Assembly (NCBI GenBank): GCA_016930175.1
Contig: JAFGHJ010000022.1
Location: 1 to 48,854, forward strand
Direction of reading: 5' to 3'
DNA length: 48,854 nt
DNA from: Caldifarciminota bacterium
GTDB taxonomy: Bacteria > Hydrothermota > UBA3072
In this document: in pieces, positions 1-48,854 of the stretch
Layout: every line of letters begins with the position of its first letter
Position numbering within the stretch: position 1 is the stretch's first letter
Position numbers and translations under genes: made by a program
Notes under the pieces: model-generated
Database searches by the model: none
What the model was told of the DNA's origin: nothing
Seen by the model: the letters and a program-made list of their open reading frames with translations, nothing else

Positions 1-8
1 ACGAGCAT
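1..8 (-). CDS. Start of a gene running off the left edge (partial, two codons)
   Basis: On the minus strand an ATG at 8-6 is preceded by a strong GGGAGGG ribosome binding site (complement of 13-20) about four bases upstream, and by a promoter-like TTGACT-16-TACTAT at 71-44. Only two codons lie inside the window, so the product cannot be named. The promoter plus ribosome site make a real gene start likely. Confidence 0.55.
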
Positions 9-43
9 AAATCCCTCCCTTATTTTTTAAGCAAAGGTAATAT

Positions 44-71
44 ATAGTATTGAAGATTGGGTGATAGTCAA
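44..71 (-). promoter_or_regulatory. Promoter of the left-edge gene
   Basis: TTGACT (71-66), 16-nt spacer, TACTAT (49-44), followed by a ribosome binding site and ATG at 8. It matches the pattern seen at many other starts in this window. Confidence 0.5.
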
Positions 72-94
72 GGTCTCGTTCGGGGTACCACTAC

Positions 95-378
95 GAAAAA
101 CCGCAGTCAGTTTCCCCAACGGGGGTCATTTAGGTATACCTTTCTAAAAAACCGAAATCAATTTCCCCGGCGAGGAAATTGTTTCTTGCTCTCGACTTCG
201 CTCCTTTTTACTTCGTAAAAAGTCCATGCTCGCTCAGTCTGCGAGACATTTTTTATGAAAGGTATACCTAAACTTTTAGAATTTAAAGAGAATAAAAAGA
301 GAGGCCGTGCCCGCTCACTCTGCGAGACATTTTTCTTGAGTGGTATCCACTCACTTTTAGGTTTAAAATAAAAAAAAC
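95..378. repeat. Left-edge intergenic repeats (direct and inverted)
   Basis: The stretch 1-417 has no credible complete gene. It holds two copies of an AAAAACCG..TCA.TTTCCCC unit (95-117 and 146-168), then two roughly 75-80 nt direct repeats (229-302 and 309-378). Each of the latter starts with a small hairpin, CTCGC..GCGAG type, followed by GAGACATTTTT and a GGTATACC- or GGTATCC-like core. GGTATACC also occurs at 133-140, and the segments around 129-150 and 250-271 are inverted copies of one another. The units are imperfect, and no transposase or coding content is visible. Confidence 0.6.
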
Positions 379-390
379 AAAAATATATTT

Positions 391-421
391 CTTCTTCGTG
401 TCTTGGTGCCTTTGTGGCTAA
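391..421. repeat. CTTTGTG-family intergenic word repeat abutting the MFS stop codon
   Basis: This is a degenerate CTTNGTGTCTTNGTGCCTTTGTGGCT unit. Read on the minus strand it begins inside the stop codon of the MFS transporter (TAG at 420-418), so it forms the immediate 3' end of that transcript and is followed by a T-rich stretch. The same word family recurs at 7591-7615, 13668-13695, 19659-19679, 33290-33315, 34752-34785 and 46704-46800. Confidence 0.65.
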
Positions 422-1599
422 TCTATTAAATGTTCTTCTTCGACTTTTGAAAATAGGGCGCAAATTATTGTTAGTGTCCCTAATATAATAAACGAGTAAT
501 TAAGGGACCACTCTACCATTAAGCCTACAAGAGGATACATTACAGCGCTCACAAGACTTCTTACCATCGATATAGTCGAGATAACCGTCGCTCTGTTGTG
601 GGATTCAATATATTTATTCATATAGCTCTGGAATAACACGTTTCTTGAAAGCCCGAATCCTGACACAAGACATATAATTGCTATTGCCAGTAAATTATTA
701 TTATTTATACCGAGCAGTATAAAGCAGATACCCGGGAAGATAGCGCTGAAGAACAAATAACGTTTTTTTGAGCCGAATAATTTTTCCAATTTTCCGAAAC
801 CGTTCATAACAGGGATTTGGATGCCCGACAGAAGAGCGTGAACAAGTCCGAAATATATTATAGGAACGCCGAGTTTACCTAAGAGCGGCTGGTACATCCA
901 TATTATAAGAAAAGCCAGAGCGCTTATTGATATTGAATCAAAGGCAAGTATTTTGAGGATTTTATGACCTTTGAAATATATAATCCCGCTTTTTAGCATA
1001 TCTATGTATTTTCCTTTTTTTTCTTTTTCGCTTTTAGTGCGTGGTTCCCTGAAAGTTAAAGCAACTAAGAAAGCGCTGAAGAAAGGAAAGAATACAAACA
1101 TCATAGCATATCTTAGACCTATTTTAGATGCTATAAGACTTCCTATCGGAGCCGCTATCATGATAGCTGCCATTTCGAAACTTCTCAATCTTCCGATAAT
1201 CTTCTTCGAATTCGATTCAAGGTTGATTTCTTTTAGAGAATCGTAGAGCATAGCTTCATCGCACCCTGATAACAGAGCGAACCCTAAAGCCCAGAAAAAT
1301 TCTCCTGCAAGGAAGATGTAAAAGTTAGGGACGGAAGTATAAACGAGAGTTGCGATTGATGAAGATATTCCAGCCAAAATGAGAGATGTTTTTCTTCCGA
1401 AATGGTCCGCGATCGCGCCTGTAGGAATCTCCATTAATAATACAACTATCACGTAGAACGACTGAAGTATCATTACCTGTGTGTAGCTCACTTTACCCCA
1501 GTCGAGATAGAAGGGTACGAGTACACCCGAGATAAACATCAGCATGTATAAAAACTTATATGTATAAATTTTCCAGATATTAGCTCTATATGTTTGCAT
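418..1599 (-). CDS. Major facilitator superfamily (MFS) transporter
   Basis: This 393-residue polytopic inner-membrane protein shows many hydrophobic segments and the MFS loop 2-3 signature GAIADHFGRK, which follows the second predicted helix. Length and layout fit a 12-helix secondary transporter; the substrate cannot be read from the sequence. I place the start at the ATG at 1599 (MQTYRANIWK). An upstream in-frame TTG at 1668 would add a polar, non-conserved-looking leader and overlap the promoter. A TATAAT box ends seven nt upstream of the base before this ATG and there is no Shine-Dalgarno, so the transcript appears leaderless. It stands alone, with a word repeat directly at its stop codon. 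Confidence 0.85.
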   Translation of the reverse strand: MQTYRANIWKIYTYKFLYMLMFISGVLVPFYLDWGKVSYTQVMILQSFYVIVVLLMEIPTGAIADHFGRKTSLILAGISSSIATLVYTSVPNFYIFLAGEFFWALGFALLSGCDEAMLYDSLKEINLESNSKKIIGRLRSFEMAAIMIAAPIGSLIASKIGLRYAMMFVFFPFFSAFLVALTFREPRTKSEKEKKGKYIDMLKSGIIYFKGHKILKILAFDSISISALAFLIIWMYQPLLGKLGVPIIYFGLVHALLSGIQIPVMNGFGKLEKLFGSKKRYLFFSAIFPGICFILLGINNNNLLAIAIICLVSGFGLSRNVLFQSYMNKYIESHNRATVISTISMVRSLVSAVMYPLVGLMVEWSLNYSFIILGTLTIICALFSKVEEEHLID

Positions 1600-1606
1600 G
1601 AGAGTG

Positions 1607-1634
1607 ATTATACAATGATCAGTATATAATACAA
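1607..1634 (-). promoter_or_regulatory. Promoter of the MFS gene (leaderless arrangement)
   Basis: TTGTAT (1634-1629), 16-nt spacer, perfect TATAAT (1612-1607). Predicted start of transcription is about 1600, one nt before the ATG at 1599. The -35 is weak; the -10 is perfect. Confidence 0.5.
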
Positions 1635-1650
1635 TAGGTTTGTTTTTATC

Positions 1651-1678
1651 TTGACAAATCAAGTACAATTAATATTAT
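1651..1678 (+). promoter_or_regulatory. Promoter of the orphan gene at 1793
   Basis: Perfect TTGACA (1651-1656), 16-nt spacer, TATTAT (1673-1678). It is divergent from, and about 17 nt away from, the MFS promoter. Confidence 0.55.
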
Positions 1679-1792
1679 CGTCGTTATAGACTCAATAAGC
1701 GGAACTGAAAAAAGGCAATTTTATAAAAATTCTAATGAAATGCTGTTTTTTATTTTAATAAAAAAATTGAATGTAATAATTTGGGGGTAAAT

Positions 1793-2170
1793 ATGTCTGA
1801 AATAGTAATGAAAGCATTGGAAGAATTTGATGAAAAATCAAAAGAATTAAACAATTCCACAGAAAGTGAAATTGAAATAGAATATAAAAAGTTTTCCTTA
1901 AGTTGGTCTTGCAAACAATTATTTAAAGGGAATGTTGATGAAATAAAATCTATTATTTCAAGAAATTTGGAACGTGTTAGTAATTTAGATCATTTTAGAG
2001 GAATATCTCTTGATTTTGATTGTTTGCACTATAGTAGAATTGACCAAAGTGAAAACAATGTATGTACAGTATTACGATTTAGAGTTTGGATGGAAGGTTT
2101 TGAATTAAATATTAGAGTATCAAAATCAGATAATACTTTTTATGCTTTCGGATGGAAAACATTTGCGTAG
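1793..2170 (+). CDS. Hypothetical protein, 125 aa
   Basis: I do not recognise this family. The ATG at 1793 has a GGGGGT ribosome site at 1783-1788 and a consensus promoter at 1651-1678, which argues that it is expressed. The product is acidic at the N-terminus (a helical, Glu/Lys-rich segment around residues 5-35), followed by a mixed region with alternating hydrophobic residues in the last 60 positions that could form beta strands. There is no signal peptide or membrane segment. It is markedly AT-rich, with many AAT/GAA/ATA codons and fewer C- or G-ending codons than its neighbours. It is monocistronic, which together with the base use hints at recent acquisition. It could be an immunity or accessory protein, but nothing in the sequence proves that. 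Confidence 0.6.
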   Translation: MSEIVMKALEEFDEKSKELNNSTESEIEIEYKKFSLSWSCKQLFKGNVDEIKSIISRNLERVSNLDHFRGISLDFDCLHYSRIDQSENNVCTVLRFRVWMEGFELNIRVSKSDNTFYAFGWKTFA

Positions 2171-2262
2171 TAACTATAAGCCTCGTCCTTTGGTTGAAAA
2201 CAATCATAAGTCTTGAGGCAATCTGTGTAATCTTATGGGTTTAATTTTATAGGTTGAGTTGT

Positions 2263-2796
2263 TTAATTACCTAAAATTTTGTCTATCTTTTTTATAAAAC
2301 TCTCTTTACCTTCCTGGTACTTATCTATATCGTAACGGTATTTTTTTGCCAATTTTTCTTTTATGCGTGAATACTCTCCGGCGATGGTCGGATGTGAGAT
2401 TAAATAATCTCTGAAATCGATATGTCTTTTAATTTGAGGGCTTTCTTTTTCAAATATATGTACGTGGTGAGTTCGCCTTCTTCCTCCCTTCTGGAAAAAA
2501 CGTCTCTTCGGTATGCCGTATTCACCTAGTGCTTCATAGCCTAATTCTTCCATTTGTTTATTATAGCTGTCGACTTTATTTATATCTTTAACTTCTACCA
2601 TAATATCTATTATTGGTTTGGCTTTAATTGTCGGAACAGCAGTGCTTCCTATATGATGTATGTCTACAAATATTTCTTTAAATATTTTTTTTATTTTTAT
2701 TGCTTCTTCTTTGAACTTTCGTCCCCAGTTCGGATTGTAAGGAATGATTTCAACGATTCTTTTGTTTTTTTCGGGTGATTCTGGATTGTTAGACAA
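2263..2796 (-). CDS. GrpB-like (UPF0157) nucleotidyltransferase-fold protein
   Basis: The protein carries the GrpB/UPF0157 landmarks in order: VEIIPYNPNWGRKF near the N-terminus, then HIGSTAVPTIKAKPIIDIMV (the nucleotidyltransferase-like core with paired Asp), then HHVHIFEK and HIDFRDYLISHP. The cellular role of this family is not firmly established. The open frame extends to 2895, but that part overlaps the upstream gene by about 95 nt and has no family match. I therefore prefer the TTG at 2796, giving 177 residues, close to the family length. It directly follows the Cys-rich membrane protein (stop at 2801) and is probably cotranscribed with it. Confidence 0.75.
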   Translation of the reverse strand: MSNNPESPEKNKRIVEIIPYNPNWGRKFKEEAIKIKKIFKEIFVDIHHIGSTAVPTIKAKPIIDIMVEVKDINKVDSYNKQMEELGYEALGEYGIPKRRFFQKGGRRRTHHVHIFEKESPQIKRHIDFRDYLISHPTIAGEYSRIKEKLAKKYRYDIDKYQEGKESFIKKIDKILGN

Positions 2797-2800
2797 AGTT

Positions 2801-3307
2801 CTACTTTTTTTCTTTATTAAACATTTTATCCGCGGGGCAGTTGATTTCACGCTGTTTACAGTATTTACACGCGAGAGAACCGCGGACGAATTCATTACCT
2901 TTAGAAACGAGTAAAAACAACAAAATTATAAGTAAAAGTAATAAGCAGTTAAAATCCATAATTAATCTTACTATCCCTATTATAATAGGTATTACAGCCA
3001 CAAGCATATCGGGGATAAGGTCTTTCCAGGTGAAATTTCCAGTAAAGCCTTCCCCTTTTTTGAATAATAAAGAAGAAATTTTACCTTTACCAAAGGCACA
3101 TATCTTTCCGTAATAGTAGCAAATAACACAACTTTTTTTAAGTAGTCTTATTTCTAAAAAAACAATATAAGCAAGATAGATAAGCAGCCAGATTATACCG
3201 AGTGGTTTGATTATAATTACGCCAATTGCGTAGATAGAAAGTTGCAGAATATTCGAAACAATTATAATCCAGTAGGGATAATTTTCGTAACATTCTATTT
3301 TGTTCAT
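2801..3307 (-). CDS. Membrane protein with two cysteine clusters, 168 aa
   Basis: I recognise no named family. About four hydrophobic segments are visible (two near residues 13-55, two near 100-140). Two cysteine groups flank the second pair: CVICYYYGKIC around residue 58 and CKYCKQREINCPA near residue 150. Both would sit on the same face if four helices are correct, suggesting a metal site or redox pairs. The ATG at 3307 is exactly at the predicted transcription start of TTGACA-17-TATAAT and has no Shine-Dalgarno, so it is the clearest leaderless gene here. It is followed within five nt by the GrpB-like gene. Confidence 0.7.
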   Translation of the reverse strand: MNKIECYENYPYWIIIVSNILQLSIYAIGVIIIKPLGIIWLLIYLAYIVFLEIRLLKKSCVICYYYGKICAFGKGKISSLLFKKGEGFTGNFTWKDLIPDMLVAVIPIIIGIVRLIMDFNCLLLLLIILLFLLVSKGNEFVRGSLACKYCKQREINCPADKMFNKEKK

Positions 3308-3313
3308 ATCGGG

Positions 3314-3342
3314 ATTATAAACAATGTTAAATATCTTGTCAA
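3314..3342 (-). promoter_or_regulatory. Promoter of the Cys-rich membrane protein gene (leaderless)
   Basis: Perfect TTGACA (3342-3337), 17-nt spacer, perfect TATAAT (3319-3314). Six nt then separate the -10 from ATG (3307-3305), putting +1 on the A of the start codon. Confidence 0.7.
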
Positions 3343-3482
3343 TTGTTTATTCGTGTGTTTTTTGAAGCAAATATTTATTGGGTGTGGTGGGTTTTCGTGT
3401 ATTTAGTTTGTTTCGTGGTTAACATAATTTGAAACAAATAGCAGTCTTCCACGTCTAACTAATAAATAAACGGAGGTTATAA

Positions 3483-3551
3483 ATGAAATTAACAAATAAA
3501 AGATTCGGACATTATAGAGCAGAGTACGAAATAGCAAGTAACTTAAATTAA
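3483..3551 (+). CDS. Candidate small protein, 22 aa
   Basis: ATG at 3483 is preceded by a perfect GGAGG (3472-3476) six nt upstream, and the 22-codon frame (MKLTNKRFGHYRAEYEIASN and two more residues) ends at TAA 3549-3551. An intrinsic terminator begins about 24 nt later. The peptide is polar and basic at its N-terminus, with no membrane segment and no family that I recognise. No convincing promoter was found; the best candidate is a weak TTGGGT-16-TATTTA at 3378-3405. It could be a small regulatory peptide, a leader, or a chance frame. The ribosome site and terminator are the reasons to list it. Confidence 0.4.
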   Translation: MKLTNKRFGHYRAEYEIASNLN

Positions 3552-3574
3552 AAGAAGGATAGATTGAGAAGGAT

Positions 3575-3602
3575 AAAAAAGGCGGGTTTCCCCGCCTTTT
3601 TT
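3575..3602. terminator. Bidirectional intrinsic terminator
   Basis: A-tract, perfect GGCGGG stem, TTTC loop, CCCGCC, T-tract. It lies 24 nt after the 22-aa frame on the plus strand and about 20 nt after the stop of the 14-repeat protein on the minus strand, so it can serve both. It is the only classical rho-independent terminator I found in the window. Confidence 0.9.
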
Positions 3603-3621
3603 ATTTGTATTATGTAAGTGT

Positions 3622-6255
3622 TTATTTTACCAATACTGCTTTTTCGGTTTCTTGAAGGTCATTTGATGACACATTGAAGAAGTATGTGCCGTTGGGAAGA
3701 TTATTCATATCAATATTTAAATCATAAGCACCCGCACTGTTTCCGACAATTCTTTCATTCAATAATATTCCCGCTGTGTTGAAAATCTTAAGCGTAACTG
3801 GTGTAGAAGCCGAATGTACAAATGTAATATTGCAGATTCCTTGAGTTATTGCAGATGTCTTGAGGTCAAATTTACCGTTTTTAGCGGTTATATTTTCATT
3901 TTCATCTATTCCCGCAGCCATGCGTATTTTACCCCAGATACGAAGAGCATTTGCAGGATTACCGTTTATTTCGTCTGCCCAATCAGGGAAAACAATTAGT
4001 ATTTGAGAGCCTTCCCCATTTGCGGCTGCAGGATTTGGCATATATTGATCTATGCTGAAAGGAGAGATGGTGTATATCTCTGATACTGTACCGGATGTGT
4101 TTACTACTGCTCCTAAGACATTTTGAACGGATTCGCTTTGATAATTTTCACACCCCACAAGATAATTTGTGCCGTCGAATACAATAAAGGGATATTCCTG
4201 AGTGCCTGAATATGGGATAATAGGAGTTCCGGCGGCATCGAGAACCGTTCCGCTCTGATTAACCCTCGTGCCGTATATATCCGATGAGTTATTGGTTCGT
4301 TTATCAAACCATACCACCATATAATTTGTGCCGTCAAAGGCGACGACGGGGAACCACTGTCCTTTTGAAGCTGTTGATATCGCAAAGCTGCTTGCGTCGA
4401 CGGGGTTTCCGGATTGATTTACTCTTACTCCGTATATATCTTCCTCCCAGGTACCGGACCCGTAATCTCCCCATACTACGAGATAATTCGTGCCGTCGAA
4501 GGCAACAGATGGATTATCCTGCCAGTTAGCATCATCGGCTATGACGTTTCCGGAAGGACTTACAACATTGCCGTCTGGTTCTACGAGTGTTCCGTAGATA
4601 TCGTCAGTACTGCTGCTTCCTCCTCGCTCATCTCCCCATACGACAAGAAAATTCGTGCCGTCTGAGGCTACGGAAGGGAATTGCTGTCTGCCGGTTGCTG
4701 TGGAAATAGCAATTCCGGGCGGGTCGAGAACATTTCCTGATGTACTAACACGGGCGCCGTAAATATCGTTAGTACCGCTTCGGTCATCCTGCCATACGAC
4801 CAGATAAATTGAATCGTTATCAAAAGCAACCGCAGGGTACTGCTGACTTCCTGTACTTGTGGAAATCGGAATTGCATCCTCATCAAGTTGCTTTCCTGAA
4901 GCATCGACACGCATTCCGTATATATCGAACGGAGGTCCTCCGCCTCTGTTTTCCTCCCATACTACAAGATAATTGGTTCCGTCAGACGAGACTGCAGGTT
5001 TACCCTGTGCTTGAGCAGAGGACGCTATCAGAATTCCATCCGTGTCGGTTACCGTACCTGATGCACTTATCCGTGAACCGTAGATATCAGTATAGCCGCC
5101 ATTCCGGTTATCTCTCCAAGCGACCAGCCATTGACCGCTGTAAGAGACCACCGTAGGTGTAAGCTGTTGTACATCCAGACCGGAAATGTGGATGCCGGTC
5201 GGTTCATGGACTACTCCCGATGTATTTACCCTGGCTCCGTATATATCGTAATCGGAACCATCCCTTCTATCGTGCCAGGTTACAAGGTAATTTGTACCGT
5301 CGAAGCTTACGGAAGGGGAACTCTGAATATCTGTTGCGGTTGATATAGCGATTCCTGACGCGTTAAGAACATTTCCGCCTGTATCGATGCGCGTACCGTA
5401 AATATCGAAAGCGGAGCTTGTACGACCATCATCCCAGGCAACAAAATAATTTGTACCGTCAAAGTCGATAGAGGGACGGTTTTGGTCGTCGTCAGCATCT
5501 GAAATGAGGATGCCCGACGGTTCCTTTACCACTCCCGATTGATTTACTCTGGTGCCGTAGATGTCGTATGCCCCGTTTCTTTGATCCTGCCATACTACCA
5601 TATAATTGGTACCGTCGAAAGATACATCTGGAAAAAACTGATATTCCGCAGCTGTACAGATAGCAATTCCCGCAGGATTAAGTACATTACCGTTTGGAGT
5701 GACCCTCGTACAGTATATATCGTCTAGACCGCTTCGACTATCATACCAGACCACAAGATAATTGGTCCCGTCAAAAGCGACTGCCGGGCTTTGTTGACCA
5801 CCGGTTGCGTCGCTGATTACAAATGGTTCGGGGTCGAGAAGTTCTCCCTGTTTGGAAACTCTCATTCCGTAAATATCATATTGTCCGATTGTCGCCCCGT
5901 ATCCCCAAACAACAAGATAATTTGTTCCGTCGAATTCGACAGCCGGATAGGGATCATTATGGCTGCCGTGTGCTATCAAAATACCTGCCGGATCAAGGAT
6001 ATTGCCATCTTCATCGATTCGACTCCCGTAAATATCGTATGCAGTACCGCTGCGTCTGTCACTCCAAACGACAAACGCAGTTGTATCGTCGGTTGCTATA
6101 GCGGGATAAGACTGGTCGCCCGCAGCCGGAACATATACAATATTTGTATCGATTAGAAATTCGCCGGCTCGAAGGTTTCCTGATCGTGCACAAACATTTG
6201 ACGTTGCAATCAAAGTAAATAATATAATAGCAATAGTAATCAATTTTTTATTCAT
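3622..6255 (-). CDS. Secreted 14-repeat protein (probable double seven-bladed beta-propeller) with C-terminal sorting domain
   Basis: 877 residues. A signal peptide (MNKKLITIAIILFTLIATSN..) is followed by 14 tandem units of about 52-60 residues with the consensus P.VAFDGTNYLVVW.D.R.G..DIYG.RV...G.VL.P.GI.IS. The count 14 equals two seven-bladed beta-propellers; that fold is inferred. The last 80 residues carry a beta-rich segment ending in NLPNGTYFFNVSS....KAVLVK, which resembles the type A sorting domain of type IX secretion substrates, so the protein is probably surface-exposed or released. The start at 6255 has GGAGG (complement of 6261-6265) five nt upstream; an in-frame TTG one codon earlier is ignored. 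Units 7, 13 and 14 are the most divergent. No catalytic motif is seen; adhesion or glycan binding is possible but unproven. Confidence 0.85.
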   Translation of the reverse strand: MNKKLITIAIILFTLIATSNVCARSGNLRAGEFLIDTNIVYVPAAGDQSYPAIATDDTTAFVVWSDRRSGTAYDIYGSRIDEDGNILDPAGILIAHGSHNDPYPAVEFDGTNYLVVWGYGATIGQYDIYGMRVSKQGELLDPEPFVISDATGGQQSPAVAFDGTNYLVVWYDSRSGLDDIYCTRVTPNGNVLNPAGIAICTAAEYQFFPDVSFDGTNYMVVWQDQRNGAYDIYGTRVNQSGVVKEPSGILISDADDDQNRPSIDFDGTNYFVAWDDGRTSSAFDIYGTRIDTGGNVLNASGIAISTATDIQSSPSVSFDGTNYLVTWHDRRDGSDYDIYGARVNTSGVVHEPTGIHISGLDVQQLTPTVVSYSGQWLVAWRDNRNGGYTDIYGSRISASGTVTDTDGILIASSAQAQGKPAVSSDGTNYLVVWEENRGGGPPFDIYGMRVDASGKQLDEDAIPISTSTGSQQYPAVAFDNDSIYLVVWQDDRSGTNDIYGARVSTSGNVLDPPGIAISTATGRQQFPSVASDGTNFLVVWGDERGGSSSTDDIYGTLVEPDGNVVSPSGNVIADDANWQDNPSVAFDGTNYLVVWGDYGSGTWEEDIYGVRVNQSGNPVDASSFAISTASKGQWFPVVAFDGTNYMVVWFDKRTNNSSDIYGTRVNQSGTVLDAAGTPIIPYSGTQEYPFIVFDGTNYLVGCENYQSESVQNVLGAVVNTSGTVSEIYTISPFSIDQYMPNPAAANGEGSQILIVFPDWADEINGNPANALRIWGKIRMAAGIDENENITAKNGKFDLKTSAITQGICNITFVHSASTPVTLKIFNTAGILLNERIVGNSAGAYDLNIDMNNLPNGTYFFNVSSNDLQETEKAVLVK

Positions 6256-6301
6256 CAAAACCTCCTTTTTGTTTTTTGACTTAGTTTATAAAGATATTAC
6301 C

Positions 6302-6330
6302 ATTGTAAGGTTTTTTTCTTGTTTAGTCAA
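6302..6330 (-). promoter_or_regulatory. Promoter of the 14-repeat protein gene
   Basis: TTGACT (6330-6325), 17-nt spacer, TACAAT (6307-6302). Predicted leader is about 40 nt and contains the GGAGG site. Confidence 0.5.
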
Positions 6331-6342
6331 GGTGTTTTTAAT

Positions 6343-6420
6343 GGTTAGTCTGTTAGTGCGTTGGTCTGTTGGTCTGTTTTTTTTACGCACCAACTCACCA
6401 ACCGACCAACTGACTAACTG
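6343..6420. repeat. Long imperfect hairpin of GTTGGT/ACCAAC words
   Basis: The left arm (6343-6377) is built of GTTAGTC/GTTGGTC words and the right arm (6386-6420) of their complements, around a T-rich loop. Most positions pair, but mismatches are spread along the arms. A second element of the same design is at 25562-25636, and a relative occurs at 8066-8100. It lies in the 290-nt gap between two divergent genes. Confidence 0.7.
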
Positions 6421-6450
6421 GGCAGCATTGTGTGTTGGGAGGTAAAGGGG

Positions 6451-6478
6451 TTGACATGAAAGTCTAATACAATAAAAT
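6451..6478 (+). promoter_or_regulatory. Promoter of the flavodoxin-like gene
   Basis: Perfect TTGACA (6451-6456), 16-nt spacer, TAAAAT (6473-6478). Predicted leader of about 61 nt to ATG 6546. Confidence 0.6.
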
Positions 6479-6545
6479 CATTATGTCGCTAAAGTTGGAA
6501 AATTGATTTTTGTAAAATTATAAAAAATGGAAAAAGGGAGGGAAA

Positions 6546-7058
6546 ATGAAAATTTTAAAAAGAGTTTTGATCGTACTTGGTTCTCTTATTATTTTGTTTG
6601 TAATCGCATTCGGAGTTTATCTTTTCTTAAACATTCAGGATATCGCGGAGGCTTTTGAAGTCGGTTCTCCGGATTCCGGCAGAAAAATTTTGATTGCAAC
6701 TCAGGGGAGTGAGTATAAAAATCTTATGGTAGATACGCTTACTGCAAGGCTTAAAGGAGAAGATGTATATATTAGCGTGATAGACGTTTCCGGATTAAAA
6801 GAAATAAACGAGAAAGATTGGGATGCCGAGGTTATTATTCATACCACCGAAGCCTGGAAATTACCGGACCCCGTGAAAGAATATCTTGGCAGAATAAAAA
6901 ATTTAGATGAAGTTATTCTTTTGATTACTTCAGGAGGTGGGGAATGGAAGCCGGAAGACTGTAAGGTCGATGTTTTTACTTCAGCATCGAAAGTTGCCGA
7001 TATACCTGAGTTGGCCAATAGAATTGAGGACAAAGTAAATTCACTTCTTGGAGACTAA
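6546..7058 (+). CDS. Membrane-anchored flavodoxin-like protein, 170 aa
   Basis: One N-terminal membrane segment (about residues 5-28) is followed by a soluble alpha/beta domain with KILIATQGSEYKNLMVD near residue 47. This is the position and style of a flavodoxin phosphate-binding loop. Two later beta-strand/loop units follow (DAEVIIHTTEAWKLP, DEVILLITSGGGEW). The Gly-rich loop at the end of strand 4 fits an FMN site, but the first loop is not the usual T/S-x-T-G-x-T, so flavin binding is unproven. The ATG at 6546 has a GGGAGG ribosome site. Monocistronic; it converges with the Gly-rich membrane protein 15 nt downstream. Confidence 0.65.
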   Translation: MKILKRVLIVLGSLIILFVIAFGVYLFLNIQDIAEAFEVGSPDSGRKILIATQGSEYKNLMVDTLTARLKGEDVYISVIDVSGLKEINEKDWDAEVIIHTTEAWKLPDPVKEYLGRIKNLDEVILLITSGGGEWKPEDCKVDVFTSASKVADIPELANRIEDKVNSLLGD

Positions 7059-7073
7059 AGTATAATTAAGATT

Positions 7074-7421
7074 TTATTTGTTTTTTAGGGCTCCGCCGAT
7101 AATCCCGCCTATAAGACCGAGTATTCCGAAATAGAGCGAAGCTATAATAATAGTAGCGCCTGAGGTAGCTCCAACAACTATGCCAAGGACTGCCCCGGGA
7201 GGTCCTCCCAATATTCCACCCCATACACCGCCTATTGCTGTAAAAAGCAAAGTTGCAAGTACTCCTACTATAGTTCCGCTTAAGAATCCGGCTAAAGCTC
7301 CTCTGCCGGGACCTTTTGCTATAATACCAGCAAGGAACCCTGCGAGAATATGCCCTATAACTGGTATGTTACTGAGAACTGACATGGCTATTGCTCCGAC
7401 AAAAACAGCCAGCAAAAACAT
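7074..7421 (-). CDS. Glycine-rich membrane protein, DUF5518-like
   Basis: 115 residues of almost continuous hydrophobic, Gly/Ala-rich sequence with about three or four membrane passes and GXXXG-type packing (GHILAGFLAGIIAKGPGRGA, then GGVWGGILGGPPGAVLGIVV, then GGIIGGALKNK). This composition matches the small DUF5518 membrane family, whose function is unknown. The start at 7421 has a GGGGG ribosome site and a strong promoter at 7445-7472. No enzymatic residues are seen. Confidence 0.65.
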   Translation of the reverse strand: MFLLAVFVGAIAMSVLSNIPVIGHILAGFLAGIIAKGPGRGALAGFLSGTIVGVLATLLFTAIGGVWGGILGGPPGAVLGIVVGATSGATIIIASLYFGILGLIGGIIGGALKNK

Positions 7422-7444
7422 TACAACCCCCTTAGTTTTTTCTT

Positions 7445-7472
7445 ATTTTATTACTTTCTCTTCATCTGTCAA
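7445..7472 (-). promoter_or_regulatory. Promoter of the DUF5518-like gene
   Basis: Perfect TTGACA (7472-7467), 16-nt spacer, TAAAAT (7450-7445); leader about 17 nt with a GGGGG ribosome site. Confidence 0.6.
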
Positions 7473-7504
7473 GTTGAAAATTTCCCCTCCCCTCCAATTT
7501 TATA

Positions 7505-7615
7505 ACACAGAGGACAGAAAAAACTAACACACGAAGAGCAAGAGATTTTTTGTTGTTTAAAATACCAACCCGCAACCCAATTTATTGTCACACAAAGTCA
7601 CAAAGGACACAAAGC
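7505..7615. repeat. Composite intergenic word element, copy 1
   Basis: Order: CACAGAG words, a TTTTTTGTTGTTTAAAAT linker, CAACCCGCAACCCAA, a short AT spacer, then CACAAAG words. The same order is found at 19576-19679 and 33201-33315 and, inverted, at 34931-35014. The copies agree in order and word shape but not letter for letter. The surrounding gene-free stretch 7422-7752 also holds a GTAAGCTGTCGGC-type word run at 7651-7682 and the promoter of the next gene. Confidence 0.7.
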
Positions 7616-7702
7616 CCAACTTCTACATCAAGTTTAATTTTGTTTTTCTGCCGTAAGCTGTCGGCTGTAAGCCGTTAGCTTTGGGCAGCATGCCCGACTT
7701 TC

Positions 7703-7731
7703 TTGACTTTTGGCGTATAATAATTCATATT
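7703..7731 (+). promoter_or_regulatory. Possible promoter of the zinc-ribbon gene
   Basis: TTGACT (7703-7708), 17-nt spacer, CATATT (7726-7731). Weaker than others in the window; the leader would be about 15 nt with a TAAGG at 7739-7743. Confidence 0.35.
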
Positions 7732-7752
7732 ATTTAAGTAAGGTATATTTTT

Positions 7753-7980
7753 ATGCTGACTATTAAATGTGCCGGATGTAAAACGAAGATTTTTAAATAT
7801 GAAAAAATTGGTAAAGGTAAAGTTCTTTACTGTTATAAAGAGAGAATTAAAGAAGATTTTAGTTCTAAAGAAGGTAAAGAATATAAATGCAAAAAGTGCG
7901 GTAGGGTAATTGGTCTGGATGAGGGCGGAAGGATTAAGATGAAACAGAATGCTTTTACTTATTCGGGTTTTAAAATATAG
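7753..7980 (+). CDS. Small zinc-ribbon protein, 75 aa
   Basis: Two CxxC knuckles, CAGC (residues 6-9) and CKKC (about 46-49), frame a basic Lys-rich segment with an extra Cys (LYCYKERI). This is the arrangement of a small single zinc ribbon. The IFKYEKIGKGKVLYC stretch resembles uncharacterised zinc-ribbon proteins found in anaerobes and methanogens. It probably binds nucleic acid or another protein; the function is unknown. Monocistronic and plus strand, converging with the hydrolase gene. Confidence 0.65.
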   Translation: MLTIKCAGCKTKIFKYEKIGKGKVLYCYKERIKEDFSSKEGKEYKCKKCGRVIGLDEGGRIKMKQNAFTYSGFKI

Positions 7981-8000
7981 TTTTTGATTTATTGTATTTT

Positions 8001-8100
8001 TTTGAGGTTTTGAATTTTGAGTGTTGAATTTTGAATTAACTTTGAGATACTAAATCCTTAGTATGTTTTTTAACACACTAACGCTTCTACGCATTTACGC
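8001..8100. repeat. Intergenic word runs between convergent genes
   Basis: First a GAATTTTGAGTGTTGAATT-type run (8001-8046), then a run of CACTAACGCTTCTACGCATT-type words (8066-8100). They fill the gap between the convergent zinc-ribbon and hydrolase genes. No coding potential. Confidence 0.5.
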
Positions 8101-8135
8101 ACTAACTATAATCAAATTCACACACAGAGATACGA

Positions 8136-9557
8136 TTATTTAATAATTAGTAACTTGTAGCTTTTTCCTGAATTGTGAACTTTAACTATGAAAAATCCGG
8201 AAGGAAGTTTGTTTATATCTGCAATGTCTATTCTTGTACCCGTTATAGAAAAAATACTTATTCCCTCTGTGTATACCAATCTTTGAAGGTCCGGGAAAAA
8301 TAAAAGATTTTTTTCGTTTGCAAGTAATTTTTCCAACGGCTGGTGATTCGGGAAGAGATCGCTCCATTTATACCACACAGGGGTAAAATAAGATGCGTTA
8401 TGAAGCGAATCCGCGAAAGAAATTGCAAAGAGTGAATCGTTCGGCAAAAAAAACATCGTATGCAAAGTATTTTCGCACGCCACGGCTTTTATTATATTTC
8501 GTATTCTATTAAAAGTCATATCGGAATAAATTTGCAGCGAATCGAGTACGGTATTATATCGGGAGTCGTATATGGGTTCGTAATTGACTTCTTCATGGTT
8601 TAGAGCTAAAAGGTACCAGGGATAAAGATTTTCATCATTTTCGGGAGTTCTGAAGGTGTCTCCCGATTCGTTTACACACTCTAAAACTGCTGCCGAGATT
8701 GTTGAAGAGTCGATGTATGGTATTACGGTATGTAAGAGCCATGCTCCGGCGTTATTTACTTCGAGGATTTTTTCGTAAGGGTCACGAAAGTTTACTATGT
8801 CGTCTTGGTTATAATCCGAAACTTCGAGAATTTCTCTTAGTACAAACTGAAGAGGCACCATTCTCGGAGCTCTATTTGGCGTGTTTGTGTGATAACCCGC
8901 GTTGATTGCCAGAATGAGCATATCTTCGTTTACTCCTGAAATAGTAGAAATTATTCCCGGAAAACCGAAACCAACCCAGGATTTTCCGCTGTCGGGTTGG
9001 TAAGTCATTATAAGTCCTTGTTCTACTTCACTTATTTGATGTGTCAAGTCAAGATTTCTTCCCAGGATAATCTTTCCTTTTATTAGAGTATCGTTTAAAG
9101 TTGGCTTACCCCAGGCAGACAGAGAACTGCATCCGAAGCTCTCCTGGCCTAAAAAAATATAGTTTATATCGAATGTTGAATTTCCGAGAAGAATGTCCAC
9201 TACATCCATGTCACGATGCAGCTCGTCGATATACAAATCTTCTCCTGCGGCTACTATCCCGTCTAATATTCCTTCGGCTTCCCTTTTATATTTTTGGGGA
9301 ATGGTGAAATAATTCTTATAATTAAGGTGCAAGAATTCATATTCGAAGGAAGGTAAATCAATAATTCGAAAGCAAAATTCGGAAAGGAAATCGACTATTC
9401 TTTTGTTTAATAAATATCCCTGCGCAAATCCCATTTCATAATTGGTTCCCCATACGTTGAGGATTTCCTGGTCTTTATTATATTCTATGGAGCCGTTAAT
9501 TGCGGTGGCTTCTGAGGTTACTATTAGAAAAAAAAAGATTAAAACGAATTTTTTCAT
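8136..9557 (-). CDS. Secreted C45/phospholipase B-like Ntn-type hydrolase with C-terminal sorting domain
   Basis: 473 residues. An N-terminal signal peptide (MKKFVLIFFFLIVTSEATA) precedes a domain with the landmarks of the C45 acyltransferase/phospholipase B-like Ntn hydrolases. These are GTNYEMGFAQGYLL near residue 37, FGCSSLSAWGK with the candidate nucleophile Cys143, then ILGRNLD and the GFPGIISTISGVNEDML block. In this superfamily the Cys becomes N-terminal after self-cleavage; whether that happens here is inferred. The last 45 residues end in KLPSGFFIVKVHNSG..KLLIIK, a type IX-like sorting tail. Likely an amidase or lipase acting outside the cell; substrate unknown. It is the third gene of smc-DUF192-hydrolase. 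Confidence 0.75.
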   Translation of the reverse strand: MKKFVLIFFFLIVTSEATAINGSIEYNKDQEILNVWGTNYEMGFAQGYLLNKRIVDFLSEFCFRIIDLPSFEYEFLHLNYKNYFTIPQKYKREAEGILDGIVAAGEDLYIDELHRDMDVVDILLGNSTFDINYIFLGQESFGCSSLSAWGKPTLNDTLIKGKIILGRNLDLTHQISEVEQGLIMTYQPDSGKSWVGFGFPGIISTISGVNEDMLILAINAGYHTNTPNRAPRMVPLQFVLREILEVSDYNQDDIVNFRDPYEKILEVNNAGAWLLHTVIPYIDSSTISAAVLECVNESGDTFRTPENDENLYPWYLLALNHEEVNYEPIYDSRYNTVLDSLQIYSDMTFNRIRNIIKAVACENTLHTMFFLPNDSLFAISFADSLHNASYFTPVWYKWSDLFPNHQPLEKLLANEKNLLFFPDLQRLVYTEGISIFSITGTRIDIADINKLPSGFFIVKVHNSGKSYKLLIIK

Positions 9558-9579
9558 TCTCGATTTTTAAATAAGAAAA

Positions 9580-10053
9580 TTAATTGCTGATTTGCTCGAG
9601 GTTGACTTCGGTATCGACGTCAACGTTATGTTCTTCGAACCATCCCCCTATCATTTCAAGGGCGTATTTTATGGTTGTCGATTGGGAAGGATAGGTCTTA
9701 AGAGATTCCGGAGGAGTATTGAGAGGTTCTTTTTCCATTGTAATAATTTCTGAGATTGTGCCGTCTGATTCTATGTAAGCGAGGTCTATGTCGAAGTAAC
9801 AGCCTCTCATCCAGAAAACTCTTCTGCTTTCATTCGCAAAAACAAACAGCATCCCGTGGTCAACTGCAAGTGTGTCTCTATAGGACAGTCCGAGTTCCCA
9901 TTCCTGCGGTGCGTCCGCGATTTCTACCAGTACATTTTGGCTCCCCACTTCTATAGTACTGGTATTATCTTCGCTTTCTTCCGGAGTGTTGCACCCTGAA
10001 ATAAATATAAAAAGAATTAATAAACTTATATTCCGAGTGAAAAATCCTTTCAT
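9580..10053 (-). CDS. DUF192 family lipoprotein
   Basis: 157 residues. The N-terminus MKGFFTRNISLLILFIFISG is followed by Cys21, a lipobox (ISGC), then an acidic linker and a DUF192 domain. Family landmarks are ELGLSYRDTLAVDHGMLFVF, FWMRGCYFDIDLAYI and YALEMIGGWFEEH. The function of DUF192 is not established; members are small beta-barrel-like domains, often exported. Lipidation predicts a membrane-anchored periplasmic protein. The start has GGAAGGG upstream and lies 26 nt after the smc stop, so it is cotranscribed with smc. Confidence 0.8.
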   Translation of the reverse strand: MKGFFTRNISLLILFIFISGCNTPEESEDNTSTIEVGSQNVLVEIADAPQEWELGLSYRDTLAVDHGMLFVFANESRRVFWMRGCYFDIDLAYIESDGTISEIITMEKEPLNTPPESLKTYPSQSTTIKYALEMIGGWFEEHNVDVDTEVNLEQISN

Positions 10054-10079
10054 GGATACCCTTCCTTTTGGGAATAAGA

Positions 10080-13000
10080 TTAAATTTTATTAACGTCTAT
10101 CGATAAAGCTGTCGAGACGCCGTTTTCTTCCATCGTTATCCCGTAGATAAAGTCTGAATGCTCCATAGTTGCTCTGTTGTGTGTGACTATTAGTATCTGA
10201 GAACTTTCAGAAAATTCGCGCAGGATATCGTTAAATCTTTCTATATTGTTTTCATCGAGTGGAGCGTCGATTTCATCCATAATGTAAATAGGAGACTGTC
10301 TTTTCCGCATTATCGCGAGAAGAAGAGCAATAGCGGCAAGAGTTTTTTCTCCTGTGGAAAATAATTCCATGCTTTTGAGCCTTTTTCCTTTTGGTCTGAC
10401 AAGGATTTCTATGTCGGATTCGAGAATATTTGTACTGGGTAATCTTATATCGGCAGCTCCTCCGGGTGAGAGTTTAGTATAAATAGATTTAAAATCTTCT
10501 TTTATACTTAGAATTGTTTCCGTAAATTCTCTCGTCGCTTTTGTGTCGATTTCTTCTATGGTTTCTTCTATGTCTTTCTTTGATGAAACTAAATCAGAAC
10601 GTTCCGCTTCGATTTTATCCAATTCCGCCTGTTTTTCTTCGTATTGGCTTAATGCGAGCGGGTTTATAGGATATAGACCTTCTATCCTTCTTTTTAATTT
10701 TTCTATATCCTCGTGTGCGTTTTCTGCTATTTCTACTTCTTCTCCGTTTATTTCTGCTCCGAATTCTCTGAAAATTTCGCTTTGGATACTCTCTTTCTTG
10801 TATTTCTCTCCGGCGGCGCTCATCTTCAAATCGGATATTTCCTTTTCCAGTTTGTCTTTTTGTTCGTGAATAGATGCGGATTTCGATTTTTTCTCATCGA
10901 TTGTTTCTTCATATTTTTTTATTTTTTCGTTTAAAGATAAATTCTTTTTCTTTAGTTCTTCGAGTTTTTCCGTTTCTTTTTTGATTACATTATCTAATTC
11001 CTTAATTTCTTTTTCAAGGATGGCTTTTCTCTCTATTAATCTCAGAGCCTCTTTAAGTCTACCTATCTCTTCTCTTGTTTCACTTTCCCTGTCGGTTATT
11101 TTTTCTTTCTTTTTTTCTATTTTTGCGAGTTCTTTTTCCGCTTCTTCTTTTTTGTTTTTTATTTCCGACTGCTTTTGGTAATCTGAAGAAAGACTCTTCT
11201 TTACGTTTTCTTTTTCTTTGTCCTCTTCCTCCATGATTTTCTTTATTTCGCGTATTTCTTTTTTTGCTTCATTTATATTATTTTCTATAGATTCGATTTT
11301 CAGTTCTACGCGGCTGACCTCGAATTCGGATTTTGCTTTTTCTGCTGTTATAGTTTCTCTTTCATTGTTTTCTTTCTTCATTTCGTTTTCGAGTTTCGTG
11401 AGAGCATTTATAATCTCATTCCGCTTTTCTTCGAGTTTCTTAATCTGTTTTCCGTATTCATTTTCTTTCAAGGTGAGCTCTTTTTCTTTTGCTCTTCTTA
11501 TCAGAATTCCCTCTTTATTCTTGGAGAGTAGAATGAAATTACCGATTAATATATCTCCGTTTTTAGTTACCCAGAATCCGCCTTTTTCCTTTGCCTTATT
11601 TAGTGCATCTTCTAAGGTTTCGGCAAAGTTATATTTGGAAAGTTCTTTTTTTAGAAGGTGGGCAAATTTTCCCGATACTACACCTGCGAGACCGCTATCT
11701 TTACTTGTTTCTTCTTTGTCTTTTATCGCGAATATTCCGCCTTTTAATGATTCTTTTTTAATAAAATCGAGTACATCTTTGATTTCGCCTGCTTCTAAAA
11801 CCACGCTTTTTACTCTTTCTCCGAATATAGCTTCTATCGCGGCTTCGTAACCTTTTTTGACTTCTAAGTTGTCCGAAAGCGAAGGTAGACCGAATCTGGC
11901 GTTGATTTTCTTCATCTCTTTCGATATTTCGATATCTCTATTTTTGTAAAACTCTATTTCTTTCTTTGTTTTTTCGTTTTCGGATGTTAATGTGGTTAGT
12001 TTTCGGAGAACGGCAGATTTCTCCTCTTCGTAATTTTCTATGGATTTATTAAGGTCGTTTATTTTTTTTGTATTTTCTTTTAATTTTTTCTCTATTTCTT
12101 TTGTTGTTGAATTCAAATCCTTTATTTTCGATTTTTCTTTCTCGATTTCCTTTTTATATTCTTCCTCTGCTTCCGAAAGTGAAGTAAGGCGCAGGCACTG
12201 TTCTTCTTTTTTTACGGTTAAAGCAAGCTCTTTTTCTTTTAGTGATTCAATTTCGGATGTAATTTCGGAATATTCCGTTTGGATTTTTCCTATTTTTTCT
12301 TTAGCGGTTACTATTCCCGAGTTAAGATTTTCTTCGGTTTTTTCGATATTGTCCATTTCTTTCTGCAGGTCGTCTATAATGGCAGAAAGGTTTTTCGGCA
12401 GATCTTTTGTGAAGTTATCTATATGTTTCAGTTCGCCGGTATTTCCCGCCTTTTTTTCTCTTAAAGACGATGCGTATTCCTGTATTTCCTGTATTTCGCT
12501 TCCTCTTTGCAGGTATTCTTCTCTTTTCTCTCTTAGCTCATCTTCGCCTATTTTTATCTCACTTTCCCATTTGCTGATCATACTTTGAGTCCCATCTATT
12601 TTCTTGTTAAGTTCGTCTATTTCGTTTTCTCTTTCTTTTAATGTACTTTCGATTTCAAATAATCGTTGTTTAGCTACTAAAATTGATTTTTCCTTTAATT
12701 CTTCTTTGAATTTATGGTATCTTTTAGCTCTATTTGCTTCGTTTTTAAGAGAACGGGCGTTGCTCCTCTTTTCGTTTAGTAAAATTTCTATCTTTTCGAG
12801 GGAATTTGAGACGGAGCCAAGTTTATTTTGCGCTTCTTTTCTGTCGCCTCTGTATCTTTTTATACCTGATATGGATTCGAAAATTTCCCGTCTGAGTTCC
12901 GAATCGGATATGAGAAAATCTTCAACCAGACCCTGGTTTAAGATGGCCGATTTCAAGCCGGTATTCGCGAACAAATCCTGAATGTCGCGGAGACGGCAGG

Positions 13001-13349
13001 GGGTATCGTTGATAAGGAATTCTCCTTCTCCCGAGCGGAAAAATCTTCTTTTTATTTCTACTTCATCGAAGTCCGTTGGTATACCGCCGTTATTTTCAAA
13101 GGTTAAGACAACTTCTGCCATTCCTACGGGAGGGCGTGTTTCCGTACCTGTAAATATAAGGTCTTCCATCCCTTCCGCCCGGAGGGTTTTTGCGCTCATC
13201 TCTCCGAGGGTCCATTTTATAGCGTCTATTATATTGCTCTTGCCGCAGCCGTTGGGTCCGACAAACGCAGTAATGCCTTCTTTTAAATTAAATAAGGTTT
13301 TTTTTGGGAAGGATTTGAATCCCGATAATCTAATTTCCTTTAAGCGCAT
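10080..13349 (-). CDS. smc: Chromosome segregation protein SMC
   Basis: 1089 residues, somewhat shorter than the usual 1150-1200. Walker A GPNGCGKSNIIDAI lies at 31-44. Two long coiled-coil arms flank a hinge near 485-620 (KKGYEAAIEAIFGERVKSVV). The C-terminal head has the signature region FSTGEKTLAAIALLLAI near 996 and Walker B IYIMDEIDAPLDENN near 1021. The ABC signature reads FSTGE rather than LSGGE; the Ser and the final Gly-Glu are kept. SMC dimers with ScpA/B organise and segregate chromosomes; scpAB are not in this window. The ATG at 13349 is three nt from the predicted transcription start of a TTGACT-16-TAAATT promoter and has no Shine-Dalgarno. Confidence 0.96.
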   Translation of the reverse strand: MRLKEIRLSGFKSFPKKTLFNLKEGITAFVGPNGCGKSNIIDAIKWTLGEMSAKTLRAEGMEDLIFTGTETRPPVGMAEVVLTFENNGGIPTDFDEVEIKRRFFRSGEGEFLINDTPCRLRDIQDLFANTGLKSAILNQGLVEDFLISDSELRREIFESISGIKRYRGDRKEAQNKLGSVSNSLEKIEILLNEKRSNARSLKNEANRAKRYHKFKEELKEKSILVAKQRLFEIESTLKERENEIDELNKKIDGTQSMISKWESEIKIGEDELREKREEYLQRGSEIQEIQEYASSLREKKAGNTGELKHIDNFTKDLPKNLSAIIDDLQKEMDNIEKTEENLNSGIVTAKEKIGKIQTEYSEITSEIESLKEKELALTVKKEEQCLRLTSLSEAEEEYKKEIEKEKSKIKDLNSTTKEIEKKLKENTKKINDLNKSIENYEEEKSAVLRKLTTLTSENEKTKKEIEFYKNRDIEISKEMKKINARFGLPSLSDNLEVKKGYEAAIEAIFGERVKSVVLEAGEIKDVLDFIKKESLKGGIFAIKDKEETSKDSGLAGVVSGKFAHLLKKELSKYNFAETLEDALNKAKEKGGFWVTKNGDILIGNFILLSKNKEGILIRRAKEKELTLKENEYGKQIKKLEEKRNEIINALTKLENEMKKENNERETITAEKAKSEFEVSRVELKIESIENNINEAKKEIREIKKIMEEEDKEKENVKKSLSSDYQKQSEIKNKKEEAEKELAKIEKKKEKITDRESETREEIGRLKEALRLIERKAILEKEIKELDNVIKKETEKLEELKKKNLSLNEKIKKYEETIDEKKSKSASIHEQKDKLEKEISDLKMSAAGEKYKKESIQSEIFREFGAEINGEEVEIAENAHEDIEKLKRRIEGLYPINPLALSQYEEKQAELDKIEAERSDLVSSKKDIEETIEEIDTKATREFTETILSIKEDFKSIYTKLSPGGAADIRLPSTNILESDIEILVRPKGKRLKSMELFSTGEKTLAAIALLLAIMRKRQSPIYIMDEIDAPLDENNIERFNDILREFSESSQILIVTHNRATMEHSDFIYGITMEENGVSTALSIDVNKI

Positions 13350-13358
13350 ATCGGTTTT

Positions 13359-13386
13359 AATTTATAAAAATGAGTAAATTAGTCAA
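13359..13386 (-). promoter_or_regulatory. Promoter of smc (near-leaderless)
   Basis: TTGACT (13386-13381), 16-nt spacer, TAAATT (13364-13359). Predicted +1 is 13352, three nt before the ATG. Confidence 0.5.
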
Positions 13387-13420
13387 GAGACTAAACTCCA
13401 CTCTTCCCCAAAAAATAATT

Positions 13421-13740
13421 TAGCCACGGAGACACAGAGAACACAGAGCCCCACACATCCCATTTTATTTTTTTTGAATCTCAACCCCGCTCTGCTTAAA
13501 ATAAAAACATTCGTGCAATTCGTGTGATTTGTTGTTTCTGTTTTTGGGAGGGTATGGGGTTTTTAATAATAAATACTAATTTTGTTGTTTTTCTCTGTGT
13601 TCTCTGTGGTCGAACTAAGCTATTTGCCTTTCGCTTTTAGCTGTTGGCTTAAAAAACAAAAAATAAACTTTGCGTTCTTTGCGTCTCTGCGGTGATATTA
13701 ATCTTGTGTTAATCTGTGAAATCTGTGGTTATTTTAGGGG
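13421..13740. repeat. Intergenic word repeats between smc and thi4
   Basis: The 490-nt gap 13350-13840 has no gene. A CACAGAG-word arm (13421-13448) is the inverted complement of a CTCTGTG-word arm (13593-13617). Next come a TAGCTGTTGGCTTAAA run (13625-13655), CTTTGCGTTCTTTGCGTCTC words (13668-13695) and AATCTGTGAAATCTGTGG words (13705-13729). The thi4 promoter follows. No riboswitch-like conserved core was seen. Confidence 0.65.
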
Positions 13741-13756
13741 TTGTAGGGTTATTATC

Positions 13757-13784
13757 TTGACAAATCCTTTTATTGTTTTAATAT
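13757..13784 (+). promoter_or_regulatory. Promoter of thi4
   Basis: Perfect TTGACA (13757-13762), 16-nt spacer, TAATAT (13779-13784). Leader about 50 nt with GGGAGG before ATG 13841. The leader is too short for a complete TPP riboswitch. Confidence 0.6.
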
Positions 13785-13840
13785 CAATTGATTAAATATT
13801 TGGTGAGTATATTCTTAAGTTTCAAATCAAGGGAGGATAA

Positions 13841-14632
13841 ATGAAGCTTGACGATATAGAAATATCGAGGGCGATTATTGAAAATTTCTATAAGAAATTA
13901 ATCGATTCGCTGGAGCTGGATGTGGCGCTTGTGGGTGCGGGTCCTTCTAATCTTATAACCGGAGTACTTCTGGGTGAGAAAAAAATTAAAACGGCTGTTT
14001 TTGAATCCAAACTCGCTCCCGGCGGTGGTGTCTGGGGCGGAGGAATGATGTTTAACGAAGTGGTTGTGCAGGATGCGGCTCTGCATCTTTTCGATAAAGT
14101 TGGTGTTGGGTATGAGAAAAAGAAAAAAGGATATTATACTGCTGATAGCGTTGAATTAGCTTCGACTTTAATTTCAAAATGTGTTAAATCTGGTGTAAAA
14201 ATCTTTAACCTTATCAAAGTCGTGGATGTTATGTTCAGGGAAGAGAACGGAGAAAAAAGAGTTAACGGACTTGTACTGCAGTGGTCTCCGATTGAGAGCA
14301 TAGGTTTACACGTTGACCCTTTGACTGTTAGAGCCAGGTTTATTGTTGATGGAACCGGACATCCCGCGGAAGTTTGTTCCGTTCTTTCCCGAAAGATGGG
14401 TGTAAAGCTCGATAGTAGAACTGGTGGAGTTATCGGTGAAATGTCTATGTGGGCTGATAGGGGAGAAGAATTGACAGTCGAGAATGCTTCGGAGGTTTTT
14501 CCCGGTCTATTTGTAACAGGTATGGCTGGAAATGCCGTTAAAGGGACTCCACGCATGGGTCCCATCTTTGGAGGGATGCTTCTTTCAGGAGAAAAGATAG
14601 CAAAGATTATTTCGCAGAAATTGGGAAAGTGA
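13841..14632 (+). CDS. thi4: Thi4-type thiazole synthase (His-type, sulfide-dependent class)
   Basis: 263 residues. Thi4 makes the thiazole phosphate moiety of thiamine from NAD and glycine. The FAD/NAD-binding Rossmann motif VGAGPSNLITG (31-41), a second nucleotide-contact region (FESKLAPGGGVWGGGMM) and the C-terminal GNAVKGTPRMGPIFGGM block are all present. In yeast-type Thi4 the sulfur donor is a Cys in the segment before MDP; here that segment reads GLHVDP with His157. This is the archaeal/anaerobe type thought to use free sulfide catalytically. Start chosen by GGGAGG six nt upstream. It is followed 178 nt downstream by thiE, making a thiamine pair. Confidence 0.92.
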   Translation: MKLDDIEISRAIIENFYKKLIDSLELDVALVGAGPSNLITGVLLGEKKIKTAVFESKLAPGGGVWGGGMMFNEVVVQDAALHLFDKVGVGYEKKKKGYYTADSVELASTLISKCVKSGVKIFNLIKVVDVMFREENGEKRVNGLVLQWSPIESIGLHVDPLTVRARFIVDGTGHPAEVCSVLSRKMGVKLDSRTGGVIGEMSMWADRGEELTVENASEVFPGLFVTGMAGNAVKGTPRMGPIFGGMLLSGEKIAKIISQKLGK

Positions 14633-14694
14633 TACAAAGAATTAAGAAGCTAGAAGTTAGAATTCAGAATTCCACCACCGCACCCAATAACTGG

Positions 14695-14780
14695 ACGCAG
14701 ATGAGCGCAGATTTGAAAGGATTTTTTATTTGTTTTTTTTCTTTTGACTCATGACTCAAGACTCGTGACCCATGACTAAA
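14695..14780. repeat. Word runs between thi4 and thiE
   Basis: GACGCAGATGAGCGCAGATT (14695-14714) is followed by a run of GACTCATGACTCAAGACTC-type words (14745-14780). The CGCAGAT words recur at 33368-33393 and, inverted, at 34932-34955. The GACTCAT run is the only one of its kind in the window. Confidence 0.55.
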
Positions 14781-14810
14781 TTATTCATACAAAGTAAAAA
14801 AAATTAATTG

Positions 14811-15422
14811 ATGGTACCAAATAGAATAATTTTTCCTTTCGGCGCTTACGTTATAACAAGCAACGATCATATCAGAATAGCCCGTGAAGCATGTCGCGGA
14901 GGTGCTCGGGTTATTCAATATAGAGACAAAAATTCCTCGAAACAAGAAATGTTGAAGATTGCCGATCGTATACGAAAAATCACAAAGGAATATAATTCTT
15001 TGTTTATAGTTAATGATTTTATAGATATCGCGCATAAGTCGGGTGCGGATGGAGTTCATCTCGGACAGGATGACGTTCCGATTTTAAGCGCAAGAGAGAC
15101 AACTCCCGATGATTTTATTATAGGTTTTTCTACCCATTCATTAGAACAGGCCCTGACGGCAGAAAAAGAAGGAGCCGATTATATTGGAATCGGGCCTGTT
15201 TTTGGCACTCCAACGAAGGAAAAATATAACCCCATTGGTCTTTCGATTGTCGAGGAAGTTATTCGAAGTGTGAAAATTCCAGTCGTGGCTATTGGTGGTC
15301 TGGATCTTGATAATATAGCTGAATTAGTGAAAATTGGCGTTCAGAATGTCGCGATGGTCAGGGCATTTCAGGAAAAAACCCTCGAAAAAGTAAAAAAAAC
15401 AAATTTTTTGCTAAAAGTATAG
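14811..15422 (+). CDS. thiE: Thiamine-phosphate synthase
   Basis: 203 residues, a TIM-barrel enzyme joining the pyrimidine pyrophosphate and thiazole phosphate to give thiamine phosphate. Landmarks: VIQYRDKNSSKQEM (pyrophosphate-site QxRxK), LFIVNDFIDIAHKSGADGVH and LGQDD (Mg-binding Asp), IGIGPVFGTPTK, and IPVVAIGGLDLDNI. I use the ATG at 14811; a TTG one codon earlier is also possible. There is no Shine-Dalgarno, so it may be near-leaderless or depend on read-through from thi4. Together with Thi4 and ThiL elsewhere in the window it gives the later thiamine steps. Confidence 0.93.
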   Translation: MVPNRIIFPFGAYVITSNDHIRIAREACRGGARVIQYRDKNSSKQEMLKIADRIRKITKEYNSLFIVNDFIDIAHKSGADGVHLGQDDVPILSARETTPDDFIIGFSTHSLEQALTAEKEGADYIGIGPVFGTPTKEKYNPIGLSIVEEVIRSVKIPVVAIGGLDLDNIAELVKIGVQNVAMVRAFQEKTLEKVKKTNFLLKV

Positions 15423-15431
15423 GAAAAAACC

Positions 15432-15459
15432 TTGACATTAAGGGAATACGATATAGATT
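15432..15459 (+). promoter_or_regulatory. Promoter of the porGDAB operon
   Basis: Perfect TTGACA (15432-15437), 16-nt spacer, TAGATT (15454-15459). Predicted +1 near 15466, then GGGAG and ATG at 15482. Confidence 0.55.
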
Positions 15460-15481
15460 TTACTAAAAAGGGAGTTAAATA

Positions 15482-16072
15482 ATGGCTAAGGATTTAATCG
15501 AGATTAGATGGCATGGTAGAGGAGGCCAGGGCGCAAAAACAGCTGCTTTGCTATTTGGGGAAGCTGCCATTGATACCGGTATGTACATTCAAGCGTTTCC
15601 CGAATACGGTCCGGAGAGGACAGGAGCGCCGGTTAGTGCTTTTAACCGTTTGAGTAAGAAGCCTATTAGGTTGCACAGCGGTGTTGACAGCCCTGCTATT
15701 GTTCTGGTTCTTGACCCGAGTTTGCTTAACACGGTCGATGTTCTTGAGGGATTGGGAAAGGGCGGTATTCTTATAGTAAACACACCTGATTCTCCCGGAG
15801 ATATAAGAAAGAAATTGTCTGTTGACCCGGGAATAGAAGTTTATACTCTCGATGCTTCAAAGATTGCTATGGATACGATTGGGTTAAATAAACCCAATAC
15901 TCCGATGCTCGGAGCGTTGGCTAAGGTTTCTGATATTCTGGATTACAAAAAAATGTTAAAAAGCATCGAGCACAAGCTTAAAATTAAATTCAGGGGTAAG
16001 CCTGAAGAAATAGTTACAAAAAATATGGAAGCTATAAAAACTGCTCATGAAAAGACGAAGGGAGAAGGCTAA
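15482..16072 (+). CDS. porG: 2-oxoacid:ferredoxin oxidoreductase (pyruvate type), gamma subunit
   Basis: 196 residues with the gamma-subunit signature IRWHGRGGQGAKTAALLFGE at the N-terminus and the FPEYGPERTGAPVSAFNRLS block. These enzymes oxidise a 2-oxoacid with CoA to the acyl-CoA, CO2 and reduced ferredoxin under anaerobic conditions. The order gamma-delta-alpha-beta with overlapping genes is typical of four-subunit pyruvate:ferredoxin oxidoreductases. 2-Oxoisovalerate is an alternative substrate that cannot be excluded from sequence alone. Its stop overlaps the porD start by one nt. Confidence 0.92.
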   Translation: MAKDLIEIRWHGRGGQGAKTAALLFGEAAIDTGMYIQAFPEYGPERTGAPVSAFNRLSKKPIRLHSGVDSPAIVLVLDPSLLNTVDVLEGLGKGGILIVNTPDSPGDIRKKLSVDPGIEVYTLDASKIAMDTIGLNKPNTPMLGALAKVSDILDYKKMLKSIEHKLKIKFRGKPEEIVTKNMEAIKTAHEKTKGEG

Positions 16073-16365
16073 TGGCAAAAAAGAAGGAAGGATGGAAAGA
16101 ACTTCCTATAGGTGCGATTATAGTTGAGCCCGGCTCGAGCCGGAAATTCAAGACCGGTGATTGGAGAGAAGGAAAGAAACCGGTTGTGGATAAGGATAAA
16201 TGTACTAATTGTTTGTTTTGCTGGATTTCCTGCCCTGATTCCGCAATTATTGTTAAAGACGGAGAAATGAAAGGGTTTAATCTGGACTATTGTAAAGGAT
16301 GCGGAATTTGTTTTACTCAGTGTCCTGTTAATGCTATAGAGATGGTCGACGAGGAGAAAGAATGA
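16072..16365 (+). CDS. porD: 2-oxoacid:ferredoxin oxidoreductase, delta (ferredoxin) subunit
   Basis: 97 residues with two 4Fe-4S motifs: CTNCLFCWISCP (residues 44-55) and CKGCGICFTQCP (about 75-86). It carries electrons from the TPP-containing beta subunit to external ferredoxin. The N-terminal stretch ELPIGAIIVEPGSSRKFKTG is typical of PorD. It overlaps porG by one nt and porA by four nt (ATGA), so the subunits are translationally coupled. Confidence 0.93.
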   Translation: MAKKKEGWKELPIGAIIVEPGSSRKFKTGDWREGKKPVVDKDKCTNCLFCWISCPDSAIIVKDGEMKGFNLDYCKGCGICFTQCPVNAIEMVDEEKE

Positions 16366-17531
16366 AGGTCGCAGCTAAAACTGCAAATGAAGCCATGGCA
16401 GAAGCGATGAGACAGATAAATCCTGATGTTGTTGCTGCTTATCCGATAACACCATCTACGGAGATTGTTCAGATATTTTCGCAGTTTGTCGCTGATGGTT
16501 TAGTTGACACTGAATTCGTTCCCGTAGAATCGGAACACTCGGCGGCGAGCGCCTGCACAGCTGCGGCCGCAGCCGGTGCGAGAGTGATGACTGCTACGGC
16601 ATCTCAGGGTCTTGCTCTTATGAATGAAGTCCTTTTTGTTACTGCGGGACTTCGCCTTCCTATGGTGATTTGTGAGATAGCAAGAACCCTATCGGCTCCT
16701 ATTAATATACACTGTGATCATTCCGATACGATGGATCAGAGAGATACTGGATGGATGCAGTTTTACGCCGAAGATTCTCAGGAAGCATATGATCTTGTGA
16801 TTCAGGCTGTTAAGATCACAGAGGAGGCATTTTTACCTGCTATGGTTTCTGCTGATGCTTTCATTCTTTCGCATTCTCTTCAGCGGATTGAAATGCTTGA
16901 CGATAAAGATGTACAGAATTTTATAGGTGAGCATAAAACACCTTTTTCTATTTTGGACACTGACAAACCTATTACTGTCGGACCTCTTGATTTGCAGGAT
17001 TATTATTTCGAGCACAAAAGGTCTGAAGCACAGGCAATGAGAGATGCGGGTAAAGTTATAGAAAAGGTGTTTAGTGATTTCGGCAAAAAATTCGGAAGAA
17101 AATATAATCTTATAGAAGAGTATAAAATGAAGGACGCGAAGAGAGCTATTGTTTTAATGGGTTCTACTGCCGGAACTGCTAAGGAAGTGGTTGACACTCT
17201 TAGAGCCGATGGCGAAAAAGTAGGTCTTGTTAAAGTATTTGCCTTCAGACCATGGCCTACAGAAGAAGTAAATCAAGCGTTAAAGAATGCTGAGTATATC
17301 GGTGTTATGGATAGGGCTGAAGGTATGAGTGGCTTTGGTGCTCCTCTGTTTACCGAGATAAGGTCTTCCCTTTACGACGAAAACAAAAATCCCGATATTT
17401 ACGGTTATGTATATGGATTGGGTGGAAGGGATACAACACCGGGAGACATAAAAAAGGTCTTTGATGATTTGAAAAAGGTAGAAAATGGTAAAAAATTGGA
17501 TAGAAATAATTATTTGGGAGTGAGGGAATAG
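16362..17531 (+). CDS. porA: 2-oxoacid:ferredoxin oxidoreductase (pyruvate type), alpha subunit
   Basis: 389 residues. The pyrimidine-binding domain starts with AAYPITPSTEIVQIFSQF (residues 25-42) and contains the VESEHSAASACTAAAAAGAR stretch. The C-terminal transketolase-like domain (about 255-370) includes VLMGSTAGTAKEVVDTLR and VGLVKVFAFRPWPTEEV. The YPITPST segment is the pattern of PorA proteins. It overlaps porD by four nt. Between its stop and porB lies a six-codon ATG frame (17532-17549) that overlaps the porB start; I regard it as incidental. Confidence 0.94.
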   Translation: MKVAAKTANEAMAEAMRQINPDVVAAYPITPSTEIVQIFSQFVADGLVDTEFVPVESEHSAASACTAAAAAGARVMTATASQGLALMNEVLFVTAGLRLPMVICEIARTLSAPINIHCDHSDTMDQRDTGWMQFYAEDSQEAYDLVIQAVKITEEAFLPAMVSADAFILSHSLQRIEMLDDKDVQNFIGEHKTPFSILDTDKPITVGPLDLQDYYFEHKRSEAQAMRDAGKVIEKVFSDFGKKFGRKYNLIEEYKMKDAKRAIVLMGSTAGTAKEVVDTLRADGEKVGLVKVFAFRPWPTEEVNQALKNAEYIGVMDRAEGMSGFGAPLFTEIRSSLYDENKNPDIYGYVYGLGGRDTTPGDIKKVFDDLKKVENGKKLDRNNYLGVRE

Positions 17532-17539
17532 ATGGCTTT

Positions 17540-18469
17540 ATGGGAATAAATTTAAAAGAACTATCAAAACAGGAAGATTTCTTTACCTCCGGACATAGAG
17601 CATGCGCGGGTTGCGGACCGGCAATAGCACTAAGACAGGCTCTTCTTGTTGCGGGGAAAGACACAGTTGTAAGTTTTTCAACCGGATGTATGGAAGTGGT
17701 GTCTACTATATTTCCATATACTGCGTGGAAAGTACCTTATATTCATTCTCTTTTTGAAAATTCTGCGGCTACGATGAGCGGAGTCGAGGCTGCTTATAAT
17801 GCTTTAAAGAGGAAAGGAAAAATTAAGAAAGATATAAACTTAATAGCTTTTGGCGGAGACGGCGGAACTTACGATATTGGTTTACAGGCTTTATCGGGAG
17901 CAATGGAAAGGGGGCATAACATGCTCTACATTTGTTACGATAACCAGGCATACATGAATACGGGTATTCAGAGGTCGGGTGCGACTCCGTACGGAGCCAG
18001 CACTACTACCTCTCCATCAGGGAAGGTAATACCCGGGAAGACCCGGAGGAGAAAAGACCTTACGGAAATTATGGCTGCCCATAATATTCCTTATGCGGCT
18101 CAGGCATCTATTTCAGACTGGAGAGATTACATGACCAAGGTGGAAAAAGCCCGCTCCATTAAAGGACCTAAGTTTATCGTTGTTTTTGCTCCGTGTCAGC
18201 TTGGATGGTATTATAAAAAAGAAGATACCATTAAGATTGCGGATATGGCAGTGAAATCGAGATTCTGGCCATTGTATGAAGTTGAGAATGGCGTTCATAA
18301 AATAACTAAAGATCCCAAAAAAGTTATTCCTGTCGAAGATTGGTTGAAATTGCAGGGAAGGTTCAGGCATTTATTTAAAGGCGAGAATAAGAAAATTATC
18401 GAAGAGATTCAACGAGAAGTAGATATGCGGTGGGAAAGGTTAAAAAAATTAGAGGAGGCCGGTCTTTAG
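17540..18469 (+). CDS. porB: 2-oxoacid:ferredoxin oxidoreductase, beta (TPP-binding) subunit
   Basis: 309 residues. Cluster cysteines appear early (HRACAGCGPAIALRQAL). The thiamine diphosphate motif starts at GGDGGTYDIG (about residue 105) and ends at the metal-binding Asn in YDNQAYMNTGIQRSG. A further conserved Cys lies in VVFAPCQLGW near 220. All residues expected of an active PorB are present. The start follows the porA stop by eight nt. The stop is immediately followed by the roadblock gene ATG, with no spacing, so the operon continues into signalling genes. Confidence 0.94.
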   Translation: MGINLKELSKQEDFFTSGHRACAGCGPAIALRQALLVAGKDTVVSFSTGCMEVVSTIFPYTAWKVPYIHSLFENSAATMSGVEAAYNALKRKGKIKKDINLIAFGGDGGTYDIGLQALSGAMERGHNMLYICYDNQAYMNTGIQRSGATPYGASTTTSPSGKVIPGKTRRRKDLTEIMAAHNIPYAAQASISDWRDYMTKVEKARSIKGPKFIVVFAPCQLGWYYKKEDTIKIADMAVKSRFWPLYEVENGVHKITKDPKKVIPVEDWLKLQGRFRHLFKGENKKIIEEIQREVDMRWERLKKLEEAGL

Positions 18470-18958
18470 ATGCCAGAGGATAAAGAAGGAACGTTCGAGG
18501 AAGAGTTCCAGATTATCAAAGATAGTTTAGAAGAACTTTGCAGGGAAACTAAATCGCTGTCGGTTTTACTTATTGATAAAGCGGGACAACTTATTACTTC
18601 AGCCGGAAATGTTTCTTCTCTTGATATTCCTTCTTTTGCAACCCTTTCCGCGGCTGATTTTGCAGCTACTTCCAACCTTGCGGATCTGATCGGGGAACAT
18701 GATTTTTCCACGTTGTTCCATCAGGGAGCGCGGAAGAGCATTTATGTTTCTTTGATTGCCGATAAAGTTATCCTTGCTGTTATATTTACAAAGGAAACAA
18801 CTCTGGGGTTGGTGCGTATTAAGGTTAAAAAAACGGCTGAGAAACTCGCAAATATGTTTGATAGAATATTTCAGACGCTTGAGAGTGAATATTCGGGTGC
18901 TGTTGATGATGAATTTATCAGTGAAGCAGAAACGGAATTAGATAGTCTTTTTGAGTGA
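18470..18958 (+). CDS. Roadblock/LC7 domain protein (MglB-like partner of MglA)
   Basis: 162 residues with a roadblock/LC7 domain over about residues 10-125. SVLLIDKAGQLITSAGNVSS is the beta-hairpin, ATLSAADFAATSNLADLIGE the central helix, and SIYVSLIADKVILAVIF the last strands. In Myxococcus and Thermus, MglB of this fold is the GTPase-activating partner of MglA. An acidic C-terminal tail (about 35 residues, ending EAETELDSLFE) extends beyond the domain. It starts directly at the porB stop and ends 12 nt before the MglA gene. Confidence 0.85.
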   Translation: MPEDKEGTFEEEFQIIKDSLEELCRETKSLSVLLIDKAGQLITSAGNVSSLDIPSFATLSAADFAATSNLADLIGEHDFSTLFHQGARKSIYVSLIADKVILAVIFTKETTLGLVRIKVKKTAEKLANMFDRIFQTLESEYSGAVDDEFISEAETELDSLFE

Positions 18959-18970
18959 TATGGAGATTAA

Positions 18971-19549
18971 ATGGCACTTATAAATTATTCTTCGAAAGAA
19001 ATAAATTGTAAGATAGTTTACTATGGTCCGGGACTCGGCGGTAAGACCACAAATATCAAACACATATATTCAAAAGTGAATCCTGAGAATCGCGGAAAAT
19101 TGATGAGCCTGGATACCGAACTGGATAGAACGCTTTTCTTTGATTTCTTACCTGTGGATCTGGGGACAGTGAAGGGGTTCTCAGTGCATTTCCATCTGTA
19201 TACCGTTCCCGGACAGGTTTATTATAATGCTTCCAGAAAACTTATACTGAAAGGTGTGGACGGTCTTATTTTCGTTGCCGATTCTCAGATAGAACGGTTC
19301 GAAGATAATATTGATTCTATAGAAAATCTTGATGATAATTTAGCCGAGTACCATAAGAAAGCTGAGGAAATCCCGTTGGCTATTCAATATAATAAGAGAG
19401 ATCTGCCTAATATCGTTTCTCTTAACGAATTAGAAGATGCTCTTAATCCGAGGGGTGTTTTTTCCTGTGAAGGCGTTGCGACTGAAGGAATCGGCGTCTT
19501 TGAACCTCTTAAAGAGGTTTCGAAAAAGGTCTTAAGAAAACTCAGATAG
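18971..19549 (+). CDS. mglA: MglA-like small Ras-family GTPase
   Basis: 192 residues. P-loop GPGLGGKTTN (residues 19-28), the prokaryotic MglA hallmark TVPGQ in place of the usual DxxGQ (about 78-82), and NKRD for guanine specificity (about 141-144). MglA with MglB sets cell polarity, motility or, in some bacteria, other polar assembly. Here it is cotranscribed with a roadblock protein and the por genes. No gliding genes are in the window. It is followed by a long word-repeat region rather than a terminator. Confidence 0.92.
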   Translation: MALINYSSKEINCKIVYYGPGLGGKTTNIKHIYSKVNPENRGKLMSLDTELDRTLFFDFLPVDLGTVKGFSVHFHLYTVPGQVYYNASRKLILKGVDGLIFVADSQIERFEDNIDSIENLDDNLAEYHKKAEEIPLAIQYNKRDLPNIVSLNELEDALNPRGVFSCEGVATEGIGVFEPLKEVSKKVLRKLR

Positions 19550-19575
19550 AATCCCACCCACGCCTAAACTGATTG

Positions 19576-19679
19576 AACCACAGAGTACACAGAGAAACAC
19601 AGAGAAAAAATATATTCTTGTTGTTTAAAACCCCACCCGCAACCCAAAATTAATCTCACACAAAGCACACAAAGGCACT
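19576..19679. repeat. Composite intergenic word element, copy 2
   Basis: CACAGAG words (19578-19605), TTGTTGTTTAAAACCCC, ACCCGCAACCCAAAATTAAT, then CACAAAG words (19659-19679). Same order as copies at 7505-7615 and 33201-33315. It lies between convergent operons, 27 nt after the mglA stop. A different run, CTATTTCACTATTTTGCTAT-type words, follows at 19735-19772. Confidence 0.7.
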
Positions 19680-19806
19680 AATAACAAATTAGAGAAATTG
19701 ACAAATAGAAAAATTTAAAAAATGGGGTGAGGGTACTATTTCACTATTTTGCTATTTATCTATTTTACTGTTTTGTCTCTTGACTGGTGACAGATTAATT
19801 ATTCCT

Positions 19807-20973
19807 TTAAATTGACTTTATTAATGGTATAAGTTTTTTCTTTAAAATTGTATCCCAGCTGAAATTATCTATGCTGGTTTTTCTGTCCTGAACGGTTTTG
19901 TTTTCTGCTATAAAAGAATCGATTTGTTTTGCGATTTTATTCGGTTTTTCATCGAGGTCGAAGAACATATGAGATTTGAAATGTTTTTCGATTTCTTTAA
20001 GCGGAGGTATGTTTGAAAGAGCTGCGGGTAACCGGAATAGAGATGCTTCGATTGCAGGCAGTCCAAAACCTTCCATCTTGCTTGTAATAAGGAGAAAATC
20101 TCCCAGAAAATAGAAACTTTCAATATCTTTTATAAGGCAGTGTTCTGAAAAAAGTATTAAATTAACGTTTTTTTCTTTCGCTCGCTTTTTAAGTTCTTTT
20201 TTATACGTAGAAAAATTAGGGTTGTGCGGGTCTGGCGGAGCTGATAGCAGGAGTAAAGGGTTGCCTTTCATTTCGGAGATTATATCTATTGCGAGTTCGA
20301 AGTTTTTTCTACGGGTTAGCCTTGAAGGGAAAATAGCGACAGGATAGTAAGAAAAAATTTTTAATTTTTTTGCAGCCTTTTTTATATCGGGAGGGAGTAT
20401 TTCATAAGGGTCGATTCCGTTATGAATAACAGTTATATCTTTCTTTTTTATCCCGAAAAAACGGGAAATTAATTCTCTTCTGTAATTTGTTACTGTTACC
20501 CATTTTATGCCGGGGGCGGGGTTTGATATTGATTTGAGTGGGGAATCTCCCGGAGGGGGTAAGTCGTACGTCGGGTCTAAATAAGAAAGATCATGTGTCC
20601 AGCCTATGGTTTTAATTTTTTTCGCTACCTGGGTTAGAGCTGCAGTTGCCACAAGATTAAAATGCATGGTAAATAGGTTATGAACGATTAAAAGATCGGA
20701 TGCTTTCAGGACTTTAAGTATTTTCCCTTTCACTTTTTCTACTTCAGAAGCAAAATTAGCCGGGGTTTTACCCTTTAGTATCTCTTGAAATATTTCTTTA
20801 TAATAAGAGGATTTTAATTCGGGAATGAAAAAATCAGGTGCTCCGTCTCCGGCTATTGTATTTACCCGAAAGTTGTTTTCTTTCAAAAGCTTTGCGTGTA
20901 TGTCAACAGTTAGTTCGACTCCTCCGATTACCGGCAGAGCCGAGTAGTGAAGGATGGAAACTACTTTTCCCAT
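19807..20973 (-). CDS. GT4-family glycosyltransferase (GT-B fold)
   Basis: 388 residues. The GT4 pattern is clear: an N-terminal Rossmann domain (ILHYSALPVIGGVELTVDIH), the donor-site strand TRRKNFELAIDII, and the E-x7-E signature EGFGLPAIEASL near residue 310. GT4 enzymes transfer from nucleotide or sugar-phosphate donors with retention. It is the last gene of purB-phosphatase-GpgS-GT2-GT4. Petrotoga and relatives use a GT4 enzyme beside GpgS to extend glucosylglycerate to mannosylglucosylglycerate, and that is my favoured role; lipid or polysaccharide synthesis is the alternative. It overlaps the previous gene by 13 nt. Confidence 0.8.
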   Translation of the reverse strand: MGKVVSILHYSALPVIGGVELTVDIHAKLLKENNFRVNTIAGDGAPDFFIPELKSSYYKEIFQEILKGKTPANFASEVEKVKGKILKVLKASDLLIVHNLFTMHFNLVATAALTQVAKKIKTIGWTHDLSYLDPTYDLPPPGDSPLKSISNPAPGIKWVTVTNYRRELISRFFGIKKKDITVIHNGIDPYEILPPDIKKAAKKLKIFSYYPVAIFPSRLTRRKNFELAIDIISEMKGNPLLLLSAPPDPHNPNFSTYKKELKKRAKEKNVNLILFSEHCLIKDIESFYFLGDFLLITSKMEGFGLPAIEASLFRLPAALSNIPPLKEIEKHFKSHMFFDLDEKPNKIAKQIDSFIAENKTVQDRKTSIDNFSWDTILKKKLIPLIKSI

Positions 20974-22190
20974 CTCTCGAGAAGATAAGATTTGTTTCTT
21001 TCGAAAGTTAGAGCAGCCTCCTCGACAAGATTTTCAAAATCGTCGTTTTGCATTTTAACCGAAGCCTGATAAAGAGAAGCGACTCTCAAATTGTACAGAG
21101 GAAGAAGTGTGTTTATAATTTTTGCGTGATGTCTTTTTTGGTGGTGGAACACTGCGGCAAAATCATACACAATCTTTGACCAGTTTTCGTGATTTAGCAA
21201 AGAATAATCTTTTTCTCTGTTTATTGTTTTTACAAGAGCGAAGGAGTTGGGGTTCAGGATATCGTTCCATAGAGAGTGAAAATTTATCCAGCCGGATTTG
21301 AAGGATTCGGCTAGTGAATTTAAATCTATATCGAATTCCTCTGGTTCAAGACCGATTTCTTCCCCCAGAATATCTACAGGTTCCGAACCTTTTATGTTTT
21401 CCCATAAATCCTCGTAGTCAGCCATTAATTCAAAGGTTGTAATAACGACCTGAAGAAACATTGGACCTAAGTGATGCGAAGGATCCTTTGCTTCGTGTAG
21501 TTTGGCTCCAAGTTTTGTTTGTCCTAATTTATATCCATTCTTTACAGCAGTTGTTGTTATCCATGTATCTATTCCGAATCTGGCTACATCCGTATCCCAT
21601 CTTTTGTCCTGGAGAAGTGAACTTACAAGATTTGCAGAGAAAGCAAAGTCACCTCCAATTGGCTGTCTGACTCTTTTACCCCATATCGCCCTTATCAGCA
21701 TATAAGCAATATTGTTTGTGATTGTGGCATCGTATTTGTACCTTTTATAGTAAGGGGCAATATAATCATAATTATCGTTAATTATCGGGCTTATCAGGTT
21801 TTTCATCCACTTCGGACCTATTGAGCGAAGGTCCGCGTCTATCATTAGCGTAGCCTTGGCGTTTAGAAATTCCGAGGCTTCAAGAATAGCCCTTACAGCG
21901 GTACCCTTTCCCGGAAGGCCTCTGTAAATGCTTACAGTTTTTTCGATATACGGAGGTAATTGTGTCACCCTTGATATTTCTCTAGTGTCGTCCACAGAAC
22001 CTCCGTCCATAATAAGTATCAAACTCTTATAGTCTTTCCAGTATTCAGCCAGGCCTTCGCCGATTTGTTTTATTACAAAGTCTATTGTGTCGTCCACATT
22101 ATAAGCCGGAATTCCGACAATTATATCTACTGATTTTATTTCTTCGAGTCTTCTTCGCAGGTCGTCCCTTATTGCCGTAACGAGCTTCAT
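20961..22190 (-). CDS. GT2/GT81-like glycosyltransferase
   Basis: 409 residues from the ATG at 22190, preferred over the ATG at 22202 because GGAAGG precedes it and because the upstream stop codon lies between the two. GT-A fold landmarks: VDIIVGIPAYNVDDTIDFVI, LILIMDGGSVDDTREI, the metal-binding DADLRS (about residue 118), PIGGDFAFSANLV, and GIDTWITTTAVKNGY. The GGDFAFS...GIDTW segments parallel those of glucosyl-3-phosphoglycerate synthases. It is a second GT81-like enzyme next to a clearer GpgS, so it may add another sugar or use another donor. Confidence 0.78.
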   Translation of the reverse strand: MKLVTAIRDDLRRRLEEIKSVDIIVGIPAYNVDDTIDFVIKQIGEGLAEYWKDYKSLILIMDGGSVDDTREISRVTQLPPYIEKTVSIYRGLPGKGTAVRAILEASEFLNAKATLMIDADLRSIGPKWMKNLISPIINDNYDYIAPYYKRYKYDATITNNIAYMLIRAIWGKRVRQPIGGDFAFSANLVSSLLQDKRWDTDVARFGIDTWITTTAVKNGYKLGQTKLGAKLHEAKDPSHHLGPMFLQVVITTFELMADYEDLWENIKGSEPVDILGEEIGLEPEEFDIDLNSLAESFKSGWINFHSLWNDILNPNSFALVKTINREKDYSLLNHENWSKIVYDFAAVFHHQKRHHAKIINTLLPLYNLRVASLYQASVKMQNDDFENLVEEAALTFERNKSYLLERWEK

Positions 22191-22191
22191 T

Positions 22192-23406
22192 CTACCTTCC
22201 ATTTAGTTTATCGACTATATCAGGTATTTTTGTGTTGAGTAAATCAGGCATTGCGGAATCTATTCTTCCCCAGGTTGGAATCAAATGAGAACCCAGGGGA
22301 TGCTTATGAAATTCCTCTGCCGCTATATCGAATGCCGTAGTGAACTTTTCGATTGCAATCATCTCTCTGTTTCTATCGTACTTAAGGTTATTTAGCAAAG
22401 CCAGGTTTTTGTATTTTTCTACAAATTCCATTGCGTAATCATAATATGTTATTTTAAGAGTTCGTATCAAGTCCGAAGAGAAGATTATTCCGTCCTGGGA
22501 TAGGACGCGGAAAAATGTTCTTGCGATATCTATCGCCATTCTCATTATTCCTGAGGTGATATTATCGGCGTCGAACTCTTGATGTTTGTGGTCATAGCGG
22601 TCTACTAAATCTACCTGGCATATGCTGGAAAGATCCAGATTGGTATAAATTTCTCGTAACAGACCGATCTCCAGACCCCAATCGGAGGAAAAGCGAACTC
22701 TTCTTGTTAATTCCGTTGTCATTGCTACTTCTCCGGAAAGAGGATAGCGAAAAGATTCAAGATAATCGAAAAACTCCCGCTCGCCAAATATTTTCTTCAG
22801 TGCTTTTAGTAAGGGTGAAAAGAAAAGGCGAACCGCTCTTCCGTGCAGCATGTCAGCGAATCTTGCGTAATAGCCCTTTGCGAAATCATAATTGAGACGC
22901 TTGGATAGTATAGGATAAGTGAGGCGGGCTAAAATGTCCCTTGAATAAGTTCGTATGTCGCAGTCGTGCAGAGTTACCATATATACTTCACCTTTAGCCA
23001 GTATATAGCCCATTCCCGTCCAGACTCCTCTTCCTTTTCCCTTTTTCCCGGGATCAAGGCCATTCCTTTTTAAATTTTTGTATATGGCTTGAATTTGCGG
23101 GGAATCGTTCCAGATTATGGTCGTTTTCGTAGGTATCTTTTTGAAAAATTCCTTAGCGTGGTCGAATTCTGCTCTGCTTGCGCTGTCAAGCGATACAACA
23201 ACTTCGTGTATATAATCTGCTTCTTTTAATTGTTCTACGATTCCCGGCAGAGCTTTTCCTTTGAGCTCCGAATATAGAGATGGAAGGAGTAGAGCAAATT
23301 TTCTTTCTTTTGAAATTTCTCTGATACTGTTTTCGATTTTAAGAAGAGAATAACTCGGTAATTTGTGTAAGGTTGTGATAATACCGTTTTGAAAAAAATC
23401 AGACAT
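22192..23406 (-). CDS. Glucosyl-3-phosphoglycerate synthase-like glycosyltransferase (GT81)
   Basis: 404 residues. GT81 features: FALLLPSLYSELKGKALPGI at the N-terminus, the metal-binding DCDIRTY (about residue 165), then YPLSGEVAMTTEL and DWGLEIGLLREIYTNLDLSS. This last region aligns well by eye with the GGEYAASREL...GYGVEIGLLIDTF region of mycobacterial GpgS. GpgS joins a nucleotide-sugar glucose to 3-phosphoglycerate. The gene overlaps the downstream phosphatase-family gene by eight nt. A mannosyl-3-phosphoglycerate synthase activity is the main alternative. Confidence 0.75.
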   Translation of the reverse strand: MSDFFQNGIITTLHKLPSYSLLKIENSIREISKERKFALLLPSLYSELKGKALPGIVEQLKEADYIHEVVVSLDSASRAEFDHAKEFFKKIPTKTTIIWNDSPQIQAIYKNLKRNGLDPGKKGKGRGVWTGMGYILAKGEVYMVTLHDCDIRTYSRDILARLTYPILSKRLNYDFAKGYYARFADMLHGRAVRLFFSPLLKALKKIFGEREFFDYLESFRYPLSGEVAMTTELTRRVRFSSDWGLEIGLLREIYTNLDLSSICQVDLVDRYDHKHQEFDADNITSGIMRMAIDIARTFFRVLSQDGIIFSSDLIRTLKITYYDYAMEFVEKYKNLALLNNLKYDRNREMIAIEKFTTAFDIAAEEFHKHPLGSHLIPTWGRIDSAMPDLLNTKIPDIVDKLNGR

Positions 23407-24112
23407 ATCTCTCCTCCAAAGCTTGTTCTACAGCTTTTTTCCAGATGAGTGGTCCGAAACCTTCAAAGCTTTTATATTTTTTATTTTTTTTACTTCTAAG
23501 TAGAATAGGGTAATCACATTCGTCGAGCATAGGGTAGTCGTTTGTGGAGTCTCCGACACCTATAGAAAACCCGTTCTTTTTTTCTTTGATAATTTTAACA
23601 GCTATACCTTTTGATGATCCCCGGTAAACCTGGTAAAAATTACCTCCCCAGAAAATTGTATAGCCGAGTGATTTTATTTCTTCGAGGAAATCTTGATTTA
23701 CCGCTGAAGTGAAACGGAAAGGTTCTGAAAAACTTCTGTTTTTTGCAAGAGGAATCAGGTGGTCCGGCAGTCCCGTAAGTTCTTTGACTTTTTTCGATTT
23801 CATCTCAGAAAAAAGCTCTATTTCTACATTCATTTCTTTTGAAATATTTCGTAAATCGCGCTTTATTATTTCTGATCTGGTTGCCAATTCCTTTTTTTCT
23901 CCGTTGAGCATGATAAATCCTCCATTTTCCGCGGCATATGGACCGGAAAATTCCATTTCCTTGAAGAAGAAATCGATTTCCGGTGATGTCTTACTCGAAA
24001 TAATAGATATTATAATTCCTTTGTCTATCAAATGATGTGTAAAATCAATGATTGAGATTGCCGAATATGACGAGTCGAGGAGGCAATTATCAAGGTCGGT
24101 GAATATTATCAT
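23399..24112 (-). CDS. HAD-IIB phosphatase, mannosyl/glucosyl-3-phosphoglycerate phosphatase family
   Basis: 237 residues with the HAD motifs: FTDLDNCLLD (Asp6 nucleophile, Asp8), ISIISSKTSPEID (motif II Ser), a Lys in the FYQVYRGSSKGIAVKII stretch, and IGVGDSTNDYPML (motif IV). The AAENGGFIML and cap segments match the mannosyl-3-phosphoglycerate phosphatase family, which removes the phosphate to release the glycosylglycerate. It lies between purB (four-nt ATGA overlap) and the GpgS-like gene, which supports that role. Confidence 0.82.
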   Translation of the reverse strand: MIIFTDLDNCLLDSSYSAISIIDFTHHLIDKGIIISIISSKTSPEIDFFFKEMEFSGPYAAENGGFIMLNGEKKELATRSEIIKRDLRNISKEMNVEIELFSEMKSKKVKELTGLPDHLIPLAKNRSFSEPFRFTSAVNQDFLEEIKSLGYTIFWGGNFYQVYRGSSKGIAVKIIKEKKNGFSIGVGDSTNDYPMLDECDYPILLRSKKNKKYKSFEGFGPLIWKKAVEQALEERYV

Positions 24113-25398
24113 GAAAGAACTCTTTTGAATATCTTCTCTTCGTTTTTAAGATAGCTTTTTGGATCGAATAAATTCTTCAGTTCCTTTTTATTTAAATATT
24201 TTTTAACTCTTTTATCGTTTTCTATTTTTTCTTTGAAGCTGCCGCCTTTTTGCCAGACTTCCATGGCGTTTTCCTGTACGATATTGTAAGCTTCATCTCT
24301 TTTTACTCCTTTGTCTAGTAGTTTTATGAGAACCTTTTGTGAAAATATAAGACCATTTGTAAGCCATATATTCTTTTCTATGTTATCTTTATATATATTG
24401 ATGTCTTTTATAATAAAAGCGAGTTTTCTGAGCATATATACGGTAAGCGTTATAGCGTCAGGAAAATAGATTCTTTCCGTGGAGGAGTGCGAAATATCCC
24501 GTTCATTCCAGAGAATTATATTTTCAACAGCTGTTATTAAGTATGACCGGAGTAAACGGCTCATTCCCGAGAGGCGTTCACATAGTATGGGATTTCTTTT
24601 GTGGGGCATTGCGGAGGAACCTTTTTGACCTTTTTTAAAAGGTTCTTCTAACTCTCTTATTTCTGTTCTCTGGAGGTGGCGTATCTCGTGTGATATGTGT
24701 TCGATTGTTGAACCGATAGTAGCCAGTGCGAAGATGTATTCGGCGTATCTGTCTCTCGGCACTACTTGCGTTGAAATCGGTTCGGGTTTTAGGTTTAATT
24801 TTCTCAGAGCAATTTCTTCTACCTCAGGATCGAGATGGGCGAAATTTCCCATTGCTCCGGAGATTTTTCCGTATTCTGCTTTCTTTGAAGCGGTTTCGAA
24901 CCGTTCAATAGCTCTTTTCATTTCCGAGTACCAGGTGAGGAACTTAAGTCCGAGAGACGTCGGTTCTCCGTGGATGCCGTGTGTTCTGCCCATTATTGGT
25001 AGTCCTTTACACTGCAGGGCTTTTTCTTTCAATATTTCAAGGACATTATCTATATCCTTTTTTATAATAGAGGAACATTCTTTAATCTGGAGGGCAAAGG
25101 AGGTATCGCCAATGTCGGATGAGGTCAGCCCTTGATGGAAAAAACGCACCGCGTCGCCTCCTTTTTCTCCGACAGCGGTAATAAATGATACCACGTCGTG
25201 TCTGGTTTTCTTTTCGATTTCTTTTATTCTCTCCGCGGAAACTTCAATTCCCTTTAAAGATTTGGCTGTGCCTTTTGGGATTTGCCCGAGTTCTTCACGG
25301 GCGGAAAGAACGGCAAGTTCTACTTCAAACCATATTTTAAATTTATTGTCATCAGACCATATTTTGTCGATTTCCTCAACACTATATCTCGGGATCAT
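24109..25398 (-). CDS. purB: Adenylosuccinate lyase
   Basis: 429 residues. It catalyses fumarate elimination from SAICAR and from adenylosuccinate in purine synthesis. Superfamily signature GSSAMPHKRNP is near residue 262, with TSSDIGDTSFALQIK near 91 and GRTHGIHGEPTSLG near 137 carrying the catalytic His. The start has AAGGAGGG six nt upstream and a perfect promoter. It heads an operon whose other four genes look like glycosylglycerate synthesis, an unusual partnership. Confidence 0.95.
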   Translation of the reverse strand: MIPRYSVEEIDKIWSDDNKFKIWFEVELAVLSAREELGQIPKGTAKSLKGIEVSAERIKEIEKKTRHDVVSFITAVGEKGGDAVRFFHQGLTSSDIGDTSFALQIKECSSIIKKDIDNVLEILKEKALQCKGLPIMGRTHGIHGEPTSLGLKFLTWYSEMKRAIERFETASKKAEYGKISGAMGNFAHLDPEVEEIALRKLNLKPEPISTQVVPRDRYAEYIFALATIGSTIEHISHEIRHLQRTEIRELEEPFKKGQKGSSAMPHKRNPILCERLSGMSRLLRSYLITAVENIILWNERDISHSSTERIYFPDAITLTVYMLRKLAFIIKDINIYKDNIEKNIWLTNGLIFSQKVLIKLLDKGVKRDEAYNIVQENAMEVWQKGGSFKEKIENDKRVKKYLNKKELKNLFDPKSYLKNEEKIFKRVLS

Positions 25399-25438
25399 TA
25401 ACCCTCCTTAATATTTACGTTGATTTCTTCGCTTTTAG

Positions 25439-25466
25439 ATTATAAAAGTATATTTTATAATGTCAA
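25439..25466 (-). promoter_or_regulatory. Consensus promoter of the purB-glycosyltransferase operon
   Basis: Perfect TTGACA (25466-25461), 16-nt spacer, perfect TATAAT (25444-25439). Leader about 34 nt to ATG 25398. It is the strongest-looking promoter in the window. Confidence 0.75.
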
Positions 25467-25487
25467 GGTCAGATGGAACAAAATTGC

Positions 25488-25672
25488 TGTTAGCCTTTTG
25501 TTTTTAGCTTTTGGCTTAAAAAAACAAACAAAAAACTTCGCGCTCTTTGTGATTATTTTTTAGTTGGTGCGTTAGTGCGTGGAAGTGTTGGTTGGTTTTT
25601 TTAACAGACCAACGGACTAACGGACCCACGGACCAACATTTAAAAACCCCTGTGTCCTCCGTGGTGAATCTT
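25488..25672. repeat. Word runs and hairpin between purB and the protease gene
   Basis: GCTGTTAGCC/TAGCTTTTGGCTTAAA words (25488-25521) resemble 13625-13655. A GTTGGT/ACCAAC hairpin (25562-25636, with a T-rich loop) resembles 6343-6420. CTGTGTCCTCCGTGGTG (25650-25666) is a CTCTGTG-family word just past the stop codon of the minus-strand protease. Confidence 0.65.
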
Positions 25673-25679
25673 TAAAATA

Positions 25680-28600
25680 TTATTTTACCAATACAACCTT
25701 TTGTGATGCAGTAAATTTATTTTTGTTTGCATCCATTATCAAGAAGTACACGCCTGCCGGTTTATCGATCATGTCTATTTTTATTGAGTAAAACCCCGGG
25801 TTATGTTCTTCTGAAATCTCTCCTAACTTTGTCCCCTTTATATCATAAATCTCAAATCTAACATCGGCTTTTTCGGGTAACCCATATTTAACCTCAAGCT
25901 GATTGCCGATTGTTATTGTTTTTGCAGCCATAGAGTAAACACCGGGGTTTTGAGAGGTGGGAACACCTGAAGAAGGAGATATAGAGAATATCGCATCGCT
26001 TGTATCCGAAGGGCTTCCGGTTGTATCTGTTATCCTGACGAGACAGCTGTCCGAAGATGTGTTGGGTATTGTCCAGGCGTAAGCCAGAGAATCTGCCTGT
26101 ATACTTGCAATTATTTCTGACCAGTTTGACCCATTATCGGTAGAATATTCGATTCTGACAGCTTCTGTTGTAAGGTTTGTGGTCCAGGTGATATCATAAG
26201 TGCTGTCTATATACCAGTTTTCCCCTCCGTTAGGGTTTGTAACCGTTATGTACGGGATGGGTAATATAGTGAAAACTGAGTCACTCGTATCGGAAGGAAA
26301 TCCGGTTGTGTCGAAAATTCTGACGAGACAACTGTCCGAGGGTGTGTTTGGTATTGTCCAGGGGTAAGCCAGGGTATCCGCTTGTTTAGTTGCAACCACT
26401 TCCGACCAGTCCGCTCCATTGTTGGTAGAATACTCTATTTTAACCGTTTCTGTTGTAAGGTTTGTAGTCCAGGTGATATCGTAGATGCTGTCGACATGCC
26501 AGATTTCGCCTCCGTTTGGGGTTGTTAATGTTATGTATGGAGTGGGGGATATCTCGAACCACGCATCACTTGTGTCCGAAACGCTTTCGTTTGTATCGAT
26601 AACTCTCACAACGCAACTAATGGAAGGGTTATCAGGTACTGTCCAGGGATAAGCGCCGGTGTCGGGCATACTTACGATTACGTCCGTCCAGCTTGAAGCA
26701 CTGTCTATGGAATACTCGATTTTAACGCCCCCGCTTGTAGCAAATGAAGTCCAGGTAATATCATACGTGCTGTCTATATACCAGACTTCACCTCCGTTGG
26801 GGCTTGTAACCGCTATATCCGGTATTGGATGAGATATTTCGAAGACCGCATCGCTTGTATCGGAAGGGCTTCCGATCGTATCTGTAATCCTGACAAGACA
26901 AGTATCCGAAGGCGTATTAGGGATTGTCCAGGGATAAATGCCGGTGTCGGGCATACTCACGACAACATCCGACCAGCTCGCTCCATTGTCTGACGAATAT
27001 TCGATTTTAACGCCTCCGCTTGTACCGCTCGAAGTCCAGGTTATATTATTCAGACTGTCTATATACCAGTTTTCTCCTCCGTTGGGAGAGGTTACGGTAA
27101 TATCAATATCCGGCATAACAACTTTTCCGTAGCCATAGGTATTATCTTTTCCTGAGGGACCTACATCGTCTGCGCAATTATTATATAAATATTCTCGCGT
27201 GTTAGTGTCGCTAAAGGAGGAATAGCGTGATTTAATTAATGCGCAGACCCCGGCTGTGTGCGGGGAAGCAAGGGAAGTGCCGTACCAGCGTCCGCCGTAA
27301 GCATGACAGATACAGTTATCTGGTGCGGCAACATCGGGTTTTATTCTCCCGTCGTTTGTTGGTCCCCGGGAACTAAAATATTCTATGGCTTCGGTAGTAT
27401 TGTAAAGGAGTCGATTAATAGCTCCGACAGTCACCACATCCGTAACTGTTCCCGGGTCGGGCAGGCTGCTTGACTCTATATAATTATCAAAGTCTTGTTC
27501 TAGACTGAACAATGTAAAATCAGACACGGTGCCAGCCGAGACGTTCTTTACTATAACGCCGTAAATAGCGTCCCCATCGGGATTTATATAATCTATTTTT
27601 TCTTCCGGATACCGAGTACCGTCTTGATTATCTGTCGAACTGTCTACCAGTACCCATTTTGTAGTAACGCTGCCGGTGTCTTGTACAAGGTAAAGGTCAT
27701 AATCCTGACCTGATAATGGATAATCGTCCCAATTTAAGCGAATGCTGACGTATTGTCCATCAGCATAGGGACCGGTGGGATTTATGGTGTCTGTCCCGCC
27801 GCTGAATATATGGTAACCTGATGCGGTTTCTGAGAACGCTGTTGCTCTGTAGTGGTGTCTTGCCGAGTTGCCCGCCGAGTTGACCCATAGTATACCATGA
27901 TTTATTGCAGTATCAACGATACTGCATATAAGACCGTTTCCGTCATAATAACCTAACGCGTTGAACCATCCGCAAGAATGATTAATGATGTCCACTCCGT
28001 TGTTGATGCAGGAATCTATAGCGTTTTCAAAATGGGTTTGATTCGATATCTTGTATAAGTAAAATTCCGCATTTGGTACTAAATCAAAAATTGCCTCGGT
28101 CACTGCTGTTCCGTGCGGAGTCGTGGTCTGGAGTCCGCCACCTGTAAAGTCATGGCTCGTATAGGATGCAGGTATATCACCGGCAGCCTGGGCTTCCGAA
28201 AGCGAATCGAATCCGAGATCGATAACGGCGACTTTAACACCTGAACCCGAAACCCCTGCTGCATGCCAGGCATCGGCGTTCATGAGAGCTACGCCTTCGC
28301 TTGTGACCGCGTGCTCCACTGGCTTGATTGGGAGTCTTATATGCGCGAATTCTTCAACTGCGGTTGCTACGTTTACAAGCTCGCTTATCGGTATTTCGAC
28401 GCTCATAGAGTGTTTCGCTTTTGCTTGAATCTGCGCACCGAAAGATTTTAAATCATTCTCGTCGATGTCAGCAGTTGTTATACCGGGTTTTGTTAAAACT
28501 GCGACCACCACTCTGTCTTCTATAATCTCTATATCGGATCTTCTGGCAAATTGCATGTATTCTTTGTTCTCGACGTTAAGTTTATAGAGTCTCTCTAAAC

Positions 28601-28721
28601 GTGAGGTTAAGTTTTTTGTTTGAGTGGGTTTGGGGTCGTTGTTTTTTTTGTTTTCTGCAGAAGCTAGATTGATGTTTATTAATAACGAAAAAATTATTAA
28701 GGTAAATATTTTTTTGTTCAT
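25680..28721 (-). CDS. Secreted subtilisin-like (S8) serine protease with four Ig-like repeats and C-terminal sorting domain
   Basis: 1013 residues from the ATG at 28721, chosen for the GGAGGAG site three nt upstream and the signal peptide that follows (MNKKIFTLIIFSLLININLA). A longer frame reaches back into the promoter and is rejected. The S8 catalytic triad is visible: Asp168 (VAVIDLG), His203 (PHGTAV) and Ser483 (GTSLASPHTAG), with oxyanion Asn285. Four units of about 95-100 residues follow, each starting TSPNGGE.WYIDS and containing ITWT...VKIEYS.D.G. They look like Ig/fibronectin-type beta domains and probably hold the catalytic domain away from the surface. The end, KPAGVYFLIMDAN...KVVLVK, is a type IX-like sorting tail. 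Confidence 0.92.
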   Translation of the reverse strand: MNKKIFTLIIFSLLININLASAENKKNNDPKPTQTKNLTSRLERLYKLNVENKEYMQFARRSDIEIIEDRVVVAVLTKPGITTADIDENDLKSFGAQIQAKAKHSMSVEIPISELVNVATAVEEFAHIRLPIKPVEHAVTSEGVALMNADAWHAAGVSGSGVKVAVIDLGFDSLSEAQAAGDIPASYTSHDFTGGGLQTTTPHGTAVTEAIFDLVPNAEFYLYKISNQTHFENAIDSCINNGVDIINHSCGWFNALGYYDGNGLICSIVDTAINHGILWVNSAGNSARHHYRATAFSETASGYHIFSGGTDTINPTGPYADGQYVSIRLNWDDYPLSGQDYDLYLVQDTGSVTTKWVLVDSSTDNQDGTRYPEEKIDYINPDGDAIYGVIVKNVSAGTVSDFTLFSLEQDFDNYIESSSLPDPGTVTDVVTVGAINRLLYNTTEAIEYFSSRGPTNDGRIKPDVAAPDNCICHAYGGRWYGTSLASPHTAGVCALIKSRYSSFSDTNTREYLYNNCADDVGPSGKDNTYGYGKVVMPDIDITVTSPNGGENWYIDSLNNITWTSSGTSGGVKIEYSSDNGASWSDVVVSMPDTGIYPWTIPNTPSDTCLVRITDTIGSPSDTSDAVFEISHPIPDIAVTSPNGGEVWYIDSTYDITWTSFATSGGVKIEYSIDSASSWTDVIVSMPDTGAYPWTVPDNPSISCVVRVIDTNESVSDTSDAWFEISPTPYITLTTPNGGEIWHVDSIYDITWTTNLTTETVKIEYSTNNGADWSEVVATKQADTLAYPWTIPNTPSDSCLVRIFDTTGFPSDTSDSVFTILPIPYITVTNPNGGENWYIDSTYDITWTTNLTTEAVRIEYSTDNGSNWSEIIASIQADSLAYAWTIPNTSSDSCLVRITDTTGSPSDTSDAIFSISPSSGVPTSQNPGVYSMAAKTITIGNQLEVKYGLPEKADVRFEIYDIKGTKLGEISEEHNPGFYSIKIDMIDKPAGVYFLIMDANKNKFTASQKVVLVK

Positions 28722-28767
28722 TTCTCCTCCTAGATTTTTATTGTTTACAATTTTATTGTTTATAGTA

Positions 28768-28796
28768 ATGATAAGAGTTTGTTTGGATTGTGTCAA
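28768..28796 (-). promoter_or_regulatory. Promoter of the subtilisin-like gene
   Basis: Perfect TTGACA (28796-28791), 17-nt spacer, TATCAT (28773-28768). Leader about 40 nt with GGAGGAG. Confidence 0.6.
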
Positions 28797-28970
28797 GGCT
28801 AAAAAAAATTTTGCCTAACACCCAAAAAATTTCTGCTCAAACATTACAAATTTAGTATTCACAAGTATTTGCGTTGGGCTTTATCGGGAATCAGATTGGT
28901 TGCTTGATAATCCTATTTTTCCCTCTGCGTTCTTTTAAAAACATAAAACTGGAGGGTTTGTACTTGTGTT

Positions 28971-28997
28971 TTGCGTTCTCTGTGACCTCTGTGGTAA
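28971..28997. repeat. CTCTGTG-family words upstream of the TPR-protein gene
   Basis: TGCGTTCTCTGTGACCTCTG and GTGG. The rest of the 342-nt gap 28722-29063 holds two divergent promoters and otherwise nothing I can identify. Confidence 0.5.
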
Positions 28998-29026
28998 AAA
29001 TGGGGGGTGGGGGAGTAAAAATCCCC

Positions 29027-29054
29027 TTGACAACTGTTGGAAAATAGGTATTAT
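29027..29054 (+). promoter_or_regulatory. Promoter of the TPR-protein gene (near-leaderless)
   Basis: Perfect TTGACA (29027-29032), 16-nt spacer, TATTAT (29049-29054). Predicted +1 is about 29061, three nt before ATG 29064. A second TATTAT at 29052-29057 would put +1 on the ATG itself but with a 19-nt spacer. Confidence 0.6.
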
Positions 29055-29063
29055 TATAAAAGC

Positions 29064-30671
29064 ATGAAAAAAATTATTAAATATTCAGGTGTAATTATAA
29101 TAGTTTTTTCATTTCTTGTTGTTACTGATTTTTACGCTCAGAGTTGCAGAAATTACATAGATGTTCCGACCGCAGATGTTTCTAACGGTTTCTTCATTAA
29201 TTTAAGCGGTAGTTATGCCGTTGGAGGTCAAACGGTGGAAAAATTTGGTGGGGGTGGTTCAATAGAATACGGTGTGGCTGGTTTTCTCGCGGGTTTAAAA
29301 GTTTATTCAACGAAGACTTTTTGTCTTGATTTAGCTTATACGGTTTTGGAGGAAAGCGCGAGTTTTCCTGGTTTATCGATTGGTCTTGAAAACATTACAA
29401 ATAACAAATATGTAGCTCCGCTTGATACTGTCGATGTGGTTGATTTTTTGTATGCTCCCAGACCTCCGGAGATAGCATCGTTGTATATGGCTGTGACAAA
29501 GGAACTTGGAGATTATGTTGAAATGACTGCAGGTTTGGGGCGGGGAAGATTTGTGGGCTATGGACCTCGTAGTCAATATTTGAATTTTGATGCTTTTTCT
29601 GATGAAAAGCATCCGGATTTTATGTTCGGTATGTTTGGAGGGGTGAAGTTTAACACCCCTATTGGTGTTTCTTTTATCTTTGAGACCGATGGAAGGGATG
29701 CAAATGCCGGTTTGAGGTATGAAACAAGCAGGTGGAAAGGTACTTTAAGTGTTGATAAAATAGAGCATTTGATTGCGCAGCCAGAAGATATGATTCAAAG
29801 TCCAAGATTTAATTTATCGTTGTCTGTAAATCCGCTTGGTAGAGGTGCCGCTCCCGAAACTAATGTCGGTACCTTAAAGATAGCTATAATGGATAAAAGT
29901 TCCGGGAATCCTATTCAGGGTAAAATTATTGTATCGCACGGTAATATCGAAAGAAGTTATGATGTTCCGATTGCGAAAAAGAAAGTACTTATGTTGAGAC
30001 CCGGTGTTTATAAAATTACAGTTTTCTCTGCCGGGTATAAGATGAAAACAGCAAATGTTCCGGTTAAAGCCGGAAAGGATTTAGAATTTGAGGTTAGTTT
30101 AGATAAGGTGATAAGCCCTGCGATTAAACAATCTATGGATTTAACAAAAGCAGCGGCTACAGATTATAAAAACGGTCGTCTTAAAGAAGCAAAAGTAAAA
30201 CTGGAAGAAGCAATTGCTTTATATCCCAACAATAACAAAGCTAAACAGGGCTTGCAAATGGTTAACAAAGCCCTAACTGATAATATTAGTTCCCTTAAGA
30301 ACCAGGCGAGATCCCGCGAGGCTGCCGGAGATATTGGCGGTGCAATAGCTCTCTGGGAGCAAGTGCTTGCTTTGGAAAACACAACGGCGACCCGAACATA
30401 TATTCAAAATTTAAGAGATAAATTAGCTGCAAGAAGTAGACCCGCGCCCGCCAGAACTGCTACTACCACTAGACCTACAACTACAGCTCCGGCACCGGCA
30501 AAGAAACCTTCTTTAACCAAACAACAAATTGCGGATCTTTATACTAAAGGCTTGAGTGCTTATTTTGACGGGAATTATAAAGAAGCTATAAGGTACTTCG
30601 AGCAGGTTCTTAAAGCAGATCCGAGTCACGCCCAGGCAAAACGTTATCTGGGGGAAGCCAAGAAACATTAA
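29064..30671 (+). CDS. Exported protein: predicted beta-rich N-domain, carboxypeptidase-regulatory/PEGA-like domain, TPR repeats
   Basis: 535 residues. The signal peptide spans about residues 1-26, with cleavage after ..TDFYAQ. A region of alternating, Gly/aromatic-rich strands (about 30-260) could be a small outer-membrane barrel or a beta sandwich. A carboxypeptidase-regulatory/PEGA-like domain (GTLKIAIMDKSSGNPIQGKI to GKDLEFEVSLDK, about 272-345) and a first TPR-like helical block follow. Next comes an Ala/Pro/Thr-rich linker near 460-485 and a last TPR (LYTKGLSAYFDGNYKEAIRY) to the end. The ATG lies three nt from a strong promoter, with no Shine-Dalgarno. PurM starts at the next base after its stop, so it shares an operon with housekeeping genes. 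It may link the envelope to peptidoglycan. Confidence 0.75.
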   Translation: MKKIIKYSGVIIIVFSFLVVTDFYAQSCRNYIDVPTADVSNGFFINLSGSYAVGGQTVEKFGGGGSIEYGVAGFLAGLKVYSTKTFCLDLAYTVLEESASFPGLSIGLENITNNKYVAPLDTVDVVDFLYAPRPPEIASLYMAVTKELGDYVEMTAGLGRGRFVGYGPRSQYLNFDAFSDEKHPDFMFGMFGGVKFNTPIGVSFIFETDGRDANAGLRYETSRWKGTLSVDKIEHLIAQPEDMIQSPRFNLSLSVNPLGRGAAPETNVGTLKIAIMDKSSGNPIQGKIIVSHGNIERSYDVPIAKKKVLMLRPGVYKITVFSAGYKMKTANVPVKAGKDLEFEVSLDKVISPAIKQSMDLTKAAATDYKNGRLKEAKVKLEEAIALYPNNNKAKQGLQMVNKALTDNISSLKNQARSREAAGDIGGAIALWEQVLALENTTATRTYIQNLRDKLAARSRPAPARTATTTRPTTTAPAPAKKPSLTKQQIADLYTKGLSAYFDGNYKEAIRYFEQVLKADPSHAQAKRYLGEAKKH

Positions 30672-31652
30672 ATGCTGTATAAAGATGCAGGCGTTGATAT
30701 CCGAAAGGCGAACGATGCGCTTTCGGAGGTCAAGCGTTTAATAAAAGATACATTAACAAGTAACGTTCTGAATGCTCCGGGGCATTTTGGAGCAACGTAT
30801 AAGCTCCCTTCAGGGTATGAAAAGCCCGTTCTCGTTTCTTCTATCGATGGAGTAGGCACAAAGATTCTTCTGGCAATTGAGCATGGATATCATGAAGGTC
30901 TGGGTCATGACATTGTAAATCATTGTGTTAATGATATTCTGGTGATGGGAGCAAGACCTCTGTATATTCTCGATTATTTTGCTTCAGGTAAACTTGATAA
31001 GGATGTGATGACTGAGGTAGTAAAAGGGATGGCGGTTGCCTGTAAGGAAAATGAATGTTCTCTTATTGGTGGAGAAACTGCTGAGATGCCTGATTTATAT
31101 GGAAATAATATATTTGATCTTGCGGTTCAGATAACAGGTATAGTCGAACAGGATAAAATAATAGACGGCAGCAAAATAGAGGAAGGAGATAAGGTTTTTG
31201 GTCTTCCTTCTTCAGGATTTCATACGAATGGTTATTCTCTTATAAGGGCTATTGTAAAGAGAGCCGGGCTTTCTTTAGGTGACTATATAGAAGAATTGAG
31301 TGGAGTTCTGGGAGATTTATTGCTTGTGCCTCATAAATCTTACTATAAAGAAGTTTTTCCTCTTTTAGATGAAGTAAAAGGAATCGCTCATATAACAGGA
31401 GGCGGATTTTACGGCAATATTTCGCGCATTTTGCCGGAGGGTCTTTCTTGTTATATAGATCCCGGTAGTTTCGAAGTTCCCAAGCTTTTTAGATTCTTTC
31501 AGGAGAAGGGGGAAATACCGGAGAGGGAAATGTTTTCTGTTTTTAATATGGGTATAGGGCTGGTTTTGGTTTGCAGGGAAGATATTGGTTTGGGTATAGA
31601 AATAGGAAGAATAGAAAAGGGTAATGTCCCGGTAGAGATTGATGGGATTTGA
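30672..31652 (+). CDS. purM: Phosphoribosylformylglycinamidine cyclo-ligase (AIR synthetase)
   Basis: 326 residues. It closes the imidazole ring in purine synthesis with ATP. Family landmarks: GHFGATYKLPSGYEKPVLVS, SSIDGVGTK (about residue 57), HDIVNHCVNDILVMGARPLY, LIGGETAEMPDLY, and HITGGGFYGNISRILP near the C-terminus. It starts at the base after the previous stop. Its 3' end overlaps the start of the YbbR gene by 11 nt. purB is in a different operon of the window. Confidence 0.95.
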   Translation: MLYKDAGVDIRKANDALSEVKRLIKDTLTSNVLNAPGHFGATYKLPSGYEKPVLVSSIDGVGTKILLAIEHGYHEGLGHDIVNHCVNDILVMGARPLYILDYFASGKLDKDVMTEVVKGMAVACKENECSLIGGETAEMPDLYGNNIFDLAVQITGIVEQDKIIDGSKIEEGDKVFGLPSSGFHTNGYSLIRAIVKRAGLSLGDYIEELSGVLGDLLLVPHKSYYKEVFPLLDEVKGIAHITGGGFYGNISRILPEGLSCYIDPGSFEVPKLFRFFQEKGEIPEREMFSVFNMGIGLVLVCREDIGLGIEIGRIEKGNVPVEIDGI

Positions 31653-32220
31653 TTTAATTAAGAATAAAAAAAATATAATAACGCTTTTATTATCTTTAAT
31701 TATCGCGGTTATCCTTTGGTCTCTGGCAAAGACTAACGAAGTTGTTGAAATGGAGAGAAATTTTGCGTTACAGATAAAAACTCAGAAAGATTTAATTGTA
31801 AAGAGTTCCTCAACAGATTCGGTCAAGATGAGAATAAAGGCAAAAAAAAGACAGCATAATATGTTAAAAAAAATTTATCCTAATATTAGGCTTTCTTATG
31901 AGTTTCCCGGTACCTATAAGTTAAAGCTTGATGAAAGTAAACTCGCTTTTCCTGTTTTGTTGGGTGTTGAAGATTATGAGATTCTGTCTCCCGATTCTAT
32001 TCAAGTGGAGCTTGATTCGCTGATTAAAACTGAGGTCAGTATAACTTCTGTAAAAGGTATGCTTTTTGAGCCTGATAAGGTTACTATCCTGGGGCCTAAG
32101 AGCCTAGTTTCCAATATAGAGTACTTATCGCCGGATTCTATCCCAAAAGGAGCTTTTACAACTATTACTATAGAAAACCCATTGATCGAGGTTTTCCCGA
32201 ATAAAATAAGAGTAAGATAG
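31642..32220 (+). CDS. YbbR-domain protein with N-terminal membrane anchor
   Basis: 192 residues from ATG 31642; a TTG one codon earlier is also in frame. One membrane segment (NIITLLLSLIIAVILWSLAK, about 10-29) is followed by two YbbR-like beta units of about 75 residues. These are typical of CdaR/YbbR proteins, with SIT..KG.......KVTILGPKSLV in the second. In Firmicutes YbbR/CdaR regulates the c-di-AMP cyclase CdaA; no cdaA is in this window. It overlaps purM, and tsaD overlaps its stop by one nt. Confidence 0.7.
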   Translation: MGFDLIKNKKNIITLLLSLIIAVILWSLAKTNEVVEMERNFALQIKTQKDLIVKSSSTDSVKMRIKAKKRQHNMLKKIYPNIRLSYEFPGTYKLKLDESKLAFPVLLGVEDYEILSPDSIQVELDSLIKTEVSITSVKGMLFEPDKVTILGPKSLVSNIEYLSPDSIPKGAFTTITIENPLIEVFPNKIRVR

Positions 32221-33197
32221 TGATAGTATTAGGCTTGGAGACTTCATGTGATGAGACTGCTGTTGCTCTTATGCAAGGTAGTAAAATCTTATGCAATAAA
32301 ATTTATTCTCAAGAGATCCATAGTAAATTCGGTGGAGTCGTTCCTGAAATAGCTTCCAGGGAGCATACGGAAAAGCTTCTGGGAATGACGAGGGAAGCTC
32401 TTGAAGAAGGTAATATTAGAGTAGAAGATATTGAAGGTATTGCAGTGACTTACGGTCCGGGTTTGCTGTGTTCTCTTTTAATAGGGTTAAATTTTGCCAA
32501 GGGATTATCTTATTCCCTTGGAGTGCCTTTTGTAGGTGTTAATCACCTTGAGGCTCATATTTATTCTTCATTTATTACTGCAGAAGAATATCGTTCGCCG
32601 TTTCTTTCTCTTTTGGTTTCCGGCGGGCATACTTCGATTGCAAAAGTAAATGATTTCAGAGATTACGAGGTTCTTGGTTCAACGCTTGACGATGCCTGCG
32701 GCGAGAGTTTCGATAAAGTTTCCAAACTCATCGGACTTGGCTACCCTGGTGGTCCTGCGATTGAGCGTTTCGCCAAGAAGGGGAATAAAAATGCTTTTGG
32801 TTTCCCCGTGCCTGATCCTGAAAACTTAAATTTTTCTTATTCCGGATTAAAAACCAGTGTTCTATATACTTACCGCGATATGTCTCAAGAAGAAAGAATT
32901 CATAGAATAGCTGATATAGCAGCTTCTTTTCAAAAATCGGCAATAGAATCATTGATTATTAAATTAAAGAGAGCCATTAAGATGACTGAGATTAGGAGAG
33001 TTGCTGTATCGGGTGGAGTTTCTGCCAATAAATTGTTAAGAAAAAGTTTGCAAGAATTAGATGTCGAGTGGGTCGCGCCTGAAGCCGAATTTACAGTCGA
33101 TAACGGAGCAATGGTCGGATTTCTTGGATATAAACTTTTAAAAGAAGGGATTCGTTCAGGCTACGATTTAAAAGCAAACCCGCGACTATTTCTATAA
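32220..33197 (+). CDS. tsaD: tRNA threonylcarbamoyladenosine transferase TsaD
   Basis: 325 residues. TsaD with TsaB/TsaE installs t6A37 on ANN-decoding tRNAs. It begins with VLGLETSCDETAVAL, has the metal-binding NHLEAHIYSSF (H-x-E-x-H) near residue 110, LLVSGGHTSI (ATP site), and SGGVSANKLLR near 265. The start is GTG at 32220, overlapping the preceding stop by one base; an internal ATG would remove the nucleotide-binding strand. Length is normal for the family. Confidence 0.96.
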   Translation: MIVLGLETSCDETAVALMQGSKILCNKIYSQEIHSKFGGVVPEIASREHTEKLLGMTREALEEGNIRVEDIEGIAVTYGPGLLCSLLIGLNFAKGLSYSLGVPFVGVNHLEAHIYSSFITAEEYRSPFLSLLVSGGHTSIAKVNDFRDYEVLGSTLDDACGESFDKVSKLIGLGYPGGPAIERFAKKGNKNAFGFPVPDPENLNFSYSGLKTSVLYTYRDMSQEERIHRIADIAASFQKSAIESLIIKLKRAIKMTEIRRVAVSGGVSANKLLRKSLQELDVEWVAPEAEFTVDNGAMVGFLGYKLLKEGIRSGYDLKANPRLFL

Positions 33198-33200
33198 TCT

Positions 33201-33447
33201 TACCACAGAGTACACATATAAAAAAGAACAAGCAAAGCACACAGAGATTTTTTGTTGTTAACACTCAACCCCCAACCCGAAATTAATCTCACACAAAGAC
33301 ACAAAGAACGCAAAGTTTTTATTGTTTTTTCCTAAGTCCCGACCCCTAAATCCAAAATCCTAAAAAATGGACGCAGATAAACGCAGATTTAGAAGGTTTT
33401 TTACTCTAAACGCGAAACCTTAAATTCGAAACTCAAAATTCAACATT
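33201..33447. repeat. Composite intergenic word element, copy 3, with further word runs
   Basis: CACAGAG words start at 33204, six nt after the tsaD stop. TTTTTTGTTGTTAACACTCA, ACCCCCAACCCGAAATTAAT and CACAAAG words (33290-33315) follow. Then come CCTAAGTCCCGACCCCTAAA words (33331-33369), GACGCAGATAAACGCAGATT (33370-33389) and a TTCGAAACTCAAAATTCAAC run to the stop of thiL at 33448. The whole gap between the convergent tsaD and thiL genes consists of such words. Confidence 0.7.
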
Positions 33448-34335
33448 TTATTCAAAATGTCTATATCCCCTCGGCGGGGTGAGTTTGCCGTCTATGTACA
33501 CTCCTTTACCGCTTGAAACATAACCGATTTTGTGTGCAAATTTTTCTTTTATGTTATCGGGAGAGGTAAATAAAAGTTCGAACTCCTCTCCGGAGGTCAG
33601 GATGTTTTCTTTTAAATCGAGGGAATATTTTTCGGCAAATTTTTTACACTCGGGACAAATAGGTATTTCTTTTAAGTTTATATTGAGCTTTTTCCCGCTT
33701 TCTTCCGATATATGATTAGAGTCTATTAATAATCCGTCAGATATGTCTATCATAGAATTTATTCGATATTTACGGTTTAGTTTCAAGGCTTCTTCACATC
33801 TTATTTCCGGGGTTAAGTGGTATTTGGTTATGGTAGATTTTATCTTTTTTTGGAGAGCAATGAAACCGAAAATTGCTCCGCCAATATTGCCCGTGAGATA
33901 GATTTTATCACCTTTTTTTGCCCCGCAGCGGGTAATTGGTTTTTTTGCTGTTCCTCCGACTGTAATACTTAGGAATAAAAAAGGAGACCTTGCTGTATCT
34001 CCGCCAAGTAATTTAACTGAATATTTCCTTTCAAGATATTGGAGTCCTCGAAAAATATCATTGATTTCTTTTCTTGTTTGATTCTTTTTGATTCCAAGAT
34101 TTAAAAAATACCATGTTGGTTTGCCTGCGCTGGCTGCAATGTCAGATAAAGCGGAAGCCAGTGCTTTGTAGCCAATATTGTAAGGAGAAAAAATAGAGGG
34201 AGTGAAATGCACTCCCTCTATAAATGAGTCTGTACTCACGATCTGGTTTTTATTTATTTTAACTGTGTCGTCTCCAATCCAATCTCTGTTTTTTCTTAAA
34301 GATTGGATTATTTGTTGTTCCAGATCTTTAAATAT
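33448..34335 (-). CDS. thiL: Thiamine-monophosphate kinase, apparently with a non-standard start codon
   Basis: About 295 residues if started at the in-frame ATA at 34335. ThiL phosphorylates thiamine phosphate to the diphosphate with ATP. Landmarks: WIGDDTVKI (the metal/ATP-binding GDD), VSTDSFIEGVHF, LGGDTARSP, YLTGNIGGAIFG, and IDISDGLLIDSNHISEESG. The first ATG/GTG/TTG in frame is the GTG at 34239, which would delete the GDD motif, so the real start must lie further up. Candidates are ATA 34335 and CTG 34323. The frame is the same as that of the HU gene, separated from it by tandem stops TAG-TAA. The 5' limit is uncertain. Confidence 0.85.
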   Translation of the reverse strand: MFKDLEQQIIQSLRKNRDWIGDDTVKINKNQIVSTDSFIEGVHFTPSIFSPYNIGYKALASALSDIAASAGKPTWYFLNLGIKKNQTRKEINDIFRGLQYLERKYSVKLLGGDTARSPFLFLSITVGGTAKKPITRCGAKKGDKIYLTGNIGGAIFGFIALQKKIKSTITKYHLTPEIRCEEALKLNRKYRINSMIDISDGLLIDSNHISEESGKKLNINLKEIPICPECKKFAEKYSLDLKENILTSGEEFELLFTSPDNIKEKFAHKIGYVSSGKGVYIDGKLTPPRGYRHFE

Positions 34336-34347
34336 TTTACTTTTTTA

Positions 34348-34623
34348 CTACTTTACCGCGTCTTTCAGGCTTTTGCCTGCACGGAAAACAGGGACACTTC
34401 GGGCAGGAACTTTAACTGTCTGATTCGGTTTCTGGGGATTCCTGGCAATTCTTGCTTTTCTGTGTTTTACGTCAAAAACTCCAAAGCCTACGATAACGAC
34501 ACGGTCTCTCTTTTTTAAAGCCTTTATGACATTGTTTATAAGGCTTTCTGTCATTGTTTTGGCTTCAGATTTCTTGCACCCACAATCTTTCGCAATTGCA
34601 TCAATTAATTCTTTCTTGTTCAT
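34348..34623 (-). CDS. hup: HU/IHF-family DNA-binding protein
   Basis: 91 residues, standard length for HU. The N-terminus MNKKELIDAIAKDCG, the strand pair VVIVGFGVFDVKHRKARIAR and the DNA-inserting arm RNPQKPNQTVKVPARSVPVF with its Pro at the tip are all typical, ending FRAGKSLKDAVK. It compacts and bends DNA. GGAGG lies upstream (complement of 34632-34636) with a strong promoter. It heads a two-gene unit with thiL. Confidence 0.95.
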   Translation of the reverse strand: MNKKELIDAIAKDCGCKKSEAKTMTESLINNVIKALKKRDRVVIVGFGVFDVKHRKARIARNPQKPNQTVKVPARSVPVFRAGKSLKDAVK

Positions 34624-34653
34624 TTAATAGCCTCCTTTTATTGTTTCATAAGT

Positions 34654-34681
34654 ATTTTAAGTATTTTTGGCTATCTGTCAA
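34654..34681 (-). promoter_or_regulatory. Promoter of hup-thiL
   Basis: Perfect TTGACA (34681-34676), 16-nt spacer, TAAAAT (34659-34654). Leader about 25 nt with GGAGG. Confidence 0.65.
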
Positions 34682-34751
34682 GGGTTTTTTTTAATAATAA
34701 TAAAAATTTGTTAAAAATCTATTTTCTGGTTCTCTAATAAAAATGAGAAAA

Positions 34752-35014
34752 TTTATTCACCGAGTCACCAAGACACAAAGGACAGAATGGGTCTGTGATG
34801 AGGTAGGTTTTAAACAACATTATTCTTTTTTTTCTCTGTTGTATTTGTTCCTCTGTATTCTCGGTGTGAATTAATGTTTCGAGTTGTGGGTTTCGAGTTT
34901 CGTGTTGGAAAAAATAATAACAAATCTTTTTAATCTGCGTTTATCTGCGTCCGATTATCGGGTGGGGTTAGGTTTTAAACAACAGAAAAATCTCTGTGTG
35001 CTCTGTGGTGAAAC
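34752..35014. repeat. Intergenic word repeats between hup and the FmdB gene, including an inverted composite copy
   Basis: The 458-nt gap 34624-35081 has no gene. CACAAAG words (34756-34783) face CTCTGTTGT..CTCTGTATTC words (34836-34862), forming an inverted pair. TTTCGAGTTGTGGGTTTCGA-type words follow (34877-34907). Then an inverted composite copy (34932-35014) runs in the order AATCTGCG words, GGGTGGGGTTAGG, TTTTAAACAACAG, CTCTGTG words. This is the mirror order of copies 1-3. Confidence 0.65.
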
Positions 35015-35033
35015 CGGGTAGGTAGAGTTGGGC

Positions 35034-35061
35034 TTGACAGGAGGTTTTTAGTGGGTATATT
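35034..35061 (+). promoter_or_regulatory. Promoter of the FmdB-family gene
   Basis: Perfect TTGACA (35034-35039), 16-nt spacer, TATATT (35056-35061). Predicted leader about 14 nt containing GGAGG. Confidence 0.65.
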
Positions 35062-35081
35062 TTATTAAAATTGGAGGCTAA

Positions 35082-35330
35082 ATGCCCACTTATGAATATG
35101 AATGTCTAAAGTGTAAGTATATATTTGAAGAGTTTCAAAATATGACAGATGAGCCCTTAAAGGTCTGCCCTAAATGTGGTGGAAAATTGCATAGATTGAT
35201 TGGAGCTGGAGCGGGTATTATTTTTAAAGGAGAGGGTTTTTATCATACAGATTATAAAAAGCAGGGTAGTGGTGATGCGGGAAAGAAAAAAGAAAGTAAT
35301 AGTAAAAGTGTGAGTAAAGACGAGAAGTAA
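35082..35330 (+). CDS. FmdB-family zinc-ribbon protein
   Basis: 82 residues. MPTYEYECLKCKYIFEEFQ and VCPKCGGKLHRLIG form the two-knuckle zinc ribbon of the FmdB/regulatory zinc-ribbon family. FKGEGFYHTDYKK is the usual continuation, and the last 20 residues are a Lys/Ser-rich tail. The family is widespread and small, with no firmly assigned role; regulation of amidase/formamidase genes is the origin of its name. GGAGG lies five nt upstream of ATG. It is followed 21 nt later by the hydrolase gene. Confidence 0.85.
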   Translation: MPTYEYECLKCKYIFEEFQNMTDEPLKVCPKCGGKLHRLIGAGAGIIFKGEGFYHTDYKKQGSGDAGKKKESNSKSVSKDEK

Positions 35331-35351
35331 AGAGTTTCTTATACTCATTAA

Positions 35352-36149
35352 ATGATTTTTTTTATTTTCTTAATTTTAGTTTTTTTACTCTATTTGTCTC
35401 TTAAATATTACGAGCATTCTAAGGTTTACCGCCCCGGAGATAATTTAGTTGCTTTCCCTGACGATTATAATATCGAATTTGAAGACATAAATTTTTCCTC
35501 GCGCGATAAAGTTTTGCTTAACGGCTGGTTTATTAAAGGAACTTCCGAAGAAGTTATTCTTTTCTGTCACGGGAATTTTGGCAATATTTCTCAGAGATTG
35601 GATATAATTCAAGAGTTATATTCACTTGGGTATAATGTTTTTATCTTCGATTATAAAGGTTTTGGCAGGAGTAATGGAATACCCTCTGAGGAAGGTTTGT
35701 ATAATGATGCCTTAGGTGCCTATGATTATCTTAAGAGCAGGGGATATAAAAATAAAGATATTATTATTTTCGGGAGGTCTCTCGGAGGTGTTGTTGCGAT
35801 ATTTCTTGCGAGTTTATTTAAAGATTTTAGAGGTTTAATAGTTGATAGTTCCTTTTCTTCCGCTCAAGATTTAAGTTATGATTTCTTTGGTTTCAAATTT
35901 CCGAGGTTTATGATATCGAATAGGCTTGAATCCATAAAAAGGATAAAAGGTATCAAAATTCCTAAATTAATCATACACAGTGAGGATGATAATTTGATAC
36001 CTTTTCGTCATGGGGAAAAGTTATTTAAGAAGGCATGCGAACCCAAGAAATTTCTTAAGATTAAAGGATTCCATAATTCTTGTATCCCGGATTCAAAAGA
36101 TGTATATATGGCTGGGATTAAGGATTTTTTGGATAGTCTGGAGAAATAA
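35352..36149 (+). CDS. Membrane-anchored alpha/beta hydrolase (BEM46/YqkD-like)
   Basis: 265 residues. An N-terminal hydrophobic anchor (residues 1-18) is followed by an alpha/beta hydrolase domain with FCHGNFGNISQR (oxyanion region, about 71-82), nucleophile elbow FGRSLGG with Ser143, acid Asp in HSEDDNLIPF near 215, and catalytic His in KGFHNSC near 240. The complete triad suggests an active serine hydrolase; the substrate is unknown. It is the second gene after FmdB. A CACAGAG hairpin follows its stop codon within a few nt. Confidence 0.85.
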   Translation: MIFFIFLILVFLLYLSLKYYEHSKVYRPGDNLVAFPDDYNIEFEDINFSSRDKVLLNGWFIKGTSEEVILFCHGNFGNISQRLDIIQELYSLGYNVFIFDYKGFGRSNGIPSEEGLYNDALGAYDYLKSRGYKNKDIIIFGRSLGGVVAIFLASLFKDFRGLIVDSSFSSAQDLSYDFFGFKFPRFMISNRLESIKRIKGIKIPKLIIHSEDDNLIPFRHGEKLFKKACEPKKFLKIKGFHNSCIPDSKDVYMAGIKDFLDSLEK

Positions 36150-36152
36150 ATA

Positions 36153-36209
36153 AACCAGACAGAGAACACAGAGAAAAAAACAAATAAAAACTCTGTGCTC
36201 TCTGTGGTT
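36153..36209. repeat. CACAGAG/CTCTGTG hairpin just after the hydrolase stop
   Basis: Left arm AACCAGACAGAGAACACAGA (from 36153) and right arm CTCTGTGCTCTCTGTGGTT (36191-36209) are inverted complements around an A-rich 17-nt loop. The plus strand starts the hairpin four nt after the stop codon. T residues do not follow as a clean tract, so it is not a classical terminator. Confidence 0.7.
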
Positions 36210-36354
36210 AAAAATTTTGGGGTTATGAGAGGTGGGCTCTGTGTTTTTTTGATTTTTAATTTTTGATATTTAATGTACGAAGAAAGGGAAATATCTATAG
36301 TTTATTTTTAATCGTATTTATTTGAATTTCAATGCAATGATACACATTACCCCC

Positions 36355-36382
36355 TTGCTCAAAAGGGTAAAGAGGATATACT
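36355..36382 (+). promoter_or_regulatory. Promoter of the lolCE operon (leaderless)
   Basis: TTGCTC (36355-36360), 16-nt spacer, TATACT (36377-36382). The predicted +1 coincides with the A of ATG 36389. Confidence 0.5.
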
Positions 36383-36388
36383 GATTAT

Positions 36389-37615
36389 ATGAAAAAGCTG
36401 TTTAATATTGAATATTTTCTCGCTAAAAGGTATATCCGAATTCGGAAAGGAGAAGGTTTTAGATCTTTAATAACGCTTTTCGCAGCCGGAGGTATCACTT
36501 TAGGAGTTGCCACGCTTTTAGTTGTCATGTCTGTAATGAATGGTATGCAGACCGATTTAAAAAACAAAGTTCTGGGAGCCAGCGCTCCTCTTACAGTTTT
36601 AACAATAGATCAAAAATCCATTAAAAATTGGCAGGAAGTCGTGGACACTTTGAAGGAAAGTGTGCCTCAGATTCGAGAAGCGACACCTTATATTTTCGAA
36701 AAAGCGCTTTTAAAACATGATAATCAAACAGATGGAGCTATAATAAGAGGAGTTGACCCTAATTCCTTTTATCTTGTTTCGGATATTCCTAAGAATATTG
36801 AAATAGGAGAATTCGATCTTTCAGGTAGAAGGGTTGTTCTTGGAAATTACCTCGCTAAAAGACTGTGGGCTCATGTAGGAGATACGATAACAATTTCGGC
36901 TCCTTTTTCTTCTGCTCCTACACCTTTTGGCTTTCTTCTTCCAGCGGAGGATTATATCCTTTCCGGGGTTTTCGATATGGGAATGTACGAGTACAATGCA
37001 ACGCTTGCTATAATGTCACTTGAAAATTCGAAAAGTCTTTTTGGGATCGATGGAGTTACGGGTATAGATTTTACAGTTGATGATCCCTACGATGCTCCCG
37101 ATCTTGCTATAGATATTGTCGCTAAACTCGGTTATCCATACCGAGTACTGAATTGGATGGAAAGAAACAGGATACTTCTAAGAGCTCTGGAAATTGAAAA
37201 AAAAGTAATGTTTATAATACTAACTTTAATAATAATTGTCGCAGCTTTTAATATTGTTTCTTCTTTGGTTCTGATAGTGCTGGCGAAGATGAGAGAAATA
37301 GGAATTCTTAAAGCACTGGGTGCTTCTGCTTCTTCGATTACCAGAATATTCTTGATAGATGGTCTGATTGTGGGTGGAGGTGGTGCGTTTTTCGGAGTAT
37401 TTATCGCATGGATTCTATGTTTTCTTCTGGGGAAGTATAAGTTTATCGATTTGCCTTCGGATGTGTATTTTCTCACCAAACTACCAGTAGAGATGCAGTT
37501 GTTCGATTTTCTTTTGGTAATATTTTCGGCTATAGCTTTATCTCTGCTGGCGGCTTTGTATCCGGCAAAGAAAGCGGCCGGACTTGATCCTGTTGAGGCT
37601 ATAAGAAATGAGTAA
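36389..37615 (+). CDS. lolC: Lipoprotein-releasing ABC transporter permease LolC/LolE family
   Basis: 408 residues with FtsX/LolE topology: one N-terminal membrane segment (FRSLITLFAAGGITLGVATL, about 23-45), a large periplasmic domain (about 50-265), and three more membrane segments in the C-terminal third. KMREIGILKALGASASSITRIFL is the coupling-helix region and ends with PAKKAAGLDPVEAIRNE. LolCDE moves lipoproteins from the inner membrane towards the outer membrane. A single permease gene suggests a homodimeric LolF-like arrangement. It overlaps lolD by eight nt and appears leaderless. Confidence 0.88.
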   Translation: MKKLFNIEYFLAKRYIRIRKGEGFRSLITLFAAGGITLGVATLLVVMSVMNGMQTDLKNKVLGASAPLTVLTIDQKSIKNWQEVVDTLKESVPQIREATPYIFEKALLKHDNQTDGAIIRGVDPNSFYLVSDIPKNIEIGEFDLSGRRVVLGNYLAKRLWAHVGDTITISAPFSSAPTPFGFLLPAEDYILSGVFDMGMYEYNATLAIMSLENSKSLFGIDGVTGIDFTVDDPYDAPDLAIDIVAKLGYPYRVLNWMERNRILLRALEIEKKVMFIILTLIIIVAAFNIVSSLVLIVLAKMREIGILKALGASASSITRIFLIDGLIVGGGGAFFGVFIAWILCFLLGKYKFIDLPSDVYFLTKLPVEMQLFDFLLVIFSAIALSLLAALYPAKKAAGLDPVEAIRNE

Positions 37616-38294
37616 TGTTATAACAGCGCTTAGGGATGTTAAAAAAAGTTTTTTATCCGGGAAAGAAGAAATAAGTGTCTTGCAAGATGTTAATTTAGAA
37701 ATCGAAGAAGGTGATTTTATTACCATAAGTGGTCCTTCAGGTTCCGGGAAGAGCACACTCCTTCACATTCTGGGCGGTTTACTTCATCCTGATAGTGGAG
37801 AAGTTATTCTTCAAGGGAAGTCTCTTTATAAATATCCGGATCAGAGACTTGCAAAGATAAGAAATGAGAAAATAGGATTTATATTTCAGTTTCATCACCT
37901 GCTTCTTGATTTTACCGTATTGGAAAATTTAGCTATACCACTTTTGATAAAGGGCAGTACCATTGGAAAAGCTTATAAAGAGGCGGAAAAGTTGTTAGCT
38001 CTGGTGGATCTTAGCGGCAGGATTTATGCCAAACCCAGGACTCTTTCGGGAGGAGAAAGGCAAAGGGTTGCGGTACTTCGTGCTATTATAAATCATCCAT
38101 TATTGCTTCTTGCTGACGAGCCTACAGGCGATTTAGATCGTGCACATGCAAGTGTAATTTTGCAGATGTTGAGTAAAATTCATAAAGAAAGAGGAATGAC
38201 AGTGGTTCTAGTCAGTCATAATCAGAGGGTTGCAAAAATGGGTGAAAAAACATATAATTTAATTGAAGGAAGATTGAAACGTAATGAAATGTGA
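37608..38294 (+). CDS. lolD: Lipoprotein-releasing ABC transporter ATP-binding protein
   Basis: 228 residues, normal for LolD. Walker A GPSGSGKST near residue 43, Q-loop FIFQFHHLLLDFTVLENLA, signature LSGGERQRVA near 146, Walker B LLLADEPTGDLD near 163, and switch His in VLVSHNQR. The MacB/LolD-specific spacing and the preceding LolC/E permease identify it. Its stop overlaps the mcsA start by 11 nt, tying lipoprotein transport to the mcs-clp genes in one transcript. Confidence 0.93.
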   Translation: MSNVITALRDVKKSFLSGKEEISVLQDVNLEIEEGDFITISGPSGSGKSTLLHILGGLLHPDSGEVILQGKSLYKYPDQRLAKIRNEKIGFIFQFHHLLLDFTVLENLAIPLLIKGSTIGKAYKEAEKLLALVDLSGRIYAKPRTLSGGERQRVAVLRAIINHPLLLLADEPTGDLDRAHASVILQMLSKIHKERGMTVVLVSHNQRVAKMGEKTYNLIEGRLKRNEM

Positions 38295-38751
38295 ATTATG
38301 CGGAATTAATAATGCAAAATATAAGTATTATGAAGTAGACTCTGATACTGTTAGGGAGATAAATATTTGTGAAGAGTGTGCCAGAGAAAAAGGTATAGAC
38401 ATTAAAAACAAAGAGGATGCTATTGTAGCTAAAAGCGGAACATGTCCTTCCTGTGGTCTTACTTTCAAGGAGTATAAAGATTCCGGTAATCTGGGATGTG
38501 TTCAATGTTATAAGAGTTTTAAGGACCAGATTAAGATATTTCTTAAAGAATCGCAATTGGGCGTTGTGCATAAAGGAAAAGAACCTGTTGGAAATAGTAA
38601 GCTTATTTTTGTGAAAAAGGAAATCCTGGAGATGAAAAAGAAGCTGGATGATTTTGTAGAGGATGAAAAGTTCGAGGAAGCTGTTAAGTTAAGGGATAAG
38701 ATTGAAGAAAGAAAGGAAGAACTTAAAACTATAAGGAAAAAAAATGATTGA
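38284..38751 (+). CDS. mcsA: McsA-like zinc-finger adaptor with UVR motif
   Basis: 155 residues. An N-terminal pair of CxxC knuckles (CELC at 3-6 and CEEC at about 29-32) precedes a second set (CPSC near 55 and CVQC near 73). The C-terminal UVR/UvrB-C-like helix pair is LDDFVEDEKFEEAVKLRDKI. In Firmicutes McsA activates the arginine kinase McsB and helps ClpC. All metal ligands appear intact here. It overlaps lolD and mcsB (by eight nt). Confidence 0.9.
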   Translation: MKCELCGINNAKYKYYEVDSDTVREINICEECAREKGIDIKNKEDAIVAKSGTCPSCGLTFKEYKDSGNLGCVQCYKSFKDQIKIFLKESQLGVVHKGKEPVGNSKLIFVKKEILEMKKKLDDFVEDEKFEEAVKLRDKIEERKEELKTIRKKND

Positions 38752-39784
38752 TTCTTTATTAGATAGTCTGCCTGTATGGTTAGAAAAGGTTGGTCCTTAT
38801 TCTGATATGGTTTTGTTTTCCAAGGTTTCCCTTTATCGTAACTTAGGAGGATATAATTTTAATAAGAAAAATTCAGATAAAGAGAGAGAAGAACTTTTGG
38901 AATTACTTATTGAGGGCGTATCAACTAATTCTTCTTTTGAGAATCTTATTCCATTAAAGGATATGAAAGATGATGAAAAGGAGCTTTTTGCGGAGAGGAA
39001 TTTCATCTCGAGAAATGAAGTAAAGGATTGTCGCTTTCTTGGTTTGGCTTTAAATGATTTGCAGAATAATGAGGTTCTTTTAAATTCTGAAGAACACATT
39101 AAAATATCATGCGTCGCAGGTGAACTATCTCTTAAAGAAACATTTATTCGGTGTGATAGTTTAGATGATGAGTTAAACGAAGAATTCGGTTTTGCGTATG
39201 ATAATGAATTCGGGTTTTTTACATCTTCGACCGGGAAAGTTGGAACAGGCATGGTGGTTTCCGCAGTAGTTCATCTTCCTGCTCTTGTTATTACTGGTAA
39301 ATTTGTAGATATTATTGACGACCTCGAAGATTCTCTTTTCTCGATAGGGGGTTTTTTTAATATAGGTGAAACTGTTGAGGGAAGTTACTTTGAAGTAAGC
39401 AATAAATTTACGCTGGGTGTTTCTGAAGAAGAAATTCTTAAAATGTTCGAAAAAAAGATTAAAAGTGTAATTGATGGGGAAGTAAGTAGTAGAGAATATT
39501 TAACTCAAAAAGTAGGATATGAGACAGAGGATAAAATCTGGAGGTCTTATGGTATATTGAAGAATGCGAGGATTTTATCTGTTACCGACTTCCTTAATTT
39601 GACTGCCGCAGTAAGACTTGGTGTGAGTTTAGGTATTGTAAGGGATATTAAGATTACGGATTTGAATAAATGGCTTTTTCAGGCCCTTCCAGGGCACTTA
39701 AGAGTTTTGAATGAAGAAGTTACTAATAAACAGGAAGAAAATATACTGAGAGCTAAGCTGATTAGGAATCATTTAGGAGGATAG
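38744..39784 (+). CDS. mcsB: McsB-family phosphagen-kinase-like protein, probable pseudokinase
   Basis: 346 residues, aligning end to end with McsB (N-lobe WLEKVGPYSDMVL; C-lobe VGTGMVVSAVVHLPALVITG; VSNKFTLG; C-terminal LRAKLIRNHL). Compared by eye with Bacillus McsB as I remember it, key active-site positions are changed. SSRIRLAR becomes FSKVSLYR (27 and 29); NEEDHIR becomes NSEEHIK (115, 120). The substrate-site Cys in TSCPTN is Ser162 and the Arg of GTGLR is Val171. RGIYGEGSE becomes GGFFNIGET, removing the phosphate-binding Arg (202) and two acidic residues. The fold is kept but arginine phosphorylation is unlikely. It sits between mcsA and clpC, so a structural or adaptor role is plausible. 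Confidence 0.85.
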   Translation: MIDSLLDSLPVWLEKVGPYSDMVLFSKVSLYRNLGGYNFNKKNSDKEREELLELLIEGVSTNSSFENLIPLKDMKDDEKELFAERNFISRNEVKDCRFLGLALNDLQNNEVLLNSEEHIKISCVAGELSLKETFIRCDSLDDELNEEFGFAYDNEFGFFTSSTGKVGTGMVVSAVVHLPALVITGKFVDIIDDLEDSLFSIGGFFNIGETVEGSYFEVSNKFTLGVSEEEILKMFEKKIKSVIDGEVSSREYLTQKVGYETEDKIWRSYGILKNARILSVTDFLNLTAAVRLGVSLGIVRDIKITDLNKWLFQALPGHLRVLNEEVTNKQEENILRAKLIRNHLGG

Positions 39785-39788
39785 AAAT

Positions 39789-42239
39789 ATGTTTATGGAT
39801 GAGAGATTTACAAAAAAACTTATAGATGTTGTAAAAATATCAAAGGATTTGACACGTGAAGCGGGGTTGGGTGAAGTAACACCTGTTATCCTTTTGCTTG
39901 CTATATTGAAACACGGAAATAACATTGCGGTTACCGTAATTGAAGAGGTGGGAGTAGATATTGAGTTACTTGAGAATCGAATATTGAGACTCGTTAAAAG
40001 TAATGAAGATATGTTTATTGTGGAACAGCCTATTGGATTGTCTGAGGATTCTCTTAATATTCTTGAGGAGGCAAAGGAAGAGGCTCTAATGCTCGGCAGG
40101 CAAATAATAGGTACAGAGCACCTTTTGCTTTCTTTACTTAAGGCAAAAGAAGGTTCTTTTATTGAAATTCTAAAACCGGAAGAACTGGACTACTATTTGG
40201 CGAAACAGACGTTACTTGATCTTTTTGATAAGGAAAAAACAAGCGAAAAGGATAAGGAAAAATCTAAAGGCTCTGTTGATAGATCTCTGGAATTCTATAC
40301 CAGGGACCTTACTGATCTTGCAAAGAGAGGCAGGATTGACCCTGTAATTGGCAGGGAATCCGAGATGGAGAGGGTTATTCAAACTTTGTGTCGAAGAAAG
40401 AAGAATAATCCGGTACTTGTTGGTGAGCCCGGGGTTGGTAAGACTGCGATAGTTGAAGGTCTCGCGCAGAGGATTGTTGTCGGTGCAGTACCCAAGATGT
40501 TGCAGGATAAGAAGATTCTTTCCATGGATCTCGCTTCTGTTATAGCCGGAACGAAATATAGGGGTCAATTCGAAAAGAGATTGAAGCAAATACTGGAATC
40601 GTTAAAGGATTCCGAAAATATTCTTTTTATCGATGAAATGCATACTATCGTAGGTGCCGGAGCGGCAGAAGGAGCCATAGATGCTTCTAATATGTTGAAA
40701 CCTGTTTTAGCCAGAGGAGAAATTCAAACAATTGGAGCTACAACCACGGAGGAGTACAGAAAATATATAGAAAAGGATGGCGCTCTCGAGCGTCGATTGC
40801 AGATGATTCTTATAGACCCTCCCACTATAAATGAAACGATAGATATACTAGATGGTATTAAGCGTAAATATGAGGATTTTCATAAAGTTACATATACCGA
40901 CGAAGTAATCAAATCAGCGGTAAAACTTTCCTGTCAATATATTGCGGATAGGAATCTTCCTGATAAAGCGATTGATGTTCTGGATGAAACGGGAGCAAAG
41001 GTGCGGCTAAGGGAGACAAAGGTACCTGATGAAATTGTATCATTGGAGGAAGGGCTACGTAAAGTCAAGGATGAATTGCTTAAAGCCAGGGAAGAAGGGA
41101 AATATGAAGTTGCTATCGAATTGCGAGATAGAAGGGATGAAATAGAAGGCAAATTGGAGAAAAGTCTGGAAGATTGGGGTAGGTATGGAGCGCTTCAAAG
41201 GGTTGAAGTTACTGAAGATGATATAAGAGAAGTTATTTCACTCTGGACCGGAATTCCTCTAAAACGACTCAGGGAAGAAGAGACAGAGCGACTTCTTTCT
41301 ATGGAAGATGAAATTAAGAAGAGACTCGTGGGTCAGGATGAAGCAATCAGAGTGGTTTCTAAAGCAATCAGGAGAAGCAGGGCGGGCTTACGTGATTTGA
41401 GGAGGCCTTTAGGTGCTTTTCTCTTTCTTGGTCCTACTGGAGTGGGGAAAACAGAACTGGCAAAACAACTTGCAAAGTTTCTTTTTAATACAGAAGAAGC
41501 TTTGATTAGGATTGATATGAGTGAATTTATGGAGAGGTTTAATGTTTCCAAGTTAATAGGGGCTCCTCCCGGGTACGTTGGATATGATGAAGGTGGAATT
41601 TTAACCGAGGCTGTCAGAAGAAGACCGTACTCTGTGATTCTCTTGGATGAAATAGAGAAATCTCATCCTGATGTTTATAATGTTCTTCTTCAGGTTTTTG
41701 ATGAAGGTATACTTACGGATGCCTATGGCAGAAAGATTTCTTTTAAAAATACTGTTATTATTATGACTTCAAATATAGGAACTAAGGAGATAATGCGTGG
41801 AACATACGTCGGTTTTAAAAAACCTGATAAGGGAATCAAATATGCGGAGATGAAAGATTATCTCCTCGAAGAGATTAAAGAAAGATTCAGTCCGGAGTTT
41901 TTAAACAGAATAGATGAAAGTGTCGTTTTTCAGTCACTTTATCGGGAAACTATGGTTTCTATCGTAGATATATTCTTCAATGAGGTAAGGGAACGAGTTG
42001 AGGAAAAAGGTTTTGAAATTTCTCTTACAGATGAGGCAAAAGAGTTCTTAATAGAAAAGGGTTTTGATCTGGAATATGGAGCTCGACCTCTGAAGAGAGT
42101 TATGCAGAGACATTTAGAGGATAAATTAGCAGAAGGGTTCTTAAAAGGAAAGTGGAAAAAAGGAAATAAAATAGTGGTTTCCAGAGAGGGTGACAATTTA
42201 GTGTTCTTCTCATCTCGTCCTGTTGCAGAAGTTCTCTAA
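39789..42239 (+). CDS. clpC: ClpC-type AAA+ unfoldase
   Basis: 816 residues, normal for ClpC. Two Clp_N repeats (about 5-75 and 80-145) are followed by AAA-1 with [14 protein letters not shown] and [20 protein letters not shown]. The middle domain with a UVR-like helix pair spans about 410-460 ([20 protein letters not shown]). AAA-2 has [14 protein letters not shown] and [15 protein letters not shown], and the C-terminal D2 domain closes the chain. ClpC feeds substrates to ClpP; clpP is not in this window. In the first Clp_N repeat the GTEH motif that docks phosphoarginine in Bacillus ClpC reads VTPV (Pro32); the second keeps GTEH (108-111). GGAGG lies eight nt upstream. Confidence 0.95.
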
Positions 42240-42245
42240 ATCAAT

Positions 42246-43028
42246 ATGGGAAAGAGTATCTCGATAGTTAACCAGAAAGGTGGTGTGGGCAAGACTACAA
42301 CTGCAATAAATTTAGGTGCTGCTCTTGCACTTTACAACCAGCGTTGTCTTCTCGTTGATATGGATCCCCAGTCAAATGCTACAAGTGGTTTAGGTTTTAC
42401 TGGTATATCCCCGACTATATATGACGTACTGGTCAAGGGCAAAGATCCTAAGAGAATTATAAAGAAAACGAATATCGAAAATCTTGACATTATTCCCTCG
42501 GATATTTCTCTCGTTGGAGCTGAAGTTGAACTTGTAGGGGTTAGAGGGAGAGAAATGCAATTAAAAAGAAAGATAATGCCTCTCAAAAGAGAATACGATT
42601 TTATTTTGATCGACGCGCCTCCGTCACTTGGTTTACTTACTGTAAATGCTCTGGTTGGGGCGGACTCTGTTTTGATTCCGATTCAGGCTGAATTTTATGC
42701 GATGGAGGGTTTAAGTAAGCTTTTAAATACTGTCAGAAATATTCAGCGAGAGTTGAATTCCCGGTTGACTATTGAAGGAGTTTTGTTGACGCTTTTTGAT
42801 ATAAGATTAAATCTTGCACATGAAGTTACGAATGAGGTTTGTAAATATTTCGGGGATAAGGTGTATGAGGTAATAATACCCAGAAACGTTAAATTGGCAG
42901 AGGCTCCGAGTTACGGTAAAAATATTTTTGATTATGATTTAAGATCTAAAGGTGCGGAGGTTTACAGAATGCTTGCGGAGGAGGTAATAAGAAGGAATGG
43001 CAAGACGGGCGCTTGGCAAAGGATTTAA
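42246..43028 (+). CDS. parA: ParA/Soj chromosome-partitioning ATPase
   Basis: 260 residues. Deviant Walker A KGGVGKTTTAINLGAALA near residue 11, DMDPQSNATSGLG, and Walker B DFILIDAPPSLGLLTVNAL near 115. It lacks the extra N-terminal helix-turn-helix of plasmid-type ParA, which fits chromosomal Soj. It starts six nt after clpC and overlaps parB by 32 nt. Works with ParB on parS sites to segregate origins. Confidence 0.95.
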   Translation: MGKSISIVNQKGGVGKTTTAINLGAALALYNQRCLLVDMDPQSNATSGLGFTGISPTIYDVLVKGKDPKRIIKKTNIENLDIIPSDISLVGAEVELVGVRGREMQLKRKIMPLKREYDFILIDAPPSLGLLTVNALVGADSVLIPIQAEFYAMEGLSKLLNTVRNIQRELNSRLTIEGVLLTLFDIRLNLAHEVTNEVCKYFGDKVYEVIIPRNVKLAEAPSYGKNIFDYDLRSKGAEVYRMLAEEVIRRNGKTGAWQRI

Positions 43029-43806
43029 TGCCCTTATACCTGCGGTAGAGGAAGATAAGGTACCTATATCGAAAATCTTTCATTCTCCTTTACAGCCGAG
43101 GAAGAAAATTAATGAGGAAGATTTGAAGGATCTGGTAGCTTCAATAAAGCAGAATGGGATTTTGCAGCCTGTTCTACTTAGGAAAGTTGACGAGAATAAA
43201 TATGAATTAGTATATGGACACCGCCGTTTTGAGGCAGCGAAGAGAGCAAATCTTAAAGAAATACCTGCAGTTTTTAGACGGCTTTCCGACAGAGAAGTTC
43301 TCGAAATTGCAATTATTGAAAATATACAGAGGGAAGATTTAAACCCAATAGAGGAAGCTAATGCTTACTATAACTTGAATGTGGAATTTAATCTTTCTCA
43401 GGAGGAGATAGCAGACAGAGTCGGAAAAGCAAGGACTACAGTAACCAATAAGATGAGATTACTTTCACTTCCCGAGGAGGTTAAGCAAGCGTTATCTGAA
43501 AATAAAATAACTGAAGGTCATGCAAGAGCTCTTTTAGGTCTTAAAGATGAAAGTAAAATTTTAAAAGAATTGGAAAATATCATAAAAGGAGAGAAGACAG
43601 TAAGGGAAGCCGAGAAGGCTTCTAGAGTGAAGAAGAAAAGAAGAGAATTTCCTCTGAAATATAAAGATTTACGAGAAGAACTTATGTATTTGTTTAATAC
43701 CGAAGTAAAAATAGAGACAGGGAAAAAAAGGAATAAATTGATAATAGAGTTTTATTCGGATCAGGATTTAGAGAGAATTTATAATATCATAAAAGGAAAG
43801 AAATAG
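42997..43806 (+). CDS. parB: ParB/Spo0J chromosome-partitioning protein
   Basis: 269 residues. It opens with ARRALGKGFNALIP, the ParA-contacting N-terminus, then the ParB/Srx CTPase fold with IFHSPLQPRKKINEEDLKDL and YGHRRFEAAKRANL (nucleotide-binding box II region). The helix-turn-helix (LSQEEIADRVGKARTTVTNK) is near residue 150. The C-terminal dimerisation region follows. No parS-like palindrome was noticed in the window. It overlaps parA and is followed by the M23 gene. Confidence 0.95.
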   Translation: MARRALGKGFNALIPAVEEDKVPISKIFHSPLQPRKKINEEDLKDLVASIKQNGILQPVLLRKVDENKYELVYGHRRFEAAKRANLKEIPAVFRRLSDREVLEIAIIENIQREDLNPIEEANAYYNLNVEFNLSQEEIADRVGKARTTVTNKMRLLSLPEEVKQALSENKITEGHARALLGLKDESKILKELENIIKGEKTVREAEKASRVKKKRREFPLKYKDLREELMYLFNTEVKIETGKKRNKLIIEFYSDQDLERIYNIIKGKK

Positions 43807-43824
43807 GGATTTTTAGGGTGAGTG

Positions 43825-44598
43825 ATGGGAATTAAAAAGTATACGGTACAGATTATTCCGGAAGACGGTGAAGTAAAAGAAATACATCTTTCAGGAAAGA
43901 TGATAATATTGTGGGGGTCGCTTCTTTTTTTGATAATAGCGACAATTTTATATTTATCTGTGAATATTGGCAGACTGATTGTGGACAAGGCAGAGTACAC
44001 TTTATTGAAAAACAAAATAGCGCATCTTGAAAACAGGGAACTGGAGATAGAAAAATTAAATAATAAGATGAAGAAGTTATATGATTTTGCAGACAAGTTA
44101 AATAAATCTCTTGGTCTTGAAATTTCGCTTGAGGAGTTTTTTGAGGCGGAGAAAGAGAAATTGACCCCTGAGGCATACGGAGGCGATGAAGAAGGAACGA
44201 TGGAAACAGAGGCTATTCGCTTACAGGATTTCGTTCCGAATATTTTGCCTACCACAGAGGGTTGGATAACCAAAAAGTTTTCTGCAGATCATAATGCGAT
44301 AGATATATCTTTAAAGGAAGGGACGTCCCTTTATGCTACTATGGAGGGAACGGTCACTTTTACAGGAGACAGAGAATATCTCGGGACGACACTGGAGATT
44401 CTTAACGATGAGGGTTTTGGAATAATTTATAGTCATTTAAGTGAAATTATGGTTAAGGAAGGAGCGGTGGTTAAGAAAAACCAGTTGATTGCTCTATCCG
44501 GTAATAGCGGAAGAAGTGATGCTCCCCATCTGCACTATGGTGTACAAATGCAAGGTAAATGGGTTAACCCAATTGATTATTTACTTATCAGGAGGTAA
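43825..44598 (+). CDS. M23-family (LytM) peptidase, membrane-anchored
   Basis: 257 residues from ATG 43825; a GTG one codon earlier is possible. One membrane segment (MIILWGSLLFLIIATILYLS, about 25-45) is followed by a coiled coil (55-100) and a C-terminal LytM domain. The zinc ligands appear present: HNAIDIS (His and Asp of H-x-x-x-D) near residue 153 and PHLHYGV near 233, with the SGNSGRSDAPHLHY motif intact. It probably cleaves peptidoglycan cross-links. Placement between parAB and a bactofilin suggests a cell-shape or division function. Confidence 0.88.
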   Translation: MGIKKYTVQIIPEDGEVKEIHLSGKMIILWGSLLFLIIATILYLSVNIGRLIVDKAEYTLLKNKIAHLENRELEIEKLNNKMKKLYDFADKLNKSLGLEISLEEFFEAEKEKLTPEAYGGDEEGTMETEAIRLQDFVPNILPTTEGWITKKFSADHNAIDISLKEGTSLYATMEGTVTFTGDREYLGTTLEILNDEGFGIIYSHLSEIMVKEGAVVKKNQLIALSGNSGRSDAPHLHYGVQMQGKWVNPIDYLLIRR

Positions 44599-44600
44599 AT

Positions 44601-44963
44601 ATGCGACAAGACGCAATAATGAATGTTCTTCATAAAGGATCTACAGTTGATGGAAAAATAAGAATAAACGGTTCTGTTAGAATAGACGGAAAATTGAAAG
44701 GAGAGGTCGAGGCTACTGAAGCGGTTATTGTTGGTGAAACCGGAGTGATTGAAGGAGATATCAGAGCTAAGGAAACAAATATTTCCGGCAAATGTACCGG
44801 TCAGATATGTGCGGAAAATTGTGTTCTTCTTCATGCTTCCGCGGTAATAAATGGAGATGTGAAATGTAAAAAGTTAGTTGTCGATGAAGGTGTGATGATT
44901 GATGGGAATATATCGATGAGAGATAAGAGCAGGAATGTCCAGGAAGAAAAAGGGAAAGCATAA
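44601..44963 (+). CDS. Bactofilin family cytoskeletal protein
   Basis: 120 residues. A right-handed beta-helix domain of hydrophobic/Gly-turn repeats spans about residues 12-100: STVDGKIRINGSVRIDGKLK, GEVEATEAVIVGETGVIEGD, IRAKETNISGKCTGQI. Short tails flank it, as in bactofilins. Bactofilins polymerise without nucleotides and often pair with an M23 peptidase gene immediately upstream, exactly as here. It starts two nt after the M23 stop and overlaps rph by 29 nt. Confidence 0.9.
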   Translation: MRQDAIMNVLHKGSTVDGKIRINGSVRIDGKLKGEVEATEAVIVGETGVIEGDIRAKETNISGKCTGQICAENCVLLHASAVINGDVKCKKLVVDEGVMIDGNISMRDKSRNVQEEKGKA

Positions 44964-45648
44964 AATACGACCGGTCGAAATTAAAGTTAACTACCTTAAG
45001 TTAATTCCCGCTTCAGTCCTTATAGAACAGGGTAATACAATTGTTCTTGTTTCTGCCACTATTAATGATTCGGTACCTTCCTTTCTTAAAGGTTTAGGGC
45101 AAGGTTGGATAACCGCCCAGTACGGCATGTTGCCTAAAAGCTGCAATTCGAGGGTGAACAGAGAAAGAAATGGTTTATCCGGCAGAAATTACGAAATTCA
45201 GAGATTGATTGGGCGGTCCTTAAGACAAGCGTTCGATTTAAACGTATTGGGTGAAAAGACCATTATTGTAGATTGTGATGTTGTCCAAGCTGACGGAGGG
45301 ACTAGAGCAGCTTCGGTAACAGCCGGAATAGTGTCGGTTTATGAGCTTTTCCGTCAGATGGTTGTAACGAAGGAAATAAGGAAGATTCCCTTGAAGCGCT
45401 GGGTTGCGGCTGTATCTGGAGGTATTATTAATGGCGAAGTATTGCTCGACCTTAATTTTGAGGAAGATTCAGGCGCAGACGCCGATGTTAATCTTGTGAT
45501 GGATGAGGATGGGAATTTGATCGAGATTCAATGTACGGCAGAGAGAAAGCCCATAAAACAAGGGGACCTTGATCAATTAATTGAGGAAGGTAAAGAAGCG
45601 ATAAAAGACCTTATTACCAAACAAAAAGAAGCACTCGGGCTTAAGTGA
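44935..45648 (+). CDS. rph: Ribonuclease PH
   Basis: 237 residues. Phosphorolytic 3'-5' exoribonuclease that trims tRNA 3' ends. Landmarks: IRPVEIKVNYLKLIPASVLI, LGQGWITAQYGMLPKSCNSR, SGRNYEIQRLIGRSLRQAFD, VDCDVVQADGGTRAASVTAG and LDLNFEEDSGADADVNLVM. The N-terminus (MSRKKKGKHKIRP) is basic and differs from the usual RPDGR start; this start is the only sensible one and overlaps the bactofilin gene. A GTTTCGTGTTCAAGGTTTCG word run begins at the stop codon. Confidence 0.92.
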   Translation: MSRKKKGKHKIRPVEIKVNYLKLIPASVLIEQGNTIVLVSATINDSVPSFLKGLGQGWITAQYGMLPKSCNSRVNRERNGLSGRNYEIQRLIGRSLRQAFDLNVLGEKTIIVDCDVVQADGGTRAASVTAGIVSVYELFRQMVVTKEIRKIPLKRWVAAVSGGIINGEVLLDLNFEEDSGADADVNLVMDEDGNLIEIQCTAERKPIKQGDLDQLIEEGKEAIKDLITKQKEALGLK

Positions 45649-45682
45649 GTTTCGTGTTCAAGGTTTCGAGTTTCGAGTCTGG
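45647..45682. repeat. TTTCGAG-family word run overlapping the rph stop
   Basis: GAGTTTCGTGTTCAAGGTTT followed by CGAGTTTCGAGTCTGG begins within the rph stop codon (45646-45648). Related runs are at 34877-34907 and 33412-33447. Confidence 0.5.
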
Positions 45683-45702
45683 ATTTTTATTCTCTATATT
45701 AG

Positions 45703-46746
45703 ATGCTTTCTATGGAAGATAAAAAAAGCGAGGATGCTGGGACTACCGATGTGTGGAGGGAAGAGGTTCGAAGTAATAGCATAAGACTTGATACATATTT
45801 ATCTAAAAGTAGTCTCCCTTTCAGTAGAAGTAAAATAAATAAGAAAATTAAAGATGAAGATATTCTTGTAAACGGAGAAAGAACGAAACCGTCTTACAAG
45901 GTAAGAAAGGGAGATATGATTGAGGTGTTTTATAAAGCCCCTAAGCCTTTTGAAATAAAACCCCAGAATATACCTATTTCAATTATCTATGAAGATGAAG
46001 ATATTATTGTATTAAATAAGCAAAAAGGAATAGTGGTGCATCCGGCGAAAGGCAACTCGGATGGAACTCTGGTTAATGCACTTCTGTACCATTGTTCAGA
46101 CCTGTCAAAAGGTTCTGCTCTGGATAGACCCGGAGTTATTCATAGACTTGATGAAGATACTACTGGTGTTATAGTATTTGCGAAAAGTGAAAGGGTTCAC
46201 GCTAAAATCGCAGACCAGTTTCAAAGGAGAAAAGTTCGGAAAATTTATCTTGCGGTTGTTTGGGGGAAACCTCCGATGAAAGAAGGAGAAATTAGTTCTC
46301 CAATAGGCAGAAGTCCCTTCGATAGGAAGCTGATGGCGGTTACTCCTTTACATTCCAGAGATTCTATTACGAAATTTAAAGTTCTATATTCGTATGGTTT
46401 TGCTTCAATACTCAAGGTTATGCTTGAAACCGGAAGGACTCATCAAATCAGGGTACACCTTTCTCATTTTGGTTATCCTGTGATTGGTGACGGGGATTAT
46501 GGGGGGAGAGATAAAAGAATTTTAAGAAGTATAGGGCTTGACTATACGAGCCTTTTTGATAAGATAATGGAGATTATTGATAGGCAGGCTCTTCACGCTG
46601 CATATATTGATTTTACTCATCCGGTGAAGAAGAAAAAAATGCGGTTTACCGCGCCGATTCATGATGATATGAAAAAACTTATTAGTTTTTTGAATGAAAA
46701 TACTGCCACTAAGACACGAAGACACAAAGGAGTGTTGGATGAATAA
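45703..46746 (+). CDS. rluD: RluD-family 23S rRNA pseudouridine synthase with repeat-encoded tail
   Basis: 347 residues. An S4 RNA-binding domain (about 25-90, IRLDTYLSKSSLPFSRSKIN) precedes the catalytic domain with HRLDEDTTG (catalytic Asp near residue 150), AKSERVHAKIADQF and GRTHQIRVHLSHFGYPVIGD. The family normally ends near the RFTAPIHDDMKKLISFL helix. Here about 15 extra residues (TATKTRRHKGVLDE) are encoded by a CACAAAG-family intergenic repeat that has run into the gene. Start at ATG 45703 or at ATG 45712; neither has a good ribosome site. Confidence 0.9.
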   Translation: MLSMEDKKSEDAGTTDVWREEVRSNSIRLDTYLSKSSLPFSRSKINKKIKDEDILVNGERTKPSYKVRKGDMIEVFYKAPKPFEIKPQNIPISIIYEDEDIIVLNKQKGIVVHPAKGNSDGTLVNALLYHCSDLSKGSALDRPGVIHRLDEDTTGVIVFAKSERVHAKIADQFQRRKVRKIYLAVVWGKPPMKEGEISSPIGRSPFDRKLMAVTPLHSRDSITKFKVLYSYGFASILKVMLETGRTHQIRVHLSHFGYPVIGDGDYGGRDKRILRSIGLDYTSLFDKIMEIIDRQALHAAYIDFTHPVKKKKMRFTAPIHDDMKKLISFLNENTATKTRRHKGVLDE

Positions 46747-46800
46747 ATTGTTTTCAAAAATAAATTATAAAAACTTAGTGTTCTTTATGCCTTTGTGGCT
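46704..46800. repeat. CACAAAG-family inverted pair spanning the rluD 3' end and the topA 5' flank
   Basis: Left arm GCCACTAAGACACGAAGACA (from 46705) lies inside the rluD frame. Right arm CTTAGTGTTCTTTATGCCTT, continuing to TGTGGCT at 46800, is its imperfect inverted complement and ends seven nt before the topA ATG. Around 43 AT-rich nt separate them. Confidence 0.7.
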
Positions 46801-46806
46801 AAAAAA

Positions 46807-48854
46807 ATGGATTTAATAATAGTTGAATCACCGGCAAAAGCAAAGACAATAACCAATTACCTTAAGAAAACAAAGGTTATGGCGACTATGGGTCATATCA
46901 AGGATCTTCCCAAGAGTAAGATGGGTATAGATATTGATAATGGTTTCAGTCCGGATTACAAAATAATAAAGGGTAAGGGAAAAATAGTTAAGGATATAGT
47001 AAAAGAAAGCAAAAAAAGTGAGCGAGTCTATATAGCGACTGATCCGGACAGGGAGGGGGAAGCAATCGCCTATCATTTGAAGGAAGAACTTCCTGTAACG
47101 CCTGAGAGAGTTTTGTTCTATGAGATGACTAAAAACGGAATAAATAAAGGAATTAATGAACCGGGCGATATTGATATGAATAAGGTTTTTTCTCAAAGAG
47201 CAAGGAGAATCCTGGACAGGCTGGTAGGTTATAAGATTAGTCCTTTGCTGTGGAAGGTAATTAAAAGAGGATTGTCAGCCGGTAGAGTTCAGAGCGTAGT
47301 GCTTCGTCTCATTTGTGAAAGAGAAGAGGAGATAGATAATTTTGTTCCTGAAGATTACTGGGTTTTTAAAGGGCTTTTCATTCACCCTAACGGCGAATTT
47401 GAGGCGGAACTTGACAGAATTGACGGAAAGAAAGCAAAAGTCGCGAGCGAAGAAGAAGCGAAAAAGATAAAAAAGGATTTGAAAGGCGCCAGTTTTAAGG
47501 TTAAAGAATTTAAAGAAGAAGATGTTAAACAATCTGCTTTTCCTCCTTTAATAACAAGTACCCTGCAGAGAGCTGCTTCCAATAATTTTGGATTTCCGAT
47601 AAGGAAGACAATGTATATTGCGCAGCGTTTATATGAAGGTATTGAGCTTTCGGATGGTACTATGGGGCTTATTACTTATATGAGGACAGATTCTTTTAGG
47701 CTTTCCAAAGACGCGGAAGATAGTATGCGAGAATTTATTAAAGATAAATATGGAGACCAATATCTGCCGGTAAAACCCAACATATTTAAGTCAAAAAAGG
47801 GCGCTCAGGAAGCTCATGAAGCTATTAGACCCACAGATATAAACAAAACGCCAGAATCTATTAAGGAGTATTTAAAGCCCGATGAATATAAGCTTTATAA
47901 GCTTATATGGGAGAGAGCCCTGGCCAGCCAGTTCGAAGATGCGGTTTTTGATTCACGTAAGGTAATAGCAGAAGCTTCTTCTTATGAGTTTAAAGGTTCT
48001 TCGAAAAATTTGAAATTCGATGGATTTTATAAAATACTTACCCCTCCGAAAGAACAGAACAACATACCTTTAATGGAAGTGGGCGACCCACTTGAACTTA
48101 AGAAACTCGAAGATGAAAAGAAGACAACAGAGCCGCCTGCGAGATATTCGGAAGCTACAATGGTCAGAGAAATGGAAAAAAGAGGTATAGGACGCCCCAG
48201 CACTTATTCTCCTACCATATCGACTCTTTCGGTAAGAAACTACATAAAAAAAATTAAAGGATATCTCGTACCCCAGGAAATAGGTAAAATTGTAAATAAA
48301 TTGCTTGTTTCGAATTTTGGCTCTACCATAATAAATTGCGATTTCACTTCTTCTATGGAGGAAACCCTGGATAAAATAGAGAAGGGGGAAGAGGACTGGC
48401 AGAGTTCTATAGCAGAATTTTATAATTCTTTCAAAAACTACGTGGATTCAGTCGAGGAAAAGATTCCTGAAATCAGAGATAGTATAAGCGAGAAGACCGA
48501 AAAAAAATGTCCTAAATGCGGTAAGAATTTAATAGTTAAATGGGGACGTTACGGCAAATTTCTTGCCTGTCCGGGTTATCCTGAAGATTGTGAAGGCTAT
48601 ATCGAACCTCATTCTGATGACATTCTTGATGAAAAATGCCCAAAATGCGGAGGAAAGGTAATTCTAAGGCAGGGTAAGTTCGGAAGATTCAAAGCCTGTG
48701 CCAATTATCCCCGCTGTGATTGGAGTGGCCCGGTTTCTACCGGCGTTCAATGTCATAAGTGCGGTAAAGGCGAATTTATTGAAAGAAAATCCAAAAAAGG
48801 AAGGATTTTTTACCCTTGTTCGAAAGAAGATTGTGATAACGTTTTATGGGATAA
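46807..48854 (+). CDS. topA: DNA topoisomerase I (partial, runs off right edge)
   Basis: At least 682 residues; the gene is cut by the window end. The TOPRIM start is LIIVESPAKAKTITNYL, then ATMGHIKDLP and TDPDREGEAIAYHL (acidic metal site). The active-site Tyr291 lies in LITYMRTDSFRL, with EAHEAIRPTD following. RYSEATMVREMEKRGIGRPS is in the core, and at least three C-terminal zinc fingers begin at CPKCGKNLIV, CPKCGGKVIL and CHKCGKGEF. It relaxes negative supercoils. The start ATG follows GGCTAAAAAA with no Shine-Dalgarno; it depends on read-through or a promoter I could not see. Confidence 0.96.
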   Translation, partial: MDLIIVESPAKAKTITNYLKKTKVMATMGHIKDLPKSKMGIDIDNGFSPDYKIIKGKGKIVKDIVKESKKSERVYIATDPDREGEAIAYHLKEELPVTPERVLFYEMTKNGINKGINEPGDIDMNKVFSQRARRILDRLVGYKISPLLWKVIKRGLSAGRVQSVVLRLICEREEEIDNFVPEDYWVFKGLFIHPNGEFEAELDRIDGKKAKVASEEEAKKIKKDLKGASFKVKEFKEEDVKQSAFPPLITSTLQRAASNNFGFPIRKTMYIAQRLYEGIELSDGTMGLITYMRTDSFRLSKDAEDSMREFIKDKYGDQYLPVKPNIFKSKKGAQEAHEAIRPTDINKTPESIKEYLKPDEYKLYKLIWERALASQFEDAVFDSRKVIAEASSYEFKGSSKNLKFDGFYKILTPPKEQNNIPLMEVGDPLELKKLEDEKKTTEPPARYSEATMVREMEKRGIGRPSTYSPTISTLSVRNYIKKIKGYLVPQEIGKIVNKLLVSNFGSTIINCDFTSSMEETLDKIEKGEEDWQSSIAEFYNSFKNYVDSVEEKIPEIRDSISEKTEKKCPKCGKNLIVKWGRYGKFLACPGYPEDCEGYIEPHSDDILDEKCPKCGGKVILRQGKFGRFKACANYPRCDWSGPVSTGVQCHKCGKGEFIERKSKKGRIFYPCSKEDCDNVLWD

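Follow-up and report, generated by a model that had tools for sequence, protein, structure and literature searches.

Repeated loss of the arginine kinase active site of McsB in the candidate phylum WOR-3

Introduction

The closest described relatives of the protein studied here are the McsB kinases of Bacillus subtilis (Bsu) and Geobacillus stearothermophilus (Gst). MecA and other ClpC adaptors deliver proteins to ClpCP or activate it independently of phosphorylation, and in the Firmicutes the YwlE-like phosphatase and the TsaC/Sua5-like protein are encoded by separate genes. The active site of Gst McsB is composed of R29, R31, R126, E122, E213 and C168 (PMC12387690). In Bsu McsB, each of the mutations R29K, R31K, R34K, R125K, R176K, R207K and R337K abolishes the kinase signal, and C167S is the mutant customarily used as an inactive kinase; lysine at R255, R272, R281 or R341 leads to the loss of McsA stimulation, whereas autophosphorylation is not lost (PMC7235348). 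In ClpC, the phospho-arginine (pArg) receptor residues are E32 at the pArg2 site and E106 at the pArg1 site, and the pArg pockets, including E106, anchor the resting state (PMC12583610).

Here we describe an McsB homologue encoded in a stretch of 48,854 nucleotides from a Caldifarciminota bacterium (the window), which an original prediction made from the DNA alone had called a probable pseudokinase. It was compared within the window's order (genomes G000–G007) and, at the phylum level, within the lineage called candidate phylum WOR-3.

Results

The open reading frame is a member of the McsB family by descent and fold, and it lies between mcsA and clpC (Table 1). Its best PDB sequence matches are all McsB structures, with E-values of ~1e-51 (phmmer; 8.7e-52 for 6fh1), and it reaches the curated cut-off of none of the five NCBIfam McsB models (its highest score is 268 bits vs. 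385). The AlphaFold2 model had a mean pLDDT of 93.9, high throughout, and superposed on Geobacillus McsB 6fh3 with a Z-score of 43.9 and an rmsd of 2.0 Å over 344 residues, in agreement with the original prediction that the full McsB fold landmarks are kept. The frame, as also predicted, is intact: it starts inside mcsA with an overlap of 8 bases, and clpC starts 4 bases past its stop.

Table 1. Positions of the genes and residues discussed, numbered from the first base of the window, with the basis for each.
Feature	Coordinates	Strand	Basis
mcsA (155 aa)	38284..38751	+	Both CxxC zinc fingers and UVR motif kept
mcsB, predicted pseudokinase (346 aa)	38744..39784	+	PF00217, 125 bits; best PDB sequence matches 6fh1/8wtb/6tv6; AF2 model
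K27 to S29, formerly the essential R29 and R31	38822..38830	+	Alignment; K27 invariant in 8/8 genomes of the order
NSEEHIK (residues 114–120) replacing NEEDHIR; E116 kept, R125 equivalent is K120	39083..39103	+	Alignment
S162 replacing catalytic Cys167	39227..39229	+	Alignment; Ser in 8/8 of the order
V171 replacing Arg176	39254..39256	+	Alignment
Residues 202–210, degenerate lid loop (R207->G, E212->I, E215->T)	39347..39373	+	Alignment
R250 (Bsu R255), McsA-coupling residue, retained	39491..39493	+	Alignment; role from PMC7235348
R267 (Bsu R272), dimer salt bridge and McsA coupling, retained; acidic partner D282	39542..39544	+	Alignment; dimer contact from PMC12387690
E332-N333 replacing phospho-arginine receptor R337-D338	39737..39742	+	Alignment; E332 invariant in the order
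clpC (816 aa)	39789..42239	+	VGF ClpP-docking loop present
ClpC N-terminal domain (NTD), first receptor motif GTEH (E32, pArg2 site) -> TPVI	39879..39890	+	Alignment
ClpC NTD, second receptor motif GTEH (E106, pArg1 site), retained	40110..40121	+	Alignment

Alignment with characterized McsBs confirmed every substitution on the earlier list at the residue given there: Bsu R29 is replaced by K27, R31 by S29, E120 by S115, R125 by K120, C167 by S162, R176 by V171, R207 by G202, E212 by I207 and E215 by T210. To these we add the phospho-arginine receptor pocket, where E332 and N333 stand in place of R337 and D338. At the seven arginines essential in B. subtilis, the window protein thus reads K27, S29, R32, K120, V171, G202 and E332, so that six are replaced and only the R34 equivalent is left; K27 and K120 correspond to the inactivating mutants R29K and R125K. 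Canonical McsBs keep the same arginines in 43/43, 43/43, 43/43, 43/43, 43/43, 42/42 and 40/42 sequences, respectively. The catalytic Cys167 and the lid Glu212 of a functional kinase are likewise absent (S162 and I207), and the catalytic Glu121 is present. This last point corrects the earlier note, as the guanidinium-binding Glu survives as E116 in the window protein (Bsu E121, Gst E122), while the same position is D, K or Q in 6/7 other members of the order. H123 (H118) is also present, as is R34. Shifted active-site residues were ruled out: the alignment held no displaced or gapped Arg or Glu that would restore the site, which had been proposed beforehand as a refutation, and no compensating Arg or Lys was found near it, the only order-wide basic gains being R48 and K309, outside the active-site motifs. 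Arginine-kinase activity has almost certainly been lost from this protein, judging from its sequence. The loss, and with it the call of a probable pseudokinase, is strongly supported because six of the seven essential arginines are replaced, the pattern is fixed across the order and the sister family is under purifying selection.

The residues outside the active site were kept. We compared the 53 alignment columns that show 95% invariance or more across 42 canonical McsBs. Of these, the window protein retained only 2/14 in the active site or pocket compared to 30/39 of the others (Fisher p 6e-5), and the active-site loss is therefore not a matter of chance. R255, R272, R281 and R341 are present in 8/8, 8/8, 7/8 and 8/8 members of the order, and at the dimer contact 31/31 degenerate proteins have Glu or Asp as the salt-bridge partner of R272. 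Full-length mcsB frames were found in all eight genomes of the order and, across 11 families, in the degenerate homologues lying inside contigs. The degenerate pair G006/G007 from the window's sister family (f2) had a dN/dS of 0.115, and four other pseudokinase pairs had values of 0.100, 0.091, 0.082 and 0.060. These five pairs of other families, at 0.06–0.12, together with the full-length frames bear out the expectation that the gene is not decaying. A low-divergence pair from f10 had a dN/dS of 0.34, which says little at a dS of only 0.03. Saturation of dS in the family of the window itself leaves conservation, and not the ratio, as the basis for reading selection there. The data show that McsB is selected for everything needed except phosphoryl transfer and pArg sensing.

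The same changes were found in all eight genomes of the order, each lacking six or seven of seven core residues (scored as five Arg and two Glu). R29, R31, R176 and R337 are kept in none of the eight, and K27, S162 and E332 are invariant, which rules out a sequencing or assembly error. The lolE-lolD-mcsA-mcsB-clpC arrangement is conserved across the order, and the closest families within the class (G008 and G009) have a canonical McsB in the same gene order; the loss therefore happened in place within the operon. A second active McsB elsewhere was ruled out, as a profile search of the window's genome found a single PF00217 gene and no second McsB or other phosphagen-type kinase.

Across WOR-3, a PF00217 gene was present in 122 of 147 genomes, nearly always as one copy. 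Out of 74 aligned McsBs, 41 keep all core residues present and 33, distributed over 11 families, lose one to seven. Families f10 and f5 contain both canonical and degenerate forms, and partial degeneration, with one to three core losses, was seen in others (e.g., G084, G085, G010 and G040). With the active-site columns left out, the McsB tree required eight state changes (8–9 in bootstrap trees), and at least four when only well-supported branches are counted. A single ancient origin of all degenerate McsBs was rejected by the AU test (p-AU 3e-54), with the caution that the tree contains long branches; the degenerate group is defined by active-site columns, which the tree did not use. Within candidate phylum WOR-3, this loss arose on several separate occasions. 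In other phyla, the 76 McsBs that matched best were all canonical (7/7 core residues); as these are the top matches only, more distant degenerate homologues may exist elsewhere. Only 4/187 matches in Planctomycetota had an E-value above 1e-42 vs. ~36/122 in WOR-3. Three WOR-3 families of good completeness (f13, f27 and f32) had no PF00217 match in the whole family and have probably lost McsB outright; f32 and f27 show only short stand-alone LMWPc genes. The B. subtilis control genome, which has mcsB, clpC and ctsR, gave no match to PF00217, Clp_N or CtsR; the operon seems to be missing or withheld in this control, and the control counts for these families are unreliable.

The partners of McsB were then compared. 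The C-terminal zinc finger of McsA is kept in all degenerate lineages and the N-terminal finger in nearly all. A predicted McsA-McsB complex would have both of its sides, with the four-Cys C-terminal zinc finger on McsA and the coupling residues R255, R272, R281 and R341 on McsB. At McsA R96, on which stimulation depends in B. subtilis, several degenerate lineages, the window's among them, carry a non-basic residue; the pattern match behind this is imperfect, and we do not count it as evidence. In family f19 (G055, G035, G043 and G051), McsA is shortened to 106 aa and the first zinc finger is absent. The window's genome encodes a ClpP. CtsR was not found in it and is thereby ruled out as a client.

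In ClpC, the first GTEH motif is remodelled (TPxx/TSEL) in 8/8 genomes of the order and also in f19, vs. 2/31 canonical sequences. E106 is present in all eight of the order, in 25/27 degenerate and in 31/31 canonical ClpC sequences, and the other pseudokinase families mostly keep both motifs. The f19 ClpCs (G035 and G055) have lost both pArg-pocket Glu beside a degenerate McsB. A second ClpC-like ATPase (G000:C29:28199-30547, L251) has an altered first NTD motif (TPLH) and keeps the second GTEH. Clp ATPase frames of ~1000–1070 aa, compared to the usual 800–860, occur in several WOR-3 genomes (G018:C4:42818, G042:C30:193412 and G061:C9:40381) and may stem from a ClpB-like gene that carries inserts or inteins.

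In WOR-3, the YwlE-like phosphatase joins an LMWPc domain and a TsaC/Sua5-like domain in one protein. The fusion was observed at G000:C26:17760-18167 (L193) and in most WOR-3 genomes, in frames of ~320–390 aa. The P-loop position PX5 distinguishes pArg-specific enzymes, which have Thr, from pTyr enzymes, which have Ile (PMC8001253). It was Thr or Ser in 28/33 canonical genomes vs. 9/24 degenerate genomes. The six members of the window's family all have Leu, Lys, Ile or Met there, against a P-loop of CTGNTCRS in the class sisters. The second P-loop Cys is also lost in f19, f21, f25 and f29. Exceptions run both ways, as degenerate f2 and f8 keep a pArg-type P-loop and canonical f10 and f17 are without one. 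The correlation of YwlE and ClpC co-loss was not significant, with YwlE in the right direction and too few independent pairs. The P-loop pattern is suggestive of a withdrawn pArg system, and the phosphatase and ClpC receptor changes together fit the pseudokinase reading, incompletely.

Discussion

Repeated catalytic loss with the partners kept suggests that McsB has a second, phosphorylation-free job, which is probably the delivery of proteins to a protease. We consider it probable that the catalytically dead McsA-McsB complex is kept as a phosphorylation-independent adaptor or activator of ClpCP. We infer that the pseudokinase carries out no arginine phosphorylation and that, with its fold, dimer contacts and McsA coupling kept, it would dimerize and bind McsA; the complex, with McsB in its core, would bind client proteins, dock on the neighbouring ClpC and hand them over to it, with ClpP, encoded elsewhere in the genome. 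There is a precedent in B. subtilis, where the half-life of MgsR was 12.3 min with the kinase-dead McsB-C167S vs. 17.7 min in an mcsB deletion, which the authors read as a kinase-independent adaptor function (PMC7235348). Taken with the kept non-catalytic residues, this precedent is the reason the adaptor is favoured. Against it, the B. subtilis effect is partial and is discussed for ClpX (PMC7235348), and E116 is retained in the window protein. The strict co-retention of McsA with degenerate McsB is also not trivially explained, since the role described for McsA in B. subtilis is to activate the kinase. The E106 pocket, kept in 8/8 ClpCs of the order, could also mean that pArg is still read; its retention is also explicable because the residue anchors the ClpC resting state (PMC12583610).

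The anchoring role of the pArg pockets (PMC12583610) bears on another explanation as well, in which the pseudokinase complex controls the ClpC ATPase and delivers no clients. With the ClpC NTD or M domain as its docking site, McsA-McsB would open ClpC or hold its resting state, substituting for the phospho-arginine signal. The remodelling of the pArg2 motif beside the pseudokinase gene throughout the order agrees with this, but the more important pArg1 site is intact and other pseudokinase families mostly keep both motifs, and we regard such control of ClpC as unlikely, if a real possibility. Less likely still is continued nucleotide binding, with which the protein would serve as a nucleotide sensor or as a kinase of weak or altered activity. 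E116, R32, H118, K27 and K120 are left in the former site, and the families with one to three core losses show that intermediate states exist; yet R29K or R125K alone abolishes activity in B. subtilis (PMC7235348), the other clamp and lid positions have become S29, V171, G202 and I207, and no new conserved basic residue is found near the site. Moreover, relatives are acidic at R176 and R207, opposite to what the phosphates of ATP need, with R176->E in 4/6 and R207->E/D in 4/6 members of the window's family. The original prediction of a system working without arginine phosphorylation, with McsB as a scaffold or nucleotide sensor, thus stands as the best explanation in its main part, in which McsB would serve as scaffold or adaptor. 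Because the charge of the phosphate clamp is reversed in relatives, that role is better supported than a nucleotide sensor, which on this sequence evidence is unlikely.

It is very improbable that mcsB is a relict with no function of its own, persisting only through stabilization of McsA or through its position in a polycistronic operon. Translational overlap with mcsA could preserve the frame locally, but this would leave unexplained the full-length frames of within-contig degenerate homologues in 11 families, the low dN/dS over the gene, the selective retention of 30/39 non-catalytic invariant positions and the high model confidence throughout.

For the phylum as a whole, we add a more tentative suggestion, which we hold to be possible though somewhat doubtful: WOR-3 may have abandoned the arginine-phosphorylation degradation tag several times. 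McsB as the writer, with its pocket for sensing pArg, would have changed together with part of the reader (the ClpC NTD) and with the eraser (the P-loop of the YwlE-like phosphatase), leaving McsA-McsB-ClpC as a purely protein-protein adaptor system.

The question of adaptor versus kinase alone is hard to address in B. subtilis because both roles share one protein. In the natural McsBs that have repeatedly lost catalysis and kept their partners, such a separation of function comes ready-made. From them one would predict that McsA-McsB without kinase activity has a selected role at ClpC, and they supply the residues with which to test it. In open-access full text we found no paper on McsB or phosphagen-kinase-fold pseudokinases, and the degenerate McsBs of WOR-3 seem to form a class of pseudokinases not described before in this fold. 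McsB itself is a known protein, and what is new here is its natural, recurrent pseudokinase form.

Compared to the McsB kinases of B. subtilis and G. stearothermophilus (PDB 6tv6, 6fh1–6fh3), the window protein is alike in its whole-length fold, its McsA and ClpC operon partners and its dimer and McsA-coupling residues. It differs in 6/7 essential arginines, the catalytic Cys, Glu212 and the pArg pocket, and in a genome without CtsR. B. subtilis McsB C167S (PMC7235348) is its laboratory analogue, an inactive kinase with part of its in vivo function left; there, a single change was engineered, whereas here the whole site is naturally gone and the loss is fixed across the order. The phosphagen kinases (arginine and creatine kinase, PF00217) share the fold of the catalytic domain (Z ~22–26, rmsd 2.2–4.1 Å), but the window McsB has no phosphate clamp, and an McsB-type C-terminal dimerization domain replaces their small N-terminal domain. 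MecA and other ClpC adaptors are similar to the proposed working mode of this McsA-McsB by function only, as the folds are unrelated.
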